Source: Gloeobacter violaceus PCC 7421
GTDB taxonomy: Bacteria > Cyanobacteriota > Cyanobacteriia > Gloeobacterales > Gloeobacteraceae
DNA length: 64,000 nucleotides
Direction: 5' to 3'
Assembly: GCF_000011385.1 (NCBI RefSeq)
Contig: NC_005125.1
Location: 2,790,001 to 2,854,000 of the forward strand
A program made the position numbers and the translations under genes. The notes beneath the pieces are model-generated. The model had not been told where the DNA came from. It worked only from the letters and a program-made list of their open reading frames with translations, and did no database searches. Positions 1 to 64,000 of this stretch are shown one piece after another. Within the stretch, counting starts at the first letter, position 1. Every line of letters begins with the position of its first letter.

Positions 1-112
1 AGTGGCGGTCGCAGTCCAAATAAAACCCACTTCCCAGTCCGGTGCCAGCCACCTTGGTCTTGACCTGCAACAATGAATATTCAACTTTTTTGAGATTTAC
101 CCGTATTTGGGA

Positions 113-1375
113 TTAAGGTTGCGGTTCCCACTCGGCAATGCGGGTGGTGAGAATACGGGCGGCCCACCCATCGAAGTGGGCGCGGCGCCCGGCCGCCTCG
201 TCGGGGGCCAGACCCAACACGGCGGCGTTTGTGACACAGAACATCGCCTTTTGAAAACTCTTGCCGATCGCCACCACCAGAGCGGCCGCGTCGCCGGCCT
301 GTCCCTCGTAGTGGCTTAGCAAGGGAGCGCCCAGGTGGCGGTGCAAATCGCGAATCAGCAGCGTCGGAGCGACACCGGCCACACCCAGGGTCATCGGGTT
401 GGCATAGAGCACGCCGAAACAAAAATCCGCCAGTTCGCCGGGCAGACCGGCGCTCGCGTCGTAGGAGAACACCCCCTTTGGGGGGGCGGCCCGGAAAAAG
501 ACGATTTCCGCGTAAGGCACAGCCGCGTCCGCCAGCCAGTGCAGTCCCGCCCGGGCGGGGAGCAGTTCATACTCCTCGTCCCCAAACTGTACCGAGTAGG
601 TGAGCGGTAGGTTCGCCGCCGCTCCCAACCCGGCCGCGATGTGCCGGACGATATCGGGGATCGAACGGATCTCACCGTGGGCGTAGCGCTCGGCGAGGGT
701 ACTGAAGATGCGGCTCATCACCCGCCAGAACTGACCCAGCACATGGTAGTAGCACGTCCGGCGCACGAGTTCCTCTAGAAAAGCCGGGCAGAGCTTGTGG
801 GCGAACAGCGCGGCGCGGTTGCCCTGCAGGCGGGCGTGGACGGCCCGCTCGGCCAGGACTTTGAATTCACTGCCTTGCAAGTAATCGTGCAGTTTGGGAA
901 TGCCGTGCCAGTACATGGTTTTGGCGCAGTACTCGGCGTATTCGTAGTTGAGGCGATCCTGCGACCAGTGGGCCAGCAGTTTGCGCGGATGGATTTCGCC
1001 GTTGAGGTACTTGAACAGAGGAAATGCATGCAAAAACTGCCGCTCGGCCATGAACAGCAAGTTGCGCGAATAGGCCTCGAGCACAAAGCTGTAGCTGTGC
1101 AGCACACCGACCACCTCAAGCACATTGTCCCGGCTTTCGGGCAGCAAGGCCGCCGCCGCCAACCGCCTTGCCACTTCCTTGCGCGCCCCTGAGGCCGACA
1201 AACTGTGCAGGGGTTGAATATCGGGCAGCGCCGTCTCGGGATACTCCTGCGCCGGGGTGACCGCCGGAAAGCTCGGTGCGAGGCCCTTCTCGGGATGTCC
1301 GACAAAAACGCGCCCTGGAGAAGCTCCGGACGCCTGGGATGCATCTGCGGATCGACCGATAAATTCAGACAGCAT
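113..1375 (-). CDS. chpX: CO2 hydration protein, ChpX/ChpY (CupA/CupB) family
   Basis: This protein of about 420 residues matches the cyanobacterial CO2-hydration family that docks on specialised NDH-1 complexes and converts CO2 to bicarbonate inside the cell. Recognisable family blocks include the segment around YYHVLGQFWRVM, the stretch PYAEIVFFRAAPPKG, and the C-terminal segment GVAGVAPTLLIRDL. The ATG at 1375 is preferred. A GTG at 1402 in the same frame would add nine residues, and neither start has a strong Shine-Dalgarno site. No ndhD or ndhF genes are adjacent, so its NDH partners must be encoded elsewhere. I cannot separate the ChpX and ChpY subtypes by eye, so the symbol is tentative. 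Confidence 0.85.
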   Translation of the reverse strand: MLSEFIGRSADASQASGASPGRVFVGHPEKGLAPSFPAVTPAQEYPETALPDIQPLHSLSASGARKEVARRLAAAALLPESRDNVLEVVGVLHSYSFVLEAYSRNLLFMAERQFLHAFPLFKYLNGEIHPRKLLAHWSQDRLNYEYAEYCAKTMYWHGIPKLHDYLQGSEFKVLAERAVHARLQGNRAALFAHKLCPAFLEELVRRTCYYHVLGQFWRVMSRIFSTLAERYAHGEIRSIPDIVRHIAAGLGAAANLPLTYSVQFGDEEYELLPARAGLHWLADAAVPYAEIVFFRAAPPKGVFSYDASAGLPGELADFCFGVLYANPMTLGVAGVAPTLLIRDLHRHLGAPLLSHYEGQAGDAAALVVAIGKSFQKAMFCVTNAAVLGLAPDEAAGRRAHFDGWAARILTTRIAEWEPQP

Positions 1376-1514
1376 GAAAGCGGAGCCCTGTAGAGACAGC
1401 ACGGCTTTTCAAGGATTATGCCCGACACCGTAGGCGGGAGTTGCAACTATTTATATAAGTTAATGCGCTCCATTGTAATTTATAGATGGTTGGTGACAGG
1501 CGTTACAAGCACTG

Positions 1515-1904
1515 CTACGGATTGCTCGCACGGATATAAGCAATCTTTGGGATCTGGGCCGGATCGAAAGCTGCGACACCCTCGGGTCCGAGGGCCTGGA
1601 GCGTCTCCAGGCAGGCAGTGCTCTGTTCGAGTAATGTCTCTATGTCTACCCCGAGGTACTCCGGGGCGAAGTAATCGAGCCGCTCGATGCCGGTGGACAG
1701 CAAGATCACGCAACCCTGCCAGTTGCGGTTGCCCAGATGATAGTAGGCCACCGCCAGCTGCAAGATGCCCTGGTAAAAAAGCCGCAACGGATGCAGCGCA
1801 TCCATCCAGAGCGCCTCCAGCGTATCGTGGCAGGCGTAGAACTGGCCCGAATTGAATTGTTCGAGCCCCCGCCAGAATTCCTCCGGCAGTTCAAAATCAA
1901 CCAG
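1515..1904 (-). CDS. DUF309 family protein with no usual start codon for the conserved N-terminus
   Basis: DUF309 proteins are small helical proteins of unknown function. The family signature is split by the only in-frame ATG (1805). The diagnostic block FYACHDTLEALW lies upstream of it, and FYQGILQLAVAYYHL lies downstream. Reading upstream, the frame stays open into the end of rplI, but I find no ATG, GTG or TTG ahead of the conserved block. The CTG at 1902-1904, overlapping the rplI stop region, is a candidate start and would give about 129 residues. The overlap suggests translational coupling to rplI. If the ATG at 1805 is used instead, the protein has 96 residues and lacks half of the domain. 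Confidence 0.75.
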   Translation of the reverse strand: MVDFELPEEFWRGLEQFNSGQFYACHDTLEALWMDALHPLRLFYQGILQLAVAYYHLGNRNWQGCVILLSTGIERLDYFAPEYLGVDIETLLEQSTACLETLQALGPEGVAAFDPAQIPKIAYIRASNP

Positions 1905-2358
1905 CGGCGTTGACCTGCAGGCGGAGGGTGGCCACCACGTCCTGGAAGATGCGCGCCTTGACGGTGTAGACGCCCGTGCGCTTGATCGGCTCCTCGATGG
2001 TGATCTCCCGCCGGTCGATGGTAATGCCGGCTTTGCTTGCGACCACCTCGGCCACGTCCTGGTTGGTCACCGTACCGAACAGCTGGTTGCCGTCCTCGCC
2101 GACCGGAGCGAAGACCTCGTAGAAGCCCAACGCTTCGAGGGTCTTCTTGGTCTCAAGCGCGTCGGCGCGGTGCTTGGCTTCGATTTCGCGCCGCTTGGCC
2201 TGGCGAAATTCGGCTTCTTTGACGAGCCCAGGGGTGGCCTTGACGGCCAACCCCTGGGGGATCAGATAGTTGCGTGCATAACCGGGTGCCACCTCGACGA
2301 GGGTGCCTGCTTTGCCCAGAGTGTCCACATCTTTTTTCAGAACGATCTTCGTACCCAT
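1897..2358 (-). CDS. rplI: 50S ribosomal protein L9
   Basis: The product of 153 residues is ribosomal protein L9, which binds 23S rRNA near the L1 stalk. It begins MGTKIVLKKDVDTLGKAG and continues with the typical N-terminal domain block VEVAPGYARNYLIPQGLA, followed by a long charged connecting helix and the C-terminal domain (GVYTVKARIFQDVVATLRL). The ATG at 2358 matches the family start. An upstream extension to 2412 is open but not conserved. The gene overlaps the start of the DUF309 gene downstream, and the two probably form one transcription unit. Confidence 0.97.
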   Translation of the reverse strand: MGTKIVLKKDVDTLGKAGTLVEVAPGYARNYLIPQGLAVKATPGLVKEAEFRQAKRREIEAKHRADALETKKTLEALGFYEVFAPVGEDGNQLFGTVTNQDVAEVVASKAGITIDRREITIEEPIKRTGVYTVKARIFQDVVATLRLQVNAAG

Positions 2359-2513
2359 GTGTTGCGCTCCTGCGCCCTCATTGCTGTCGCACGATCCGTA
2401 ATTATAGACCAACGATGCCGGATGACGAAACCACCAGTCCTCTGATCCCTTCGGCAGAGGAACCGGCCCGCCGCTCGGGTCAGATTGGTTGGAAGCTTTT
2501 TTGGAGACAAATC

Positions 2514-2747
2514 ATGGAAACCCAGACTCCCCGGCGAGCCGTCAGCGACCTCGAATACAATCTGCTCACGGTGCTTCAGAACAAAGCCGAGGCGATCAAA
2601 GCCTACGACGTCTACATCCGCGACGCCCGACAGGCCAACTCCCAACCCTGTGCCCAACTGTTCGAGAAACTGCAGCAAATGGACATCGAGTGCGCTCAGG
2701 AAATCCGCCACCACCTGCAGGAAGTGATGCAAAAAGGCCGGATGTAG
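2514..2747 (+). CDS. Small conserved helical protein of unknown function
   Basis: This encodes a 77-residue, mostly helical protein beginning METQTPRRAVSDLEYN. It has no membrane segment or signal peptide. The ATG at 2514 is chosen because a GGAG Shine-Dalgarno core lies about eight bases upstream; an in-frame ATG at 2415 would add 33 residues. The pattern of leucines, alanines and charged residues suggests a helical bundle. I do not recognise a characterised family and assign no function. It is divergent from rplI. Confidence 0.7.
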   Translation: METQTPRRAVSDLEYNLLTVLQNKAEAIKAYDVYIRDARQANSQPCAQLFEKLQQMDIECAQEIRHHLQEVMQKGRM

Positions 2748-2772
2748 CCCCAGAGTGAAGGCGGGGATGCCC

Positions 2773-3147
2773 TTATGCGCTGTCCCCGCCCCCTTGCCCG
2801 CGTTGCTCAAGGAGCTCCAGAATGCGCCGGTTCTCCGTCTGCAGCCCTCGAATCTCTACCTGCATCGCGTCAATGCGCCGCAAAGTGGCCAGAGCGATAT
2901 GGGAAACCTGATTCACAGATTCCGACACGGTGTTCACCCGTTCGGCCATGATGTCGACCCGTTCACTCGACGCAGCCTGATTGGCTTCGAGGCGAGTAAT
3001 GGCAGCAGTATTGGCGGCGACCGCCAGTGCCAGACGGCCGATGGCACTGGCGTTGGCGACGATCTGCTCGCTGTTGGCAGCGACGATGGCCTCGATCCGA
3101 TCGAGCCTGGTGGAGAATTCTGGCGGTTGTCCGTGGCTGGTGGTCAT
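2773..3147 (-). CDS. Coiled-coil protein, paralogue A of a tandem pair
   Basis: The 124-residue product starts MTTSHGQPPEFSTRLDRIEA and is built from heptad-like repeats such as ANSEQIVANASAIGRL and ITRLEANQAASSERV. It predicts a long parallel coiled coil ending in a charged, glycine-rich tail. It is clearly homologous to the gene at 3320-3661 (same start MTTS-GQPP and same order of motifs), so the two arose by tandem duplication. There is no catalytic motif and no membrane segment. The ATG at 3147 is chosen by alignment to the paralogue. Function unknown. Confidence 0.7.
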   Translation of the reverse strand: MTTSHGQPPEFSTRLDRIEAIVAANSEQIVANASAIGRLALAVAANTAAITRLEANQAASSERVDIMAERVNTVSESVNQVSHIALATLRRIDAMQVEIRGLQTENRRILELLEQRGQGGGDSA

Positions 3148-3224
3148 GGTCGACGAGCGGGCGATTCTTTCATTAACCTTGCTCGGTGGGCTTGCGGGGG
3201 CTGTAACCGGCTTGCTGATAGCCA

Positions 3225-3261
3225 ATAGGGAGTTACCTGCCCGACAACGGATTAGCGATCC
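3225..3261 (-). repeat. Partial copy of tRNA-Ser(GCU)
   Basis: This 37-nt segment matches positions 4047-4083 inside tRNA-Ser at 34 of 37 bases, in the same orientation. It covers the anticodon stem-loop and variable arm but lacks both acceptor strands, so it is not a functional tRNA. It sits just upstream of coiled-coil paralogue A. The two copies form a direct repeat bracketing the 0.8 kb that holds coiled-coil paralogue B. Confidence 0.8.
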
Positions 3262-3319
3262 TTGTCCGGAGCGGATCTCAGCGGTAGCATTGCTGAAATG
3301 AAAGCTGAATTCCGGCACT

Positions 3320-3661
3320 TCACCCATTTTCCCCGCGCTGCTGCAGAATATCGAGGATGCGCCGGTTCTCCAGTTGCAAGCCGCGCACATCCGACTGGAT
3401 CGACTGGATAATCGGCACCAGCAGGCGGATCGACTCCGCCAGGGTATCGACCCGTTCGGCCATGATGTTGACCCGTTCGCTCATCGCCGCTTGATTGGCC
3501 TCAAGCCGGGTGATGGCGACGGTGTTGGCGGTGACCGATACTTCCAGGCGGCCAATGGCGGAAATGTTGGCGGCGATCTGTTCGCTGTTGGTCGCGACGA
3601 GCGCTTCGATACGATCGAGCCTGGAGGGGAAGTCCGGGGGCTGGCCGTTGCTGGTGGTCAT
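3320..3661 (-). CDS. Coiled-coil protein, paralogue B of a tandem pair
   Basis: The 113-residue product begins MTTSNGQPPDFPSRLDRIEA and shares most of its length with the neighbouring gene at 2773-3147. The repeats NSEQIAANISAIGRL and ITRLEANQAAMSERV again predict a long coiled coil. There is no enzyme motif, transmembrane helix or signal peptide. It lies between the tRNA-Ser gene and the tRNA-Ser fragment and could have been carried in with that repeat. Function unknown. Confidence 0.7.
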   Translation of the reverse strand: MTTSNGQPPDFPSRLDRIEALVATNSEQIAANISAIGRLEVSVTANTVAITRLEANQAAMSERVNIMAERVDTLAESIRLLVPIIQSIQSDVRGLQLENRRILDILQQRGENG

Positions 3662-4020
3662 CGTTGGTGGTCAGGCGGTTCTCTACAGAAATATCACCTG
3701 ACTGGACCGAATGCCAGGCTCACGATGCTTTATGTCTCGATTAACGTCCGGTGGCGCCTGAGCAGCCCCATTCACAGGGTGGTATCGACAGCAGGTGAGC
3801 AACGGCTGGCGGCAGCGCTTGGGTGAAACAGGAAGCTGAGCGGCGTTTCCTCGAAAGACGCCTGCGGGAGATGGGCTGAACGAACGGTTGCCCCGCTGCT
3901 GATTTTCAGACCGGTGAGCCTGCCACCTGCCAGACTTTGCCGGGGGCCCACAGGAACATCGTCAAATCCGGCCACGAAGTGTCGATTGGGCGGCTTCGAG
4001 GGCTGTGATCCTTGTGCTAG
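3662..4020. other. Non-coding spacer upstream of coiled-coil paralogue B
   Basis: About 360 bases between the start of the coiled-coil gene and the 3' end of tRNA-Ser. I see no convincing coding region on either strand and no clear terminator. It lies inside the interval bracketed by the tRNA-Ser direct repeat. Confidence 0.5.
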
Positions 4021-4112
4021 CGGAGAGGGAGGGATTCGAACCCTCGATAGGGAGTTACCTGCCCTATAACGGATTAGCAATCCGTCGCTTTCGACCACTC
4101 AGCCACCTCTCC
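4021..4112 (-). tRNA. trnS-GCU: tRNA-Ser (anticodon GCU)
   Basis: The 92-nt sequence folds as a class II tRNA. The acceptor strand GGAGAGG pairs with CCTCTCC, the discriminator base is G, the anticodon loop reads TTGCTAA inside the stem GGATT/AATCC, and a long variable arm is typical of serine tRNAs. The T arm carries GGTTCGAATCC. CCA is not encoded. Confidence 0.97.
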
Positions 4113-4165
4113 AGGTTTGCTGTTTCAAGATGCTAGCATAACCCGCTTCTCGGGTGGCTCCCATA

Positions 4166-4198
4166 GACAAAACCCCGCCCGGACTGCATTCCAGGCGG
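4166..4198 (-). terminator. Rho-independent terminator after rpsU
   Basis: On the minus strand a nine-pair stem (CCGCCTGGA with TCCGGGCGG, one G-T pair) is followed by GGTTTTG. It starts about 20 bases past the rpsU stop codon and lies upstream of tRNA-Ser. Confidence 0.75.
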
Positions 4199-4220
4199 AG
4201 TCGAAGGCAATAAACATAAG

Positions 4221-4394
4221 CTAGCGGCGGCGTTTGCGGGCCGCTTCGGCTTTGCGCTTGCGGCGGGCGCTCGGCTTTTCGTAGCGCTCGCGGCGCTTGA
4301 TTTCAGAAAGAATCCCGGCTTTTTGGATTTTTTTCTTGAAGCGCTTGAGGGCCGACTCGATCGATTCGTTTTCTCCCAGGCGAACCTCAGTCAT
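4221..4394 (-). CDS. rpsU: 30S ribosomal protein S21
   Basis: The 57-residue product beginning [20 protein letters not shown] is ribosomal protein S21, a small basic protein of the 30S platform involved in initiation. The C-terminus is the usual arginine/lysine-rich tail. The ATG at 4394 is supported by an almost perfect Shine-Dalgarno sequence (AAGGAGGTG) about nine bases upstream. It lies downstream of khpA and rpsP on the same strand and is followed by a terminator. Confidence 0.97.
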
Positions 4395-4443
4395 CGCTAA
4401 ATTCACCTCCTTCCCCATGACGACGGGCGACCGATGGCCGCCC

Positions 4444-4713
4444 TTACTCGTAAACTTCCAGATCGACGTCCTGACCGGCAGCCCGGGCCGCGCACTCCAG
4501 GACCGTCCGCACGGCGTTGATCGTCCGGCCGCCGCGGCCGAATACCCGGCCTTTGTCCGTGGGGGCAAAGGCGACACGCAGGCGAATCTTGCGACCCCCC
4601 AGCGTCGTCTCGGAACTGATGACCAGTTTTTCGGGCGTATCGAGCAACGGCTGGATCAAAAAGAGGGCCAGTTCTCGATAACTGGGCGGCTTGTCGGCTT
4701 CGGAACTAATCAC
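4444..4713 (-). CDS. khpA: KH-domain RNA-binding protein KhpA
   Basis: This 89-residue protein has a single KH domain whose GxxG loop reads [15 protein letters not shown]. That matches KhpA, a small RNA chaperone usually encoded next to rpsP. The start overlaps the end of rpsP by eight bases, so the two genes are probably translationally coupled. The N-terminal segment contains the family's [13 protein letters not shown] stretch. KhpA normally works with KhpB (Jag), which is not in this window. Confidence 0.92.
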
Positions 4714-4993
4714 TGTCGGGCGTAGAAGAGGACGGGGATGCGTAGACCTGGGCGCGCTTCAGCAGGCCCTGGACCGTTTCGGACGGCCGGGCGCCGTGGG
4801 AGAGCCACCTGCGGGCGGCTTCGACGTCGAGGGTGACCTCGGGCAGGCCCTTCTCGGTGTTGGCGCGAGGATCGTAAAAGCCGATTTCCTCGATGACCGC
4901 ACCGTCGCGGCGGGAGCGCGAGTCGGTCACCACGATGCGGTAGACCGGCTTTTTCTTGGCGCCAATGCGCTTCAAGCGAATTGCAACAGCGAT
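4706..4993 (-). CDS. rpsP: 30S ribosomal protein S16, probable AUC start
   Basis: The product is ribosomal protein S16 (block [18 protein letters not shown], then [13 protein letters not shown]). An in-frame TGA at 5000-5002 limits the 5' end. Between it and the conserved IRLKRIG there is no ATG or GTG, and the only TTG (4975) would remove the first beta strand. The ATC at 4993 lies nine bases from a strong AGGAGG and would give [11 protein letters not shown], which fits the family N-terminus. I therefore prefer a rare AUC start, with TTG at 4975 (89 residues) as the alternative. It is in one cluster with ffh, khpA and rpsU. Confidence 0.9.
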
Positions 4994-5033
4994 TGCTGTT
5001 CACCTCCTTGGTAGGTTACAAAAAACTCAATTA

Positions 5034-6527
5034 TCACCCAAAACCCTTGCGCTTTTTCTTGCCTTTGCCTTTGGGCGGCTTGGGCGGGTTGGGTCTTCGA
5101 GATCCGGAAGCGGACTGTCCGCGCCAGCCGGGGCCAAAAGCCGGGTTGGGACCGGCGCTTTGGGCCTGTCGGCCGCCGCCGCCGAACATGCCGCCCAGGC
5201 CCCCCCCGGGCATGCCGCCCCCGAAAGGACCGCCGCCGCCCATCATCTTCATCATCTGGCGCATCTTGCCAAAGTCGTTGAGCAACTTGCCCACATCTTC
5301 GAGGGAGACACCGGAACCTTTGGAGATGCGGCGCTTGCGCGAGAGATTGATCAGATCCGGGTTGCGCCGCTCCTGGGTGGTCATCGAACCGATCATCGCC
5401 TCGGCTTTTTTGAGCTGCACTTCGCCCTGGCGAATCTGGTCGTCGCTGATCTTGTTCATGCCGGGGATCATCTTCAGAACACCGCCCAGAGGCCCCATGT
5501 TCTTGATCATCCGCATCTGCTTGATGAAACTTTCGAAGTCGAACTGCCCGGTGAGCAGCTGCTGCTCCATCTTGGCCGCGTCGGCAAAATCGATTTCTTC
5601 CTGGGCTTTTTCAACCAGGGTGAGCACATCGCCCATTCCCAAAATGCGCGAGGCCATCCGCTCGGGATAGAAAGGCTGCAGCGCTTCGACTTTTTCGCCC
5701 ACGCCCACGAACTTGATGGGCTGACCGGAGATTTTGCGCACCGAGAGGGCGGCCCCGCCGCGGGTATCGCCGTCCAGCTTGGTGAGGATGGCCCCGGTAA
5801 TCCCCAGCCGGTCGTGGAAGGCACGGGTGAGGTTGGCCGCCTCCTGACCGGTCATCGCGTCCACGACCAACAAAATTTCTTCGGGGTCGATGGCCGCCTT
5901 GATGCGTTCCAGTTCGGCCATCATCGCGTCATCGATCGACAACCGCCCGGCCGTATCGACGATGAGCACGTCGTGGCGGTCCGCGATGGCCCGCTCCAGG
6001 GAAGCGCGGGCGATATCGACCGGATCGGCCTCTTTGCCCAGGGTGAAGACCGGTACCTGAATTTGGCCGCCCAACGTCTGCAACTGGTCGATGGCGGCGG
6101 GACGGTAGACGTCGGCAGCAGCCAGCAGCGGCTTCTGGCCGTTCTTTTGCAGATAGAGTGCGAGCTTGGCGGAGGCGGTCGTCTTGCCGGTACCCTGCAG
6201 ACCGGCCATCAGCACCACCGCCGGACGACCCTTGGCGCGCGGCTCGGCTAGGGGGACGTTCTGCTCGCCCATCAGGGCGACGAGTTGGTCGTGGACTATC
6301 TTGATGAACTGCTGGTCGGGAGTGACGCCGCTGACGACCTCGGCGCCCAGCGCGTCGTCGCGCACGTCGGCGACGAACTCCTTGGCCACCTGAAAATTGA
6401 CGTCGGCTTCGAGCAAAGCGCGGCGCACCTCGCGCAACGCCTCGTCGATATTGCCCTCGGTGATGCGGTCCTGGCCGCGCAGCTTCCGCCAGGCACCTTC
6501 AAGCTTTTCACTGAGCGATTCGAACAT
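5034..6527 (-). CDS. ffh: Signal recognition particle protein Ffh (SRP54)
   Basis: This 497-residue GTPase binds SRP RNA and signal sequences and targets nascent membrane proteins with FtsY. The N domain starts MFESLSEKLEGAWRKLRG. The G domain shows the P-loop GLQGTGKTT, the block DVYRPAAIDQL, DTAGRL and TKLDGDTRGGAAL. The C-terminal M domain is rich in methionine (MRQMMKMMGGGGPFGGGM). A glycine-rich and then lysine-rich tail ends the protein. Length and motif order are normal. It heads the ffh-rpsP-khpA-rpsU cluster. Confidence 0.98.
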   Translation of the reverse strand: MFESLSEKLEGAWRKLRGQDRITEGNIDEALREVRRALLEADVNFQVAKEFVADVRDDALGAEVVSGVTPDQQFIKIVHDQLVALMGEQNVPLAEPRAKGRPAVVLMAGLQGTGKTTASAKLALYLQKNGQKPLLAAADVYRPAAIDQLQTLGGQIQVPVFTLGKEADPVDIARASLERAIADRHDVLIVDTAGRLSIDDAMMAELERIKAAIDPEEILLVVDAMTGQEAANLTRAFHDRLGITGAILTKLDGDTRGGAALSVRKISGQPIKFVGVGEKVEALQPFYPERMASRILGMGDVLTLVEKAQEEIDFADAAKMEQQLLTGQFDFESFIKQMRMIKNMGPLGGVLKMIPGMNKISDDQIRQGEVQLKKAEAMIGSMTTQERRNPDLINLSRKRRISKGSGVSLEDVGKLLNDFGKMRQMMKMMGGGGPFGGGMPGGGLGGMFGGGGRQAQSAGPNPAFGPGWRGQSASGSRRPNPPKPPKGKGKKKRKGFG

Positions 6528-6757
6528 GATCTTTGCAGCACGGACTGCCAGTATCGCACGGGAAAAAACCGCTCAGCAAGTCCCGTGCTCCCCTTCACCC
6601 CCCGGCGGCCCGATAAGCCGACGCCAAGCCTGCAAGGGCCGCAACGGAACGGCCGCAATCGGCTCCTCATCTCCAGGCTTATTTCAGCTGGGGGATGTAA
6701 GCGCGGTTCTAAATTTTTAAGATGCAATCAAAGACAATTGATTCGAGAGGGAAAGCG

Positions 6758-6919
6758 ATGTTGAATCTGCTCTGGCTTGTGGTCGTCTTGATGGTCATTG
6801 CTGCACTACTGGGCTTCGGCGGCGTTGTCTCCTCGCTCCAAAGCGTTGCCTGGTTTTTGATTGTGGCAGCCGTTGTGCTGGCTGTGGTGGGCTTCGTGAC
6901 CGGCCGCCGCGCACTGTAA
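6758..6919 (+). CDS. DUF1328 small membrane protein (YtjA-like)
   Basis: The 53-residue protein begins MLNLLWLVVVLMVIAALLGF and has two hydrophobic helices joined by a short GVVSSLQS loop, ending in basic residues (GRRAL). This matches the DUF1328 family of small inner-membrane proteins of unknown role. The ATG at 6758 follows a purine-rich GAGAGGGAAAG site. An in-frame ATG at 6722 would add a polar, unconserved extension. Confidence 0.85.
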   Translation: MLNLLWLVVVLMVIAALLGFGGVVSSLQSVAWFLIVAAVVLAVVGFVTGRRAL

Positions 6920-7028
6920 ATCCATAGGTTCTGCGTTCCCGGTCCTGCCGGAGAAAGCCGAACGCACCTTCGTTGGCCCGTAATATTCTGTTAGAAAGTC
7001 AGCGGTAAATCATTCATGGCGATCTTGT

Positions 7029-7056
7029 CCACCCGGCGGTATGTACCGCCGGGTGG
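7029..7056. repeat. Perfect 13-bp inverted repeat with a 2-base loop
   Basis: CCACCCGGCGGTA and its exact reverse complement are separated by TG. There is no following T-run on either strand. It lies between the DUF1328 gene and the hldA-like gene, about 70 bases upstream of the TTG start, and could be a strong hairpin or a dimeric protein-binding site. Confidence 0.7.
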
Positions 7057-7125
7057 TCTCTCGCTACCGCCGTTCGCGGTGCGCAGCGGGCGTGATAGAT
7101 TTGTCTGGGTTTCGGGGTAGGACGT

Positions 7126-8130
7126 TTGGGCTTAAGAGACGATTTGCATCGACTCATCGACCGCCTTGCCGGTCGGCGGGTGCTGGTGGTGGGAGACCTG
7201 ACCCTCGACGAATTTATGACCGGGCTTGCGGAGCGCATCTCGCGCGAGGGGCCGGTGCTCATCTTGCGCCACGAACACACCCGCCAAGTCCCCGGAGGGG
7301 CCGCCAACGCCGCCTACAATCTTGCCCGGCTCGGAGCGCAGGTGGCGGTTGCCGGAGTAACCGGCCAGGACAGCCAGGCGGCGGCCCTCAAAACCTTACT
7401 CGCCGAGGCCGGTATCGACGTGAGCGGCCTGGTGACGGATGCGGAGCGTCCGACCGTCACCAAGACCCGCATCGCAGCCCACAGTCGCCAGTCGGTCACC
7501 CAGCAGGTGGTGCGCATCGACCGCAAATCCGACCGACCGCTGCCGCCGCCACTGGCCCGGCAACTGGCCGAGCGCATTGGCGAGTTGGCCGGCAGTTGCG
7601 CCGCCGTCGTCTGCTCCGACTACTCCGAAGGCGTATTCTCCGACAAGACGATCGCTGCGTCCCTCCTGCACCCGTGCGTGGTCGTCGATACCCACCTGCA
7701 CCCGGAGCGCTATCACGGCGCCACGGTCTTTACGCCCAATCTGCCGGAGGCGGAGACGGCAGTGGGCTACCCGATCCAGGATGCGGGTACGCTGCTGCGG
7801 GCAGGGCAGGAGCTGCTCATCCGCACCGGTGCCCGGCACATGCTCATCACCCGCGGCGAAGAAGGCATGAGCTTGTTTAGCGCCGGGGAGGCCGAGGCGC
7901 GGCACATCCCGGCTTTTAACCGCACCCAGGTTTTCGATGTGACCGGTGCGGGCGATACGGTGGTGGCGGCATTTACCCTGGCGCTGGTGAGCGGCGGCAG
8001 CGCTTACCAGGCAACAATCCTGGGCAATCTGGCCGCGAGCATCGTCGTGCGCCGCCTTGGCACCGCCACCACCCACCCCGACGAACTGCACGCCCACCTC
8101 GAGGAGCTGGAGTGGACGAGCGGGTTTTGA
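7126..8130 (+). CDS. hldA: PfkB-family sugar kinase, HldA (RfaE domain I)-like
   Basis: This 334-residue ribokinase-family enzyme resembles the kinase half of HldE/RfaE, which phosphorylates D-glycero-D-manno-heptose 7-phosphate. It shows the N-terminal VLVVGDLTLDEFM, the substrate-binding PGGAANAAYNLARLGA, and the PfkB signature DVTGAGDTVVAAF with the catalytic Asp. A TTG at 7126 is the likely start, with AGGA just upstream. The stop overlaps the start of the nucleotidyltransferase gene, so two proteins provide what is one fused enzyme in E. coli. The exact sugar substrate is inferred. Confidence 0.85.
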   Translation: MGLRDDLHRLIDRLAGRRVLVVGDLTLDEFMTGLAERISREGPVLILRHEHTRQVPGGAANAAYNLARLGAQVAVAGVTGQDSQAAALKTLLAEAGIDVSGLVTDAERPTVTKTRIAAHSRQSVTQQVVRIDRKSDRPLPPPLARQLAERIGELAGSCAAVVCSDYSEGVFSDKTIAASLLHPCVVVDTHLHPERYHGATVFTPNLPEAETAVGYPIQDAGTLLRAGQELLIRTGARHMLITRGEEGMSLFSAGEAEARHIPAFNRTQVFDVTGAGDTVVAAFTLALVSGGSAYQATILGNLAASIVVRRLGTATTHPDELHAHLEELEWTSGF

Positions 8131-8597
8131 GCGTCGGGGCGCTCCAGCAGCTTCTTGCAGCCGAGCCCGAGCGCTGGCGTCCGCTGGTGCTCACCAACGG
8201 CTGCTTCGACATCCTGCACGCGGGCCATGTCCATTACCTGACCCGGGCGCGCGCCCTGGGGCGCACCCTGGTGGTGGGCCTCAACAGCGACAGCTCCGTG
8301 CGCCGCCTCAAGGGCGAGTCGCGTCCCCTCAACGGCGAGGGTGAACGGGCGGCGGTGCTGACTGCCCTGCGCGCGGTCGATGCCGTCGTCATTTTTGCCG
8401 AACCGACGGCCGCCGAACTGGTGGCGGCCTTGCGCCCCGACATCTACGTCAAAGGCGGCGATTACACCGCTGAAACGCTGCCGGAGGCCGCGGCGGTAGC
8501 AGCCGTGGGCGGTCGGGTCGAACTGATTGCCTTTGTCTGGAAAACATCGACCACGGCTATTGTCGAGCGCATCCGCAGACCCGGCCGCTCAATCTAG
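8112..8597 (+). CDS. hldC: D-glycero-beta-D-manno-heptose 1-phosphate nucleotidyltransferase-like (RfaE domain II)
   Basis: The 161-residue product is a cytidylyltransferase-fold enzyme like the C-terminal half of HldE. Diagnostic motifs are LTNGCFDILHAGHVHYL (HxGH active site), VGLNSDSSVRRLKG, and IYVKGGDYTAE. It begins with GTG at 8112, overlapping the kinase gene by 19 bases, so co-translation is expected. Together they would activate a heptose or similar sugar for cell-envelope polysaccharide. The end overlaps the converging cysQ gene by nine bases. Confidence 0.88.
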   Translation: MDERVLSVGALQQLLAAEPERWRPLVLTNGCFDILHAGHVHYLTRARALGRTLVVGLNSDSSVRRLKGESRPLNGEGERAAVLTALRAVDAVVIFAEPTAAELVAALRPDIYVKGGDYTAETLPEAAAVAAVGGRVELIAFVWKTSTTAIVERIRRPGRSI

Positions 8598-9479
8598 TTG
8601 TTCGACCTGGGAGAGCACATCCGGCAACAGCTTGCACCAACTGCCGTGGGTAACACCGTTGTCGGCAATCAGACCGCCCCACAGGTGCAAGTCCGGCTGG
8701 TTGTAGAGCAAATCGCCGCCGTCGAAACGGCTCATCGCACCGCCCGCCTCGGTCAAGACGATCTGCGGTGCTGCCAGATCCCAGTCGCATGGGGCGCTGC
8801 GCCCCGAAAGCCCCACGTACATCTCCGCCTCACCTGCGGCGATGGCGCACAGCTTGCAGCCCAAGCCACCGTGGACGATGCGCTCCCTTTTCGGCAACCG
8901 CGCCAACAGCGCGTCGAGCCGCCAGTCGCGGTGGACGCGGCTCACGATAATCCGGCACTGGTCGAGCTGGCTGATCTGGCTGACCTGTAGGCGTTCGCGC
9001 ACCCCGGCGCGGTTCTCAGAGTAAGCCCCGCACCCTTTGCGGGCAAAGTAGACGCGCTCGCGCACCGGCCAGGCCACCGCCGCCAGGACCGGCCGGCCCG
9101 ATTCCACCAGCGCGATGTGCACAGCAAATTCGCCCGTGTGGTCGATAAAATCGCGCGTCCCGTCGAGCGGATCCACTACCCACAAAAAGGGGCGCTCGAA
9201 GCGCTCCAGACCACCGATCGTCTCCTCACTCAAATACGCAAACGCTTCGTTGCCGCAGGCAGAGCGCAACTCACTCAAAATAAAGCGGTCGGCGGCCAGA
9301 TCCGCGTCGGTGACTGGGCCGCCGTTTTTCTGGCGAATCTTGAGCGGTCGCCTGTAATAGTCCAACAAAATATCCGCCGCCCCCCAAGCCGTGCGCCGGG
9401 CCACTTCAAGCAGATATTCGGGTGACCTTTGCACGGGAGCCATCTGGGTGAACGGTGGATTCAGCCCTCCAGAGGTCAT
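8589..9479 (-). CDS. cysQ: 3'(2'),5'-bisphosphate nucleotidase / inositol monophosphatase family, CysQ-like
   Basis: This 296-residue metal-dependent phosphatase has the family motifs in order: the EE of YLSEETIGG, the metal-binding WVVDPLDGTRDFIDHTG and the C-terminal CDWDLAAPQIVLTEAGG. CysQ hydrolyses 3'-phosphoadenosine 5'-phosphate produced by sulfate assimilation. Other inositol-phosphatase family substrates cannot be excluded. The start could be 9479 or the internal ATG at 9443; no Shine-Dalgarno site decides it. It converges with hldC and diverges from the small gene at 9512. Confidence 0.82.
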   Translation of the reverse strand: MTSGGLNPPFTQMAPVQRSPEYLLEVARRTAWGAADILLDYYRRPLKIRQKNGGPVTDADLAADRFILSELRSACGNEAFAYLSEETIGGLERFERPFLWVVDPLDGTRDFIDHTGEFAVHIALVESGRPVLAAVAWPVRERVYFARKGCGAYSENRAGVRERLQVSQISQLDQCRIIVSRVHRDWRLDALLARLPKRERIVHGGLGCKLCAIAAGEAEMYVGLSGRSAPCDWDLAAPQIVLTEAGGAMSRFDGGDLLYNQPDLHLWGGLIADNGVTHGSWCKLLPDVLSQVEQLD

Positions 9480-9511
9480 AATAACGGCGATGTCCCGATT
9501 CTGGTCAGCCC

Positions 9512-9832
9512 ATGGCCCCCGCGCGCCCCACCTTTCCCGATCCGCTGCCTGCCGAGCTTGAACCTGTTTGCGAGGAGCTGTTGGCCATCGCCGAAAAGCG
9601 CCGGGGCAACGCCGTCGAACTGCTGCAGATGCTGCGGTTTTTAGAGAATTTCCACCACTGGCTGCGGGACACCTACTACATGGAAGCGCTGCCCACCAAT
9701 CGCCAGGAACTGTTCGACCTGCTGATGCAGATGGAACAACAGGGCAACTGGCCGAATCTGCCGCGCACGCAGTTGCGCTCGCTTCTAGCCCGCCTCACCC
9801 AGAGCGGTCCCATGGGCGAGAACCCCCACTAG
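9512..9832 (+). CDS. Conserved hypothetical protein, helical, 106 residues
   Basis: A predicted cytosolic helical protein starting MAPARPTFPDPLPAELEPV. It has no signal peptide and no membrane segment. The block FLENFHHWLRDTYYMEALP has the look of a conserved helical core. I do not recognise a named family. It diverges from cysQ and stands alone. Confidence 0.65.
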   Translation: MAPARPTFPDPLPAELEPVCEELLAIAEKRRGNAVELLQMLRFLENFHHWLRDTYYMEALPTNRQELFDLLMQMEQQGNWPNLPRTQLRSLLARLTQSGPMGENPH

Positions 9833-9862
9833 GAACTTCTCACCCACGGAACCGCTGCGGAC

Positions 9863-11131
9863 TCAGGGCAGCACTTGAAAATTGGTGGCACTGCTGGCGC
9901 TGCCGCTGGGGGTGACGATGGTGATTGGACCGCTGGCCGCCCCAGTGGGCACCACCGCGCGCACAGAACGGCTGGAGACCGAGGTCGGGGTGCTCGACAC
10001 ACCGCCGAATTTGACCGCGGTGGTGCCCTCCAGGCTGCTGCCGCGGATGGTCACCCGGGTACCGACTTTGCCGGAGGTGGGGCTGAAGCTCGTCACCACG
10101 GGCAAAGGCTGTGGCGGCGGCGAACCGTCACCGCCCGAGAAACAGGCCCAGTCGCGCGCGTAGGAAAGGGCTTCGTCGGTGGTGGGGGCAGTGTGGGGGT
10201 TCTCTACGGGGATGGTGATCTTGACCCAGTCGTTGTTGGGCTGGGTCTCGCTGGTCGATTGCACCATGCCCAAAGCGGCGAAGTTGGTGGTGATCTTCTC
10301 GTAGCCGTCCTCATCCTCGTGGACGATGCCCTTGAGCGAAGCGGTCGGTGTTTTCCAGGTGCCTTCGGTCAGCCAGGCGGCCGAAACGATCACCCCCGGG
10401 TCGTCTAAAGAATCTTTCTGGGTGACGGTGTCCTCCGGCGAGGCCATAAAGCACACCCGCTCGGTCAGAAAATCCCGCCCGATATAGCCCGCGTGGCCGC
10501 CCCCCTGGCTGCCGCCCCCGACGCGCACCTGGCTCCAGTCGACCGCAGCGCCCGCGAAGGCTGCCGGCAGGGCCGATGCCGGCTCGAAGTTTTCCTCCAA
10601 AAAATTCACCAGCGCGTCCATGCGGTTCAAAATGCCGTTGGCCGTGTCCACACTCACCTCCGGCGAAACCGCATCGCCGTAGATGACCTCCTGGCGCGCA
10701 AGCCCGTAGCAGGCGCTGTCGCCGCCGCACAACTGGCCGATCGTCTCCGGGTTGACGTAAGCGAGGGCAATAAACATAAAGTTGCGCGCCAGGGCGTCTT
10801 CGAGAATCTGTCCCACGGAGTAACCGCCCGTGGTCTGGTCGTAGGGTCTGGCCCCCGAACCCATAAAGTGCACGTAGACCCCTTGAATCTGGGTCGGATC
10901 GGCCGGTATGCCGACCACGTGGTAGCCGTAGCCTTTGCTGTTGGAACCGGCGTCTTGGATGGCCGGGTCGGTGCGGCTCGGCTGGATGACGCAGCCGATG
11001 CCGCCGGTGACCGTCCGCTGGGTGTAACTGCCGGGCGGACACTCGGCCGCCCAGGCGCTCGAACCAATAAATATACAGCAAAATACCATTAAGCCGCGCA
11101 GCAATGCGGCGGCCAGTGAAACATCGTTCAT
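9863..11131 (-). CDS. Secreted alpha/beta-hydrolase-like protein with C-terminal IPT/TIG domain
   Basis: About 422 residues starting MNDVSLAAALLRGLMVFCCI, a cleavable signal peptide with an AWAAE-type processing site. The catalytic region contains a nucleophile-elbow-like GGGSQGGGHAGYIGR, as in secreted esterases related to the BPSS1187 group. After a proline-rich linker the last 85 residues (VTSFSPTSGKVGTRVTIRG) form an IPT/TIG immunoglobulin-like domain. An extracellular or periplasmic esterase/lipase role is inferred and the substrate is unknown. An upstream start at 11206 is open but would bury the signal peptide. Confidence 0.72.
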   Translation of the reverse strand: MNDVSLAAALLRGLMVFCCIFIGSSAWAAECPPGSYTQRTVTGGIGCVIQPSRTDPAIQDAGSNSKGYGYHVVGIPADPTQIQGVYVHFMGSGARPYDQTTGGYSVGQILEDALARNFMFIALAYVNPETIGQLCGGDSACYGLARQEVIYGDAVSPEVSVDTANGILNRMDALVNFLEENFEPASALPAAFAGAAVDWSQVRVGGGSQGGGHAGYIGRDFLTERVCFMASPEDTVTQKDSLDDPGVIVSAAWLTEGTWKTPTASLKGIVHEDEDGYEKITTNFAALGMVQSTSETQPNNDWVKITIPVENPHTAPTTDEALSYARDWACFSGGDGSPPPQPLPVVTSFSPTSGKVGTRVTIRGSSLEGTTAVKFGGVSSTPTSVSSRSVRAVVPTGAASGPITIVTPSGSASSATNFQVLP

Positions 11132-11416
11132 GGTCGAATCCTCGATAGAGATTGCGTGGGTCAGTGCAGGCGGAAACTTTCGAGCGGAATCGTTCGAAAC
11201 GGGCACTTAGGAGCTGATCAAAAACCGATGGCGTTCACCGATTGCTGGACGGGGCAATCGGGCGGATAGAGGGTTACAGGTCAAACTCTACGGGCACCTT
11301 GCACCCGGAATCTATCACTAAATGGGGGAAAAATGTGTCGTGCCCTTTACCGTCCACGGCGCTCCTCGGTGCGCAAAACCGGCTGCCGACGGCGTCGCCG
11401 TCGTTCACAGACCTGT

Positions 11417-12274
11417 TTAGAACAAACTTTCGACTTCTTCAAGTTCGAGCAGCGGCGACTTGCCGACCCCGTCGGCGGCAAGGTGCACAGCATCGACAAA
11501 CTGGCGGGTGCGGTGGGGGTCGATGGGCTGTTCGGGTTTGCCGAAGCGCTTGAGGGCGCTGGCGACGATCACGCCGTCGGCGAGGCCCAGCAGATCACCG
11601 GCATTGGCGGGGTCGGCCCCTGAACCGATCAAGATCGGCACGTCGGGTACAGCGGCGCGGGCGGTGACCAGATCCTCGCGCCGGGGCGGGCTGCCGGTGG
11701 CCACCCCCGAGACGATGATGCCGTCCGCCAGCCCCCGCTCGACGGTGTCGCGGCAGGCCTGGAACAGATCGCCGGCCCCCAGAGGCGAAGCGTGTTTGAC
11801 CAGAACATCGGCGAAAATGCGCGTCTCGGCTCCCAGTTCGCGCCGGTAGCGCAGCACCGAGTGCGCCTCACCCTGAATGATGCCCTGATCGGTGGCCATG
11901 GTGCCGGTGAGGATGTTCACCCGGATAAATTGGGCGCCGGTGCAGGCGGCGACGGCGAGGGCGGCGTGGGCGTCGTTGCGCAGCACGTTCACGCCCACCG
12001 GCACCGGCACCAGGTGAATGATGCGCTTGACCACCAGGCTCATCGCCGCCACCACGGCCGGATCGACGCGGCCGGGCACAAAAGGGGCGTCGTAATAGTT
12101 TTCGACAATCAGCGCATCCACGCCGCCGGTGGCGAGGGCGGTGGCTTCCTGTTCGGCGCGGGCCATCACCGCGTCGAGGGAGCCGGCCCAGCGCGGCGAA
12201 GTCGGCAAGGGCAACAGGTGAACGACCCCGATGATCGGTTTGGCCGTCAAAAAGAGATCTACCAAAAGTGACAC
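11417..12274 (-). CDS. btpA: Photosystem I biogenesis protein BtpA
   Basis: The 285-residue protein matches BtpA, a TIM-barrel-like family needed for stable accumulation of photosystem I reaction-centre proteins in Synechocystis. Visible blocks are KPIIGVVHLLPLP at the N-terminus, DALIVENYYDAPF, and VSGVATGSPP near the phosphate-binding loop, with ILIGSGADPANAGDLL later. The family also occurs outside phototrophs, but here the cyanobacterial setting supports the PSI role. It diverges from the folK operon. Confidence 0.9.
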   Translation of the reverse strand: MSLLVDLFLTAKPIIGVVHLLPLPTSPRWAGSLDAVMARAEQEATALATGGVDALIVENYYDAPFVPGRVDPAVVAAMSLVVKRIIHLVPVPVGVNVLRNDAHAALAVAACTGAQFIRVNILTGTMATDQGIIQGEAHSVLRYRRELGAETRIFADVLVKHASPLGAGDLFQACRDTVERGLADGIIVSGVATGSPPRREDLVTARAAVPDVPILIGSGADPANAGDLLGLADGVIVASALKRFGKPEQPIDPHRTRQFVDAVHLAADGVGKSPLLELEEVESLF

Positions 12275-12352
12275 ATGCAGCTCGCTGCTTCAGCGGTGCT
12301 GAAGAAAGATTCTCTCGAAATATATCCTGGTGGAAAAGAGAGGGCAACAGCC

Positions 12353-13345
12353 ATGGCCAGAGCAGCGATCGCGCTGGGCGCCAATCTCGGGGAGCGCCTG
12401 GAGACGCTTACCCGGGCGGTGCGCTCGCTGCACCGTCCTGGGGACGGTCTGGCGGTGACGGCAATTTCCAGCTGGTACGAGACAGAACCGGTCGGTCCGG
12501 TGCAACCGCTTTATATCAACGGCTGCCTAACCCTCCAGACCGAGCTGGCCCCGGTGAGCCTGTTGGGCGAGTTGCAGCAGCGCGAGGCGGCGGCCGGGCG
12601 GACGCGCGAGGTGCACTGGGGGGCACGCACGCTAGATCTCGATTTGCTGTGGTACGACGACTGGGTGCAGGCGGATACCGTCCTGACGCTGCCCCATCCG
12701 CGCCTGGAGGAGCGCCCCTTCGTGCTGGTGCCGCTGGCCCAGATCGCTCCCGACTGGCGCCATCCGCTCACGGACAAGCGCGTCGCCGATCTGGGCGCCG
12801 AGGTTTCGGCGCGGGGCGTCGAGCGCGTCGTGGAACGGGCCGTGGTGGCCACTGCCCTCGGCCCGGTGGATCTCAGACCCCTTGCCCCGGCGGATCACCC
12901 GCCGCTCAGGGATCTGGCGGTGCGCTGCTGGTGGGCGACCTACCGGGGCCTGCTCGAAGAGGAATATATCGAATCGTTCGTGGGCCACACCTACAGCCTC
13001 GAAGCGATTGGCCGGGCTGCCGCCCGCCCGGACGGCCATTTTTGGGTGGCGGAGGCGCCGGGGGGCGCCCTGGTGGGTTTTACCCAGGTGCTGGCGGTCG
13101 GGCGGGTCGCGCATCTGGTCCGCCTCTACGTGGCTCCCGAGGTGCAGGCCCTAGGTATCGGTTCCGCCCTGTGGCGCCTGGTCCACAGCAAGCTCGCCGC
13201 AATCGGGGTGGGGGTGTGCACCCTGACGGTGCTTGCCACCAACGTCGGCGCCGTCCGCTTCTACGAGCGCCAAGGTTTTGAGCGCACCGGCAGCACCCCC
13301 GGCAACCGCTTCGAGTACCGCATCCGGATCGGGGGCGATGGCTGA
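12353..13345 (+). CDS. folK: FolK pterin pyrophosphokinase fused to a GNAT acetyltransferase
   Basis: Residues 1 to about 165 are 6-hydroxymethyl-7,8-dihydropterin pyrophosphokinase, which passes pyrophosphate from ATP to the pterin in folate synthesis. The blocks IALGANLGERLETL, SSWYETEPVG, and REVHWGARTLDLDLLWYDD are clear. Residues about 170 to 330 form a GNAT domain, with LVRLYVAPEVQALGIGSALW as the acetyl-CoA loop and TNVGAVRFYERQGF near the end. No linker stop or frameshift separates them. The ATG at 12353 follows an AGAGAGGG site. The stop overlaps rnc by eight bases, and the gene heads the operon that leads to infB. Confidence 0.9.
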   Translation: MARAAIALGANLGERLETLTRAVRSLHRPGDGLAVTAISSWYETEPVGPVQPLYINGCLTLQTELAPVSLLGELQQREAAAGRTREVHWGARTLDLDLLWYDDWVQADTVLTLPHPRLEERPFVLVPLAQIAPDWRHPLTDKRVADLGAEVSARGVERVVERAVVATALGPVDLRPLAPADHPPLRDLAVRCWWATYRGLLEEEYIESFVGHTYSLEAIGRAAARPDGHFWVAEAPGGALVGFTQVLAVGRVAHLVRLYVAPEVQALGIGSALWRLVHSKLAAIGVGVCTLTVLATNVGAVRFYERQGFERTGSTPGNRFEYRIRIGGDG

Positions 13346-14066
13346 ATCGGCTCTCACTCCCCTGCGACTGGCCCAACTGCGCCGTTTTGCCGCCCGCTTC
13401 GCACTCAGTGAACCGGAAGCCCTCAGTTGGGAGTTGTTGCACCGGGCGCTCATCCACCCGAGCTGGTCCGCCCAGGAAGGCGGCGAGGACAACGACCGGC
13501 TCGAATTTTTGGGCGATGAAATCCTGCGGCTGCTGGCGGCGGAATTTTTGTACCGGGCCGACCCGGAACTGACGGTGGGCGAGATGACCGCCGTGCGCTC
13601 GGTGCTGGTGAGCGATGTGGCCCTGGCCGAGCTGGCGGAAGGTTACGACCTGGGGGAATTTCTGGTGGTGGGCCGCTCCGCGAGCGGTGACGAGCGCGGT
13701 CGGATCACACGACTGGCGGACGGATTCGAGGCGGTGATCGGGGCGCTGTATCTGAGCACCGGCGATTTGGGCCTGATTCGCCCGTGGCTTTTGCCCCATC
13801 TGGCACACCTTGCCGAATCGGTGATGGCCGACCCGACCCGCGGCAACCACAAATCGGCGCTGCAGGAGCTGACCCAGAAGCTCGCCGCCGGCGAGTTGCC
13901 CGAGTACCGACTGGTGGATCCGGGGCCGCCCTTTCGCTATGAAGTCTGGGCGTTGGGCCGCCTGTGGGGTAGCGGCGAAGGGCCGTCCAAAAAGCTCGCC
14001 CAGCAGCGGGCCGCCCGGGGCGCCTACGCGGCCCTGCGCTCGGCCTTCGATACGGCGCTGCAGTAG
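13338..14066 (+). CDS. rnc: Ribonuclease III
   Basis: The 242-residue double-strand-specific endoribonuclease processes rRNA and other structured RNAs. The catalytic helix signature NDRLEFLGDEILRLLAAEF and the second acidic site DGFEAVIGALYLS are intact. The C-terminal double-stranded RNA-binding domain begins near GNHKSALQELTQ and ends with KKLAQQRAARGAYAAL. The ATG at 13338 overlaps the end of the folK-GNAT gene, so translation is probably coupled. Confidence 0.94.
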   Translation: MAESALTPLRLAQLRRFAARFALSEPEALSWELLHRALIHPSWSAQEGGEDNDRLEFLGDEILRLLAAEFLYRADPELTVGEMTAVRSVLVSDVALAELAEGYDLGEFLVVGRSASGDERGRITRLADGFEAVIGALYLSTGDLGLIRPWLLPHLAHLAESVMADPTRGNHKSALQELTQKLAAGELPEYRLVDPGPPFRYEVWALGRLWGSGEGPSKKLAQQRAARGAYAALRSAFDTALQ

Positions 14067-14092
14067 GATAGGGACAACTTTGCCGCCGGTCT

Positions 14093-16450
14093 ATGCTCGC
14101 CTTTGAGATCCTGCAGAGCTTTGTCAACTTCCTGGGTTTCCTGTTATTGATCCTCGTGCAGGGGATGGTCTTTGCCTTCGCCTACCTGCTCATTTTCGTA
14201 GGCGGCACGGGGCTGGGAAAAGGGGCCAAAGCGCGCCGCCCAAGCAGCGGCGGGCCTTTGGCACGCTGGTTGGGCCGCTACCGCGAGGGCGAGCGCGACC
14301 GGGAGGTGCGCTTCTGCGACATCGTCGGCCTCGAAGAAGCGAAGCAGGAACTCGAACAACTGGTAGACGTGCTCAAGCGCCCCGAATCCTACCGGGTAGT
14401 GGGGGCCGAACCGCCCCGGGGGGTGCTGCTGGTAGGACCGCCGGGCACCGGCAAGACGATGATCGCCCGCGCCATCGCCAACGAGGCGGGGGTGCCGTTC
14501 TATAGCCTGGCGGCGGCGGATTTTGCGAATATGTTTTTGGGCGTCGGTTCCCAGCGCATTCGCCAGATCTACCGCACCGCCCGCCGCCACCCCAGAGCGA
14601 TCGTCTTTATCGACGAAATCGAAGTGCTCGCCAAAGCGCGCGGCACGGGCCTCGGCACCTTCGAGGGCGACAGCAACACCCTCAACGCCTTTCTCAACGA
14701 ACTGGACGGCTTCGCGATCAACCCCGGGGTGATCACGATCGGAGCCACCAACCTCGAAGATCAAGTCGACGCGGCGGTCATGCGCCCGGGTCGCCTCGAC
14801 TGGCAAATTTATATCGGTCCGCCTGCGGAGGCCGACCGCGAAAAACTGTTTCGCTTCTACCTGGAGCGCACCTGCAATACCGCCGACCCGGCGGCCGCCG
14901 CCAAGCTCGCCGTCAACTTCACCCCCGCCGAAATTCGCCGGGCGGTCAACGAGGCGGGCCTGCTCGCGGTGCGCGGCGGACGGGTCGAGATTGCCGAGTC
15001 CGACCTCACTACCGCCGTCGACAAGGTTTCGGCCACCCTCGAACGCCGGAGCGGCACCTTTATCATCGGCCGCTCCGGCGATCTGGCCGTGCGGCTGGCC
15101 GAGGTGATCGGCTGCGAAGAAGCCAAAGGCGAGGTGCAGGAATTTATCGATTTTTTGCGCTCCCCGGATCGTTATCGCCGCATTGGCGCCAAGGTGCCCA
15201 GGGGCTTTTTGTTCGTGGGGCCGCCCGGCACCGGCAAGACGCTGCTCGCCAAGGCGATCGCCAACGAGGCGGGGGTGCCCTTTTATGCCCTGTCCGGCTC
15301 CGATTTCACCGAAGTCTGGGTGGGATTGGGAGCCTCCCGCGTCCGCCAGGTCTACCGCCAGGCGCGCAAGCACAAGGCGGCCATCGTCTTCATCGACGAA
15401 ATCGACGCCCTTGCCGCCCGCCGGGGACTCGATTCGAGCGGCGAAGCCGACCGCACCCTCAATCAATTTCTAGTCGAACTGGACGGCTTCGGCCGATCCA
15501 ACGTGCTCACCATCGGCGCCACCAACCGCCTCGACACCCTCGATCCGGCCCTGCTGAGGCCCGGAAGGCTCGATCGCACCGTGGCGGTGCCGCTGCCGGA
15601 TCTCGATGCGCGCGAGCGGCTTTTTGAACACTACCTGGCCAGGGTGCAGGCGGTGGTCGGGATCAACTGCCGCCAACTGGCCCGCGCCTCCTGGAACATG
15701 TCGGGGGCGGAGGTGGCGGCGAGTGTCAACGAAGCCAGTTTCATCGCCGTGCGCGACGGGCGCGGGCAGGTCACCCAGTTCGACCTCAACCAGGGCATCG
15801 AGCGGGTGCTGTTTGGCCTCAATTCCCGGCGCAAGGTCAACGCCGAGGACCGGCGCCTTGCCGCACTCCACGAGGCGGGCCACGCCGTGGTCGAGTACCA
15901 TGCCCGCCCGCGGCGCATCCTGCACAAGCTGACGATCAGCCCGGATCTGGAGGGCACCGCCGGGTACAGCTGGTCGATTCAAGACGAGGAGCAACTCTCC
16001 TTTGAGACGCGCGAGGGGATCCGCGCCGAAATCCAGGTGCTCTTCGGGGGCCGGGTGGCGGAGGAGTTGTTCTACGGCACCGTCACCACCGGGGCGGGCG
16101 CCGATCTGGCCCGGGCCGCCCACCTCGCCCACCGCTACGTCTGGCAGTTGGGGATGGGCGAAGAATTTTTGGCCGACTACGCGCAGATGGCGGCGGCGGC
16201 GGCGGGGGGCCGCGTGATCTCCGAGCGCACCAAAGAACGGCTCGACCTCGCAGTCGAAAAACTCCTGCGCGAAGCCAAAAGTGAAGCGCGCACCATCCTC
16301 GAAGCGCACCGCGACGAGCACGAGCGGCTCACCGCGGCCCTACTGGAGCGCGAATCGCTCTACGGCGAGGACATCCTGCGCGTCCTGCGCGGCGAGACCA
16401 TCGAGCCTTCCGGGCGCGCCGCCTGCAAAGACGACGGCGGCGATGGCTGA
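14093..16450 (+). CDS. FtsH-like membrane protease with two AAA+ domains and an M41 peptidase domain
   Basis: This 785-residue protein starts with a hydrophobic stretch (residues 5-38, one or two membrane helices) and no periplasmic domain. Two complete AAA+ modules follow. D1 has Walker A GPPGTGKT at 115-122, IVFIDEIE at 170-177 and RPGRLD at 231-236. D2 has GPPGTGKT at 376-383, IVFIDEID at 431-438 and RPGRLD at 489-494. The zinc protease site HEAGH lies at 593-597 and the probable third ligand Asp in GAGADLARA at 671. Ordinary FtsH has a single AAA+ domain. The gene sits between rnc and a TPR gene in one operon. Confidence 0.9.
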   Translation: MLAFEILQSFVNFLGFLLLILVQGMVFAFAYLLIFVGGTGLGKGAKARRPSSGGPLARWLGRYREGERDREVRFCDIVGLEEAKQELEQLVDVLKRPESYRVVGAEPPRGVLLVGPPGTGKTMIARAIANEAGVPFYSLAAADFANMFLGVGSQRIRQIYRTARRHPRAIVFIDEIEVLAKARGTGLGTFEGDSNTLNAFLNELDGFAINPGVITIGATNLEDQVDAAVMRPGRLDWQIYIGPPAEADREKLFRFYLERTCNTADPAAAAKLAVNFTPAEIRRAVNEAGLLAVRGGRVEIAESDLTTAVDKVSATLERRSGTFIIGRSGDLAVRLAEVIGCEEAKGEVQEFIDFLRSPDRYRRIGAKVPRGFLFVGPPGTGKTLLAKAIANEAGVPFYALSGSDFTEVWVGLGASRVRQVYRQARKHKAAIVFIDEIDALAARRGLDSSGEADRTLNQFLVELDGFGRSNVLTIGATNRLDTLDPALLRPGRLDRTVAVPLPDLDARERLFEHYLARVQAVVGINCRQLARASWNMSGAEVAASVNEASFIAVRDGRGQVTQFDLNQGIERVLFGLNSRRKVNAEDRRLAALHEAGHAVVEYHARPRRILHKLTISPDLEGTAGYSWSIQDEEQLSFETREGIRAEIQVLFGGRVAEELFYGTVTTGAGADLARAAHLAHRYVWQLGMGEEFLADYAQMAAAAAGGRVISERTKERLDLAVEKLLREAKSEARTILEAHRDEHERLTAALLERESLYGEDILRVLRGETIEPSGRAACKDDGGDG

Positions 16451-16940
16451 GCGGGCGTTCTACTGGTTGGCCAATGCCTCCTACCGCCGGCGGCAGTGGG
16501 TGCAGCTGTTGGTACTGGGGGCTATTTTCACCTTGCTCGGGGGCTTTGGCGCTTTCGCCCGCTTCGGCACCCAGATGCTGGGCGAATATTATCTGCTCAC
16601 AGGCGAAACGGCCCCCCAGACCCTGGACGGCCAGCGCGCCCTCAGGCAGGCGGCGGCACTCAGGCCCGACTGGGTGCGGCCCCACCTGAGTCTGGCCCAG
16701 GCGTTCTACAGCGACGACTGGTACGAAGGGGCGATCCGCGAAGCCAACCGGGCTTTTGAACTTTCCAGCGATCCGATCGAAAAGTCCTTCGCCATCTCGA
16801 TTGTCGGTTTCGGCCACATGGGAGCCGGTCGCAACGCCGAGGCCCTCGACGCCCTGAAGCTTGCCGTCGAACTCGATCCCAACAACGCCAAGGCCCAGAC
16901 CGCCCTTGAGCAGCTACAACAGAAGGAGCCCGCCGAGTAG
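16443..16940 (+). CDS. Membrane-anchored TPR protein
   Basis: A 165-residue protein with one N-terminal membrane helix (WVQLLVLGAIFTLLGGFGAF) followed by TPR-like helical repeats, seen in LRPDWVRPHLSLAQAFYSD, YEGAIREANRAFELSSDP and AEALDALKLAVELDPNNAKA. It is probably a scaffold facing the cytoplasm. Its ATG overlaps the stop of the double-AAA+ protease gene, so it may be an adaptor or partner of that protease; this is inference from gene order only. Confidence 0.78.
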   Translation: MAERAFYWLANASYRRRQWVQLLVLGAIFTLLGGFGAFARFGTQMLGEYYLLTGETAPQTLDGQRALRQAAALRPDWVRPHLSLAQAFYSDDWYEGAIREANRAFELSSDPIEKSFAISIVGFGHMGAGRNAEALDALKLAVELDPNNAKAQTALEQLQQKEPAE

Positions 16941-16950
16941 GATCCGCCTT

Positions 16951-17310
16951 ATTTCGAACCCCGCCGCCGTCAATCCCAAGAAAAATCAGCGCCGCTGCGT
17001 CAGTTGCCGGCGCACGGGTGAGCGCGAGAGCTTTTGGCGGATCGTCCGGGTCCACCCCGGCTGGCAGATACAATTGAATGAGGGAATGGGTCGCTCGGCT
17101 TACCTGTGTCCCCGCGAGGAATGTTTGCGTCTGGCACAGCGCAAAAATCGGCTCGCTCGGGCGCTCAAGGCTCGTGTCGACGAGGCTGTCTACGAGCAGC
17201 TTCGCAGCGAACTGGCTAAGATCGTAAAGCCTAAGGCGTCGGCGACCGCCTCATCGGAATCTAGTGGAGGGCCAGTGGATGACCAACGCGAACATGCAAG
17301 GAAAAATTAG
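16951..17310 (+). CDS. ylxR: YlxR family RNA-binding protein (DUF448), start uncertain
   Basis: The product carries the YlxR signature ([20 protein letters not shown], then [22 protein letters not shown]), a small nucleic-acid-binding protein encoded just ahead of infB in many bacteria. I find no ATG, GTG or TTG suitably placed before the conserved block. The ATT at 16951, eight bases after an AGGA, is the best-placed candidate and would give 119 residues. The stop overlaps the infB start region by about 30 bases. nusA, which usually precedes ylxR, is absent here. Confidence 0.85.
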
Positions 17311-20056
17311 GATCTACGACCTGGCTCGCGACCTTGGACGGGACAATCGAGATGTGATGGCGGTTTGCCAGCGACTGGGCATTGCTCACAAAACCCACAG
17401 CAGCACGATCTCCGAGCAAGAAGCCGATTCGATCCGCGAAGCATTTCAGCGCGGACTGCCCCCTGGAGGCCGCAAAAAGGCGAAGATCCAGCAGCAGGGG
17501 GCTGCCGCCGCCAACAAGCAGCAAATCCTCGAGGTGCGTCGGCCGCCGGTGGGTTACCAGCCGCCCGTGCGCACCGAGGTCTCCCAGATTCTGGTCTCCA
17601 CCGTCACCCCTGCAGTCCCCACCGAAGCGCAACCCTTACCCATTCCCACCCTCCCCGAACTACCCGTCCCCGAACAGGTCGCCGAGCAGGCGGCCGCGCC
17701 GAGCGTCCAGGAGGCGGTCGAGCCGATCGCCGTGAGTCCAGTCACCTCGCCGTTGCCTATCGACGCGGCGGACGTTGAAGCCGACAACTACACCGCAGAC
17801 GAAGACTCGATGCCAATCTCGATCGCCCAGACCGTTGTGGAGGCTCCTGCCGCTCCGACCAGCGAGGCCGCCCCGCCGGAGCCGGAGCCGACGCCGCTTC
17901 CCGCCCCGGCCGCCGAAGCGCCGCAACCAGTGCGTCCGCCCGCTCCCCCGGCTCCGGCCAAGCCCACCCCGGCCCCGGCTCCGGCGCCCCGGCCCACCGC
18001 CGAGCAACCGTCCGAGCCGCGCCGGCCTCAACCGCCCGCCCAACCGCCGAGCCGCCCCGAAAAGCGCGGTGGGCCGCTGATCGCTCCCAACCGGGGAGGC
18101 CTTCAGCCGACCCGGCCGGTCCCGGCTCAGCCCGCCCCCCAGACCCCGACCCGCTCCGGTTCCGGCATCGCCAAAAAAGGGGCGATCACCAAGGCCGGCA
18201 GCGGCAGTGGCGGCGGCCGTCCCGGCGGCCCGATGCGCCGCCGCGACGAGCGCGAGGCGGCGGTGGTCGATGAGCAACCCAAGATCTTGTTGCTCAGCGG
18301 CAACATTTCGGTGCAGGATCTGGCCCAGCGCATGCACGTACCCACCACCGAAATCATCAAGACGCTCTTTATGAAGAGCGTCATGGTCAACATCAACCAG
18401 ACCCTCGATCAGGCCACCGCCGAACTGGTGGCCCGCGAACTGGGTTACGAAGTGCAGGCCGAGACCGCCGTCGCCCAGGCCACCAAGACCGAAATGCTCG
18501 ATGTCGGCGATATCGAGAGCCTGGAGGTGCGCCCGCCGGTTGTCACGATCATGGGCCACGTCGACCACGGCAAAACGTCGCTATTGGATGCCATCCGCTC
18601 GGCGCGGGTCGCCGAGGGCGAGGCGGGCGGCATCACCCAACACATCGGCGCCTACCAGATCGAGGTGCCCACCGAGGCAGGCCCGCGCAAGCTGGTGTTC
18701 CTCGACACCCCCGGCCACGAGGCGTTCACGGCGATGCGCGCCCGCGGCGCCAAGGTCACCGACATCACCGTGCTGGTGGTGGCGGCCGACGACGGCGTCA
18801 AACCCCAGACCATCGAAGCGATCTCCCACGCCAAGGCTGCCGGGGTGCCGATTTTAGTCGCCATCAACAAAGTCGACAAGCCCGACGCCAACCCCGAGCG
18901 CGTCAAGCAGGAACTCACCGAGTACGATCTGGTCCCCGAGGAGTGGGGCGGCAAGACGGTGATGGTACCGGTGAGCGCCAAGCAAAAGCTCAACCTCGAC
19001 TTGTTGCTTGAGAATCTGCTGTTGGTGGCCGACTACGAACTGGAGTTGATGGCCAACCCCAACCGCCAGGCCAAAGGCACGATCATCGAAGCGAACCTGG
19101 ACAAGGCCCGCGGTCCGGTGGCGACCGCCCTAGTCCAAAACGGCACCCTGCACGTGGGCGACATCATCGTGGTGGGCTCGATCTTCGGCAAGGTGCGCGC
19201 GCTCTACGACGACCGCGGCAACCGGGTCGACGCAGCACCCCCTTCGATGCCCGTCGAGGTATTGGGCCTGACCGACGTGCCCCAGGCGGGCGACGAGTTC
19301 GAGGTCTACAGCGACGAGCGCGAGGCCCGGCGCATTGCCGACGAGCGCACTTCCAAGGCCCGCGAAAACCGCCTGCAACAGCAGATGGCTTCGCGCCGCG
19401 TCTCGCTCGGGGCTTTTTCGGCCCAGGCGCAAGAAGGCGAGCTCAAAGAACTCGCCCTCATCATCCGCGCCGATGTGCAGGGCTCGGTCGAAGCGATCCG
19501 GGCTTCTCTGGAGAAGCTCCCCCAGGACAAGGTACAACTGCGCGTCCTGCAGGCGGCGGCGGGCGAGGTCTCCGAGACCGACATCGACCTGGCTGCCGCT
19601 TCCAACGCCGTCATCCTCTCCTTCAGCACCACCCTGGCGAGCGGTGCGCGCCAGGCGGCGGAGCAGGCGGGTGTGGACGTACGCGAGTACGACGTCATCT
19701 ACAAGCTGCTCGAAGATATCCAACTGGCGATGGAAGGTCTGCTGGACCCTGAACTGGTCGAGGAAGCCCTCGGTGGGGCCGAGGTGCGCCAGGTCTTCCC
19801 GGTGGGCAAAGGCCAGGTGGCCGGCTGCTACGTCAAGGAGGGCAAGCTGCTGCGCAACGCCCAGATGCGAGTGCGCCGCGGCAAAGAAGTCGTCTTCGAA
19901 GGGCACGTCGATTCGCTCAAGCGCTTCAAAGAGGACGCCAAGGAAGTGGCCACCGGCTTCGAGTGCGGCGTCGGCTCCGACAAATTCGCCTCCTGGCAAC
20001 CGGGCGATCTGATCGAGTGCTTCCGCATGGTCACCCAGAAGCGCACCCTCAACTAA
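17279..20056 (+). CDS. infB: Translation initiation factor IF-2
   Basis: This 925-residue GTPase delivers fMet-tRNA to the 30S subunit. The N-terminal IF2_N-type domain ([21 protein letters not shown]) is followed by a long region rich in Pro, Ala and Glu (about residues 85-300). A second IF2_N-type domain, the G domain ([38 protein letters not shown]) and domains II-IV come next. The ATG at 17279 is supported by GGAGG eight bases upstream. A GTG at 17264 is in frame but poorly placed. It ends the operon and is followed by a strong terminator. Confidence 0.97.
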
Positions 20057-20081
20057 GTTCTGAGACTTGTTTCTCTCAAGA

Positions 20082-20109
20082 TGGACCGGCCTTAGCCGGT
20101 CCATTTTTT
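20082..20109 (+). terminator. Rho-independent terminator of the folK-infB operon
   Basis: TGGACCGGC pairs with GCCGGTCCA around a CTTA loop and is followed directly by six T residues. It starts 26 bases past the infB stop codon. Confidence 0.95.
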
Positions 20110-20215
20110 GTCTTTGCAACAGCAGCTGGATGTTCAGAATGTTTGACTTATCACGCTTTTCATGTAAGATTTGTATGGATTGAATGGCAAACATCTTTTC
20201 GCTGCCGAGGAGACG

Positions 20216-21061
20216 ATGGAGCGAGACGAAAAGTACGACTCGTTGGAGTGGCTTGATGAGTCAGGCGTTGGCAGTAGTGTCCACGACGATGATGTTGACA
20301 TCGCTCTCTACACGGATGAGGAATTACCGGAGAGTGTAGAGAGAGACGATTATTCATCCGCAGATGCGATCATCTTCTTCGACTATTGGGAGACCGCTGA
20401 GGTAGACGCAAACCTTACAGGAGAAGATCTGGAAAGCCACTTTGATCTATCCAACAGGCAAAATAACGGCTCCAGCCTGGTTGAGGAATCTACGCTCATT
20501 GGTTTCGATGGTGCAATCTCTTATGAAGCTGTCTCTGCTCAATCGGATGGCAGTGATGTAGTACCCCAGGAACAGAGCGATTTTGTTACTTGGAATGGCG
20601 ACGATCAGCCGGCCTATCTTGCTTCAAGCGTTTTTGTGGAGCAGCCAGACTACTTTGGCTCCAACGGACTGGAAACCACCAGTGGCGCAGACGCAGAGCT
20701 GCTAGCCCGAGATCTGGAATCTTTGGAGCAGAGTACTCCTTCTCGCAACCAACAGCGCTGTGATGAGCTGTACCAAGCACACAAAGGGCAGCCTAAGCCT
20801 GATCTAGCGGATGCGGAGGCCGATCAGCGTGTCAGCGAGATTGGCTGGACAGCCGCTGGTGGTTGGCTTGGTGGGCAACTGGGCAAAACAGCAGGGGCAG
20901 CATCCAAGTTTCCAGGTGCGGACAAGCTTGGTGAAGGTATAGGTACGGTGGGTGGTGCTGTGATCACTCAGATGGCTTTGGAAGGAAAACGAAAGGTCGA
21001 TGCCTGGGAGGACGCTTGCAAAGAAATGGGCTTGCCTCCGGATAATGGACGCGTTCCATAA
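20216..21061 (+). CDS. Acidic protein with C-terminal glycine-zipper region, unknown function
   Basis: The 281-residue product begins MERDEKYDSLEWLDESG and is very acidic for its first 170 residues. The C-terminal part, IGWTAAGGWLGGQLGKTAG and LGEGIGTVGGAVITQMALEG, is a glycine-rich amphipathic region like those that insert in or span membranes. The ATG at 20216 follows a GAGGAG site; an in-frame TTG at 20171 is less likely. AT content is higher than in the flanking operon. It is followed 30 bases later by a membrane protein gene. I recognise no family. Confidence 0.6.
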   Translation: MERDEKYDSLEWLDESGVGSSVHDDDVDIALYTDEELPESVERDDYSSADAIIFFDYWETAEVDANLTGEDLESHFDLSNRQNNGSSLVEESTLIGFDGAISYEAVSAQSDGSDVVPQEQSDFVTWNGDDQPAYLASSVFVEQPDYFGSNGLETTSGADAELLARDLESLEQSTPSRNQQRCDELYQAHKGQPKPDLADAEADQRVSEIGWTAAGGWLGGQLGKTAGAASKFPGADKLGEGIGTVGGAVITQMALEGKRKVDAWEDACKEMGLPPDNGRVP

Positions 21062-21091
21062 AAACACCGATTGCAGAGGGAGCGGTAAGCA

Positions 21092-21946
21092 TTGAAAGAC
21101 GAAGCGCGATATGAGATAAAGCCGAATCGAAGACGAGAGATCACATTTTCGTTACTCGCTTCAGTGTGTGTGTTCTTGATCTGCTCACTTCTTATCAGTA
21201 CGAGCAACATAGGATATGTGGCTACCGGTGTTGGAGCCCTTATTTTATTTAGTATGTCAATCTCATCGGTGTTGATAAGGCTACTTATTCCTGCACCAAG
21301 ACTATTGATTTCGACAAGCAAAATCGAACAGATATTCGATGATGGAGTCCTCTCAATTGGGTGGAATAAAGTTCAAGCAATTCGACATTCAAATAGTTAT
21401 ATCGGTCTCAATCTTCTTGAGGAAGGATTACTAGGCAGCGCTCAAAGTATTAAAGGAAAGCAATTTAATGCTCTGAAAGTAGCCGTTCTTGTAGAGTGTT
21501 TATTTATGCCGTCGCATTGGTTGCAGATAAGGAAAGTGATCGCGGCCAAAAACCTGGAAGAACTGATGCAATGGACTGGCAAAAATCTCAAGTCTGACCT
21601 TCTTATTTATTGGTACGAAATCGATCGTTCCATCGCTGAATTTACTGAACTTATCGCTTCGCATGCTCCTAATGCCGTGACGCCGGAGTGGCGCAGAAAG
21701 TCATCAAACTTCCAGTGGCTTGTTGGTTCCCTGACTGGCGTTCTTGGCGTCAGCATTGTTCGTATTTGGGGCCTTCCAGATCTTTTCAAAGGCCTTGCCA
21801 GCCGTGGGGAATTGTGGCAAGCGGTAGGCGCAACATTGATGGCAGCAGCAATCGGGTTAAGCATCCTCTCAGGCGTGGCTCTGGCTGTCAAGCAACCGTG
21901 GAAAGGAAAAACAACTTCGCAAGAACATGATCGCTTGACCGAGTAG
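21092..21946 (+). CDS. Membrane protein with PH-like middle region, unknown function
   Basis: This 284-residue protein begins at a TTG preceded by GAGGGAG. It has two membrane helices near the N-terminus (LLASVCVFLICSLLISTSN and VGALILFSMSISSVLIRLLI) and two more near the C-terminus. The middle segment LLISTSKIEQIFDDGVLSIG resembles the PH-like fold of the STM3941-type membrane proteins; that is a weak inference. It probably forms a two-gene unit with the acidic glycine-zipper gene upstream. Codon use and AT content suggest recent acquisition. Confidence 0.6.
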   Translation: MKDEARYEIKPNRRREITFSLLASVCVFLICSLLISTSNIGYVATGVGALILFSMSISSVLIRLLIPAPRLLISTSKIEQIFDDGVLSIGWNKVQAIRHSNSYIGLNLLEEGLLGSAQSIKGKQFNALKVAVLVECLFMPSHWLQIRKVIAAKNLEELMQWTGKNLKSDLLIYWYEIDRSIAEFTELIASHAPNAVTPEWRRKSSNFQWLVGSLTGVLGVSIVRIWGLPDLFKGLASRGELWQAVGATLMAAAIGLSILSGVALAVKQPWKGKTTSQEHDRLTE

Positions 21947-21985
21947 TGACGCACACACGCAAAGTCCTGATGTCCGGGCAAAAAC

Positions 21986-24900
21986 TCAGGTCTCAACAGC
22001 TCCCAACGCCTTGAGCGTCGCCACCTGCGTCGGGGTGAGACCCGTTGCCCCGGCGATGTTCATGCCTTCGTAGAGCCGCTCCACCTGCACCGACTTGAGA
22101 CACTCGCCCGTCTCGCGGTCCCAGAGTTTGAGCATGACGTCGATGCCGGCGGTGAGTAGGATCCGGCCGTCCGGCGAGAAGGCGACCGAGATGACCCAAC
22201 TATTGTGCGCCTGCCAGGCACGCAGACGGCGGCCCGTGGCCACCTCCCATACCGCCGCCTTCGCGTCGGTACCCGCTGAAGCGAGAAATTGACCGTCGGG
22301 GCTGAAGGCCACCCGCCACACCCAGCCACGGTGGGCCTCCAGCGTGTGCAACAACTTGCCCTCGGCGCTGTCCCAGAGGCGGACGGTGCCGTCGTGGCTG
22401 CCGGAGGCCAAAATCCGGCCGTCGGGGCTGAAGGCCACCTGCCAGGCCCATTCGCGGTGGCCCGGAAAAATTTGCAGCTTCTCGAACGTCTCTAAATCCC
22501 AGATCTCGGCGCGATCGTCGATCAGGCCCACCGCCAGCCGCTTCCCGTCGGAAGCCACGGCGACGCTGTCGACGAGTTGTTCGCCGCCGCTGCGCAGCAG
22601 GTGGCCGGTGGATACCTGCCAGACTCTCACGCCGCTGTCGTAACCGCAGCTGACCAAAAGCGCGCCGTCGGGGCTAAATGCCAGGCCGCGGATGGCGGCG
22701 GTGTGCCCCTCGAAGATTGCCACCTGGCGGTGGGAAGTAAGCGACCACAAGCGAATCGTCCCGTCGGCGCTGGCGCTTGCCAGGTGCTCCCGGTCGGGGC
22801 TGAAGACGACGGCACCCACAGCACCGGTGTGGCCCACCAGCCGCCACTGCCGGTCGGCGATGCGGTCCCACAAAAGCACCAGATCGTATTCGCCCCCGGC
22901 GGCTACGAAGCGCCCGTCGGGGCTGAAGGTGCCCGAGGTCAACCAGTTGATCCGCCCGCAGATGGTGCGCAGCAGGCGGCCGGTGGACACTTCCCACAGG
23001 CGGATCGCCTGATCGTCGCTGCCGCTGGCAAGCCGGGTACCGCAGGGACTGAGGGCCAAAGCCATGACGTTGTTGTCGTGGGCGGCAATCAGCCGGGTGC
23101 AGCGACCGGTGGCCACATCCCAGAAGCGGATGGAGCGGTCGGTGCTGCCGCTCGCCACCGTGGTGTCGTCGATGAACAGCACGCTCAAGGTCGGGCCGGT
23201 GTGCCCTTCGAGGACGGCCACGCACTCACCGCCGGCCGGATCCCAAAGGCGCACGGTGCGGTCGATGCCGGCGCTTGCCACCAGGTGTCCCGAGGGGCTG
23301 AAGGCCACCGATTTGATCCAGTCGGTGTGGCCTCCCAGCACCCTTAGACAGACGCTGCTCTCGACATCCCAGACCCGCAACAGGCAGTCGGCCCCGGCGG
23401 AAACCAGCCACCGTCCGTCGGGGCTGAAGGCCAATCCGTAGATCGTCCGGGATAATCCCACCAGGACGCAACTGTTGCCGTAGCCGTCCGCGCGGCGCCA
23501 CAGGTGGATCTGACCGTCCGCTCCGCCGCTTGCCAGGTACTCGCCGTCGGCGGAGATGGCCAGGGTCGGGATCGTGCCGGTGTGCACTTTGTGGGAGCGC
23601 AGGCAGCGACCGCTCTCCACGTCCCAAAATTGAATTGCCGCATCGACGCCGCGCCCGGCCGCCGAGACGAGCGTATCGCCTTTGGGAGTAAAGACCAGTC
23701 CCCAGACTGCCTCCGGTTGGGCCTCGAAGCAGGCGACCTGCCGGCCGTTGTCCGTTTGCCACAAATAGATTTTGCCGGTCGAATCACCGCAGGCAAGCAG
23801 GTGCCCGCGCGGATGAAAAGCAAGGACCACGATCAGCGCGAAGACGCGGGCGAACACCGAGCCGTTTAGATCCGCGCCGGTAAAATCGACCCGGCACAGG
23901 CGCCTTTCCGGCAGGTACGCCTGCCAGACCGCGAGCCCCGCAAGGTCCATTCCGCTCAGGTCCGCGTCCAGATGGCCCAGCAAGTTGAGGGCGTTGCCGG
24001 CGGCGTAGCCGCGCCCCACACTCGAACGGCGCAGGCTCGCAACCAGCGTCCGCAGTTGCTCTTCGGCGGCGGCGGGGGAGCCGAGGGCCACGATGAGCGC
24101 CTCCAGCACCGGCCGGAGGAGAAGCTGTTCCTGGGTGGCGCGCAGGTAATCTTTGGTCTGGGCCTGTAACAGGGCATGGCGGTGGAGGACCGCCGGGGTG
24201 AGGGTGCAGATTTCCCGACAGGCCGCCTCCACCAGTCGGTCGACCAGATATTCCAGTACCACCGGCTGCAGCGCGAAGCCACCTCCCTCTGCGCCCGGCC
24301 GCTCGGTTCGCAGTTCAATCAGCGAGCGGCGCGAGAGCGATTCGAGCACACCCAGCAGCCGCTCGGTGGCCCAGGGTTCCACCAGGGCTGTGCGCAAGCG
24401 GTCGATGGGCACCGGTTCGCGGTGGATGGCAAGCCAGAAGAGCAGTTGTTGCTCCATCGGCGAGGTGCGGGTAAACTGCTCGTCCAGCAACGTGCGGATG
24501 CCGCCCATCACGCTCGCCCCCTGGGCTAGAAAACCCGTCAGGCTGCCAGCGAAGGTATCGCGAATGGTGGCGGCGACAATTTTGAGCGCCAGCGGATTGC
24601 CCAGGTACAGATCCACCAGGCGGACGCACTCACTCGGGGTGGCCTGCAAATCCTTCACCAGCAACAGCGCGTTCGCCTCGGGGGCGGACAGCCCTCCCAG
24701 AGCCAGCGAACGCACCGGCAGGCGGCTGCCCTCCTGGCGGGCTACGGCCTCGGGTTTTTCGCGGCTGGTGAGCACCAGACAACTGTCGTGGGGCACCTCG
24801 CCAAGCCTGCGCAGCAGTTCCCCGTAATCCTCGAAGCCCGGCCTACACAGCCCCGCAGTACCGGCAGCTTCCCCGCCCCCTTGCAAAATCGTCTCGCAGT

Positions 24901-25567
24901 TGTCGAGTACCAGCAGGCAGCGATGGGCGCGCAAGTACCGCAACAACAGCGAGATCTGCGCTCCTGCAGTGTCGGGCAGCTCCACCCCGCCGCCGCCCAT
25001 CAGGGCCACCCACTCGGCCGACAGTTCGCTCATTGGTGGTGCATCGGCAAGGCTGCGCCAGATCACCCACTCGAAGTACGCCTGCACCTGCTGCGCCAGT
25101 TTCACCGAAAGCGAAGTCTTGCCCATTCCCCCCATGCCCAGGATGGCCACCAACCGGCAGCGCTCCTCCACCAGCCAGCTTTCGAGTGTGGCCAATTCCC
25201 GCTCGCGGCCAAAAAATACCGACACATCGACCGCTTCACCCCAGTACTGGTGGGTATGGGGACGCACCACCGCGAGTGCTTCCAGCGGCAGGCTGGTGTA
25301 ATCGGCCGCTTCCAGTTGCAACCCGAAGCGCGAAAAACAATGCTCCAGCGTGCTGCGGTCGAGCCCCTCCCGACCGGCGAGTACCCGCGCGATCGTGCGG
25401 GCGGTAAGCCCGATGCGGGCGCTGAGCGCTTCCAGCGTGTAGCGCCAGCCTTCGAGTTCTTCTTGCTCCGCTGCGGCAATCGCCCGCCGCAATTTCTGCA
25501 GACCCCGCTCACTCAAGACGACGCCGCGCCGCCGTTTTCTCAGTAGATCTACCTGGTGTTGGGACAT
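21986..25567 (-). CDS. STAND NTPase with 14 WD40 repeats
   Basis: This 1193-residue signal-transduction ATPase starts with a helical domain ([21 protein letters not shown]) that resembles a helix-turn-helix or effector adaptor. The nucleotide-binding module has [15 protein letters not shown], the P-loop [15 protein letters not shown] and [12 protein letters not shown] as Walker B. A pentapeptide-like stretch ([16 protein letters not shown]) leads to 14 WD40 repeats, each ending in a motif such as IRLW or VRLWD. That would make two seven-bladed propellers. The ATG at 25567 starts [15 protein letters not shown]. Such proteins sense a signal through the propellers and oligomerise on ATP; the ligand is unknown. 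Confidence 0.88.
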
Positions 25568-25892
25568 CGTCCGCGACCACCCAATTGTTACGAAAAACTG
25601 CGTCCATTTAACAGTAGATGCTGCAAACCCGTCCGGCAACGCTGCCACGTCCGCAACCGGACGTTTGGCTTATCTTTCCGCCTTATCGTTCCGGTGAATT
25701 GCCGGTGGACGCAAGCGGAGATCAAGTCCCTGGTGCGATGGCAACCGGAGCTTTGCCAAACGTCGCCGTAAGTTTCTAACTTAACGACGACAACTTGCCT
25801 GGAAGCGGCCGGGGCGCTGTTACAGACTGTTAACTGTCAGGCGACCGGATGCCTATCCGGTTGCAACGAAACCCTTATTTTGGAGTGCTGCT
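25568..25892. promoter_or_regulatory. psbA upstream region
   Basis: This 325-base intergenic region separates the STAND-WD40 gene from psbA. It contains an exact 10-bp inverted repeat (GACGTTTGGC at 25660-25669 and its complement at 25755-25764), an HLR1-like element at 25819-25836 and a GGAG ribosome-binding core just before the psbA ATG. I see no further gene. Confidence 0.6.
25819..25836 (+). promoter_or_regulatory. HLR1-like RpaB-binding element upstream of psbA
   Basis: GTTACAGA and GTTAACTG are direct 8-mers separated by two bases. This resembles the high-light regulatory element HLR1 bound by RpaB in cyanobacteria (two GTTACA-type repeats with a 2-nt gap). The second half is imperfect. 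It lies 56 bases before the psbA start codon. Confidence 0.5.
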
Positions 25893-26981
25893 ATGACTGC
25901 AACTCTCGAGCGCCGTCAGGCGCAGGGGTTGTGGGATCGCTTCGCCGATTGGGTGACCTCCACCCACAACCGCTTCTACGTCGGTTGGTTCGGCGTGCTC
26001 ATGATCCCCACCTTACTCTCGGCCACCATCTGTTTTGTGATTGCCTTCGTGGCTGCGCCGCCGGTGGATATGGACGGCATCCGCGAGCCGATCTCGGGCT
26101 CACTGCTGTACGGCAACAACATCATCACCGGGGCGGTGATCCCGTCTTCCAACGCCATTGGCCTGCACTTCTACCCAATTTGGGAAGCGGCTTCGATGGA
26201 CGAGTGGCTCTACAACGGCGGCCCCTACCAGCTGGTGGTCTTCCATTTTTTGATTGGGGTGTTTTGCTACCTGGGCCGCGAGTGGGAGCTCAGCTACCGT
26301 TTGGGCCTGCGTCCGTGGATCTGCATCGCCTACAGCGCTCCTGTGGCCGCCGCGACCGCCGTTTTCCTCGTCTACCCGATCGGCCAGGGCAGCTTCAGTG
26401 ACGGGATGCCCCTGGGCATTTCGGGCACGTTCAACTTCATGTTTGTTTTTCAGGCGGAGCACAACATCCTCAACCACCCCTTCCACATGCTGGGGGTGGC
26501 GGGGGTGTTCGGCGGGGCGTTGATTTCGGCCATGCACGGCAGCCTGGTCACTTCTTCGCTGGTGAGCGAGACTTCCTACGAAGAGTCGCAGAACTACGGC
26601 TACAAGTTCGGCCAGGCGGAGGAGACTTACAACATCTCTGCTGCCCACGGCTACATCAGTCGGCTCGTCTTCCAGTACTTCGCGTTCTGGGGGGCGAATT
26701 CCCGCTCGCTGCACTTTATCATGGCGGCCTTCCCGGTGATCGGCATCTGGTTTACCTCGCTGGGTATCAGCGTGATGGCGTTCAACCTGAACGGCTTCAA
26801 TTTCAACAGCAGCATCGTGGATTCTCAGGGCCGGGCGATTTACACGTGGGCGGACATCGTCAACCGGGCAAATCTGGGCATGGAAGTGATGCACGAGCGC
26901 AATGCCCACAACTTCCCGCTGGATCTGGCCGGGACGGAGTCGGCTCCGGTGGCGGTCAGCACCGCTAAAGTGGGCGGTTAG
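25893..26981 (+). CDS. psbA: Photosystem II D1 protein, divergent isoform
   Basis: The 362-residue product is D1, the core PSII subunit binding P680, pheophytin, QB and the Mn4CaO5 cluster. The redox and metal ligands are present: Tyr161, Asp170, Glu189, His190, His198, His215, His252 and the C-terminal His/Glu/His/Asp/Ala set (shifted by two residues). Residue 130 is Glu, as in high-light isoforms. Unusual features are Asn at 194 in place of the usual Met, Ile at 255, Ala at 264 in place of the QB-pocket Ser, and a two-residue insertion just after 265 (FAFWGANS). An HLR1-like element lies upstream. Confidence 0.97.
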
Positions 26982-27119
26982 TATTTCGACTTTGAGAGGG
27001 AGGCTCTACCGGTCTCCTTCCTTTGCGGAGCGGATCAAAGACTCCTGAGCTTCCCCCCGAGAAGGCTTTTGGGTCTTCTCACAAACGAAAGACGTATATC
27101 AAGTAAGCAGTCATTGTTG

Positions 27120-27153
27120 CCCGCGGGCGGAGTCCTTCTGCCCGCGGGTTTTT
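27120..27153 (+). terminator. Rho-independent terminator downstream of psbA
   Basis: CCCGCGGGC pairs with GCCCGCGGG across an 11-base loop and is followed by five T residues. It lies 138 bases past the psbA stop, which implies a long 3' untranslated region. Confidence 0.85.
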
Positions 27154-27222
27154 GTCTGCGCTCCGATTGGCTGTTTGGGCGAATTGGGATTTTCAGTCGG
27201 CCGGCTCCGCTCTCAAGCGCAT

Positions 27223-28221
27223 TCAGGGGCGTAGCCAGGACATCATCTTGCGCAGATCCGCCCCCACCTCTTCGATCGGGTGTTCGGCTTCGCGGCGGCG
27301 CATCGCCTTGAAGCTCGCGTAATTGGCCTGGCTATCCAGCACCCACTGTTTGGCAAATTCACCGTTCTGGATTTCGGCCAGGATCTTTTTCATCTCAGCC
27401 TTGGTGCGCTCATCGACGATGCGCGGGCCGCGGGTGTAATCGCCGAATTCGGCCGTGTTGGAGATCGAGTCGCGCATCTTGGCCAGTCCCCCCTCGACGA
27501 TCAAATCGACGATCAGCTTCACCTCGTGCAGGCACTCGAAGTAAGCCAGTTCCGGCTGGTAGCCCGCCTCCACCAGCGTCTCGAAGCCCGCCTTGATGAG
27601 GGCGGTCAGCCCCCCGCAGAGCACGGTTTGCTCGCCGAAGAGGTCCGTCTCGGCTTCTTCTCGAAAGGTGGTCTCCAAAATGCCCGCCCGCGTGCCGCCG
27701 ATCGCCCGGGCGTAGGCCATCGCCGTGGCGCGCGCCCGGCCGCTCGCATCCTGCTCGACGGCAAACAGACACGGTACCCCCTTGCCTTCGGTGAACACGC
27801 GGCGCACCAGGTGGCCGGGACCTTTGGGGGCGACCATGAGCACGTCCACCTCTTGGGAAGGGACGATCTGGGAGAAATGAATATTGAAGCCGTGGGCGAA
27901 GGCGAGGGTTTTGCCTGTGCCCAGGTGCGGGGCGATGTCGCGGTTGTAGATCTCGCGCTGCACTTCGTCGGGCAACAAAATCATCACCAGATCCGCCTTG
28001 GCCGCCGCCTCAGCGGTCGGATAGACGGCAAGGCCCTCGTTTTCGGCGCGCGCCCAGGAGCGCGAGCCTTCGTACAGACCCACGATCACGTCGATTCCCG
28101 AGTCTTTGAGATTCAGGGCGTGGGCATGGCCCTGGGATCCGTAGCCGACGATGGCGATCGTCTTGTTGTCGAGTACCGACAGATCGGCGTCCTCGTCGTA
28201 GTACATGCGCGCCCTGGTCAT
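27223..28221 (-). CDS. ilvC: Ketol-acid reductoisomerase
   Basis: This 332-residue class I enzyme carries out the NADPH-dependent isomeroreduction step of valine, leucine and isoleucine synthesis. The Rossmann motif [21 protein letters not shown], the block [20 protein letters not shown] and the C-terminal metal-binding helices ([40 protein letters not shown]) are intact. The start [14 protein letters not shown] at 28221 fits the family; a longer frame to 28308 is not conserved. It diverges from the M28 peptidase gene. Confidence 0.97.
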
Positions 28222-28327
28222 AAACTGGATGCTCCCAAGCAAAACGGTGGATAACAGCTTACCCCAGCCGTCAGGAACGCGCGAGCCGACGGCGCGTCTG
28301 GAAAGCATATCCTTGCGATGGCTCTCT

Positions 28328-29539
28328 ATGGTGCAACCCTGGCGGGCCGGTGGCGCTGTGCTGCTGGCGATCAGTTTGCTGGTTTTTGCCCAACCGGTTT
28401 ATCCCCTCGCCGAGCGGCTCGGGGCCGATGTGCAGGCGTTGCTCGCCGGGGGGCCGCGGGTGGCCGGATCGGCCGCCGCCGAGCGGGCGAGCGCTTATCT
28501 AGGTGAGCAGTACCGGGCGGCGGGCTATGAAGTCGAAATCCAGCCCTTTTCCTTCGAGAAATTCAACGATCTCGGTTCGTCGCTGCTCGTTGAAGACGAG
28601 CGGCTAAAGGGACGCGCCCTGTCCGGATCGATAGCCGGGAATGCTGCTACCGCTGCAGTGGTGGTGCCGGGCGTAGGAGAATCTGCCGATTTCGCCCGCG
28701 TCGATGTCAAGGGAGCCGTCGCCATCGTCCGCCGCGGCAAAATCCCGTTTCTCGAAAAAGCGCGCCAGGCGGCTCAGGCCGGGGCGGTGGGCCTGGTGGT
28801 CGTCAATTCCCAGGATGGCCCCCTGATGGGCACCCTGGGAGGCAAAGCCGCTATCCCGGTCCTCGGTCTTTCGGGTAAACAAGGGAGCGCGTTGCTCGCG
28901 GGCAAATTTCCTAAACCCGTGCAACTGGAGGTGCGCACCGAAGTCGTCTCGCTCACCGGCCGCAATGTGATCGCCCGCCTTGCCGGGGTGAGCACGCCGC
29001 AGGTCTTGCTCGGAGCCCATTACGATTCGGTCGAAGGTGCGCCCGGAGCCAACGACAACGCCAGCGGCTCCGCCGTACTGCTGGAAAGCGCCCGGCGGCT
29101 GGCCGGTACGCCCCTGGCCCGTCGTGCCTGGTTCGTGCACTTCGACGCCGAAGAAGAGGGACTAGTGGGCTCCCGCCACTTCGTGCGCTCCGCTTCGGCG
29201 CCCTTGATCAAAGCACTGCGCGGCATGCTCAACTTCGACATGGTGGGCGTGAACGAAAAGCTCTTGGTGGGCGGCACCCCCGAACTGGTCGCCCTTGTCG
29301 AAAAATCGGTGAGCGCCGTGCAGAAGGTGCGCCCGAGCAACGCCAGCGATCACGCCTCCTTTGCCGCGGCCAAGGTACCGGTACTCTTTTTCCACCGGGG
29401 CCAGGATCCCAACTACCACCAGCCCGGAGACAAGCAGGTGGATCCGCGGCTATTGGAGGCGACCGTCGAAGCCGCCCTTGGCACCGTGGGCGCGCTGCTG
29501 CCCCCGGCTCTTTCCGAAAGCCCGGAGCGTTCGCTATGA
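28328..29539 (+). CDS. Secreted M28 family zinc aminopeptidase with PA domain
   Basis: About 403 residues starting [20 protein letters not shown], a probable signal peptide or membrane anchor. A protease-associated (PA) domain occupies roughly residues 110-200. The M28 co-catalytic zinc ligands are visible in order: His in GAHYDSVEG, Asp in [11 protein letters not shown], Glu in FDAEEEG, Asp in LNFDMVG and His in NYHQPGD. It would trim amino-terminal residues from peptides outside the cytoplasm. The specificity is unknown. It ends just before tRNA-Cys. Confidence 0.88.
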
Positions 29540-29564
29540 TGAATAGCCGGATAAAACCGTCCAG

Positions 29565-29636
<72 letters not shown>

Positions 29637-29838
29637 CTCGATTACACAGCACACCATTCGGAATCGCGCACAAAGGCATCTCTGCCGACGGGATGCCCGT
29701 AACTTCTCGCAGATGTGTGCCGCCCGGGAATTCGAATACAGTATTGCTTGGCTGCAAACCACAATTCGGTAGTGGCGGACCGGGCTACTGGTCAGAATTG
29801 CCGAGGATGAACCGCAATAAGCCACCGCTACAACGGAC

Positions 29839-29928
29839 ATGTTGCGGCGGAGCTACACACAAGTCCAGCAACGCTTTGACGCCATGGTTCGTAGCATTCA
29901 GGAAATCCGCCGAGATTGGAGGCTTTGA
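29839..29928 (+). CDS. Possible 29-residue small protein
   Basis: A short frame encodes a basic peptide beginning MLRRSYTQVQQRFDAMV. Its TGA overlaps the ATG of the next small gene (the A is shared), and a GGAGG site lies just before that overlap. The tight spacing argues for translation, but the length is too small for confidence. No family recognised. Confidence 0.3.
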   Translation: MLRRSYTQVQQRFDAMVRSIQEIRRDWRL

Positions 29929-30149
29929 TGGCTGAGCAACCCGAGTTGAAAGCAGACTGGCTGACCCATCAACAGCACTTGCAGGAACTGCACGAACATA
30001 CCGAAGCGTTGCGCCAGTGGTCAGAGCAGCTTCAGGCGTTGATCGATGAATCCGAGCGCCTCCATAGGGAAAGCCCTATCGGTCAGTACCGCGCTCAATG
30101 CCAATCTACCGGACCAATCCTGAGTCCTGGTTCCGCTAGGTCTGACTGA
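29928..30149 (+). CDS. Small coiled-coil protein of unknown function
   Basis: The 73-residue product starts MAEQPELKADWLTHQQHLQE and is strongly helical and charged for its first 50 residues, then ends in a low-complexity tail (GPILSPGSARSD). GGAGG lies eight bases before the ATG. It is the first well-supported gene inside the tRNA-Cys element and is 64 bases upstream of the STAND NTPase gene. Function unknown. Confidence 0.5.
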   Translation: MAEQPELKADWLTHQQHLQELHEHTEALRQWSEQLQALIDESERLHRESPIGQYRAQCQSTGPILSPGSARSD

Positions 30150-30213
30150 GGGCAACAAGCCTGTTCAGAATTTTCGATAAAGTCGTAGTCGTTTGGCGAG
30201 GAAGAAAGAAGGA

Positions 30214-32937
30214 ATGCCCGACGGAATCACCGAAGAATACTTTGCCCTGCAGCATTTCACAAATCGGCACTCGCTCACTCGGCGTTTTGCCACACGGCTT
30301 CACAGCAATCCTACTCCCCAGACTGTGCTTTGTCTCCACGGTGATGGGGGCAACGGCAAGTCTTTGCTATTGCGCTACTGGTATGAGAGTGCTTGCAAGC
30401 TCTTTCAGGACTGGGAACAAGCTAACGCCAACGACGACGATCGCGACTTCGTAAACAGACTCACGGCTTTACCCAACTCTCACTACCTACCGATCCTCTC
30501 AGTATTTCACGACTTTGGCCAACCTGGTTGCAACGAAGAACAGCCCCAGCACGACCTTTATGGAACCCTCATGATCCACAACGCCCTTGTGCAAGCTGCG
30601 ATCACTAGGGGCTTAAAGCACTGCTTCGTATTTCCGCGTTTTTCCTTTGCAATCGCATGGTCCTTACATCGAACGGGGAAATCAAAACAAGAAATCCGTC
30701 CTCTTTTTCCGACAGACGCAGTTTTTGACTTTGTAGCAGCTATCGTTGACAGCGCAATCGGAATTCCGATTGCCACTGCTGGAAATGCCGTTCGAAGAAT
30801 CATTGCAAATTACACATTGCCTACCGATGAACAACAGTTGCGTGTGCAGTTCGAGGGCCAACTAGACGAACACTGGATGCGTGAGCTCTGCCAGAGGAAT
30901 CCACGTCGCGATTTATTACCGAAACTGCCGGAACTCCTCGCCAAGGATATCAATGATGCGATGGCTCGGTTCCCCAAAGCCAGGATCGTCCTGCTTTTTG
31001 ATGCTCACCAAGCTTTCTGGGGCACTGAACAAGACGCTGCACCAGGAAGCTATCACCAACGCGACGAGTGGTTCCGCCGTTTCCTTCTCTCTTTGGATCT
31101 CGCTGGCGGCATTGTGGTAGTCGTTGCAAGCCGGGAGCCTCCTCGATGGTCCGAAGCGAGTCGGCATCCGATTTCTCGCAAACATCTAGAATCTGAGCTT
31201 GTCGGCCACCTGACAGAAGCAGACGGTCGCGAGTACTTGCAAAAGTTAAACATATCGACACCGACACTGCAATCGAGCATGCTTCGTTACGCCAGTGTGA
31301 GAGATGGCGAGATCCACCCCCTTTACCTCGCGCTCTGTGCGGACTTAGTATTAGCAGCGCGAAACCAAGAAGAGGAGATCCAAGCAGACACGTTTGCACA
31401 AAGTGCTTCGCAAACCAATAAGCCTCGCGAACTGCTTGAAAGACTAACCCACTATGCGAACGAGAAGCTGCTGGATATCCTAGAAGCCTTGAGTGCTTGT
31501 CGATCGTTTGATCTCAGTGTCTTCCGTGTACTCGGGCAGAGCCTAAATTTTGACACCGACGACGCTACTTTTCGAGTGCTTTGCAGATATTCATTCGTGT
31601 GGCCGACCCAAAACCGTAATGGTTCGTATCGTATTCATGATCTTATGAGGCGGCTCAATACCCAATTTGATACGGAGTTGACTCGTCGTGCGCACGAACT
31701 CTTGATCGATTATTACCAAAGAGAAGGGAATCTTGCTGAGTCCATATACCACTGCTATTGCTTGGATCAAAAGCAAGGGATAGCCAGTTGGTGGCCGGAA
31801 TTTCTAAGGGCAGAAAGATTCGGAAACTATGAGCTGTGTCGCAACCTGCTGGACGTCTTGGTTTTGATGGATATATCAGGGTTAGACAAAGTCACTGTTC
31901 TATTGAGTGTTGGACTGTATTTTGCAAACCTTGGCCAACTTGACGAAGCCAGGAGCAGGTTTACTGAAGCCATCGATGTTTCCGACGAACTTCTTGCATT
32001 GGAGCCTCAGAATGTGTCTTTTGTCGTAAACAAATCTTCTGCATTGATGGACCTTGCCGATATCCAAGCGAGGACGGTTGGTGTTGACGAGGCAATTCAA
32101 GTTTTACGTCAAGCCATAGCTGTCGTCGAAAATGCATTAGAATCTGGGTTAGGAAATACAACGGACGATGATAAATACCTAACAGTCAATAAGCTTAGAG
32201 GATTGTTCGACTTGGCTGTTTTGCTCAAGTACGTCAGCATTCTCGAAGCCAAGGAAAGGCTCAATGAAGCGTTGTTATTGTGCAGAGAAACGTTACTCAT
32301 ATTCCCTGATTTCACCAGTGTACTTTTTCGAAGCGGTCTCATTCTAGATCATCTCGCCCGAATGGCCGAACACGAGCCTCAATTATCCAACCCAGAAGAT
32401 ATATACAATGAATCCATCTCTACGTATGACAGGCTGTTAGAGCTTCAGCCCGAGAATTTCAACGGCTACAAAAATAGAGCTGTTACATTTGACAATCTTG
32501 CAAGATGGAAATCTCTGCTAAATGATTGCGCTGGGGCTGAGGAAAATTTTGTAAGTTCTATTATCAACTACGACATAGCACTTGAACTGTCACCCGATTA
32601 TTTTGGGGGCTATTTCGCGAAAGGCAATACTTTGTTCGCTAGCTATCGTAATCTTTTGAAAATGGATCGATATCCTGAGGCGCTGCAAAGATTGAATGAA
32701 GCTGTTGAAGCGTATAGCGAAGCTTTGCAGCGCATTCCCAATAATATAAACTGCATTAAAATGAAGGGTTTGGCTTTGTTTGAAGCTGTTTATCTTTCGA
32801 GTTACCTTAGCCTGTCTGATTCTGTTAGCCTGTTCTTGCAGAATGCATTAGTTGCTTTTGAGACATATCTTCAAAACTGCCCAGACGACCTCGATATGCA
32901 AGAAAAACTGTCCTGTCTAAGGAGTTTTTCCGATTAA
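30214..32937 (+). CDS. STAND-type P-loop NTPase with C-terminal TPR-like repeats
   Basis: The product has about 907 residues. The N-terminal nucleotide-binding region shows Walker A LCLHGDGGNGKSLLLRYW and a Walker B-like RIVLLFDAHQAF. A winged-helix segment follows (CRYSFVWPTQNRNGSYRIHD). The C-terminal third contains TPR-like helical repeats (LGQLDEARSRFTEAIDV, ALQRLNEAVEAYSEALQR). This domain order is typical of signal-sensing STAND ATPases, many of which act in phage defence or programmed death. The ATG at 30214 follows AGAAGGA; a TTG at 30193 is in frame. I see no N-terminal effector domain, so the output may come from another protein. Confidence 0.78.
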   Translation: MPDGITEEYFALQHFTNRHSLTRRFATRLHSNPTPQTVLCLHGDGGNGKSLLLRYWYESACKLFQDWEQANANDDDRDFVNRLTALPNSHYLPILSVFHDFGQPGCNEEQPQHDLYGTLMIHNALVQAAITRGLKHCFVFPRFSFAIAWSLHRTGKSKQEIRPLFPTDAVFDFVAAIVDSAIGIPIATAGNAVRRIIANYTLPTDEQQLRVQFEGQLDEHWMRELCQRNPRRDLLPKLPELLAKDINDAMARFPKARIVLLFDAHQAFWGTEQDAAPGSYHQRDEWFRRFLLSLDLAGGIVVVVASREPPRWSEASRHPISRKHLESELVGHLTEADGREYLQKLNISTPTLQSSMLRYASVRDGEIHPLYLALCADLVLAARNQEEEIQADTFAQSASQTNKPRELLERLTHYANEKLLDILEALSACRSFDLSVFRVLGQSLNFDTDDATFRVLCRYSFVWPTQNRNGSYRIHDLMRRLNTQFDTELTRRAHELLIDYYQREGNLAESIYHCYCLDQKQGIASWWPEFLRAERFGNYELCRNLLDVLVLMDISGLDKVTVLLSVGLYFANLGQLDEARSRFTEAIDVSDELLALEPQNVSFVVNKSSALMDLADIQARTVGVDEAIQVLRQAIAVVENALESGLGNTTDDDKYLTVNKLRGLFDLAVLLKYVSILEAKERLNEALLLCRETLLIFPDFTSVLFRSGLILDHLARMAEHEPQLSNPEDIYNESISTYDRLLELQPENFNGYKNRAVTFDNLARWKSLLNDCAGAEENFVSSIINYDIALELSPDYFGGYFAKGNTLFASYRNLLKMDRYPEALQRLNEAVEAYSEALQRIPNNINCIKMKGLALFEAVYLSSYLSLSDSVSLFLQNALVAFETYLQNCPDDLDMQEKLSCLRSFSD

Positions 32938-32989
32938 GACCTGCTTAACTTAATAATGTGTAATTTGTTCGCATATTGGAGCCCCGAGG

Positions 32990-33244
32990 ATGACTCACAT
33001 CACCGTTGATCTACCTGAAACTGTGTTCTCTGCACTTCGGAAAACCCCCGATGAATTTGCTCAAGAAATGCGCGTCGCGGCTGCTATCAAGTGGTATGAA
33101 CTGGGTCAGATCTCCCAGAGTAAAGCAGCAGAAATCGCCGGTCTGAGCCGTGCCGAGTTCATCAATGCCCTCTTTCGCTATCAAGTCTCTCCTTGCCAGT
33201 ACACCGAAGCTGAACTGGCAAGAGAACTGAGTGATGCCGACTGA
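32990..33244 (+). CDS. UPF0175 family antitoxin
   Basis: The 84-residue protein begins MTHITVDLPETVFSALRKTP and contains a helix-turn-helix-like core (SQSKAAEIAGLSRAEFINAL). UPF0175 proteins are DNA-binding antitoxins usually encoded just upstream of DUF3368 PIN-domain toxins. Here the following frame starts eight bases before this gene's TGA ends and encodes a damaged DUF3368 protein. The antitoxin itself is intact. A GAG-rich site lies upstream of the ATG. Confidence 0.85.
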   Translation: MTHITVDLPETVFSALRKTPDEFAQEMRVAAAIKWYELGQISQSKAAEIAGLSRAEFINALFRYQVSPCQYTEAELARELSDAD

Positions 33245-33540
33245 GCGCGTCGTGGTCAACGCCTCGCCCCTGATCACGCTCTGCAAGAGCCAATTGGTAT
33301 TCCTGTTGCCCGAGCTCTTCATCCAGAATCCAGATCCAGGTTCCTCCAGCAGTGTGGCAAGAAGTCACTGCATGCAAGGATGATCTTGCTGCCCAAACTC
33401 TACCCCACGCCTCGTGGGCAAAAAAAACCGAATCTGTATCCATTGCTCCTGTAATTGCTGCCTGGGATCTTGGACCAGGACTTGCGCAGCTTTGGCGCTC
33501 TCTAGCAAACCGTTCTACAAGTACAAAATCTCGGCATATT
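33234..33540 (+). pseudogene. Frameshifted DUF3368 PIN-like toxin
   Basis: The first frame, from ATG at 33234, gives MPTERVVVNASPLITLCKSQ, the start of a DUF3368 PIN-like nuclease, and stops at 33383. The homologous continuation (VPPAVWQEVTACKDDLAAQT, then PVIAAWDLGPG) is in the next frame from about 33340. A second shift seems to occur near 33480, after which homology is lost. Two breaks mean that no full toxin can be made. It is the partner of the UPF0175 antitoxin. Confidence 0.75.
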
Positions 33541-33577
33541 TGAACTTTTGCCGTGTTTTTGTTGCTAGGCTGGCATC

Positions 33578-34186
33578 ATGGCTACTGACTCTGTTTCAGC
33601 GTCCCGTGAATGCCTGCAGAACCGGGCTATTTTCAGGTTCAAGGATCTCAATGGTTCCGGCCTCCATCGATCTAGTCTGCGGCGTCTGGAGGAAGCAGGA
33701 CAGATCGAGCAGATTGCCCGCGGCATTTACAGGAACACCAGGGCAGACATCACCACCCACCACAGCCTGGCAGTCGCTTCTACGCTAGTTCACCGCGGGA
33801 TCGTCTGCCTGCTGTCGGCTCTGCGCTTTCACGAACTGACCACCCAGGCGCCCTTTGAAGTCTGGATGGCCATTGACCACAAAGCCTATCGTCCCGCCGA
33901 CCTGGCGATCCCTCTGCGGGTTGTTTGGTTTTCCGGCGAGGCATTCACCTCCGGTGTTGAAGAGTATGTGGTGGAAGGAGTGCCGGTGCGGGTGTACTGT
34001 CTGGCCAAGACCGTGACCGATTGCTTCAAGTACCGCAATAAGATCGGCCTGGATGTGGCTCTCGAAGCCCTTCGTGAATGCCGCCGTGAGGGGCGTTGCT
34101 CGATGGATGAGCTGTGGCATTACGCCCGTATCTGCCGGGTGGCAAACGTCATGCGCCCCTACCTGGAGGCGCTGGCGGAAACATGA
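33578..34186 (+). CDS. abiEi: Type IV toxin-antitoxin system AbiEi family antitoxin
   Basis: This 202-residue protein matches AbiEi-type antitoxins, which pair with AbiEii nucleotidyltransferase toxins. The N-terminal winged-helix part includes LHRSSLRRLEEAGQIEQIAR and GIYRNT. The block RGIVCLLSALRFHELTTQAP is typical, and the C-terminal domain contains VYCLAKTVTDCFKYRNKIGL. The gene is intact. Its TGA overlaps the ATG of the toxin gene in an ATGA arrangement. AbiEi usually represses its own promoter; that is family knowledge. Confidence 0.85.
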   Translation: MATDSVSASRECLQNRAIFRFKDLNGSGLHRSSLRRLEEAGQIEQIARGIYRNTRADITTHHSLAVASTLVHRGIVCLLSALRFHELTTQAPFEVWMAIDHKAYRPADLAIPLRVVWFSGEAFTSGVEEYVVEGVPVRVYCLAKTVTDCFKYRNKIGLDVALEALRECRREGRCSMDELWHYARICRVANVMRPYLEALAET

Positions 34187-35106
34187 AGGACATGGCCGCC
34201 TCCGTGCGCGACCGCCTGTACGCGGAGCACCGGCGTCGGGGAGAGGAGTTTCAGTTTCTTGTGACGCGCTACGCCCTGGAGCGAGTGCTTTACCGGCTTG
34301 GCCGCTCCCGGCACGTCGAGAGCTTCGTCCTCAAAGGAGCGATGCTCTTTGCCATCTGGGCCGACGAACCGCACCGGGCCACCTAGGATGTGGACTTGTT
34401 GGGGTCTGGAGACAACACGACCGCCCATCTGGAGGAGGTTTTCCGGGAAATTTGCACGCTGGAAGTGGAAGCGGATGGCCTCGACTTGAAGGCGAATACC
34501 GTTCGTTCACGGGTGCTCAAAGAAGGACAGAAGTACGAAGGGGTAAGGCTGGAGTTCGAGGCGTGCCTGGGAAAAATCCGGATCCCTATCCAGATTGACA
34601 TCGGTTTTGGAGACCACGTTTATCCTTCTCCTCAATCCACTGAGTACCCGACAATCCTTCCGACATCTGCAAAACCCCGCCTTCGCGCCTACCCGGCTGA
34701 AACCGTGGTAGCGGAGAAATTCCAGGCAATGGTGGAGTTGGGTATCGGTAACAGCCGGATGAAAGACTTCTACGATCTGTGGTTTCTGTGCCGAGACTTC
34801 CAATTTGAAGGAGAAACCCTGCGCTTGGCAATCAAAGGGACTTTCGAGCGACGCGATACAGCGCTGCCGGTTGCCACACCTCTGGCCCTGACGAGGCAGT
34901 TCACGGATGATGTGGCCAAGAAGGCCCAATGGGCAGCATTCCTCAAAAAGGGACGCTTAAGAATGCAACCGCAGGAGTTGGCTCAAGTGGCTTGTGAACT
35001 AGAGCGGTTTCTCATGCCTCCGGCGCTGGCCGGATCGCAAACAGCTCCGTTCAAGCTGTGCTGGCCGCCGGGCGGCCCCTGGCGCCCCACCGCAGTCAAG
35101 CCCTGA
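34183..35106 (+). pseudogene. abiEii: AbiEii nucleotidyltransferase toxin with one in-frame amber codon
   Basis: The frame from ATG at 34183 reads through FVLKGAMLFAIW, typical of AbiEii/AbiGii toxins, and hits TAG at 34384-34386. The same frame then continues without interruption for 240 codons, beginning DVDLLGSGDNTTAHLEEVF and including the later block RAYPAETVVAEKFQAMVELG. The stop replaces what is usually Arg in the T-R-D-x-D-L motif of the active site; a single base change from AGG or CGG would explain it. Without readthrough the toxin is a 67-residue fragment. The upstream antitoxin is intact. Confidence 0.85.
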
Positions 35107-35165
35107 GCCAAGCACAAAAACGGGTGTGCTAAACTCCTCCGTGTTCGAGTTTGAAGGATTGCCCC

Positions 35166-35215
35166 AGGGTCTGCAAAACCGTGATTCCCCAGTTCGAATT
35201 TAGGTGCCGCCTCTC
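35166..35215 (+). repeat. Right-hand att-like copy of the tRNA-Cys 3' end
   Basis: This 50-nt sequence matches 29590-29639 with four substitutions, all in the anticodon-stem, variable or T-arm regions. It lacks the 5' half of the tRNA and is not functional. It marks the right boundary of the inserted element. Confidence 0.85.
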
Positions 35216-35262
35216 AAAATCAAACCCATGTCCTGATTGTGAATCTCTCTGTCGGCGTTCAT

Positions 35263-35823
35263 TTAGCGCCTGAACAGGAGGCCCATCTCAAGACGGGCGC
35301 CATTGGGCAGTGCGAGGGATTCCTGACGGTTGCGAACTACCACATTTGCGTAGCCTTCGGCGACAGGCAGCGTGTGTTCGTAAAGCCTGGCGTTTTCGAC
35401 ATCCACCACCCAGTAGCGCGGGATGCCCGCCGCTGCGTAGGCGCGGGCCTTGATCGAGAGGTCTGCAGCCAGAGTGGAGGCCGCAACTTCGATCACCAGC
35501 AGCACCCGGTCTGGAGTAGGGTGTCCACCTTCGTAATCCAGTCCTTCCGGGTCGGGCTCGACCAGAAACACATCCGGGACAGGTTCGCTGTCCGCGCTCA
35601 AAGCGATCGGCTGCTCGGAGAGGAGTTGACCGAGTGGGTAGCCCAGGGCCAGAAGCGCTTGCAGGAGACGCCGCACCACCGCGGCGTGCAGTGGGCCTTG
35701 CGGGGGCATAGACAGGATGCGTCCTTGCAGCAGTTCGATGTTCTCGTCCAGTCCGAACACCCCGGCTTCGAGAATCCGGTGATACTCAGCAACCATAAAA
35801 CGGCGTTCCGATACAGCGACCAC
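35263..35823 (-). CDS. Uma2 family (DUF820) putative endonuclease
   Basis: The product of about 186 residues belongs to the Uma2/DUF820 family, abundant in cyanobacteria, with a PD-(D/E)XK nuclease-like fold. Visible motifs are PVPDVFLVEPD and LLVIEVAASTLAADLSIKARAY with the E and K residues, followed by AGIPRYWVVDVENARLYEH. The GTG at 35823, about nine bases after AAGGA-type sequence, is the preferred start; an ATG at 35796 is possible. It lies just outside the tRNA-Cys element. Biological role unknown. Confidence 0.82.
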   Translation of the reverse strand: MVAVSERRFMVAEYHRILEAGVFGLDENIELLQGRILSMPPQGPLHAAVVRRLLQALLALGYPLGQLLSEQPIALSADSEPVPDVFLVEPDPEGLDYEGGHPTPDRVLLVIEVAASTLAADLSIKARAYAAAGIPRYWVVDVENARLYEHTLPVAEGYANVVVRNRQESLALPNGARLEMGLLFRR

Positions 35824-35984
35824 CGACCCGATTCCTTGACAGTTGAGTCGATTGTGACTCAAAAAGCGCCACCGGCCACGTCTGTGAACCAACACCCTCT
35901 ATTTCTGGGATTCCGTAGATACGGCCTGGATGCTTTTCCGGCTTGACCGCTCCCGGTACGCCGAGAGCTCCGGTTCTGGGCGCA

Positions 35985-37217
35985 CTACTTGATCAAGTCG
36001 AAGACCGTAAACAGCGGCAGGTACATCGCCAGAATGACCGAGCCCACCAGTCCCCCGAGTACCACGATCATGATGGGCTCCAGCAAACTGGTAAGCGCCT
36101 TGACCGCCTGCTCGACTTCCGATTCGTAGAAATCGGCGACTTTCATCAGCATGCTGTCGAGTTCGCCCGACTCTTCGCCGACGCTGATCATCTGTACTGC
36201 CATGGGCGGAAAGGCTTTTTCTTTTTTGAGGGTGGGGCTAATCAGACTGCCTTCGCGGATCACCCGGCGCGCTTCATCCACGGCGTCGGCGATCACGGCA
36301 TTGCCGGCGGTGTCGCGGACGATCTCCAGGGCACTGAGGATAGGCACCCCGGATCGCACCAGCGAGCCGAACGTGCGGCAGAAGCGAGCCACCGAGGCTT
36401 TTTGAATCAAATCGCCAAACAAAGGCAGAGCAAGCTTGATGCGGTCGACCACCCGCCTGCCGCCGGGGGAATTGTTGTAGCGCCGGTACAGCCAGGTGAT
36501 CCCACTGCCGGCGACAATCAAAAACGCCCAGGCAAACGGGTTTTGCAGCAGTTCGCTCAGGCCCATCAACGTCTGGGTAAAGGCGGGTAATTCGCCCCCG
36601 AGTTGCTTGAAGATGTCCTTGAAGACCGGCAGGATGAACGTCACCATCGCCAGGAAAATAATCACCGCGAGGATAAGCACCGTAACCGGATAGGCGAGGG
36701 CGGATCGCACCTGCCGCTGCAGACGGTCTTGGTCTTCAAGCAACTTGGAGAGCCGGTCGAGCACCTGATCGAGCAGCCCCCCGGCTTCGCCCGCCTGGAT
36801 CATCGCCACGAACAGGTTGTCGAAAGCCTGGGGAAACTTGCGCATCGAGGCGGCAAGGCTGCTGCCCTGCTGGACGTCGAAGCTCACCTGGGTGAGCACT
36901 TTTTTGAGCTTGCGGTTGGTCGACTGCTCTTCGAGCACCGTCAGCGAGCGCACCAGCGAGACGCCGGCGCTGGTCATCGCCGCGAGCTGACGGGCAAACA
37001 GCGACTTGTCGCGGATGGTGATGCGGGTGGTGGCCGTCTGGAGCGCCTCCAGCGAAAAAGCCCCCTGCAGGGCGCTCGGCTGGACCTCGGCAATCTGCAG
37101 CACGTACATGCCCTGCTCGCGCAGGCGCGTGCGCAGCGTGACGGCGCTGTCGGCCTCGACGGTCTCCTCGATGGCGGTCCCCCGGTAGTCGCGCACGCGG
37201 TACTTGAATTGCGGCAT
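35985..37217 (-). CDS. pilC: Type IV pilus inner-membrane assembly protein PilC
   Basis: This 410-residue polytopic protein is the pilus platform that couples the PilB and PilT motors to pilin assembly. Two copies of the T2SSF domain are visible: FARQLAAMTSAGVSLVRSL in the first and FCRTFGSLVRSGVPILSAL in the second. Three hydrophobic helices are present, including VTVLILAVIIFLAMVTFILP and the C-terminal IMIVVLGGLVGSVILAMYL. It is the last gene of a pilB-pilT-pilC cluster, 20 bases after pilT. Confidence 0.96.
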   Translation of the reverse strand: MPQFKYRVRDYRGTAIEETVEADSAVTLRTRLREQGMYVLQIAEVQPSALQGAFSLEALQTATTRITIRDKSLFARQLAAMTSAGVSLVRSLTVLEEQSTNRKLKKVLTQVSFDVQQGSSLAASMRKFPQAFDNLFVAMIQAGEAGGLLDQVLDRLSKLLEDQDRLQRQVRSALAYPVTVLILAVIIFLAMVTFILPVFKDIFKQLGGELPAFTQTLMGLSELLQNPFAWAFLIVAGSGITWLYRRYNNSPGGRRVVDRIKLALPLFGDLIQKASVARFCRTFGSLVRSGVPILSALEIVRDTAGNAVIADAVDEARRVIREGSLISPTLKKEKAFPPMAVQMISVGEESGELDSMLMKVADFYESEVEQAVKALTSLLEPIMIVVLGGLVGSVILAMYLPLFTVFDLIK

Positions 37218-37237
37218 AGCGGTCGCTCAAAGGCAGC

Positions 37238-38395
37238 TTAGCGGTTGGTGATGGGCTGGGTGAACGAGGGGCGGGAACCACCGCCGCCGCCGGGGCCGAC
37301 GGCCGGACGGCCCGCCGCCGGGGGGGCTCCGGCTATGCGCTGGAACTCCTCGGGCCTGGAGGTGCGGGCGAGGGCGTTCTCGTAGGAAATCCGGCCCGCC
37401 GCGTACAGGTCGCGCAGGGATGTCTCCAGGGTCTTCATGCCCAGATTGCCGCCGGTCTGGATGGCCGAGTAGATCTGGCTGGTCTTGCCCTCGCGGATGA
37501 GGTTGGCGATGGCAGGGGTGACGATCATGATCTCCTGCGCCAGGCAGCGCGACTGGATGCCGCTGCCGGCGTCGGCGCGCGGGATCAGCGTTTGGGCGAA
37601 GACCGCCACCAGCGAATTGGAAAGCTGTACGCGGATTTGCTGCTGCTGGGCGGGCGGGAAGACATCGACCATGCGGTCGACCGTCTGGGCGGCGGAGGAG
37701 GTGTGCAGGGTGGCAAAGACCAGGTGGCCCGTCTCGGCGGCGGTGATCGCCAGCTGGATCGTCTCCAGATCGCGCATCTCACCGACGAGGATGACGTCCG
37801 GATCCTCGCGCAGGGCGGCGCGCAGGGCGTTGGCAAAACTCTTGGTATCCTCGCCCAACTGGCGCTGGTTGATAAAGGACTTTTTGGGCACGAACAGATA
37901 CTCGATCGGATCTTCGACGGTGAGGATGTGTTCGGATCGGCTGGTGTTGATGTAGTCGATGAGCGAAGCGAGGGTGGTCGTCTTGCCCGAGCCGGTGGGA
38001 CCGGTGACCAGCACCAATCCGCGGGGCCGGTCGGCGATATCGCGCATCACCGGCGGCAGGCCCAATTCGTCGATGGCCGGGATCTTCGAGCTGAGGGCAC
38101 GCAGGGCGGCGGCGTAGTGGCCCTTGTCCTTGTAGACATTGATGCGAAAGCGGGTGGCACCGATACCGTGGGAGAAATCCAATTCCCAGTGCGCTTCGAG
38201 GTGTTGGCGCTGGCCGGGGGTGAGCAGGCTGAAGATCATCGCCTGGGTGTCGTCGGGAGCGAGGGGCGATTCACCCGCAAAGCGCAATTTGCCCCCGGCG
38301 CGGATGCACGGCGGCATCCCGGCAGCGATGTGCAGGTCGGATCCCGACCAGTCGACGACGGTCTGCATCAGTTGCTGGATGGTCGGTACGGGCAT
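37238..38395 (-). CDS. pilT: Type IV pilus twitching motility ATPase PilT
   Basis: The 385-residue retraction ATPase contains the N-terminal block SGSDLHIAAGMPPCIRAGG, Walker A GPTGSGKTTTLASLIDY, the Asp box PDVILVGEMRDLETI and the His box GHLVFATLHTSSAAQTVDR. The C-terminal PilT signature appears as AIANLIREGKTSQIYSAIQT. A Pro/Gly-rich tail follows. It lies between pilB and pilC and should power pilus retraction for motility and DNA uptake. Confidence 0.96.
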   Translation of the reverse strand: MPVPTIQQLMQTVVDWSGSDLHIAAGMPPCIRAGGKLRFAGESPLAPDDTQAMIFSLLTPGQRQHLEAHWELDFSHGIGATRFRINVYKDKGHYAAALRALSSKIPAIDELGLPPVMRDIADRPRGLVLVTGPTGSGKTTTLASLIDYINTSRSEHILTVEDPIEYLFVPKKSFINQRQLGEDTKSFANALRAALREDPDVILVGEMRDLETIQLAITAAETGHLVFATLHTSSAAQTVDRMVDVFPPAQQQQIRVQLSNSLVAVFAQTLIPRADAGSGIQSRCLAQEIMIVTPAIANLIREGKTSQIYSAIQTGGNLGMKTLETSLRDLYAAGRISYENALARTSRPEEFQRIAGAPPAAGRPAVGPGGGGGSRPSFTQPITNR

Positions 38396-38420
38396 GGCGT
38401 TCCTCCGAAACTCTCGCTGG

Positions 38421-40052
38421 CTAATCGATCCGGGGCAAAGTGCAGTAGGGACAGGCGGGCCATTCGCTGTGCAACTCGCCGCCGCAGCCGCGGCAGATGG
38501 GGTGGCTCGCGGCCGCGGGGCTTCCCGCTTGGTCGGTGTCGGACAGGGTGACGCGCTCGACTTCCTCCAGGCTGGTCACCCCCGCGCGCGCCAGATCTAG
38601 AGAACCTGCCAGCAGCGAACGCATCCCGCCCCCCGCCGCCGCCTCGCGCAGCGTCTGGGTGGTGGCTTCGCGGCCGATCAGTTGGCGCAGGTGTTCTCCC
38701 AGGGACATGATTTCGTAAACTCCGACGCGCCCTTTATAACCTACGCCGCCGCAGCCGGGGCAGGCTGCTCCCCTCTGCCCCCGCACTCGAAAGTACGTCC
38801 CGCCTGTGAGGCCAAAGCGGGCGAGGCGCTCAGGAGGCGGTACATACGCCTCTTTGCATTCGCCGCAAAGCCGGCGCAACAGCCGCTGGGCGAGCACGCC
38901 CACCAGGGCACTGGCAATCAAATAGGGGGCCACCCCCAGCTCCCTGAGGCGCGCCACCGCTCCGGCCGCGTCGTTGGTGTGCAGGCTGGTGAGCACCAGG
39001 TGACCGGTGAGGGCCGCTTCGATGGCGGTCTGGGCGGTCTCGCGGTCGCGGGTCTCCCCCACCAGCACGACGTCGGGATCTTGGCGGAGCAGCGCGCGCA
39101 GGATGCGGGCAAAATCGAGGCCCTTCTCGCGGATTACCTGCACCTGGGTGATCCCCGCCAGGGTGTACTCCACCGGATCTTCGGCGGTGGCGATGTTGAC
39201 CCCCGGCTCGTTGCGCTCGGCAAGCGCCGCGTAGAGGGTGGTCGTCTTGCCGCAGCCGGTGGGACCGGTGACCAGAAACAGCCCGTGGGGGCGACGAATC
39301 AATTCGCGCACCGCCGTGAGCGTCCCGGCCTCGCCAATCAACTGGTCGAGCCCCAAGCGGGTGGCGGCGTTGTCGAGCAGCCTCAGCACCACTTTCTCTC
39401 CGAAGCGCCCCGGCAACGTCGAGACGCGAAAATCGACGGCCCGCTCCCCGACGCGGCGGTGCAAACGGCCGTCTTGGGGCAGACGGCGCTCGGCAATATC
39501 CAGTTCCGAGAGGATCTTGAAGCGCGACACCAGCGCCAATCCCAGCTCGGCGCTCAGCGGTTCGCCGGCCTCGTGCAGGACACCGTCCCTGCGCAGGCGG
39601 ACGCGCACCCCGGCGGGCTGCGGTTCGATGTGGATGTCGGAGGCCCCTTCCGCCACCGCCCGATCGAGAATCTGGGAGGAAAGCCGCACCACGGGCGCCT
39701 CCAGCTCGCCCGCCGCCGACTCCGGATCCGTCCCCATCGGCGCTGCCTGGCAGGCTGCAAGCAACGTGGCAAAATCCTGGGCGTCGATGGCAAGACGGCG
39801 CAGGGCGAGACCGCGCAACCGCCCCCGCCGCTGCAGTTCGTCGAGGGCTTCGAGGCGCTCAGGATCGACCATCGCCACGGCCAGCACCCCCTCCTCCTCG
39901 CGCACGGGCAGCAGCCGGTAGTGGGCGCAACTTTCGATAGATAGCCAGCTCTCGACCAACCGCCGCAGGCGAACCGGATCGACCCCGCCGGGGTCGAAGG
40001 CGGCGACGCCGTAGCGGATCTTCAATTCGAACAATCGCTGGGCGGATGCCAT
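38421..40052 (-). CDS. pilB: Type IV pilus assembly ATPase PilB with C-terminal zinc ribbon
   Basis: This 543-residue GspE/PilB ATPase drives pilus extension. After an N-terminal MshEN-like region come GASDIHIEPQPAGVRVRLR, Walker A GPTGCGKTTTLYAAL, the Asp box PDVVLVGETRDRETA and the tetracysteine metal site CGECKEAY with CPGCGGVGYKGRVGVYEIM. An extra C-terminal zinc ribbon (CRGCGGELHSEWPACPYC) ends the protein. The ATG at 40052 fits the family start MASAQRLFELKIRYG. A longer open frame upstream is not conserved. Confidence 0.94.
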   Translation of the reverse strand: MASAQRLFELKIRYGVAAFDPGGVDPVRLRRLVESWLSIESCAHYRLLPVREEEGVLAVAMVDPERLEALDELQRRGRLRGLALRRLAIDAQDFATLLAACQAAPMGTDPESAAGELEAPVVRLSSQILDRAVAEGASDIHIEPQPAGVRVRLRRDGVLHEAGEPLSAELGLALVSRFKILSELDIAERRLPQDGRLHRRVGERAVDFRVSTLPGRFGEKVVLRLLDNAATRLGLDQLIGEAGTLTAVRELIRRPHGLFLVTGPTGCGKTTTLYAALAERNEPGVNIATAEDPVEYTLAGITQVQVIREKGLDFARILRALLRQDPDVVLVGETRDRETAQTAIEAALTGHLVLTSLHTNDAAGAVARLRELGVAPYLIASALVGVLAQRLLRRLCGECKEAYVPPPERLARFGLTGGTYFRVRGQRGAACPGCGGVGYKGRVGVYEIMSLGEHLRQLIGREATTQTLREAAAGGGMRSLLAGSLDLARAGVTSLEEVERVTLSDTDQAGSPAAASHPICRGCGGELHSEWPACPYCTLPRID

Positions 40053-40220
40053 GAACCCAATCCGGGTAAACGCCAAACAGAGCGTACCCCGCGACGGTGC
40101 CGGTTTCTCACCCGTGCGGCGCCGAACAAACCGGGCCGCCCTGGAGGCGCAATCGACCCGGCCGGGCCGGGCACCCCGGTAGGATGCGGTCCACGACCAC
40201 CTTGATAACCCAAGGCTTTT
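40053..40220. promoter_or_regulatory. Divergent promoter region between pilB and sigF
   Basis: These 168 bases separate the divergently transcribed pilBTC cluster and the SigF-type sigma factor. I see no clear sigma-70 boxes. The arrangement suggests that SigF may act on the pil promoter, but I cannot show a binding motif by eye. Confidence 0.4.
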
Positions 40221-40985
40221 ATGACAGGCACCCCGAAATTTGCCGGGCCGACCCGGCTGTTGTTGCGCGCCTACGGCGAATCTCCTTCCACCGCACTGCG
40301 CAACGAACTGGTCTGCCGCAACCTGGGCCTGGTGCGCAAGATCGCCCACCAACTGGCCCGCGGCAGCAGCGAGCCGTTGGAAGACCTCGTGCAGGTGGGC
40401 GCCATCGGCCTGATGCGCGCCGTCGAGCGCTTCGACCCGTCTTTGGGCCACGCCTTCAGCTCCTTTGCCACCCCCTGCATCCGGGGAGCAATGCAGCACT
40501 ACCTGCGCGACCACGGCCACAGCGTGCGCCTGCCGCGCCGATTGCTTGAGCTGGATAGTCGCGCCCGCCGGGCGGCCCACGCCCTCAGCCAGCGGCACGG
40601 ATGCACCCCCAGCGAGCGGCAGGTGGCTTCGGCCCTCGATATCAGCGCCGAGGAGTGGCTCCAGATGCGCCTGGCGCGCGCCAACCGCACCCTCGTAAGC
40701 CTCGATGCGCCCGCCGGCCCCCACCCCGACACCCCGCCCTTGGTCGAGCTGCTGCCGGGGCCGGACACACCGGAAGTCTCACCGGAAGGACAGGAGCGCG
40801 CCCACCTCGCCCGTGCCCTCGCCCAACTGGAAGCGGCGACCCAGGTCGTGGTCAGGCAGGTCTATTTTGAGAAGCGCACCCAGAGCGAGACCGCCCGCCG
40901 CCTGGGGGTCTCGCCCATGACCGTCTCGCGCCGTCTCAAAAAAGGCACCGGCCAGCTGCATACGCTGTTGCAACGCGCCCTGTAG
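40221..40985 (+). CDS. sigF: Group 3 RNA polymerase sigma factor, SigF-like
   Basis: The 254-residue protein has sigma region 2 (NELVCRNLGLVRKIAHQLAR, then LEDLVQVGAIGLMRAVERFD and FSSFATPCIRGAMQHYLRD), region 3 (RLPRRLLELDSRARRAAHAL) and region 4 (SETARRLGVSPMTVSRRLKK). The lack of region 1 and the size fit alternative group 3 sigma factors. In Synechocystis SigF is needed for pilus formation and phototaxis, and here the gene is divergent from pilBTC. Function is assigned by sequence and position. Confidence 0.88.
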   Translation: MTGTPKFAGPTRLLLRAYGESPSTALRNELVCRNLGLVRKIAHQLARGSSEPLEDLVQVGAIGLMRAVERFDPSLGHAFSSFATPCIRGAMQHYLRDHGHSVRLPRRLLELDSRARRAAHALSQRHGCTPSERQVASALDISAEEWLQMRLARANRTLVSLDAPAGPHPDTPPLVELLPGPDTPEVSPEGQERAHLARALAQLEAATQVVVRQVYFEKRTQSETARRLGVSPMTVSRRLKKGTGQLHTLLQRAL

Positions 40986-40999
40986 CATTCTAGGATTCG

Positions 41000-41017
41000 T
41001 TTACATTTCGTTAGCAT
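41000..41017 (+). promoter_or_regulatory. HLR1-like element upstream of rpaB
   Basis: TTTACATT and GTTAGCAT are separated by two bases, resembling the tandem GTTACA-type repeats of HLR1. The second half has an extra base relative to the consensus. It lies about 230 bases upstream of rpaB, so autoregulation is possible but unproven. Confidence 0.35.
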
Positions 41018-41021
41018 CAAG

Positions 41022-41056
41022 CCCGATCCTGTGGGCAATCGCTTTGCCGGATCGGG
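41022..41056 (+). terminator. Hairpin after sigF
   Basis: CCCGATCC pairs with GGATCGGG, and an inner stem GGGCAA/TTTGCC (one G-T pair) extends it. There is no long T-run after it. It lies 37 bases past the sigF stop and probably acts as a transcription barrier. Confidence 0.55.
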
Positions 41057-41247
41057 TGTATTGACGCGCTAAGCACAATTGCTTACGAACGGGGATCGCC
41101 AGCTATAGCAACGTTGGCCGCTTCCGGCCAATGCGTCCCGGCTTTCTTGAGAAAGTGTTAAAAGAAACAAAAGTTGAACATGGAGTTTACAACAATCTGA
41201 TAGACTAAACAAAAGTCATCAAAAGTTATTAATGGGTGGTGGGCAAC

Positions 41248-41973
41248 TTGGACAACCGCAAAGAAAAGATTCTTGTTGTCGACGACGAGGCCAGCATCCG
41301 CCGCATCCTGGAGACCCGTCTGTCGATGATTGGCTACGACGTGGTCACGGCTGCCGACGGTGAAGAGGCGCTCGAAGTCTTCAGCCGCGAGCACCCGGAC
41401 CTGGTCGTGCTCGATGTGATGATGCCGAAGCTGGACGGCTACGGCGTCTGCCAGGAACTGCGCAAGGACTCCGACGTCCCGATTATCATGCTGACCGCCC
41501 TGGGCGACGTGGCCGACCGGATCACGGGTCTGGAGCTGGGAGCGGACGACTACGTCGTCAAGCCCTTCTCGCCTAAGGAACTGGAGGCGCGCATCCGCTC
41601 GGTCCTGCGCCGGGCCGACCGCGACACCGCGAGCGGCATCCCGAGTTCGGGCGTCATTCACGTGGGCGATCTCAAGATCGACACCAACAAGCGCCAGGTC
41701 TACAAGCGCGGCGAGCGCATTCGCCTGACCGGCATGGAATTTTCGCTGTTGGAGCTGGTGGTCAGCCGCTCCGGCGAGCCCTTTTCGCGCTCGGAGATCC
41801 TTCAAGAAGTTTGGGGCTACACGCCCGAGCGCCACGTAGACACCCGCGTGGTCGATGTGCACATCTCGCGACTGCGCTCCAAGCTCGAGGACGACCCGTC
41901 CAACCCGGAACTGATCCTCACTGCCCGCGGCACCGGCTATCTGTTCCAGCGCATCACCGAACCCAAAGAATAG
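41248..41973 (+). CDS. rpaB: OmpR-family response regulator RpaB
   Basis: This 241-residue regulator matches RpaB, the essential cyanobacterial regulator of high-light genes and photosystem expression. The receiver domain shows KILVVDDEASIRRILETRL, the phospho-acceptor Asp in DLVVLDVMMPKLDGYG and the Lys in DDYVVKPFSPKELEARI. The DNA-binding winged helix contains GEPFSRSEILQEVWGYTPER and VVDVHISRLRSKLEDDP. The TTG at 41248 gives the family-like start MDNRKEKILVVDD; an in-frame GTG at 41236 is also possible. Its usual partner kinase Hik33/NblS is not in this window. Confidence 0.93.
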   Translation: MDNRKEKILVVDDEASIRRILETRLSMIGYDVVTAADGEEALEVFSREHPDLVVLDVMMPKLDGYGVCQELRKDSDVPIIMLTALGDVADRITGLELGADDYVVKPFSPKELEARIRSVLRRADRDTASGIPSSGVIHVGDLKIDTNKRQVYKRGERIRLTGMEFSLLELVVSRSGEPFSRSEILQEVWGYTPERHVDTRVVDVHISRLRSKLEDDPSNPELILTARGTGYLFQRITEPKE

Positions 41974-41983
41974 CGCCATTGCT

Positions 41984-42009
41984 CAGTTGCCGGGCGAACC
42001 CGGCAACTG
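41984..42009. terminator. Hairpin between the convergent rpaB and decarboxylase genes
   Basis: CAGTTGCCGGG and its exact complement surround a CGAA loop: an 11-bp perfect stem with a stable tetraloop, placed between two converging genes. No strong T-run follows on either strand, so it is at best a partial bidirectional terminator. Confidence 0.65.
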
Positions 42010-42025
42010 TCACTTCTGCAACGAA

Positions 42026-43534
42026 TTAGTCATTACAGATTTCTAGATTTCGCGCCACACTCTGCACAGCGGCTTTCAAAAGTGCGAGGTCTTCGGGGCC
42101 TGTGGCCCAGTTGTTGAAAGCCGCCCGCAAAGCGACTTTTTCCTGCCAGACGGTGCTGCTGAGAAAGACCCGACCATCCTCCCGCAGCGCGGCGTCGGCC
42201 GCACGATTGAGAGCGTTGAGTTCGACGGTACTGAGGCCGGCCCGGATATACCGAAAGCATACGATGTTGAGCGAAACGGGGGCTACAAGTTCGAGGCTGC
42301 GCGTCGTTTGCACCCACCGCCCGAACTCGTCGGCCCAGCCGACGCACCGCTCCACCAGCGCCCGGTAACCAATCCGGCCGTAAGCTTTGATGGCGCACCA
42401 GGCAGCAAGCCCCCGAAAGCGGCGCGAGAGTTCGGGCATGTGGCTGGTGGGGTCCCAGCCCGCATCGGGCTCCGGAGCGATATACGCGGCGTCGGCACTG
42501 AAGGCCGAGCGCAGTGCCTCCGGGTTGCGCACGAAGACAAAGCCGCAGTCGTAGGGCAAATTCAACCACTTGTGCCCGTCGGACGCGAGCGAGTCGGCCC
42601 GCTCCACACCCTGCACCAGGGGCGCAAGACGATCGCAAAGCCGGGCGCAAAGACCGAAGGCACCATCCACGTGGAGCCAGGCACCCCCAGGATGGAACTG
42701 ACACAGATCGGCGATCTTGTCGAGCGGATCGAAAGCACCGGTGTTGACCTCGCCGGCGTTGGCGATCACGATGGCAGGACCACCGATGGTCTGCAGCGTT
42801 GCCGCGAGCGCACCGAGATCGATCACCCCGCCGGGCGCAGGCACCTGGCGCACTGTGCTGCGGCCCAATCCCAGAGTGGCAAGCGCCTTTGTAGTACTGA
42901 CGTGCGTTGCCGTGCTGCAGACGACCGGCACCGGCTCGAAGCCGCTCAGCCCGTCGCGGGCCGGATCGAAGCCCAGCTGTGCACCGACCCACTGGCGGGC
43001 AGCCGCCAGACCGATAAGATGAGCGTTTGAAGTGCCGCTGGTCAGCGCTCCTACCCAGTCGGCGGGCAACTGAAATAGTTCTTTCAGCCACCGCATCACG
43101 ACCAGCTCGGTTTGAACGGCAGCCGGGCTGGTTGCCCACAGACAAGCGTTCTGGTCAATGGCGGAGGCCAGCCAGTCCCCGGCCAGGGCAGCAGCTGTGG
43201 TTCCACCGATCACAAAGCCAAAGTAACGTGGTCCAGCAGAGGCAACAATGCCCGGTTCGGCCCGGCTCAACCACTCTTCGACTGCGGCAGCCGGCGGCGT
43301 GCCCTGCTCCGGCAGCGGTTCCTCCAGGGCAGCGGCCAGTTGCACAACCGATACCGGCTTGCCGACCGGCCGCTGCGCGAGGCTGGCAACGTATTTGGCC
43401 GCCAACTCGGCCGTCCTGCCCAAAATCGCAGCGGACGCCGCAAACGCTTCGTCAGTGCTTGTGGTGCCCTGTTGAGGCGAGCAGGTTATGGACGGACCCT
43501 GGACAGGCACATTTTCCGACGGTGCATTACCCAT
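42026..43534 (-). CDS. PLP-dependent group II amino acid decarboxylase
   Basis: The 502-residue protein is a pyridoxal-phosphate decarboxylase of the aromatic-L-amino-acid/glutamate decarboxylase family. The cofactor-binding Lys lies in DSLASDGHKWLNLPYDCGFV, preceded by GGAWLHVDGAFGLCARL. The active-site region GALTSGTSNAHLIGLAAAR is also clear. It would convert an amino acid to an amine; the substrate cannot be read from sequence alone. It overlaps the upstream methyltransferase gene by eight bases, so the two products probably act in one pathway. Confidence 0.87.
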   Translation of the reverse strand: MGNAPSENVPVQGPSITCSPQQGTTSTDEAFAASAAILGRTAELAAKYVASLAQRPVGKPVSVVQLAAALEEPLPEQGTPPAAAVEEWLSRAEPGIVASAGPRYFGFVIGGTTAAALAGDWLASAIDQNACLWATSPAAVQTELVVMRWLKELFQLPADWVGALTSGTSNAHLIGLAAARQWVGAQLGFDPARDGLSGFEPVPVVCSTATHVSTTKALATLGLGRSTVRQVPAPGGVIDLGALAATLQTIGGPAIVIANAGEVNTGAFDPLDKIADLCQFHPGGAWLHVDGAFGLCARLCDRLAPLVQGVERADSLASDGHKWLNLPYDCGFVFVRNPEALRSAFSADAAYIAPEPDAGWDPTSHMPELSRRFRGLAAWCAIKAYGRIGYRALVERCVGWADEFGRWVQTTRSLELVAPVSLNIVCFRYIRAGLSTVELNALNRAADAALREDGRVFLSSTVWQEKVALRAAFNNWATGPEDLALLKAAVQSVARNLEICND

Positions 43535-44189
43535 GCTTGATTGCTACCCCCGCGATGTGCGGCGACTCAACCAGGATGGGCAACCGAAAGTGCTCGAGGT
43601 GCACGTCGGCAAAACCGGCCCGTTCGATCGCCGTCCACAGTTCCCGATTGGGATAGCAACCGGCATACACGACGTGCCAGAGCGGCTGGGCCATGTTTTG
43701 TATGCGCCGCAAGGCTGTACCGTTCGGGGCAGCCACGTGCTCGATAAATATAAAACGACCGCCGGGTTTCAACACTCGCAGGATTTCGTTGAATGTATCC
43801 GCCAGGCGGGTGACGGTGCAGAGCGCCATGGTACTCACGACGGCATCGACACTTGCATCTGCATTCGGAAGCTGTTCTGCTGTGGCGCAATGGATTTGAG
43901 CCTGAATTTTGTGTTGGGCCGCGGCCTGCTTCAGGTATGGATGCATGTATTGGTTCGGTTCGATGCCAATCCATTGAATATCCGAGGGATAATAAGACAA
44001 GTTGGGGCCTGTACCTGGACCAATTTCGAGCACATTGCCCTGTAGAGATTCAAAATAAATCCGCTTACGCTGTGCGATCAATGCATCGCATTTCGTTTTT
44101 CCTCTTGCTCTCCATAGAGCATGAATTCGCTGGTACCAAACAGCCTGGCAACAGGCACAAGGTCTATACGTCGCGTCGTCAAAGCCCAT
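43527..44189 (-). CDS. Class I SAM-dependent methyltransferase
   Basis: This 220-residue Rossmann-fold methyltransferase shows motif I GNVLEIGPGTGPNLSYYP, the acidic residue of motif II in IQWIGIEPNQYMHPYLK, and motifs IV-VI in DASVDAVVSTMALCTVTR and ILRVLKPGGRFIFIEHV. It resembles the METTL7-like/UbiE-type small-molecule methyltransferases. The end overlaps the decarboxylase start, so methylation of an amine or its precursor is a reasonable guess. The N-terminal CACCQ motif is unusual and could bind a metal. Confidence 0.82.
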   Translation of the reverse strand: MGFDDATYRPCACCQAVWYQRIHALWRARGKTKCDALIAQRKRIYFESLQGNVLEIGPGTGPNLSYYPSDIQWIGIEPNQYMHPYLKQAAAQHKIQAQIHCATAEQLPNADASVDAVVSTMALCTVTRLADTFNEILRVLKPGGRFIFIEHVAAPNGTALRRIQNMAQPLWHVVYAGCYPNRELWTAIERAGFADVHLEHFRLPILVESPHIAGVAIKHG

Positions 44190-44534
44190 ACACCGCTCTC
44201 CTCAAAAGAAAATTCAGACCAATTTCCTACAGAAACAGTCCAGCGTTTCAAATGGTAAAAACCCAAGTTGCATCTACCTTGTGTTGCCCGAAGCAGGCAC
44301 AGGGCACAATTCGCTATGGAGAAGAATTAATTTCAGAAAGGTCGTTCAACAAACTTTCTTTGATTGTTAAACGAGAAGCCGAAGGAAAGGGGTCGATAGT
44401 GACTTATTCACCTTCTTTCACTATCGACAGTATAAGAAGGAATACTCCCCGTCTGTCGTCCAAATCACAACGAGACATGTATTTTGCAGAGGAGGGGTTT
44501 GCCCCTTCCTCTGCAACGGGCAGGCCCCTTCCCA
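44190..44534. other. Non-coding spacer with two hairpins
   Basis: No convincing gene on either strand. GTCGATAGTGA at 44392-44402 has an exact inverted copy at 44418-44428. A second hairpin, TTGCAGAGGAGGGG with a near-perfect complement, spans 44484-44516 next to the end of the ABC transporter gene and may help terminate it. Confidence 0.5.
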
Positions 44535-46355
44535 TCAGCCCACCAGTTCTCCTGTCTCCTGCAGGGTGTGCAGTCGTCGGTAAAGCCCCGGCTGCGTCAG
44601 CAGGTCCTGGTGACTGCCCACCTGCACAATCCGGCCGCCGTCGAGGACGACAATCGCGTCCGCCTCGCGGATGGTGCTCAGGCGGTGGGCAATCACGAGC
44701 GTGGTACGGGTGCCGAACACGTCGCCCATGGCCAGTTGAATGGCGCGCTCCGATTCGTAGTCGAGGCTGGAGGTGGCTTCGTCGAAAATCAGCACGTCCG
44801 GATCGGCGATGAGCGCGCGGGCGATACCGAGGCGCTGGCGTTGGCCGCCCGAGAGGCGCAAGCCCCGCTCGCCCACCACCGTGGCGTAGCCTCTGGGCAG
44901 CTTCAGGGCGAATTCGTCGACGCGGGCGATGCGGCAGGCTTCGCGCACCTGATCGGGGGTAGCGGCGGGGTTGCCGTAGAGCAGGTTCTCCAGCAAGGTG
45001 CCGTTAAAAACATCGACTTCCTGGTGCACGATGGCGAGGCGCCTGCGGTAACCGGCCACATCCAGTTCGCGGATGTCCTGGCCGTCGATGCGGATGAGCC
45101 CCCGGGTGGGCTCGAAGTAGCGAAAGAGCAGCTTCACGAGGGTCGATTTTCCTGATCCCGAGCGGCCCACCAGGGCGACCGTCTGGCGCGGAAGAATCTT
45201 GAGATCGATGTTTTCGAGCACCGGCCGGTTCGGGTCGTAGCCGAAGCTCAGGTTCTCAAGGGTCAGCTCGCCCGCAAATGGCTGCACCACTGGTACCGTT
45301 GTCGCTGCCGGGACGAGGGAGACGGTGTCGGTGCCCTCCGGGGTGGCCATAAATTCGTGAAATCGGATCATCGAAGCGTAGCGGCGGGCAAAGACCTCCG
45401 CCAGTTCGCCGATAGGGGAGACTTCGGAGTAGGCCATGCTCGAAACGGTAAGGGTCGTGACGAAATGCCCGAGCGAGATGCGCCCCGCGAGCGTCTCCCA
45501 GAGGGTAAAGCCCAGCACGCCGAACATACTCGCCTGCACGAGCGTCGCGCGCAGCGTGCTCAGTTGCACGTAGCCCAGGTGGATGCGGTAGTCGATTACC
45601 AGCAACTCGCGCTCGAAGCGGCGATTCTGCCGCGCCAGTTCGGATCGCTCGGTGGCAAAGGCTTTGACCGTCTTGATGTTGGTGATGATTTCTGAAGTGC
45701 GGCTTTCGGTGTCTTCTTCGTAGCGCTCCAGCCGCTCCTCGATGGCCACCAGCCGCTTCAGTTTCCAGAAGGTGAGGCCCAGAATCAGCGCAAAGGAGAC
45801 GCCGAAGGCAATGGCGATGCGCCACTCGATAAGCCAGATCACCACAAAAATTGCCAGCACCCGAAAGAGCTTGGGAATCAGTTGACCGGCCACCTCCGGG
45901 TAGGTCCAGGTGTGGTTGGACACCCCCCGGGCCACCATCCCGGCGATGCGGCCGGGGTTGTTTTCGTCGTAAAACTCCAGCGGCAGGCGCAACAGTTTTT
46001 CGAGGGCCTGGCGAAAGTTGTCGCGGCGGGCGCGCAAGGAGATGTCCCAGTGGAACCATTGGCCGAGCCAGGGCTGGATGGGTGCGCGCACCACGGTCAC
46101 TACAAAGATGATCCCCATCAGCGCCGCGAGGGCCAAAACCCCGTCCGCCGAGCGGCCCGTCCAGCGCGCCAGATCTTCGACCCATTGCTGCACCGGGCCG
46201 TCGAGGGGCTGGCGCGAGAGCACGTTGAGGATCTGACCGGTCGCGTAGGGCACCGCCAGATCCACCACTTCCAGCACACTGCTTGCCCCAATCGTCACAG
46301 CCGACAGCGGCCAATAAGGGCGATAAAATCCAAGCACATCCCGCAAGGACGCCAT
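44535..46355 (-). CDS. ABC-type exporter, fused membrane and ATPase domains
   Basis: The 606-residue half-transporter has an N-terminal six-helix membrane domain (residues about 15-330) and a C-terminal ATPase with Walker A LVGRSGSGKSTLVKLLFRYF, signature RLSGGQRQRLGIARALI, Walker B PDVLIFDEATSSLDYESE and the His switch in LVIAHRLSTIREADAIV. It belongs to the MsbA/multidrug exporter class and works as a dimer. The substrate may be a lipid, drug or peptide. It is monocistronic and diverges from the Uma2 gene. Confidence 0.93.
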   Translation of the reverse strand: MASLRDVLGFYRPYWPLSAVTIGASSVLEVVDLAVPYATGQILNVLSRQPLDGPVQQWVEDLARWTGRSADGVLALAALMGIIFVVTVVRAPIQPWLGQWFHWDISLRARRDNFRQALEKLLRLPLEFYDENNPGRIAGMVARGVSNHTWTYPEVAGQLIPKLFRVLAIFVVIWLIEWRIAIAFGVSFALILGLTFWKLKRLVAIEERLERYEEDTESRTSEIITNIKTVKAFATERSELARQNRRFERELLVIDYRIHLGYVQLSTLRATLVQASMFGVLGFTLWETLAGRISLGHFVTTLTVSSMAYSEVSPIGELAEVFARRYASMIRFHEFMATPEGTDTVSLVPAATTVPVVQPFAGELTLENLSFGYDPNRPVLENIDLKILPRQTVALVGRSGSGKSTLVKLLFRYFEPTRGLIRIDGQDIRELDVAGYRRRLAIVHQEVDVFNGTLLENLLYGNPAATPDQVREACRIARVDEFALKLPRGYATVVGERGLRLSGGQRQRLGIARALIADPDVLIFDEATSSLDYESERAIQLAMGDVFGTRTTLVIAHRLSTIREADAIVVLDGGRIVQVGSHQDLLTQPGLYRRLHTLQETGELVG

Positions 46356-46522
46356 GGCTATCTTTCTCTGTAGTACGTATTAATTACATTGTAGTACAGC
46401 GGCGTCCAAATCTCTTGACCAGTGGAAGAAAGAGCCCAATTTGCTTGCCCTGTGGGATTCTGCCGGAGAGATCGCGAACTTACAATGAAAAAGTGCGTCG
46501 AATCGTGCAAGGGCGGTCTGTG

Positions 46523-47164
46523 ATGGCGATACCGGCAATCCGCGAAGATACCTGGGTGCGAACGGATTGGGAGAGTTTCCTTGCTCTGCAGAGTGAGCCG
46601 GTCTACGAGCGGAGCAAATTCTACTATCACCACGGCTGGATGCGCGTCGAGATGTCTCCTGTCGGTCCTGCCCACGCCGAGGACAATGGCCTGATCGCCC
46701 AAGTGGTGGGTCTATTTGCTTTTCGTTGTGGCCTGCGCTTCAAAAGCTACGTCAATGTCACCCTCAGAAAGAGCGGCTCGCAGGAAGCCCAGCCGGACCT
46801 GGCATATTACCTGGGCAATGTTGCGCAGTTGCCGCCCTTCCCCTCCCGTTCCAATAGCCCCATCGACCTCGACCGCTATGCCCCACCGAGCCTGACAATC
46901 GAAGTGGCGGCCACCTCTCTCAAAGACGACCTGACGACCAAGCGGGCGTTATACGGCGAACTGGGGGTGCAGGAGTACTGGGTGGTGGATACGCAATCCG
47001 GGCGGGTGCTGATGTTCGGATTTTCTCAGCCGGGCGACGTCGCCACTGAGTTGGAGCGTTCGCGTGTCCTGCCCGGTCTAAGTTCGGTGGTTTTGGAAGA
47101 GGCGTTGCACCGTGGACAGGCAGAAGGGGACGGAGCAGCTATGCAGTACATCCTTGACCTGTAA
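46523..47164 (+). CDS. Uma2 family (DUF820) putative endonuclease
   Basis: The product of 213 residues starts MAIPAIREDTWVRTDWESFL and carries the Uma2 core: QEAQPDLAYYLGNVAQLPP, then SLTIEVAATSLKDDLTTKRA with the acidic and Lys residues of the nuclease motif, and YGELGVQEYWVVDTQSG. The ATG at 46523 is chosen by family fit. It stands between the ABC exporter and a membrane protein gene; no partner is evident. Confidence 0.82.
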   Translation: MAIPAIREDTWVRTDWESFLALQSEPVYERSKFYYHHGWMRVEMSPVGPAHAEDNGLIAQVVGLFAFRCGLRFKSYVNVTLRKSGSQEAQPDLAYYLGNVAQLPPFPSRSNSPIDLDRYAPPSLTIEVAATSLKDDLTTKRALYGELGVQEYWVVDTQSGRVLMFGFSQPGDVATELERSRVLPGLSSVVLEEALHRGQAEGDGAAMQYILDL

Positions 47165-47224
47165 AGTGGTTTCTTTTAGAAAAATTCTCTTTCCTTTGGT
47201 TAGCGGCAATTGCGCGCTTTGTGC

Positions 47225-47710
47225 TTACAAATTTTTGTCCACTTTGGCTGGGTGATCCCAGACTTTTGCAGCGAGTGCAGCTATTGCGCCAGTAACCACA
47301 AACGGTGCGCTCAGGCGTTGCAGAAAAAGAGTTATCCAACCGGCAGCTTGTGAAACATCAAAGGGAGAATCGAGAAGATGCAGAATTGAAAGCCATGCGG
47401 TGGCAAACCAGGTGGTCACGCAGACATGGCCGCCCACAAACCCAACGGCGAGGCTTGCACCCCCACGCCGTCCCCACGCCAGGGCAATCGGTGCACCGAC
47501 CAGAAACCCAAATAAAAAAAAGACCAAGATCCCCAAAACAATGGGTCCCTCTGCAAGCCGCACAGGCAAAGACAATAATGATACAAACAGCAAAGGACCA
47601 AACAACGCCACCAGTGCGCCAGTAGCCGCTCCGACAACCAGCGATACGAGTGCATTCCAAAGTCGAAGCCAGGCAGCAATCCGGGTAGGAGTAATCGGTG
47701 GTGTGTCCAT
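47225..47710 (-). CDS. Integral membrane protein of unknown function
   Basis: A 161-residue hydrophobic protein starting MDTPPITPTRIAAWLRLWNA. Four or five membrane helices are apparent, including LFVSLLSLPVRLAEGPIVLG, ILVFFLFGFLVGAPIALAWG and ASLAVGFVGGHVCVTTWFAT. No enzyme or transporter motif is visible. It lies next to a truncated usp gene and an IS element, so its neighbourhood has been rearranged. Confidence 0.65.
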   Translation of the reverse strand: MDTPPITPTRIAAWLRLWNALVSLVVGAATGALVALFGPLLFVSLLSLPVRLAEGPIVLGILVFFLFGFLVGAPIALAWGRRGGASLAVGFVGGHVCVTTWFATAWLSILHLLDSPFDVSQAAGWITLFLQRLSAPFVVTGAIAALAAKVWDHPAKVDKNL

Positions 47711-47748
47711 GATCGCTTCACGTCTCCTCTGCTTCTACGAGCTTTGTC

Positions 47749-47801
47749 AGCGAACAACCAATACCGGGCAGTGGGCGTAGTGGATGATGTAGTCACTGGA
47801 G
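47749..47801 (-). pseudogene. Truncated 3' end of a universal stress protein gene
   Basis: The last 16 codons (SDYIIHYAHCPVLVVR, then stop) of a UspA-family gene remain. They are nearly identical to the end of the intact gene at 57361-57810. The frame is cut exactly where the IS3-family element starts at 47802, and the 5' part of the gene is not found on the other side of the IS, so an adjacent deletion is likely. Confidence 0.8.
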
Positions 47802-47835
47802 TGAACCCCAGATCTGAGACAGTTTTCTCACATTC

Positions 47836-48768
47836 TTAAGTGGGATGGCTTGCTGGACTTATCTCATGCTCGACTCTGGCTTCAAATTCTACTGGCGGTA
47901 GATAGCCTATCGACGAGTGCAACCGCTTGCGATTATAAACCTCCTCGATAAACCTGGCAATGTTCCCTTGAGCTTCTCGGTAATCTCCGTACTCGTTCAA
48001 CAACACTTCCTCGTACTTCAGAGTTTTCATGAACGACTCCGCAAATGCATTGTCATAAGGATTGCCACGACGACTCATGCTAATCGCGATTTTGTGCTCC
48101 TCCAACAGTTCGATGTACGCCTTCGATGCATACTGCACTCCTCGGTCCGAATGGTGAATCAGCCCAGGTAACACTTCCCGATTCGATAGCGCCATCCGCA
48201 GAGCACTTAGACTCAACTCCATGTCAATATGACGACTTAGAGACCAGCCGATTACCCGGCGGCTGTAGCGGTCTAAAATAATCGCCAAATACACAAACTC
48301 TTCTTGCAAACGAATGTAAGTAATATCCGATATCCACAGTTGATTGAGACCGCTCGGCATCAGGTTTGTCGCCAGGTTCGGATACACCCGAAATCCGTGC
48401 TCCGAGTCGGTCGTTCGCACGAAAGCTTTGCGCCTCAGGCACAGTAGGTTGTCTTGCCGCATCAAGCGCAACACCCGTTTGTGATTAACCGGCCAACCCC
48501 GGCGGTGCAATTCGGCTGTAATTCGACGATAACTATAGCCAGGCATCTCTAAACATATCAACTGCATCTGATGACGTAACTCCGTCTCGCATTCCTGGTC
48601 TTCCAAAACCTTAAAGACCGACTGGCGATAAAAGCTACTGCGGGGCAACCCGACCAGGTCACACAAGGAAGCCACAGAATATTCTCCAGAATGTTCGGCA
48701 ATAACCCGGTAGATCAATGTGGAGTATTGCGTTCCTTCGCATGCCGTTCTAAGCGCTCCAAGACCTTT
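47836..48768 (-). CDS. IS3-family transposase OrfB (DDE integrase domain)
   Basis: The catalytic half of the IS3 transposase. The HTH_21-like region (GYSYRRITAELHRRGWPVNH) is followed by the rve DDE core: LWISDITYIRLQEEFVYLAI, GLIHHSDRGVQYASKAYIEL and NAFAESFMKTLKYEEVL. It is made as an OrfAB fusion by -1 frameshifting at positions 48765-48771. An open frame continues to 48948 but is probably not used alone. All three acidic residues appear present, so the element may be active. Confidence 0.9.
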   Translation of the reverse strand, partial: KGLGALRTACEGTQYSTLIYRVIAEHSGEYSVASLCDLVGLPRSSFYRQSVFKVLEDQECETELRHQMQLICLEMPGYSYRRITAELHRRGWPVNHKRVLRLMRQDNLLCLRRKAFVRTTDSEHGFRVYPNLATNLMPSGLNQLWISDITYIRLQEEFVYLAIILDRYSRRVIGWSLSRHIDMELSLSALRMALSNREVLPGLIHHSDRGVQYASKAYIELLEEHKIAISMSRRGNPYDNAFAESFMKTLKYEEVLLNEYGDYREAQGNIARFIEEVYNRKRLHSSIGYLPPVEFEARVEHEISPASHPT

Positions 48769-49037
48769 TTTAAAAACTGGTTCTCCATCGTGAGTTTGCC
48801 GACCATCTGCTCCAGTTCGGCCACCCGCTGGGCTTCTTGCTGTTGCCCACGAGCAGATTGGCGAAAGGCCGTCTGCGGGTTGGCACGGTATTGCGTGCAC
48901 CAGTGGGAGATGAGGTTGGGGTGGAGCTGGTGCAGACGGGCGACACAAGCAACGGTGGCGTCGGCCTCGACTTCTCGGACAACCTGGAGTTTAAATTCAG
49001 CTGTGAAGGAACGACGGGACTTAGACATGATATGCAT
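48714..49037 (-). CDS. IS3-family transposase OrfA (helix-turn-helix, leucine zipper)
   Basis: The 107-residue protein begins MHIMSKSRRSFTAEFKLQVV, the usual IS3 OrfA start, with a helix-turn-helix (ADATVACVARLHQLHPNLIS) and a leucine-zipper-like segment (VAELEQMVGKLTMENQFLKK). The slippery A AAA AAG at 48765-48771 lies in the KKV region, so ribosomes can shift into OrfB. Alone, OrfA normally represses transposition. Confidence 0.88.
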   Translation of the reverse strand: MHIMSKSRRSFTAEFKLQVVREVEADATVACVARLHQLHPNLISHWCTQYRANPQTAFRQSARGQQQEAQRVAELEQMVGKLTMENQFLKKVLERLERHAKERNTPH

Positions 49038-49128
49038 CTCCGTTATCCATCACACTTAACAGAGCTGAGAAGATTGTCTCACCTTAGGGGTTCAGTCCAC
49101 CTTGACAACCAAGAGGGGTAAAATGAGC

Positions 49129-49977
49129 GGCATTGTCAACTTAACGTTCTGAGCTGGCAGGCAGAGGTTCTGGGCACGCATCTTCCCTATAGATCGGGCC
49201 GGTTCTTGCTCAACTTACCTCAGCGATCCCAACGATCTCCCGCCAACTGGCCAGCCGTTGCTGCAGTGTCTGGCGATACGCCTCGGCACACAGTCGGTGG
49301 CGGCGAGCACAAAAATGCTGGCGGATCGGGCCGTAGGCTGAGAGAAACCTTTGGGCATGACCGGCCGATTTGAAGCGGCGCATTCGCCGTTCTCGTTCTC
49401 GTATCGGTTGATGAGAATTCTCGGCCCGGTTGTTCAAGCCCCTGGGCTGACGATGTTCCACGGATTTCAAGATCTCTTTCTTGGCTGCTCCATAGCTGGC
49501 CAGTTTGTCGGTCACGAGCACTCTCGGCACGTAGCGCAGACCCTTGAGCAGTTTGCGAAAGAACTTTTTAGCCGCTGCTTTATTGCGCCGACTCTGGACC
49601 AGGATGTCGAGGACGTTGCCTTGCTGGTCCACCACCCGCCATAAGTAGGAGGTCTGGCCGTTGATTTTGAGGACCACTTCGTCGAGATGCCACTTGTCAC
49701 CGGGTCGTGGCCGACGACGACGGATCTGATTGGCGTAGGTCTGGCCGAACTTGCGGCACCAGGCCCGCACAGTTTCATAGGTAAGCTGGACGCCGCGCAC
49801 GGCCATCATCTCCTCCACGTCCCTGTAACTGAGGGGGAAGCGGAAATAGAGCCAGACGCAGTGGGCGATGATCTCGGGTGGAAAGCGGTGGCCACGGTAG
49901 CGGGAGTCGGGTGTAATCATCGCTCAACCCTGCCTGAGGACGGCCCTTGACGGCCACCCCCTCAACTTGACAGTGCC
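49129..49977 (-). mobile_element. IS6-family insertion sequence, about 849 bp
   Basis: The ends GGCATTGTCAACTTAACG and (complement) GGCACTGTCAAGTTGAGG are imperfect inverted repeats beginning GGCA, as in the IS6 family. One transposase gene fills the element. The 8 bases on each side do not match, so no target duplication is visible. It lies only 34 bases from the IS3 element. Confidence 0.85.
49210..49920 (-). CDS. IS6-family DDE transposase
   Basis: The 236-residue transposase has the IS6 layout: RFPPEIIAHCVWLYFRFPLS at the N-terminus, YRDVEEMMAVRGVQLTYETV as the helix-turn-helix, first Asp in KWHLDEVVLKINGQTSYLWR, second Asp in VLVTDKLASYGAAKKEIL and the Glu in NNRAENSHQPIRERERRM. The length is typical and no frameshift is visible, so it could be functional. 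Confidence 0.92.
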   Translation of the reverse strand: MITPDSRYRGHRFPPEIIAHCVWLYFRFPLSYRDVEEMMAVRGVQLTYETVRAWCRKFGQTYANQIRRRRPRPGDKWHLDEVVLKINGQTSYLWRVVDQQGNVLDILVQSRRNKAAAKKFFRKLLKGLRYVPRVLVTDKLASYGAAKKEILKSVEHRQPRGLNNRAENSHQPIRERERRMRRFKSAGHAQRFLSAYGPIRQHFCARRHRLCAEAYRQTLQQRLASWREIVGIAEVS

Positions 49978-50124
49978 ACTTTGGCCTGCCAATGGGTGAG
50001 AAAAAGAATACAAACTGCTTTCAAGACCCACTTGACTTTCAATACCGTATCTTCCGTTCCACTACCCCAATGTGGTTGGTGCAGGCAAGTAAGCTAGATT
50101 AACGAGTGGCAAAGGACTGCCAGC

Positions 50125-50466
50125 ATGGCCTCAGATGAAAGTTTTGTGACCTACGTCTGTGATCAGATGGCCGGTGCAGGCCATATTTCCTCGCGCAAGA
50201 TGTTCGGCGAGTACGCAATTTACTACGGCGTGAAAGTGGTTGCCCTCGTATGCGACAACCAGCTATTCATTAAACCGACGCCTACAGGGAAAACCGCAAT
50301 CGGCAATCCCGTCGAAGCAATTCCCTATCCTGGTGCGAAGCCTCAGTACCTCGTCACAGACCGCCTTGATGACAAGGACTGGCTTGCGCGCCTAGTGGCA
50401 GCAACAGCCCGCGATCTTCCTGAACCGAAGCCCAAGAAACCCAAAGCAGCAAGGAAAAGCAAGTGA
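50125..50466 (+). CDS. TfoX/Sxy N-terminal domain protein
   Basis: A 113-residue protein with the TfoX N-terminal domain, seen in YVCDQMAGAGHISSRKMFGE and YAIYYGVKVVALVCDNQLFI, with the later LARLVAATARDLPEPKP tail that is rich in lysine. In gamma-proteobacteria TfoX regulates competence, but single-domain homologues are widespread and mostly uncharacterised. It lies just after the IS cluster. No link to competence genes is visible here. Confidence 0.85.
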   Translation: MASDESFVTYVCDQMAGAGHISSRKMFGEYAIYYGVKVVALVCDNQLFIKPTPTGKTAIGNPVEAIPYPGAKPQYLVTDRLDDKDWLARLVAATARDLPEPKPKKPKAARKSK

Positions 50467-50479
50467 AGTTTGGCTACAC

Positions 50480-50968
50480 CTAAGCCGTTTCCTCCAGGTA
50501 TTTGTGCGCGAAAGTGACGGCCATCGCCCCCTCGCCGACTGCCGATGCGACCCGTTTCACCGATCCGTGCCGGACGTCCCCGGCGGCGAAGGAACCCGGG
50601 ACGCTGGTTTCGAGAAAATACGGAGCGCGATCGAGCGACCAGCATTCCGGGGGACGTCCTCCATCGAACAAGTCCGGTCCGGTCACCAGGTACCCGCTTT
50701 TGTCGCGGACGATGTCTGTGTCCCTGGCCCACTCGGTGTTCGGTGCCCCACCGATGCAGACGAACAGACGTTGCGTGTCGACGAGGCTGGCCGTCCCGCC
50801 GGTCCCGTCAGTGATTTCGATTTGCCGCAACGAGCCTTCGCCGACCAAACGGGTCACCGTCGCCGAGTAGAGCACCTCGACGTTGTCAGTGTCGCAGATC
50901 CGCTGCAGAAGGTAGGGAGCGCATCGCCGGAACACTTGGCCTGAGACGAATCCTCGGGTTCGTTCGCT
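50480..50968 (-). pseudogene. C-terminal fragment of a thioredoxin-reductase-like flavoprotein
   Basis: The frame encodes the second half of a class II pyridine nucleotide-disulfide oxidoreductase: YLLQRICDTDNVEVLYSATV, LFVCIGGAPNTEWARD and the FAD-binding VPGSFAAGDVRHGSVKRVAS. The N-terminal FAD domain and the CxxC site are missing. Upstream, the frame opens directly after the stop codon of the TauD gene, so the front half was lost by deletion. A GTG at 50935 could start a 151-residue product, but it would not be a working reductase. Confidence 0.8.
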
Positions 50969-51739
50969 TTAGAATTCGACCGTCCCGTACACGGTCGTGC
51001 GGTGTTGAAGTTGCAACTGGTCGGGCGGGGCATAGGTGGCGTTGTGGGCGACCGAATGGTTGTCGCAGAGGATCAGATCGCCCGGCCTGGGCTTGTGGCG
51101 TAGGGTAAATTCGGGTCTGCTTAAGTGCCGGTTGATGAATCCGGCCAGTTTGATGTAATCCTGCTTTGCCATGCCGACCACACCGGCTGTCAGCCCCAGG
51201 TTGATATATAGCAGCTTCCTGCCGGTGAGTGGGTGGGTAGGCACGAGGGCGTGTCTCACCCCGTTGCTGTGAACCGTGATCAGTGGCTCAAAGCTCTGCT
51301 GAACGTCGCGGTCAAGACTTTCGTAAGCCAGGTACGAGTTGCTGAACAAGAAATCGCCCACCCACTCGCTGGCCTCCCGAAAGTAAAAGAACGACAGGCG
51401 GGTCGCTTGTTTACGGAACGAACCGTCGTGGTGCCAGTAACGGCCGACATCGGGGTGGCCGCGCCGAGGGTCGTTGGAGACGGGGAAAATCTCGGGAAAG
51501 TCCGCGGTGGCGGGGTGAGGAGAAAATATTTCCACCTCGCCGAAGGCGCGGCTAAGGGCTATTTGCTGAATGGGGGTCAAGGTCTGTCCAGGAAAAACTA
51601 ACAACTGGTGCTCGACAAGGGCATAGCGGATCAAGGCGAGTGTCTTAGGCACAGTCGGTCTGGAGAGATCTAGCCCGGTGATTTCAGCCCCGAGGTGGGG
51701 AGCGAGGCGAGTCACAGAAAACAGAGCCGTGGTACTCAT
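50969..51739 (-). CDS. TauD/TfdA family Fe(II)/2-oxoglutarate dioxygenase
   Basis: The 256-residue enzyme carries the iron-binding HxD...H triad: His and Asp in GRYWHHDGSFRKQATRLSFF and the distal His in ILCDNHSVAHNATYAPP. The 2-oxoglutarate-binding Arg lies in LQHRTTVYG near the C-terminus. The family hydroxylates or desulfonates small organic compounds such as taurine. The substrate here is unknown. The ATG at 51739 starts MSTTALFSVTRLAPHLGAEI. A divergent Lrp-type regulator lies 146 bases away and may control it. Confidence 0.87.
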   Translation of the reverse strand: MSTTALFSVTRLAPHLGAEITGLDLSRPTVPKTLALIRYALVEHQLLVFPGQTLTPIQQIALSRAFGEVEIFSPHPATADFPEIFPVSNDPRRGHPDVGRYWHHDGSFRKQATRLSFFYFREASEWVGDFLFSNSYLAYESLDRDVQQSFEPLITVHSNGVRHALVPTHPLTGRKLLYINLGLTAGVVGMAKQDYIKLAGFINRHLSRPEFTLRHKPRPGDLILCDNHSVAHNATYAPPDQLQLQHRTTVYGTVEF

Positions 51740-51821
51740 GGGGGTTCCTGGGTAAGAAGCAAGACGGTGCGGAATTGCCTTCTGCCTCTTGTCTCCTCAT
51801 GTTATGGTAAATTTTGTCAAG

Positions 51822-51836
51822 ATTGAATAGCTCAAT
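51822..51836. promoter_or_regulatory. Palindrome in the tauD-lrp intergenic region
   Basis: ATTGA-ATAGC-TCAAT is a perfect 5-bp inverted repeat with a five-base centre in an AT-rich region between divergent genes. This size and position fit an Lrp/AsnC operator, but binding is inferred. Confidence 0.4.
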
Positions 51837-51885
51837 TAAAGCGATTCGGCTTTTTAGCTTTAATAATCTATCTAAGAACAGTTAA

Positions 51886-52359
51886 ATGGCTTTAAATGAT
51901 GAAAAACTGATGGACGAGGTGGGCTGGAAGCTCCTGGAGGCGCTTCAGGAGAACGCACGCCTCACTTTCAGCGAACTCGGGCGCCGGGTGGGGCTATCTT
52001 CGCCCGCTGCGGCCGAGCGGGTGCGGCGGATGGAGGAAGCTGGGATCATCACTGGCTACCGGGCCGAGGTCAATCTTGAAAAGTTGGGCCTGCCCATCGC
52101 GGCGTTCATCCGCATCAATACGGCGGGAAAGAAAAGCGCCCAGCTCGGTGCCTTCGCCTGTTCGCTGAGTGAGGTGATGGAGTGCCACCGGGTCACAGGC
52201 AGCGATTGTTTCATGCTCCGGGCAAACGTTGCTTCCGTGGCGCACCTGGAGGACCTGATGGATCGGTTGCTTCCCTACGGCAACGTGACCACCTGTATTG
52301 TGGTCTCCTCGCCGCTTAAGAGGCGGCTCATCGACTCGACGACAATCCCGAGCGGCTGA
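51886..52359 (+). CDS. Lrp/AsnC family transcriptional regulator
   Basis: The 157-residue regulator has the N-terminal helix-turn-helix (NARLTFSELGRRVGLSSPAA, then AERVRRMEEAGIITGYRAEV) and a C-terminal RAM/ligand domain (SEVMECHRVTGSDCFMLRAN). Lrp-family proteins sense amino acids or related metabolites and often control the neighbouring divergent gene. Here that neighbour is a TauD-type dioxygenase. The start MALNDEKLMDEVGWKLLEAL is an ATG at 51886. Confidence 0.92.
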   Translation: MALNDEKLMDEVGWKLLEALQENARLTFSELGRRVGLSSPAAAERVRRMEEAGIITGYRAEVNLEKLGLPIAAFIRINTAGKKSAQLGAFACSLSEVMECHRVTGSDCFMLRANVASVAHLEDLMDRLLPYGNVTTCIVVSSPLKRRLIDSTTIPSG

Positions 52360-52814
52360 AGCGCTTTTTGAGGCCAGGGAAGGCTCAGGACCGGGCACTG
52401 TCAGGGGTCAGGGAACGGAAGCTGTAACCCCATCTGTACAATTGCTCTAGCGGTTTAGATTGAGAATAGCAATACTACGTGGCACTTCGTTACAGCTTCC
52501 GTTCGCTCACCCCCCGTCCCACGAGATGCGCAACGAGGTCAGGCAGCAGAGGTTGAAACCCGCTGCTCAATAGACTTTAAGTACGCGCTAATTCCAGAGG
52601 GTACTCCCTGCAACTGGACACTCCAGTGGACCTGAGCAACCGGACTTTGATCGCGCTTTTGACACTCCGCCCAACTCATCGGCGATGGGAATTCGGCTTG
52701 GAAAGTACAGCCACCCCCCGGAAATTGGTGGCCTCCTGCCTAGGAAATGTTCCAAAAGGTAGCCCTTTCGAGTTCCCTGCCCCGGTGCATATTCGCTTCT
52801 GGAGTACGAGATAA
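52360..52814. other. Non-coding region with long inverted repeat and a solo terminal repeat
   Basis: About 455 bases without a credible gene. A perfect 16-bp inverted repeat (GAACGGAAGCTGTAAC at 52413-52428 and its complement at 52489-52504) encloses 60 bases with a nested 6-bp repeat. At 52712-52735 lies a single copy of the terminal repeat found at both ends of the small element at 57114-57292. Both features suggest remnants of small mobile elements. Confidence 0.55.
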
Positions 52815-53339
52815 TTAGCCCTTCGCTAACAAGCTTAGAGCCTGTTGATGCACCGGGCAGAGATCGGCTGGACAGCGGCTCTCATCGCAGAGTCGGCAGA
52901 TATGAACGGACTCTAATGGGGTCGCGGCGAAGACGCGTAGGAGGGTTTCAGCGATCCCATCGAGTTGTTGTCGCTGATCGGGCGAGAGGACGTCGATGAT
53001 CGCATCAAGTGTCAGACATCGCTCCTCAAGGACTGCACGCATGCGCTCGCGTCCCGCAGGCATCAGGTACAGCGCGACCGCGCGCCGGTCGTTGCCCTGC
53101 CGGTTCTCCACCAGCCCGGTCGCTTCTAACTTGTCCACCAGCCGCACTGTCGCTGGGTGCGATAGTCTCAGCGCCTGGCTGAGCGCGACGTTGGAGCAGC
53201 CCTCATAGAGGGCGATGAGATTGAGCGCGGCGGCCGCCGAGCCGGTCTGATTGGGGTGACTCTTCAGTCGTGCCTCAAGGCGCTCGACGACCGCGCCCGC
53301 CAAAGCGCCCAACAGATTCGCCGTTCTCAGTTTGGTCAT
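52815..53339 (-). CDS. MarR family transcriptional regulator with C-terminal cysteine cluster
   Basis: The 174-residue protein has a MarR winged helix (VALSQALRLSHPATVRLVDK, then LEATGLVENRQGNDRRAVAL). After the dimerisation helices the C-terminus carries CRLCDESRCPADLC, that is Cys-x2-Cys-x4-Cys-x4-Cys, which could bind zinc or an iron-sulfur cluster. It diverges from a GNAT acetyltransferase, and the intergenic region contains a palindrome that could be its operator. Confidence 0.88.
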   Translation of the reverse strand: MTKLRTANLLGALAGAVVERLEARLKSHPNQTGSAAAALNLIALYEGCSNVALSQALRLSHPATVRLVDKLEATGLVENRQGNDRRAVALYLMPAGRERMRAVLEERCLTLDAIIDVLSPDQRQQLDGIAETLLRVFAATPLESVHICRLCDESRCPADLCPVHQQALSLLAKG

Positions 53340-53371
53340 TGCGGTCCTTCCCTGTTGACACTGCCAACGCC

Positions 53372-53383
53372 ATTGTGCACAAT
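53372..53383. promoter_or_regulatory. 12-bp palindrome between marR and the GNAT gene
   Basis: ATTGTGCACAAT is a perfect palindrome. It is followed at once by GTGCA-TAT-TGCAC, a second half-palindrome. The pair lies between the two divergent genes and is a good operator candidate for the MarR protein. Confidence 0.5.
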
Positions 53384-53449
53384 ACGTGCATATTGCACCT
53401 AATACGAGGCTGGCTCGTCGCTGTCAGTCGTTACAAGACTGGAGCACAA

Positions 53450-53971
53450 GTGATAGTTGACACCGACCAAGCCCGCCCCGCGAGACAATCTGGCACGATC
53501 CGACCTGTCACGCACGAAGATGTGCCGGCTCTGAAGACTGTAATCGATGCGAACGGCTTGTTCCCGTCGGACATGTTGGACGACATGTTGGCTGGCTATT
53601 TCAGCGGCGATGCCAGCGACGACTTCTGGCTTACCAGCGACGACGGCGGGCCGGTGGCGGTCGCGTACTACGCGCCGGAGCGGATGACCCAGGGGACGTG
53701 GAACCTGTTGTTGATCGCTGTGGACCCCGACCGGCAGGGGCAGGGGCGCGGCTCTGCTCTGCTCTGCCACGTTGAACAGGCTTTGGCGGCACGCGGCGAG
53801 CGCGTCTTGTTGGTGGAGACCTCTGGGTTGCCGAGCTTCGCGCGCACTCGGGCGTTCTACCAGAAATGCGGCTATGAAGAAGAAGCCCGGATTCGCGAGT
53901 ATTACCAGGCTGGCGAAGACAAAGTGGTTTTCCGCAAGTTGCTGACCGTTTCGATCTCGGAGAATTACTGA
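53450..53971 (+). CDS. GNAT family N-acetyltransferase
   Basis: A 173-residue acetyltransferase with the acetyl-CoA loop LIAVDPDRQGQGRGSALLCH and the C-terminal FARTRAFYQKCGYEEEARIR. The substrate is unknown. The GTG at 53450 follows GGAG and gives the start MIVDTDQARPARQSGTIRPV; longer open frames upstream would run into the MarR promoter. It is divergent from the MarR gene and probably under its control. Confidence 0.85.
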   Translation: MIVDTDQARPARQSGTIRPVTHEDVPALKTVIDANGLFPSDMLDDMLAGYFSGDASDDFWLTSDDGGPVAVAYYAPERMTQGTWNLLLIAVDPDRQGQGRGSALLCHVEQALAARGERVLLVETSGLPSFARTRAFYQKCGYEEEARIREYYQAGEDKVVFRKLLTVSISENY

Positions 53972-54354
53972 CTGTAGAGCTGATGTAGGTGTCGGGTAAG
54001 ACCGTGGTCATCCATCTGACCTGTGCTGCGTCATAGGAGTACTGCGACAAGATTCGGGTGAATGCCGCCGCTCCCAGTGCGCTCAAGACGTCGATGTTGC
54101 AGTGCGTGCGCCGCGAGTAGAACGTCATCAACGAACAACTTGCCTCCGCCTACCCAACGGGGGTGCCTACTGTACCGGCTTGCTGAGCACTTCCTAAGTA
54201 GCCGAAGCTGAATAAACACAAGGTGCCGCGGCTGAGTCTCGGGCTAGGGGCTTTTTAGCATCCTCCACGACCTGGCGTTTAATTAGCTCCGCCTACTTAG
54301 TTCTGTCGCTTTTCAGTTTTTGCGACAAAGCCTCCATTATGCAACGCCGAGTTT
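53972..54354. other. Non-coding region between the GNAT and TetR genes
   Basis: About 383 bases in which I find no supported gene. A short inverted repeat, TGTCGC with GCGACA about 12 bases apart, lies near 54304-54327, just beyond the IS1-type fragment that ends the TetR frame, and may be an IS end. Confidence 0.4.
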
Positions 54355-55107
54355 CTACGCGCTCTGCCCCACCGGGAGCAAGAACTGCCGGGAGCAGTCC
54401 TTGCACAGCAACCGCTGTCGGTCATGGCGGTGCCCGTTGCGAGACAGGCGCTCGGAGCCACAGCGGGGGCATTTCATTACTTTCATTACCTGATCCGCAC
54501 CGCACGCTTCCCCGACGTGGGGGCGAAGGTACGCCCCGAGCAATTCGGGGATCTGGGCGAATAGACGGGTGCCATGGTCCTCGTCGCTTTGCAGGGCCCG
54601 CAGCACCAGAGCATTGCCTGCGTGGACGCAGACTTCCGCCAGCAGGTGGGCTTCCTCGGCCACGAGCCGCGGGTTGCGGCGGGTCAGGAGTTTCGCTGTG
54701 AAGCGGACGGCATCGGCGGTAAAACCTTCGTCGATGCTCTGGAAAATCTGGCGGCTCGTGTAGAAGAGCACAAAGACAACCCGGGAGGTCGCGTCGGCGA
54801 AGATCCCTGCGTAGGTCGCGAGCAGCTGTTGCATGAACCCCTCGAAACCCAATTTCTCGAGGGGTAGGGCGTCCAGCTGTGCCCAGGCGATGTGTACCCG
54901 CTCGATGTGTCGCTGTTCCAGGGCCTTAAAGAGAGCCCGCTTGTCGGGAAAAAATTGGTAGAGCGAACCGACGGCGGTCCCGGCGCGCTCCGCGATGCCG
55001 TGGGTGGTAGCCGCCTCGTAGCCCACTTCGGAGAACACCTCGGCGGCAGCCAGCAAAATCCGCTCGACGCGCTGTCGACCGCGCTCCTGTTTCGGGGTGC
55101 GGCGCAA
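54355..55107 (-). CDS. TetR family regulator fused at its C-terminus to an IS1-type zinc ribbon
   Basis: Residues 1 to about 205 form a TetR regulator. The helix-turn-helix is RVERILLAAAEVFSEVGYEA, then AERAGTAVGSLYQFFPDKRA. The last 45 residues, from MKCPRCGSERLSRNGHRHDR to LLCKDCSRQFLLPVGQSA, match the zinc ribbon at the start of IS1-family InsA proteins. The TetR stop codon appears to have been replaced by the inserted IS fragment. The gene diverges from a broken Rieske oxygenase, its likely target. Whether the chimera still works is unknown. Confidence 0.82.
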   Translation of the reverse strand: MRRTPKQERGRQRVERILLAAAEVFSEVGYEAATTHGIAERAGTAVGSLYQFFPDKRALFKALEQRHIERVHIAWAQLDALPLEKLGFEGFMQQLLATYAGIFADATSRVVFVLFYTSRQIFQSIDEGFTADAVRFTAKLLTRRNPRLVAEEAHLLAEVCVHAGNALVLRALQSDEDHGTRLFAQIPELLGAYLRPHVGEACGADQVMKVMKCPRCGSERLSRNGHRHDRQRLLCKDCSRQFLLPVGQSA

Positions 55108-55251
55108 CTGACCGGCGGGGTCTGATCTACTTGACGAATGTGACGTGCTCGTCGTATTGTGGCTCCGTAAGCGAGCTTTGCGTCAAGATCTTATCCCGTC
55201 AGCCGGGCAATTTGAGGGCTACAGCCACGGCGCCGGGCCTGGAGAGTGCTG

Positions 55252-56183
55252 ATGGAACCATTACTTCCCGGGGCGCCCTGGCTGGTCGCCCACCGTTCGA
55301 TGCTGGACAAAGAGCGGCCGCGGCGGATTACGTTGAACGGCCGCGACTACGTGCTGTGGCAGGACCGGCAGGGCGAGGTCTTCGCCCTCGACAACGTCTG
55401 CCCCCACATGCAGGCACCCCTCTCCGAGGGCTGGGTCTGTGCCGGGCGGATCACCTGCCCGTTCCACACCCTCGAATTCGACGCCCTGGAGCGGTGGTGG
55501 CGCGTCCCCTGGAGATCTTCGTCCTCGATGACTGCATCTGGACCTACGGCGGCTCGCTGCCACGGCTGCCCGTCCCCGAACTGCACGGTTGCCTTGCCCG
55601 GGATTACGAGTTTTTGGGCGTCGCGGGCGACCGGAGCCTGCAGGCGGACTTTCTGGCGAGCCTACTTGTCAACTACGACTTCAACCACCAGAACGGCACC
55701 CACCGGGAAATGTTTCGGGTCGTCTCCTGCACGGTCCCTAAATTTGAGCAGGACGGGCACCGCGCCCGGGTCGAGATGCAATTGATCCGCGCCGCCAACA
55801 CCGCCGCCGAATTCGTAAAGAACCCGGCGCTTGCCCTGCTGCCAAAGCAGATGAGCAACACCCTCGAATACGCCTTCCCCTCCACCACGGTCCTGTTTGC
55901 CGACGTCCCGTTCGGTCGCCTTGCCCAGGTGCACATCGTCTATCCCGAGACGGCAAATAGGACGCGCACGTTTATCCTGCTCTACGGACGGATCGCAAAC
56001 TCGCTACTGAAGCGCCTCCTGCGTAAGTCGTTACTGGCGGCGGCCAGTCAGGTCGTCGAGCAAGACGCCCGGGCGGTCGAAAGCCTCTACCCGCGCGAGA
56101 AGCCTGGGGTGCGGCTAGCCAAAGACGAGATCATGGCGTATGCCGAGCGGCTCTTCCGCGAGTGGCCTTTGGTCTCCCCATGA
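55252..56183 (+). pseudogene. Rieske (2Fe-2S) oxygenase, frameshifted
   Basis: The first part, from ATG at 55252 (GGAG seven bases upstream), contains the Rieske cluster ligands in CPHMQAPLSEGWVCAGRITC followed by PFH. Near position 55505 the homologous reading moves to another frame, which continues LEIFVLDDCIWTYGGSLPRL through to ALEYAFPSTTV-like sequence and ends at 56183. One frameshift, or a small deletion, splits the gene. The intact enzyme would be a ring-hydroxylating or related Rieske monooxygenase. The divergent TetR gene probably regulated it. Confidence 0.78.
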
Positions 56184-56303
56184 GCGCCAGAGGCGCTGCG
56201 GCGAACCGAAGACCGGTAGGGCCGGGGGAACCACCCCGGCCGCTGAATTTCGAGTATCAAGTTATTTGGGCTCTTGTTGCCTTTTGGTGATCCAAGACGC
56301 TTC

Positions 56304-56687
56304 TCACAATTCCATTCGGGGGCGTTCGGGAGGCAATTGTCTGCTGCGCACCCCGTCGGGTTTGACGACCGTCAACGCTCCACACAACCGTCCTCCAAGC
56401 TCTGCTATCACCCTGGAGACCAGTTCCGCTTGCTGCTCGTTGGTGACACCCTTGCTGTTGGTGCGCACCAACAAGACCCCCGCTGAGCGCAACCGCTGGC
56501 GCACCACCAGCTCGCCCAGATCCTTGTCCTCGGTGACAACCACAGCATCGAGCCGATTGCTGACAGCCAATACATCCTCGTCAGGCAAGCCGCGGTCCGT
56601 CTCATAGATCGAGTAGACGCCGTGGCCGTCAGTACGCAAACGTGCAATCAGCAAGGGATGAATGTTCTCGTCGGCCACAAAGTCCAC
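56304..56687 (-). CDS. DUF5615 PIN-like putative toxin
   Basis: The 127-residue protein begins MDFVADENIHPLLIARLRTD and has the PIN-like acidic residues in ADENI, LPDEDVL and VVTEDKDLGELV. DUF5615 proteins are predicted RNases and are encoded next to DUF433 antitoxins, as here. The gene begins directly after the end of the DUF433 gene. The frame is intact, unlike those of the toxins in the tRNA-Cys element. Confidence 0.85.
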   Translation of the reverse strand: MDFVADENIHPLLIARLRTDGHGVYSIYETDRGLPDEDVLAVSNRLDAVVVTEDKDLGELVVRQRLRSAGVLLVRTNSKGVTNEQQAELVSRVIAELGGRLCGALTVVKPDGVRSRQLPPERPRMEL

Positions 56688-56978
56688 TTATTGGCGAAGC
56701 CCGCGGTACTCGGCGAGCAGCCGGGCAATCGAATGGTGCTCATCGAAATCCGCCGCGAAGGCCAGCGCGGCGTCAATGCCCTCGGGGTACAGAGTCGGAT
56801 AGTCGGCGAGCATCTGCTCGCGTGTCTGCCCGGCGGCGAGCTTGTCGAGCAACCACTCGACGCCCAACCGGGTACCGTAAATGGCGGGTTTGCCGCCCAA
56901 TAGCCGGGGATCCTGCACGATCAATTGTCTCGGATCCGTCACCGCTGCCACGCGGGCCAATACCTGTTCTTTGAGCAC
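56688..56978 (-). CDS. DUF433 family antitoxin
   Basis: This 96-residue protein carries the DUF433 core: RQLIVQDPRLLGGKPAIYGT and LGVEWLLDKLAAGQTREQML, then ADYPTLYPEGIDAALAFAAD. The domain is a DNA-binding helix-turn-helix found in antitoxins. It directly precedes the DUF5615 toxin gene with no gap, forming a two-gene operon. Confidence 0.87.
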   Translation of the reverse strand: MLKEQVLARVAAVTDPRQLIVQDPRLLGGKPAIYGTRLGVEWLLDKLAAGQTREQMLADYPTLYPEGIDAALAFAADFDEHHSIARLLAEYRGLRQ

Positions 56979-57113
56979 GACCGACTCCTTGAGTTGACGG
57001 ATCGACTGAGTTTGCCTCCATTCCAGCCTAGCTTGCTACCACTTTTACTAGGCGACTTGGGTATGCACTCTCATTCGCCGTCCCCGTCGACCCCCTCGTC
57101 GACTTTGAGCAAA

Positions 57114-57292
57114 TGAGGCCATCAATTTCCGGGGGATGCCTGCGGTGCGTGCAGTCCTTGGGTTCCCAGGTTCTTGTGAAGCAATGTCGTGTCGGTGTCG
57201 ATGTTTTCCCTGGGCCGTCCGGAGCATTTCTCAAGGGGCACATGAGTCTTCCCCTCCAGAAATCCTCCCACCCCCGAAAATTGATGGCCTCA
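57114..57292. repeat. Small inverted-repeat element (MITE-like), 179 bp
   Basis: The two ends, beginning TGAGGCCATCAATTTCCGGG and ending with its near-exact complement, form terminal inverted repeats of about 22 bp. No transposase is encoded in between. A solo copy of the same end lies at 52712-52735. The element fills most of the 380-base gap between the DUF433 and usp genes. No clear target duplication is visible. Confidence 0.7.
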
Positions 57293-57360
57293 ACTGGTAC
57301 GGACCAGAATTCCTTGATGCCAGGAACATCCTTAAATACTTTGTCGAAAAATCCAAGTAA

Positions 57361-57810
57361 CTACCGCACAACCAACACCGGGCAGTGGGCGTGGTGGATG
57401 ACGTAGTCGCTGACGCTGCCCAGCATCAGGCGCTGGACGCTACCCAGGCCCCGCGAGCCGATGACCAGGATGTCGGGTTTTTCTTGCTCGGCCACTTCGC
57501 AGATCGTGTCGCGGGCGTGGCCGAATTCCAGGCGGGTCTGATAATCGACTCCGGCCGCCTCGCAGAGTTTGGCGCCTTTTTCGAGGGCGGCCTCGCCGAC
57601 GGAGCGGGCGATTTGTTCAAGTTCGGCAAGGGGCGGTCCCTGGTAGAGCGGTTCGCCGGTCGGGAGCATCCCCGGCCAAAAAGTGGCGTTCGCCTGCTCG
57701 GCCACCGTGAGCAACAGCAGCGACGCACCGGTCGGTTTGGCCAGTTCGAGCGCCTTGGCCAGGGCGCTCAGGCCCGTCTCCGAGCCGTCGATGGCAACCA
57801 GAAATTTCAT
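57361..57810 (-). CDS. Universal stress protein UspA family
   Basis: The 149-residue protein starts MKFLVAIDGSETGLSALAKA and ends with the ATP-binding signature VIGSRGLGSVQRLMLGSVSD followed by YVIHHAHCPVLVVR. This G-2x-G-9x-G(S/T) pattern marks the ATP-binding subclass. The ATG at 57810 fits the family. A second, truncated copy of this gene's end abuts the IS3 element at 47749-47801. Confidence 0.94.
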   Translation of the reverse strand: MKFLVAIDGSETGLSALAKALELAKPTGASLLLLTVAEQANATFWPGMLPTGEPLYQGPPLAELEQIARSVGEAALEKGAKLCEAAGVDYQTRLEFGHARDTICEVAEQEKPDILVIGSRGLGSVQRLMLGSVSDYVIHHAHCPVLVVR

Positions 57811-57933
57811 GAGATAACCGCGTCTTGTCGCGGGCTGGGTAGATTCGATCATCTTACGCGGGCGGGAGCGGCGGATACGGCGGTTCTTGCGGACTGTTAA
57901 CCTGAGGGCAAACCCGCCCGCTGTCGCGCGCCC

Positions 57934-60756
57934 ATGCTGCCGTCCGTTCTGGTGCTCATCGCTGCTTTTGTTTTGGGGGGAGTGCCCCTGAGCGGCTGGC
58001 TTTTCCGGCTCGCCACGGGTAAAGATCTGAGGAATCTGGGCACCGGCAACGTCAGCGTGGCGGCAGCCTTTTTGCACGGTGGGCGGGTGGTCGGAATTGG
58101 CGCCGCTCTCGTGGAGGCTTCGCGGGGAATCGCCGCGGTGTTCGCAGCCCAAACGTTTTCGAGCGCGCCGGAGTGGCCGCTTTTGGCCCTGAGCGCCCTG
58201 GTGGCGGGCCGCTTCTGGATCGGTCGCGCGGCGGGGGCCACCAACGCCTGGTGGGGATTGGTCGTCTTCGCCCCGGTGGTCACTTACCTGGTCACCCTGG
58301 TCGGGTTGGTGCCCTGGGCGATCTATCGCGGACGCACCGGCCGCCGCCGCGCCGAGCTTGCCACCCTGGTGGCCCTGCCGGTGGCGTTTTACTTTCAAAG
58401 CGGCCAGCTCCTCACCACCGGGGCGGCGGCCTTACTCTCGCTGTGGCTGGGATACGCGCTGTTGCGCGTGCCCGACGACATGGAGCTTACCCGGCAATCC
58501 AGCAAGCCGCCGAGCCTCGATCTCGACCTCGATCCCGGCGCAGTGGGACCGAAGGCCGCCAACCTCAGCAAGCTCAAAAAAGCCGGATTGCCGGTGCCCG
58601 GCGGCTGGGTGTTGCTGAGCGAAAATACCCCCGAGCAGTTGCTCGCTATCGCTGCTCCTAGTCCCGAAGCACCCTGGATCGTGCGCTCCTCGGCCACCGG
58701 CGAAGACACCGTCGCCAATTCCGCGGCGGGCCAGTACCTGAGCGTGGCGGATGTGACCAACCCGGCCGGGTTCATCGAAGCGACAGCCCGGGTGCGGGCG
58801 AGCTACGACATCCCTGCCGCCACGGCCTACCGCCGTGACCGGAAGATTGCCGACGGCCGCATGGCGGTGCTGGTGCAGCCGCAGATCCGGGGAGTCTGGT
58901 CAGGAGTGGTCTTCACCCGCGATCCAGTGGACGGTAGCGAAGTGCTGGTCGTCGAAGCGCTTCCCGGCGGGGCGGCGGCGGTGGTGGGCGGTCAGCGCAC
59001 CCCCGAGCGGGCCGTGATCGACCGGGCGAGCGGTGCTGTCGAATCGAGCGCCATCCCCCACCCGATCCTCGCAGCGCTCCAGGGGGCGGCCCTGAAGGTG
59101 GAAGGACTATTCGAGGGGGTTCCCCAGGACATCGAGTGGACCTGGGACGGCGAGCGCCTGTGGCTGTTGCAGGCGCGGCCGGTCACCGCTCTGCAGCCGG
59201 TCTGGACCCGCACGATCGCAGCGGAGGTGATCCCCGGCACCATCCGGCCCCTCACCTGGTCGATCAACCGGCCCCTCACCTGCGGCGTCTGGGGCGAAAT
59301 TTTCACGATCGTGCTGGGCAAGCGGGCGGTAGGCATCGACTTTGGCGAGACGGCGACGCTGTTGGACGGCTGGGCTTACTTCAACGCGACGCTGCTCGGG
59401 GATATTTTCTTGCGCATGGGCCTGCCCCCGGAGAGCCTCGATTTTCTCTACCGCGGCAGCCGCTTCTCCCGCCCGCCGCCGGGCAGCGTTCTTGCCAACC
59501 TGCCGGGGCTGTTGCGCCTATTGGGCCGGGATCTGAGCCTGGAGGGCGACTTTCGCCGCACCGACAAAGATTTGCTCGGGCCGCTCATGGCGACCCTGGC
59601 GGACGAAAACGTCGATCGCCTCACTCCAAAACAACTGGTCGGCCGGGCCGAGCGCATCCAGGTGGGACTCAGGCTGGTCACTTACTTCAACATCCTGGCA
59701 CCTTTGGGACTATCGCTGCGGCGCGCGCTTCTGGGGGTGAACGAGGACTGGCTGGGGACGGAGGCGACCGCCGAGGTGCGCGCCGTCAGAGAACTGGGGG
59801 CTATGGCCACAGAAGCGCGATCCCGGCTCGGCAACTTGGCCGATACGGGCGATCTCCCCCAGGTGAAAGCGGCCCTGCAAACCACCCCGATCCCCGCCCA
59901 ACTCGACAGATTTATCGAACGCTTCGGTTACCTGAGCGAGGTGGGCACCGACATCGCCGTGCCCACCTGGAGCGAGCATCCCGAGACGATCCGCGATCTG
60001 TTCCTCGCCATGGTCCAGATTCCCCGGCAGCCGGTCGAACGCTCGCAGCCCCGGCGGCCCTGGGACTCTCTGCGCAGCGCCCTGTGCCGCCCGCGCGCCC
60101 GCACCCGCGCCCGCGTGTCGGAGATCTACGACCAGCTTCTGGCGTACCTGCGCTGGACTTTTACGGCCCTGGAGCGGCAGTGGCGCTCCGGCGGGCTTTT
60201 GGAATCCGAGGGCGACATTTTCTTTTTGACCCAGGACGAAATCTTGGCCCTGGCGCGGGGCGAATTGGCGGGTGAGCCGCGTGCCCTGGTGGCCTCGCGG
60301 CGGGCCGAATACGAGCGTCAGTGCCGCCGCCGGGTGCCCCGGGTGGTCTACGGTATGCAAATTCCCGAGCAGACGGCCGAACCCGAGACCATAGCCGCCA
60401 CCGGACGCCTCAAAGGGATCGCCGCCAGCCGCGGCCGGGTCGAAGGGGTGGTGCGGGTGCTCAAATCGGTGAGCGCCACGGTGCGCCTCGATGCCGACAC
60501 GGTGCTGGTGGTGCCCTACACCGACGCCGGTTGGGCACCGGTGCTCGCCCAGGCCCGCGCCATCGTCTGCGAGGCGGGCGGCAGGCTCTCCCACGGCGCC
60601 ATCGTCGCCCGCGAGTACGGCCTGCCCGCGGTGATGAACGTCATCGGAGCGACAGCACTGCTCGCCGACGGCCAGCGGGTGCGCGTCGACGGCGGTGCGG
60701 GCACCGTCGAAATCCTTGGCGCGGATCCTCACGCGGGGGAAAAACCTACAGCTTGA
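57934..60756 (+). CDS. PlsY-like acyltransferase fused to PEP-synthase-type domains
   Basis: Residues 1 to about 185 form a polytopic membrane domain related to glycerol-3-phosphate acyltransferase PlsY (VLGGVPLSGWLFRLATGKDL, then RNLGTGNVSVAAAFLHGGRV). Residues about 195-430 match the ATP-grasp PEP/pyruvate-binding domain (GPKAANLSKLKKAGLPVPGG, WIVRSSATGEDT, DIEWTWDGERLWLLQARPVT). A helical region follows, and residues 810-930 form a PEP-utilising mobile domain with the phospho-His in CEAGGRLSHGAIVAREYG (His887). No stop or shift separates the parts. The role of the fused kinase-like half is unknown. The start 57934 is an ATG. Confidence 0.85.
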   Translation: MLPSVLVLIAAFVLGGVPLSGWLFRLATGKDLRNLGTGNVSVAAAFLHGGRVVGIGAALVEASRGIAAVFAAQTFSSAPEWPLLALSALVAGRFWIGRAAGATNAWWGLVVFAPVVTYLVTLVGLVPWAIYRGRTGRRRAELATLVALPVAFYFQSGQLLTTGAAALLSLWLGYALLRVPDDMELTRQSSKPPSLDLDLDPGAVGPKAANLSKLKKAGLPVPGGWVLLSENTPEQLLAIAAPSPEAPWIVRSSATGEDTVANSAAGQYLSVADVTNPAGFIEATARVRASYDIPAATAYRRDRKIADGRMAVLVQPQIRGVWSGVVFTRDPVDGSEVLVVEALPGGAAAVVGGQRTPERAVIDRASGAVESSAIPHPILAALQGAALKVEGLFEGVPQDIEWTWDGERLWLLQARPVTALQPVWTRTIAAEVIPGTIRPLTWSINRPLTCGVWGEIFTIVLGKRAVGIDFGETATLLDGWAYFNATLLGDIFLRMGLPPESLDFLYRGSRFSRPPPGSVLANLPGLLRLLGRDLSLEGDFRRTDKDLLGPLMATLADENVDRLTPKQLVGRAERIQVGLRLVTYFNILAPLGLSLRRALLGVNEDWLGTEATAEVRAVRELGAMATEARSRLGNLADTGDLPQVKAALQTTPIPAQLDRFIERFGYLSEVGTDIAVPTWSEHPETIRDLFLAMVQIPRQPVERSQPRRPWDSLRSALCRPRARTRARVSEIYDQLLAYLRWTFTALERQWRSGGLLESEGDIFFLTQDEILALARGELAGEPRALVASRRAEYERQCRRRVPRVVYGMQIPEQTAEPETIAATGRLKGIAASRGRVEGVVRVLKSVSATVRLDADTVLVVPYTDAGWAPVLAQARAIVCEAGGRLSHGAIVAREYGLPAVMNVIGATALLADGQRVRVDGGAGTVEILGADPHAGEKPTA

Positions 60757-60774
60757 ACGTCCCGACGGCTGGGA

Positions 60775-61884
60775 ATGCTAAAATCCAGCCAATTTCGATG
60801 GGGTCCAATTGGTTCGGTGGCACAGCTTCCCATTCGGCAAACGATTTTTCAGTGGAGCGAACGCCTGCCGGCACCGCTCAGGCGCTACGGGCTTTTGGGT
60901 GTGGGCCTGCTCATCCCGGCATTGATGCTGCTCACTTCCCAGCCGAGCTACCTGGCCAATGTCGCGGTGACCGTGGCGGTTTACATGGTGCTGGCCATGG
61001 GGCTCAACATCGTGGTCGGCCTGGCGGGCCTGTTGGATCTGGGCTACATCGCCTTTTTCGCGGTGGGCGCCTATACCTACGCCATCGGGGCGCCCCATGG
61101 CCTCAGCTTCTGGCTCGCCCTGCCGGTGGCTGCACTGCTTGCCGCCGGTTTCGGGGTGCTTCTGGGGGCACCGACTTTGCCCTTGCGCGGCGACTACCTG
61201 GCCATCGTCACCCTCGGTTTCGGCGAAATCATCCGCATCTCGCTCAACAACCTCGACTGGCTCACCCGCGGTCCGGCGGGCATCAGCGGTGTACCCGCAC
61301 CCGTGATCCCCTGGATAGGCGCCAAAGGCTTCACCTGGCTCACGCTCTATCAGCCGCTGCAACTCTATTTCATCGCGCTTGCCTTCGTCGCCTTTGTCTA
61401 CTGGATGACCAGCCGCCTGAAGCAGTCGCGCGTCGGCCGCGCCTGGGTAGCCATCCGCGAGGATGAGATTGCCGCCGCCGCCATGGGCGTCGACACCGTC
61501 AAGCTCAAGCTCCTGGCCTTCGCCACCGGGGCGGCCCTGGCCGGCATGGTCGGGGTGCTCTTTGCCGTGCAGCTCACCTATGTCTCCCCCGACAGCTTCA
61601 CCCTGATCGAATCGGTGATGGTCGTCTCGATGGTGGTCCTGGGAGGGATGGGATCGGTGCCCGGGGTGGCCCTTGGGGCTTTGATCCTAATTGTCCTGCC
61701 GGAGGCGCTCCGGGGCTTTTCCGAGTACCGGCTGCTGTTATTTGGCGCGGCGATGATCCTGGTGATGCTCATCCGTCCCCAGGGATTATTGGGCGAGCGG
61801 CAGGGCGTGCCGCCCCGGCCTACAGGAGCCGGTCTTGAAGACGAAACGCCGCTCGAAGTCGAAAAGCGCGACCTGCCGGTGTAA
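60775..61884 (+). CDS. livM: Branched-chain amino acid ABC transporter permease LivM
   Basis: This 369-residue inner-membrane permease has the LivM signatures VYMVLAMGLNIVVGLAGLLD, LGYIAFFAVGAYTYAI, LRGDYLAIVTLGFGEIIRIS and the cytoplasmic loop SRVGRAWVAIREDEIAAAAM that contacts the ATPases. The partner genes livH, livG, livF and livJ are not in the window. The start at 60775 leaves 18 bases after the PlsY fusion gene, so the two may be co-transcribed. Confidence 0.92.
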   Translation: MLKSSQFRWGPIGSVAQLPIRQTIFQWSERLPAPLRRYGLLGVGLLIPALMLLTSQPSYLANVAVTVAVYMVLAMGLNIVVGLAGLLDLGYIAFFAVGAYTYAIGAPHGLSFWLALPVAALLAAGFGVLLGAPTLPLRGDYLAIVTLGFGEIIRISLNNLDWLTRGPAGISGVPAPVIPWIGAKGFTWLTLYQPLQLYFIALAFVAFVYWMTSRLKQSRVGRAWVAIREDEIAAAAMGVDTVKLKLLAFATGAALAGMVGVLFAVQLTYVSPDSFTLIESVMVVSMVVLGGMGSVPGVALGALILIVLPEALRGFSEYRLLLFGAAMILVMLIRPQGLLGERQGVPPRPTGAGLEDETPLEVEKRDLPV

Positions 61885-61912
61885 CACCCAAATTGTTTCT
61901 GCCTGCAACAGG

Positions 61913-61942
61913 TTGAACCTGGAACGGTTCAAGATCTTTTTT
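61913..61942 (+). terminator. Terminator after livM
   Basis: TTGAACC pairs with GGTTCAA across a six-base loop, and six T residues follow after a GATC spacer. It lies 28 bases past the livM stop. Confidence 0.6.
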
Positions 61943-61949
61943 CAAACAA

Positions 61950-62176
61950 CTTGTTAGGGATGTACTGTCCGGTCGCCACAATCGCAGCTCCCCTGGCGGA
62001 CTCATGCCGAAGCGCACCCCCAACTGTGGGCTTACCCAGCCTTCCATCCGCTCGATACCCACCAATGCCGCTCCCTCGCGTACAAACCCGTCCAATGTGC
62101 CTTCGTCCGGGTCGTAAAGGTAATACTCTTCAACGCCGTGGCGATGGTAGAAGCTTACTGTTTTGGGGCAGGTCAT
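61950..62176 (-). pseudogene. Truncated Uma2 family gene
   Basis: Only the C-terminal third of a Uma2/DUF820 protein remains: FYHRHGVEEYYLYDPDEGTL, then GWVSPQLGVRFGMSPPGELR. The conserved nuclease core is missing because homology stops abruptly near 62160, where the cassette-like genes on the plus strand begin. The frame runs on to 61820 inside livM, but that part is not conserved. Confidence 0.7.
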
Positions 62177-62182
62177 TTACAC

Positions 62183-62611
62183 ATGCGCTCAATTGTCATT
62201 CATCTTGCCGACACTACGCGCGAAGCAGTTCGCACCCAGCTTTCTGAGATTGCCGAGTATACTAGCGGCGACGAGTGGCGCTATCCCCATCGCTCATCCG
62301 CACCCGTCCTCTACATTCAGTTCTACGACGATTACGAGAGAGAGGTTGAGCCGGGCGAGATGAATTCACTGGCGTCCGAGTTGGACCAGATGCCCTCCGT
62401 AAGCATCATTGCTCATGTTTCCGGTCGTGTGCCAGGCGGGGCTGAGGTCAGATGGTTCACGGAGTCCGTCCTGGGAACTTTTCGCGGGCTTGCGCAGGAC
62501 GAGTATTCACCTCATTACTGGACGGTTGCGGAGATTCGTTCGCAGGCGATTGCACACGGGCATCCGTTTTTTGACTATGAAGGCTGGCATGAAAACACAC
62601 CAGCGGTCTAA
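62183..62611 (+). CDS. Cassette-type hypothetical protein, 142 residues
   Basis: The predicted soluble protein begins MRSIVIHLADTTREAVRTQL. It has no signal peptide or membrane segment and is rich in aromatic and acidic residues (YIQFYDDYEREVEPGEMNSL). The TAA stop lies inside the attC core GTCTAAC, as is common for integron cassette genes. I do not recognise a characterised family. The ATG at 62183 is the first after the breakpoint; an in-frame start at 62138 would lie in the truncated Uma2 gene. Confidence 0.65.
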   Translation: MRSIVIHLADTTREAVRTQLSEIAEYTSGDEWRYPHRSSAPVLYIQFYDDYEREVEPGEMNSLASELDQMPSVSIIAHVSGRVPGGAEVRWFTESVLGTFRGLAQDEYSPHYWTVAEIRSQAIAHGHPFFDYEGWHENTPAV

Positions 62612-62698
62612 CCATGCGGCGCAGCGAACCCGGCCATCGCACCCTGGTTGCAAGCGCATCCCCTCGCAAGCCGGGTCGCTGAGCTTGGGTCGTTAGAC
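62606..62698 (+). other. attC recombination site
   Basis: The site begins with GTCTAAC (RYYYAAC core) and ends with the complementary GTTAGAC (GTTRRRY core). Inside, CAGCGAACCCGGC at 62622-62634 pairs with GCCGGGTCGCTG at 62670-62681 with one unpaired A, the extrahelical-base pattern typical of folded attC hairpins. The length is 93 bp. The next ATG follows six bases after the core. Confidence 0.85.
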
Positions 62699-62703
62699 GG
62701 CGA

Positions 62704-63018
62704 ATGGAGACCCCTCCACCAAGTGCCACTGCAGCGCAAATCATCGAGGTGCTTCGGCAACTAGGCGGCATGCCGATACTTGTGGCGCTTGACGATAGGC
62801 GGATCCTAACAGTCCACAATATCGCGTGGGGCCAAGACTTCGCCGATCCCGAATACCACGTCACGACGAACATTAGCCCCGTGCCAAATGTGCCCCACGT
62901 TGTTGACGTCTTTAGTACCGCAGCCGTTGTACGAATCACTGACCCCATTTCCGGAGACGTACACTTCGATAAGTCGTCGCCGTCCAACAACGCGTTGGAG
63001 CGAACGCGGGAGGAATAA
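62704..63018 (+). CDS. Cassette-type hypothetical protein, 104 residues
   Basis: A soluble protein starting METPPPSATAAQIIEVLRQL, with a central region (GMPILVALDDRRILTVHNIA) of alternating hydrophobic residues suggesting beta strands. It ends SNNALERTREE, a tail often produced when a cassette gene reads into its own attC-derived sequence. It begins six bases after the attC core. No function recognised. Confidence 0.65.
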   Translation: METPPPSATAAQIIEVLRQLGGMPILVALDDRRILTVHNIAWGQDFADPEYHVTTNISPVPNVPHVVDVFSTAAVVRITDPISGDVHFDKSSPSNNALERTREE

Positions 63019-63089
63019 AGTGCTAGCATTCAGAACACATCAGCGCGTCGCCTAACGCGGACGTCAGGCGTCATTAGCACGTCACTCCC

Positions 63090-63368
63090 ATGGAGCTACA
63101 CGAAATGGCAGACCGCGTGGATTCCAAGGAGACGTTCTTGGAGTTCGTTGGGGCTTTGCGCGCCGATTGGGAGACATCGCGTGCTGAGGAGAGCGCACAG
63201 CCATCGTCACCATGTAGCCCAGCCGCACGCGGCTGGGAGAATCCTGACCTTGGGCGCTTTCTTGGGGCGTTGCACGCTTGGACAGAGGACATGGGCGACC
63301 GAGTAGCACCGCAGCCGAGTTGGCGGACGTTCGCTGACATGTTGATGGCCGCCAAGATTTACGAGTAG
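63090..63368 (+). CDS. DUF7660-like small protein
   Basis: The 92-residue protein begins MELHEMADRVDSKETFLEFV and contains ARGWENPDLGRFLGALHAWT and the end SWRTFADMLMAAKIYE. This matches my recollection of the DUF7660 family, small acidic proteins of unknown function found in many bacteria. It is the third gene in the cassette-like row. The spacer before it (63019-63089) has short inverted repeats that may be a degenerate attC. Confidence 0.7.
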   Translation: MELHEMADRVDSKETFLEFVGALRADWETSRAEESAQPSSPCSPAARGWENPDLGRFLGALHAWTEDMGDRVAPQPSWRTFADMLMAAKIYE

Positions 63369-63449
63369 GATTTGAGAGTCACATGACCATGACGCCTAAA
63401 CTAAATTCGTTCCACTGTAACGGGCTGGTTATCCAGTAGAGAGCACGTC

Positions 63450-64000
63450 ATGGGATTAGGACTCGAAGTTGGAATACTGGCTGACCTCAAGACAGAGACG
63501 GTCGATGAAGAGGGCTACGAGTACTTTCGAAATCAATTCGATTTGCTCAACGCTCTGCTGAACAAGAACAACCTACCTGCCCACAACGAACCGGAAGATG
63601 TACCGATCTTCACTTGTGGTATGTACGGGTATGGAGGGCTCCACTATCTGCGGCGGATCGCGGCGCACCTACTCGTTAACGGCACTGTTCCCGATCCGTG
63701 TGTTGAGAATCCAACAGGTGATCTTGTATACCAGGAATGTTACGACGCAATCGCAACGATGCAGGATGCTCGATCACCTGAAGAAAAGCGATTTGATCAT
63801 CTGTTATGCCACAGCGACGCACAAGGATTTTATATCCCAGTCGAATTCGACGAAGTTCTATTGGATTTAGATGAAACTGGTCTCTTGGGTTTTCAAGTCG
63901 GGTCGTCGTCTGTCCTGGTACGAGAATGTACGGCGCTTGCAGAGGCTATCGGCCTGCCAACGGATATCGATCCGCAAGATGCCATATTGAATGACAACTG
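63450..64000 (+). CDS. Hypothetical protein, 3' end beyond the window
   Basis: An open frame from ATG at 63450 runs without a stop to the window edge (183 codons). The product begins MGLGLEVGILADLKTETVDE and continues GYEYFRNQFDLLNALLNKNN. Codon use and amino-acid composition look like a real soluble protein. The block FTCGMYGYGGLHYLRRIAAH may be a conserved core. I recognise no family. It is the fourth gene in the cassette-like row. Confidence 0.65.
   Translation, partial: MGLGLEVGILADLKTETVDEEGYEYFRNQFDLLNALLNKNNLPAHNEPEDVPIFTCGMYGYGGLHYLRRIAAHLLVNGTVPDPCVENPTGDLVYQECYDAIATMQDARSPEEKRFDHLLCHSDAQGFYIPVEFDEVLLDLDETGLLGFQVGSSSVLVRECTALAEAIGLPTDIDPQDAILNDN

Follow-up and report, generated by a model that had tools for sequence, protein, structure and literature searches.

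A probable integron gene-cassette array fragment without an integrase in the chromosome of Gloeobacter violaceus PCC 7421

In the chromosome of Gloeobacter violaceus PCC 7421, the remnant of a Uma2-family gene is followed by four consecutive small plus-strand ORFs of unrelated sequence, with a site resembling an integron attC between the first two. This raises the question of whether integron gene cassettes are present at this locus and, if so, by which route they arrived. We analyzed a window of 64,000 nucleotides (bases 2,790,001-2,854,000 of the single 4,659,019-base contig; the genome is 99.96% complete) and its continuation, L002, in which a window coordinate equals the L002 coordinate plus 60000. 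An earlier note on this DNA proposed that the array was either inserted at a secondary site or the edge of an integrase-bearing integron. The present results instead suggest, with a probability of approximately 0.92, that the segment is a cluster of attC sites lacking integrase (CALIN), which was gained by horizontal transfer as a fragment of an integron gene-cassette array and is decaying. The features are listed in Table 1.

Table 1. Features of the locus in window coordinates.
Feature	Position	Strand	Basis or remark
Left flank, native: ABC permease for branched-chain amino acids (BPD_transp_2; livM-like)	60775..61884	+	Pfam PF02653, E 1.2e-46
Uma2-family gene remnant, 186 bp	61967..62152	-	Homology ends sharply at 62152
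Foreign segment (probable CALIN)	62153..64126 (window end 64000; L002:4126)	+	No relative DNA match except attC; composition
ORF1, 142 aa, cassette gene 1	62183..62611	+	Stop codon inside attC1 core
attC1, intact, 93 bp	62606..62698	+	R'' 62606-62612, R' 62692-62698; L''/L' stem with extrahelical A
ORF2, 104 aa, cassette gene 2	62704..63018	+	Runs into attC2
attC2, degenerate	62982..63069	+	R'' GTCCAAC, R' GTCAGGC
ORF3, 92 aa, DUF7660 protein, cassette gene 3 (less certain)	63090..63368	+	Pfam PF24693, E 3.5e-20
attC3, candidate vestige	63385..63400	+	GACCATGAC and R''-like GCCTAAA; 3' half unrecognizable
ORF4, 223 aa, cassette gene 4 (less certain)	63450..64121 (L002:4121)	+	No attC behind

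The earlier note described attC1 as a site with complementary 7-bp cores and a stem with one extrahelical base, and each of these elements was confirmed. The two cores, GTCTAAC (R'') and GTTAGAC (R'), pair at 7/7 positions and match the consensus RYYYAAC / GTTRRRY, and the inner L''/L' stem (AGCGA-A-CCCGGC / GCCGGG-TCGCT) carries one extrahelical A. A pattern scan for matching cores and an inner stem found the site at 62606-62698 with a 7/7 core. None of 1000 dinucleotide-resampled inserts contained a 7/7 core with an equally good inner stem. Two covariance models, from which the window was excluded, both recognized the site: R1, which shows covarying stems and was built on 43 attC sites from other genomes, at 88.1 bits (E 2.4e-21; 64 kb window, filters off), and R2, built from 49 cyanobacterial attC sites, at 62.3 bits. 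The E-values of both models are rough according to the tool's own statement, which does not affect the bit scores. A missing covariance-model match had been named as a reason to abandon the proposal; the match was obtained, and the claim that this cyanobacterial chromosome contains integron gene cassettes and a genuine attC stands. The ORFs mostly lack a known function and G+C-rich DNA often contains short inverted repeats, which might point to a chance palindrome between unrelated native genes. However, the E-value of 2.4e-21 with an independent model, the occurrence of the same attC family in more than 100 contigs (see below) and the count of 0/1000 in the shuffles refute this reading, the likelihood of which we regard as negligible. 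When the bottom strand of attC1 was folded in silico as single-strand DNA, it formed the hairpin expected of an attC, including unpaired bases, but its advantage over shuffles was only mild (z -2.0). An Rfam cmscan of 55000-64000 revealed nothing relevant at the site.

A second site, attC2, had been missed by the earlier note. It is spaced 283 bp from attC1 and scored 26.3 bits with R1 (E 1.1e-4 over the window) and 27.3 bits with R2; the best unrelated place in the window reached 14.8 bits with R1. Its crossover triplet has changed from GTT to GTC, and the in-silico fold of its bottom strand did not give a single attC hairpin. The 16 bp at 63385-63400 are probably the vestige of a third attC. 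The leader GACCATGAC also stands directly 5' of R'' in the attC sites of L114, L116 and L157, and the candidate matched neither R1 nor R2. Behind ORF4, no attC was found by R2 up to L002:5000. Two other candidates were rejected: a right-end attC using GTTAGGC at L002:4226 lies in native DNA (approximately 80% identical to the congener G003) and had no covariance-model match, and an attC 3'-end remnant at the left edge (AGCTT...GTT) was not above chance. An imperfect 18-bp inverted repeat with one mismatch, between the livM-like gene (61397-61414) and the ORF3/ORF4 gap (63423-63440), is probably due to chance.

The four ORFs are present where the earlier note had placed them, with the fourth ending 121 bases past the window. 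As also described there, the ORF1 stop codon (TAA, 62609-62611) lies within R'' of attC1 and ORF2 begins right after the site; furthermore, the C terminus of ORF2 (NNALERTREE) is encoded within attC2. For ORF1, ORF2 and ORF4, Pfam gave no match above its threshold, and NCBIfam, PADLOC and PHROGs gave none at E 0.1. Since attC2 scores weakly and the boundary between ORF3 and ORF4 is marked by a 16-bp vestige, the cassette status of ORF3 and ORF4 is less certain than that of ORF1 and ORF2.

The composition of the insert differs from that of its surroundings. Its GC content is 54% versus 61% in the window, and the GC3 values of its genes are 48-68% (ORF4, 48%) versus 77-80% in the flanking genes. 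In a DNA search of 39 genomes, the insert had no match except at attC. Homologues were searched for in the order, in a sample of the phylum, in plasmids (all four ORFs) and in phages (ORF4 only). Among the eight other genomes of the order, the only hit was a distant homologue of ORF3 in G003 (45%), which is non-syntenic and located elsewhere in that genome; the congeners G001 and G002 had no match to any of the four proteins. Syntenic inheritance in close relatives, which would have argued for native genes, was thus not observed. In the phylum sample of 386 genomes, there were only three hits, all of them far homologues of either ORF3 or ORF4, and the retrieved attC-bearing contigs yielded no homologue of the four proteins. 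In the plasmid search, ORF1 had far relatives on Streptomyces plasmids only, and ORF4 had a full-length homologue (39%) on a Streptomyces plasmid. ORF2 had no homologue in plasmids or in the searched cyanobacterial genomes. A phage origin of ORF4 was rejected, as there was no match among 50,697 phage records.

The insert is bounded by sharp junctions with native DNA and comprises 1974 extra bp, reaching 126 bases past the window end; the earlier note had located the cassettes correctly and drawn the array too narrowly, at 62160-64000. On the left, the livM-like permease gene is 80-95% identical at the DNA level in three congeners. The Uma2 remnant is 82% identical to the intact Uma2 gene of G001 and 86% and 78% identical to two paralogues in the same genome, and the homology to the orthologue and both paralogues ends together at 62152. 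In G001, a 270-aa Uma2 gene directly adjoins an aldo/keto reductase gene with no cassettes between them, and this represents the uninterrupted locus. The same aldo/keto reductase neighbors the intact Uma2 gene in the congener, and approximately half of the Uma2 gene has been replaced by the insert. On the right, at 64126|64127, the native match to G003 resumes at L002:4127, six bases past the ORF4 stop codon, and the resumption point falls within a 121-aa ORF in G003. Native DNA is therefore missing, not merely split, on both sides of the insert. The livM-like gene is placed elsewhere relative to these genes in the congeners, so that the locus is also a rearrangement point.

These junctions bear on the proposal that an integron integrase acting in trans inserted the cassettes one by one at a secondary G|TT in Uma2, after which the far half of Uma2 was deleted. 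Insertion of this kind could occur in the order, because G007 possesses a complete intI, attC arrays and integrase-less clusters, and a GTT is present at 62160-62162. However, this GTT, beside which the earlier note had the array start, is part of the foreign DNA and is separated from the break by 8 bp. The break reads GAA|GCTTAC, and the Uma2 orthologue and one paralogue read GAACTG at this point, with no GTT. In addition, the 30-bp leader does not have an attC-like 3' end above chance (the background fraction scoring at least as high was 0.33-0.46), and the 5' half of Uma2 is absent from the right side. The locus has neither a native-G|TT-cassette junction nor a target gene split on both sides, and we consider secondary-site insertion decidedly improbable.

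The other proposal, that the locus is the edge of an integrase-bearing integron, did not hold, as native sequence returns at 64127 and the genome has no intI gene with the integron-specific patch. Across the genome, the best match to TIGR02249 reached 68 bits versus a cut-off of 265. The three tyrosine recombinases of the genome are far below the cut-off, and the nearest is approximately 245 kb away. In the phylum sample, 22/386 genomes have an IntI over the cut-off; many broken intI copies with in-frame stops or as fragments were also noted in Cyanobacteria besides these genomes. A Nostoc plasmid recombinase beside an attC-like site shares 26% identity with IntI, too little for it to be counted as one.

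Among the genomes of the order, G007 alone carries an intI over the cut-off, and it has the nearest complete integron found. In this chromosomal integron (G007:C1:152016-165309; L230), attC sites lie on both sides of a minus-strand intI (155438-156367), and the closest solved relative of the encoded IntI is IntI4 (structure 2A3V; E 6.7e-64). G007 also has attC clusters without IntI at approximately 769-777 kb, 2671-2680 kb and 3495-3519 kb. The present locus resembles the G007 integron in belonging to the same order, in having attC sites in an array and in the mostly uniform direction of its ORFs; in contrast, G007 carries IntI and has many shorter attC sites (approximately 60-90 bp). R2 also detected attC sites scattered in G003, G004, G005, G006, G008 and a second locus of the present genome (G000), with those of G006-G008 partly within the R2 training set. 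These genome-wide scans scored 150 candidates per genome, and weak sites may have been missed. The G007 integron and these scattered sites are consistent with a relic of an integron that resided in the order's ancestor and lost intI in this lineage. However, the locus is uninterrupted in the congener G001, no intI over the cut-off was found in G000-G006 or G008, and attC1 falls within a family dominated by Verrucomicrobiota, scoring 88 bits with R1 versus at most 55 for G007 sites among the 150 candidates scored. We therefore regard an ancestral relic as unlikely.

On sequence grounds, attC1 can be placed in a stereotyped attC family of 93 bp, most of whose members come from Verrucomicrobiota. 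A 24-base pattern from its 3' half matched at least 116 contigs in an exact scan of one-genome-per-species contigs. Among the matches listed, most were Verrucomicrobiota MAGs, with some from Cyanobacteria, Proteobacteria, Acidobacteria, Gemmatimonadota and others; seven viral contigs also matched. Of 79 sites picked from matching and related loci, most measured 92-95 bp (usually 93) and shared one layout. The family (L082-L204), which occurs mainly in Verrucomicrobiota and also in Cyanobacteria and other phyla, ends in GGGTCGCTGAGCTTGGGTCGTTAG. attC1 is a full-length member, with the same length of 93 bp, extrahelical A and spacer. Several contigs of the family hold two or more sites in tandem, and several carry an IntI-like gene approximately 38-62% identical to a cyanobacterial IntI, whereas the present locus has neither feature. 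The family membership of attC1 points to the Verrucomicrobiota as a likely source pool.

The working definition of a CALIN is at least two attC sites without an integrase (PMC9024848). As in the CALINs recognized by IntegronFinder (PMC9024848), the present locus has at least two nearby attC sites, attC1 and the weak attC2, and cassette ORFs on a replicon without an integrase. It differs from them in that only two attC sites are detectable, one of them degenerate, and the last cassette has no attC. We base the CALIN reading on one intact and one degenerate attC, short unidirectional ORFs of unrelated sequence, sharp native junctions and the lack of IntI in the genome. An integron integrase may have joined the cassettes by recombining the folded bottom strands of their attC sites, either in another cell or on a platform since lost. 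The block would then have arrived in one piece or been trimmed by deletions, which would have removed the attC of the last cassette along with parts of Uma2 and of a neighboring gene. The four genes would now be fixed in place. attC1 could still serve as a substrate were an IntI to enter the cell, whereas the GTT of attC2 has been lost. Three routes by which CALINs form are listed in PMC8618304: off-target insertion, intI loss and rearrangement. We favor rearrangement or deletion in the present case because native DNA is missing on both sides, which does not amount to proof.

Integrons or attC sites have already been reported from Cyanobacteria (PMC8352920, PMC8618304, PMC9668308), and the element is an ordinary one, real but of a known kind (CALIN). 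The part of the literature covered contained no paper reporting the locus, and it is quite possible that a genome-wide IntegronFinder survey detected it earlier. The locus shows that integron cassettes occur in a deep-branching lineage of the Cyanobacteria. Since the order has one complete integron and attC sites scattered elsewhere, it lends itself to studying how cassettes turn into fixed genes of the chromosome. We tentatively speculate that Gloeobacterales share a cassette pool with Verrucomicrobiota, and that a bearer of a G007-type IntI, or a passing integrase, might seed individual cassettes at many sites in relatives that lack an integrase, where they would be kept as fixed genes.

Examples of attC sites in genomes without IntI over the cut-off were noted in G003, G004 and G005 (L251:4405-4496; L252:4111-4197 and 6844-6929; L253:4769-4855; 30-43 bits with R2). 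The genome studied here has a second, solitary and well-folded attC at G000:C1:4142276-4142361 (L250:4276-4361), with an R2 score of 49.0 bits and a bottom-strand fold z of -4.2. Arr genes are known integron cargo, and this second site adjoins an opposite-strand gene for a 253-aa protein with TPR and rifampin ADP-ribosyltransferase parts (Arr-ms, E 2.5e-47; L250:3456-4217).
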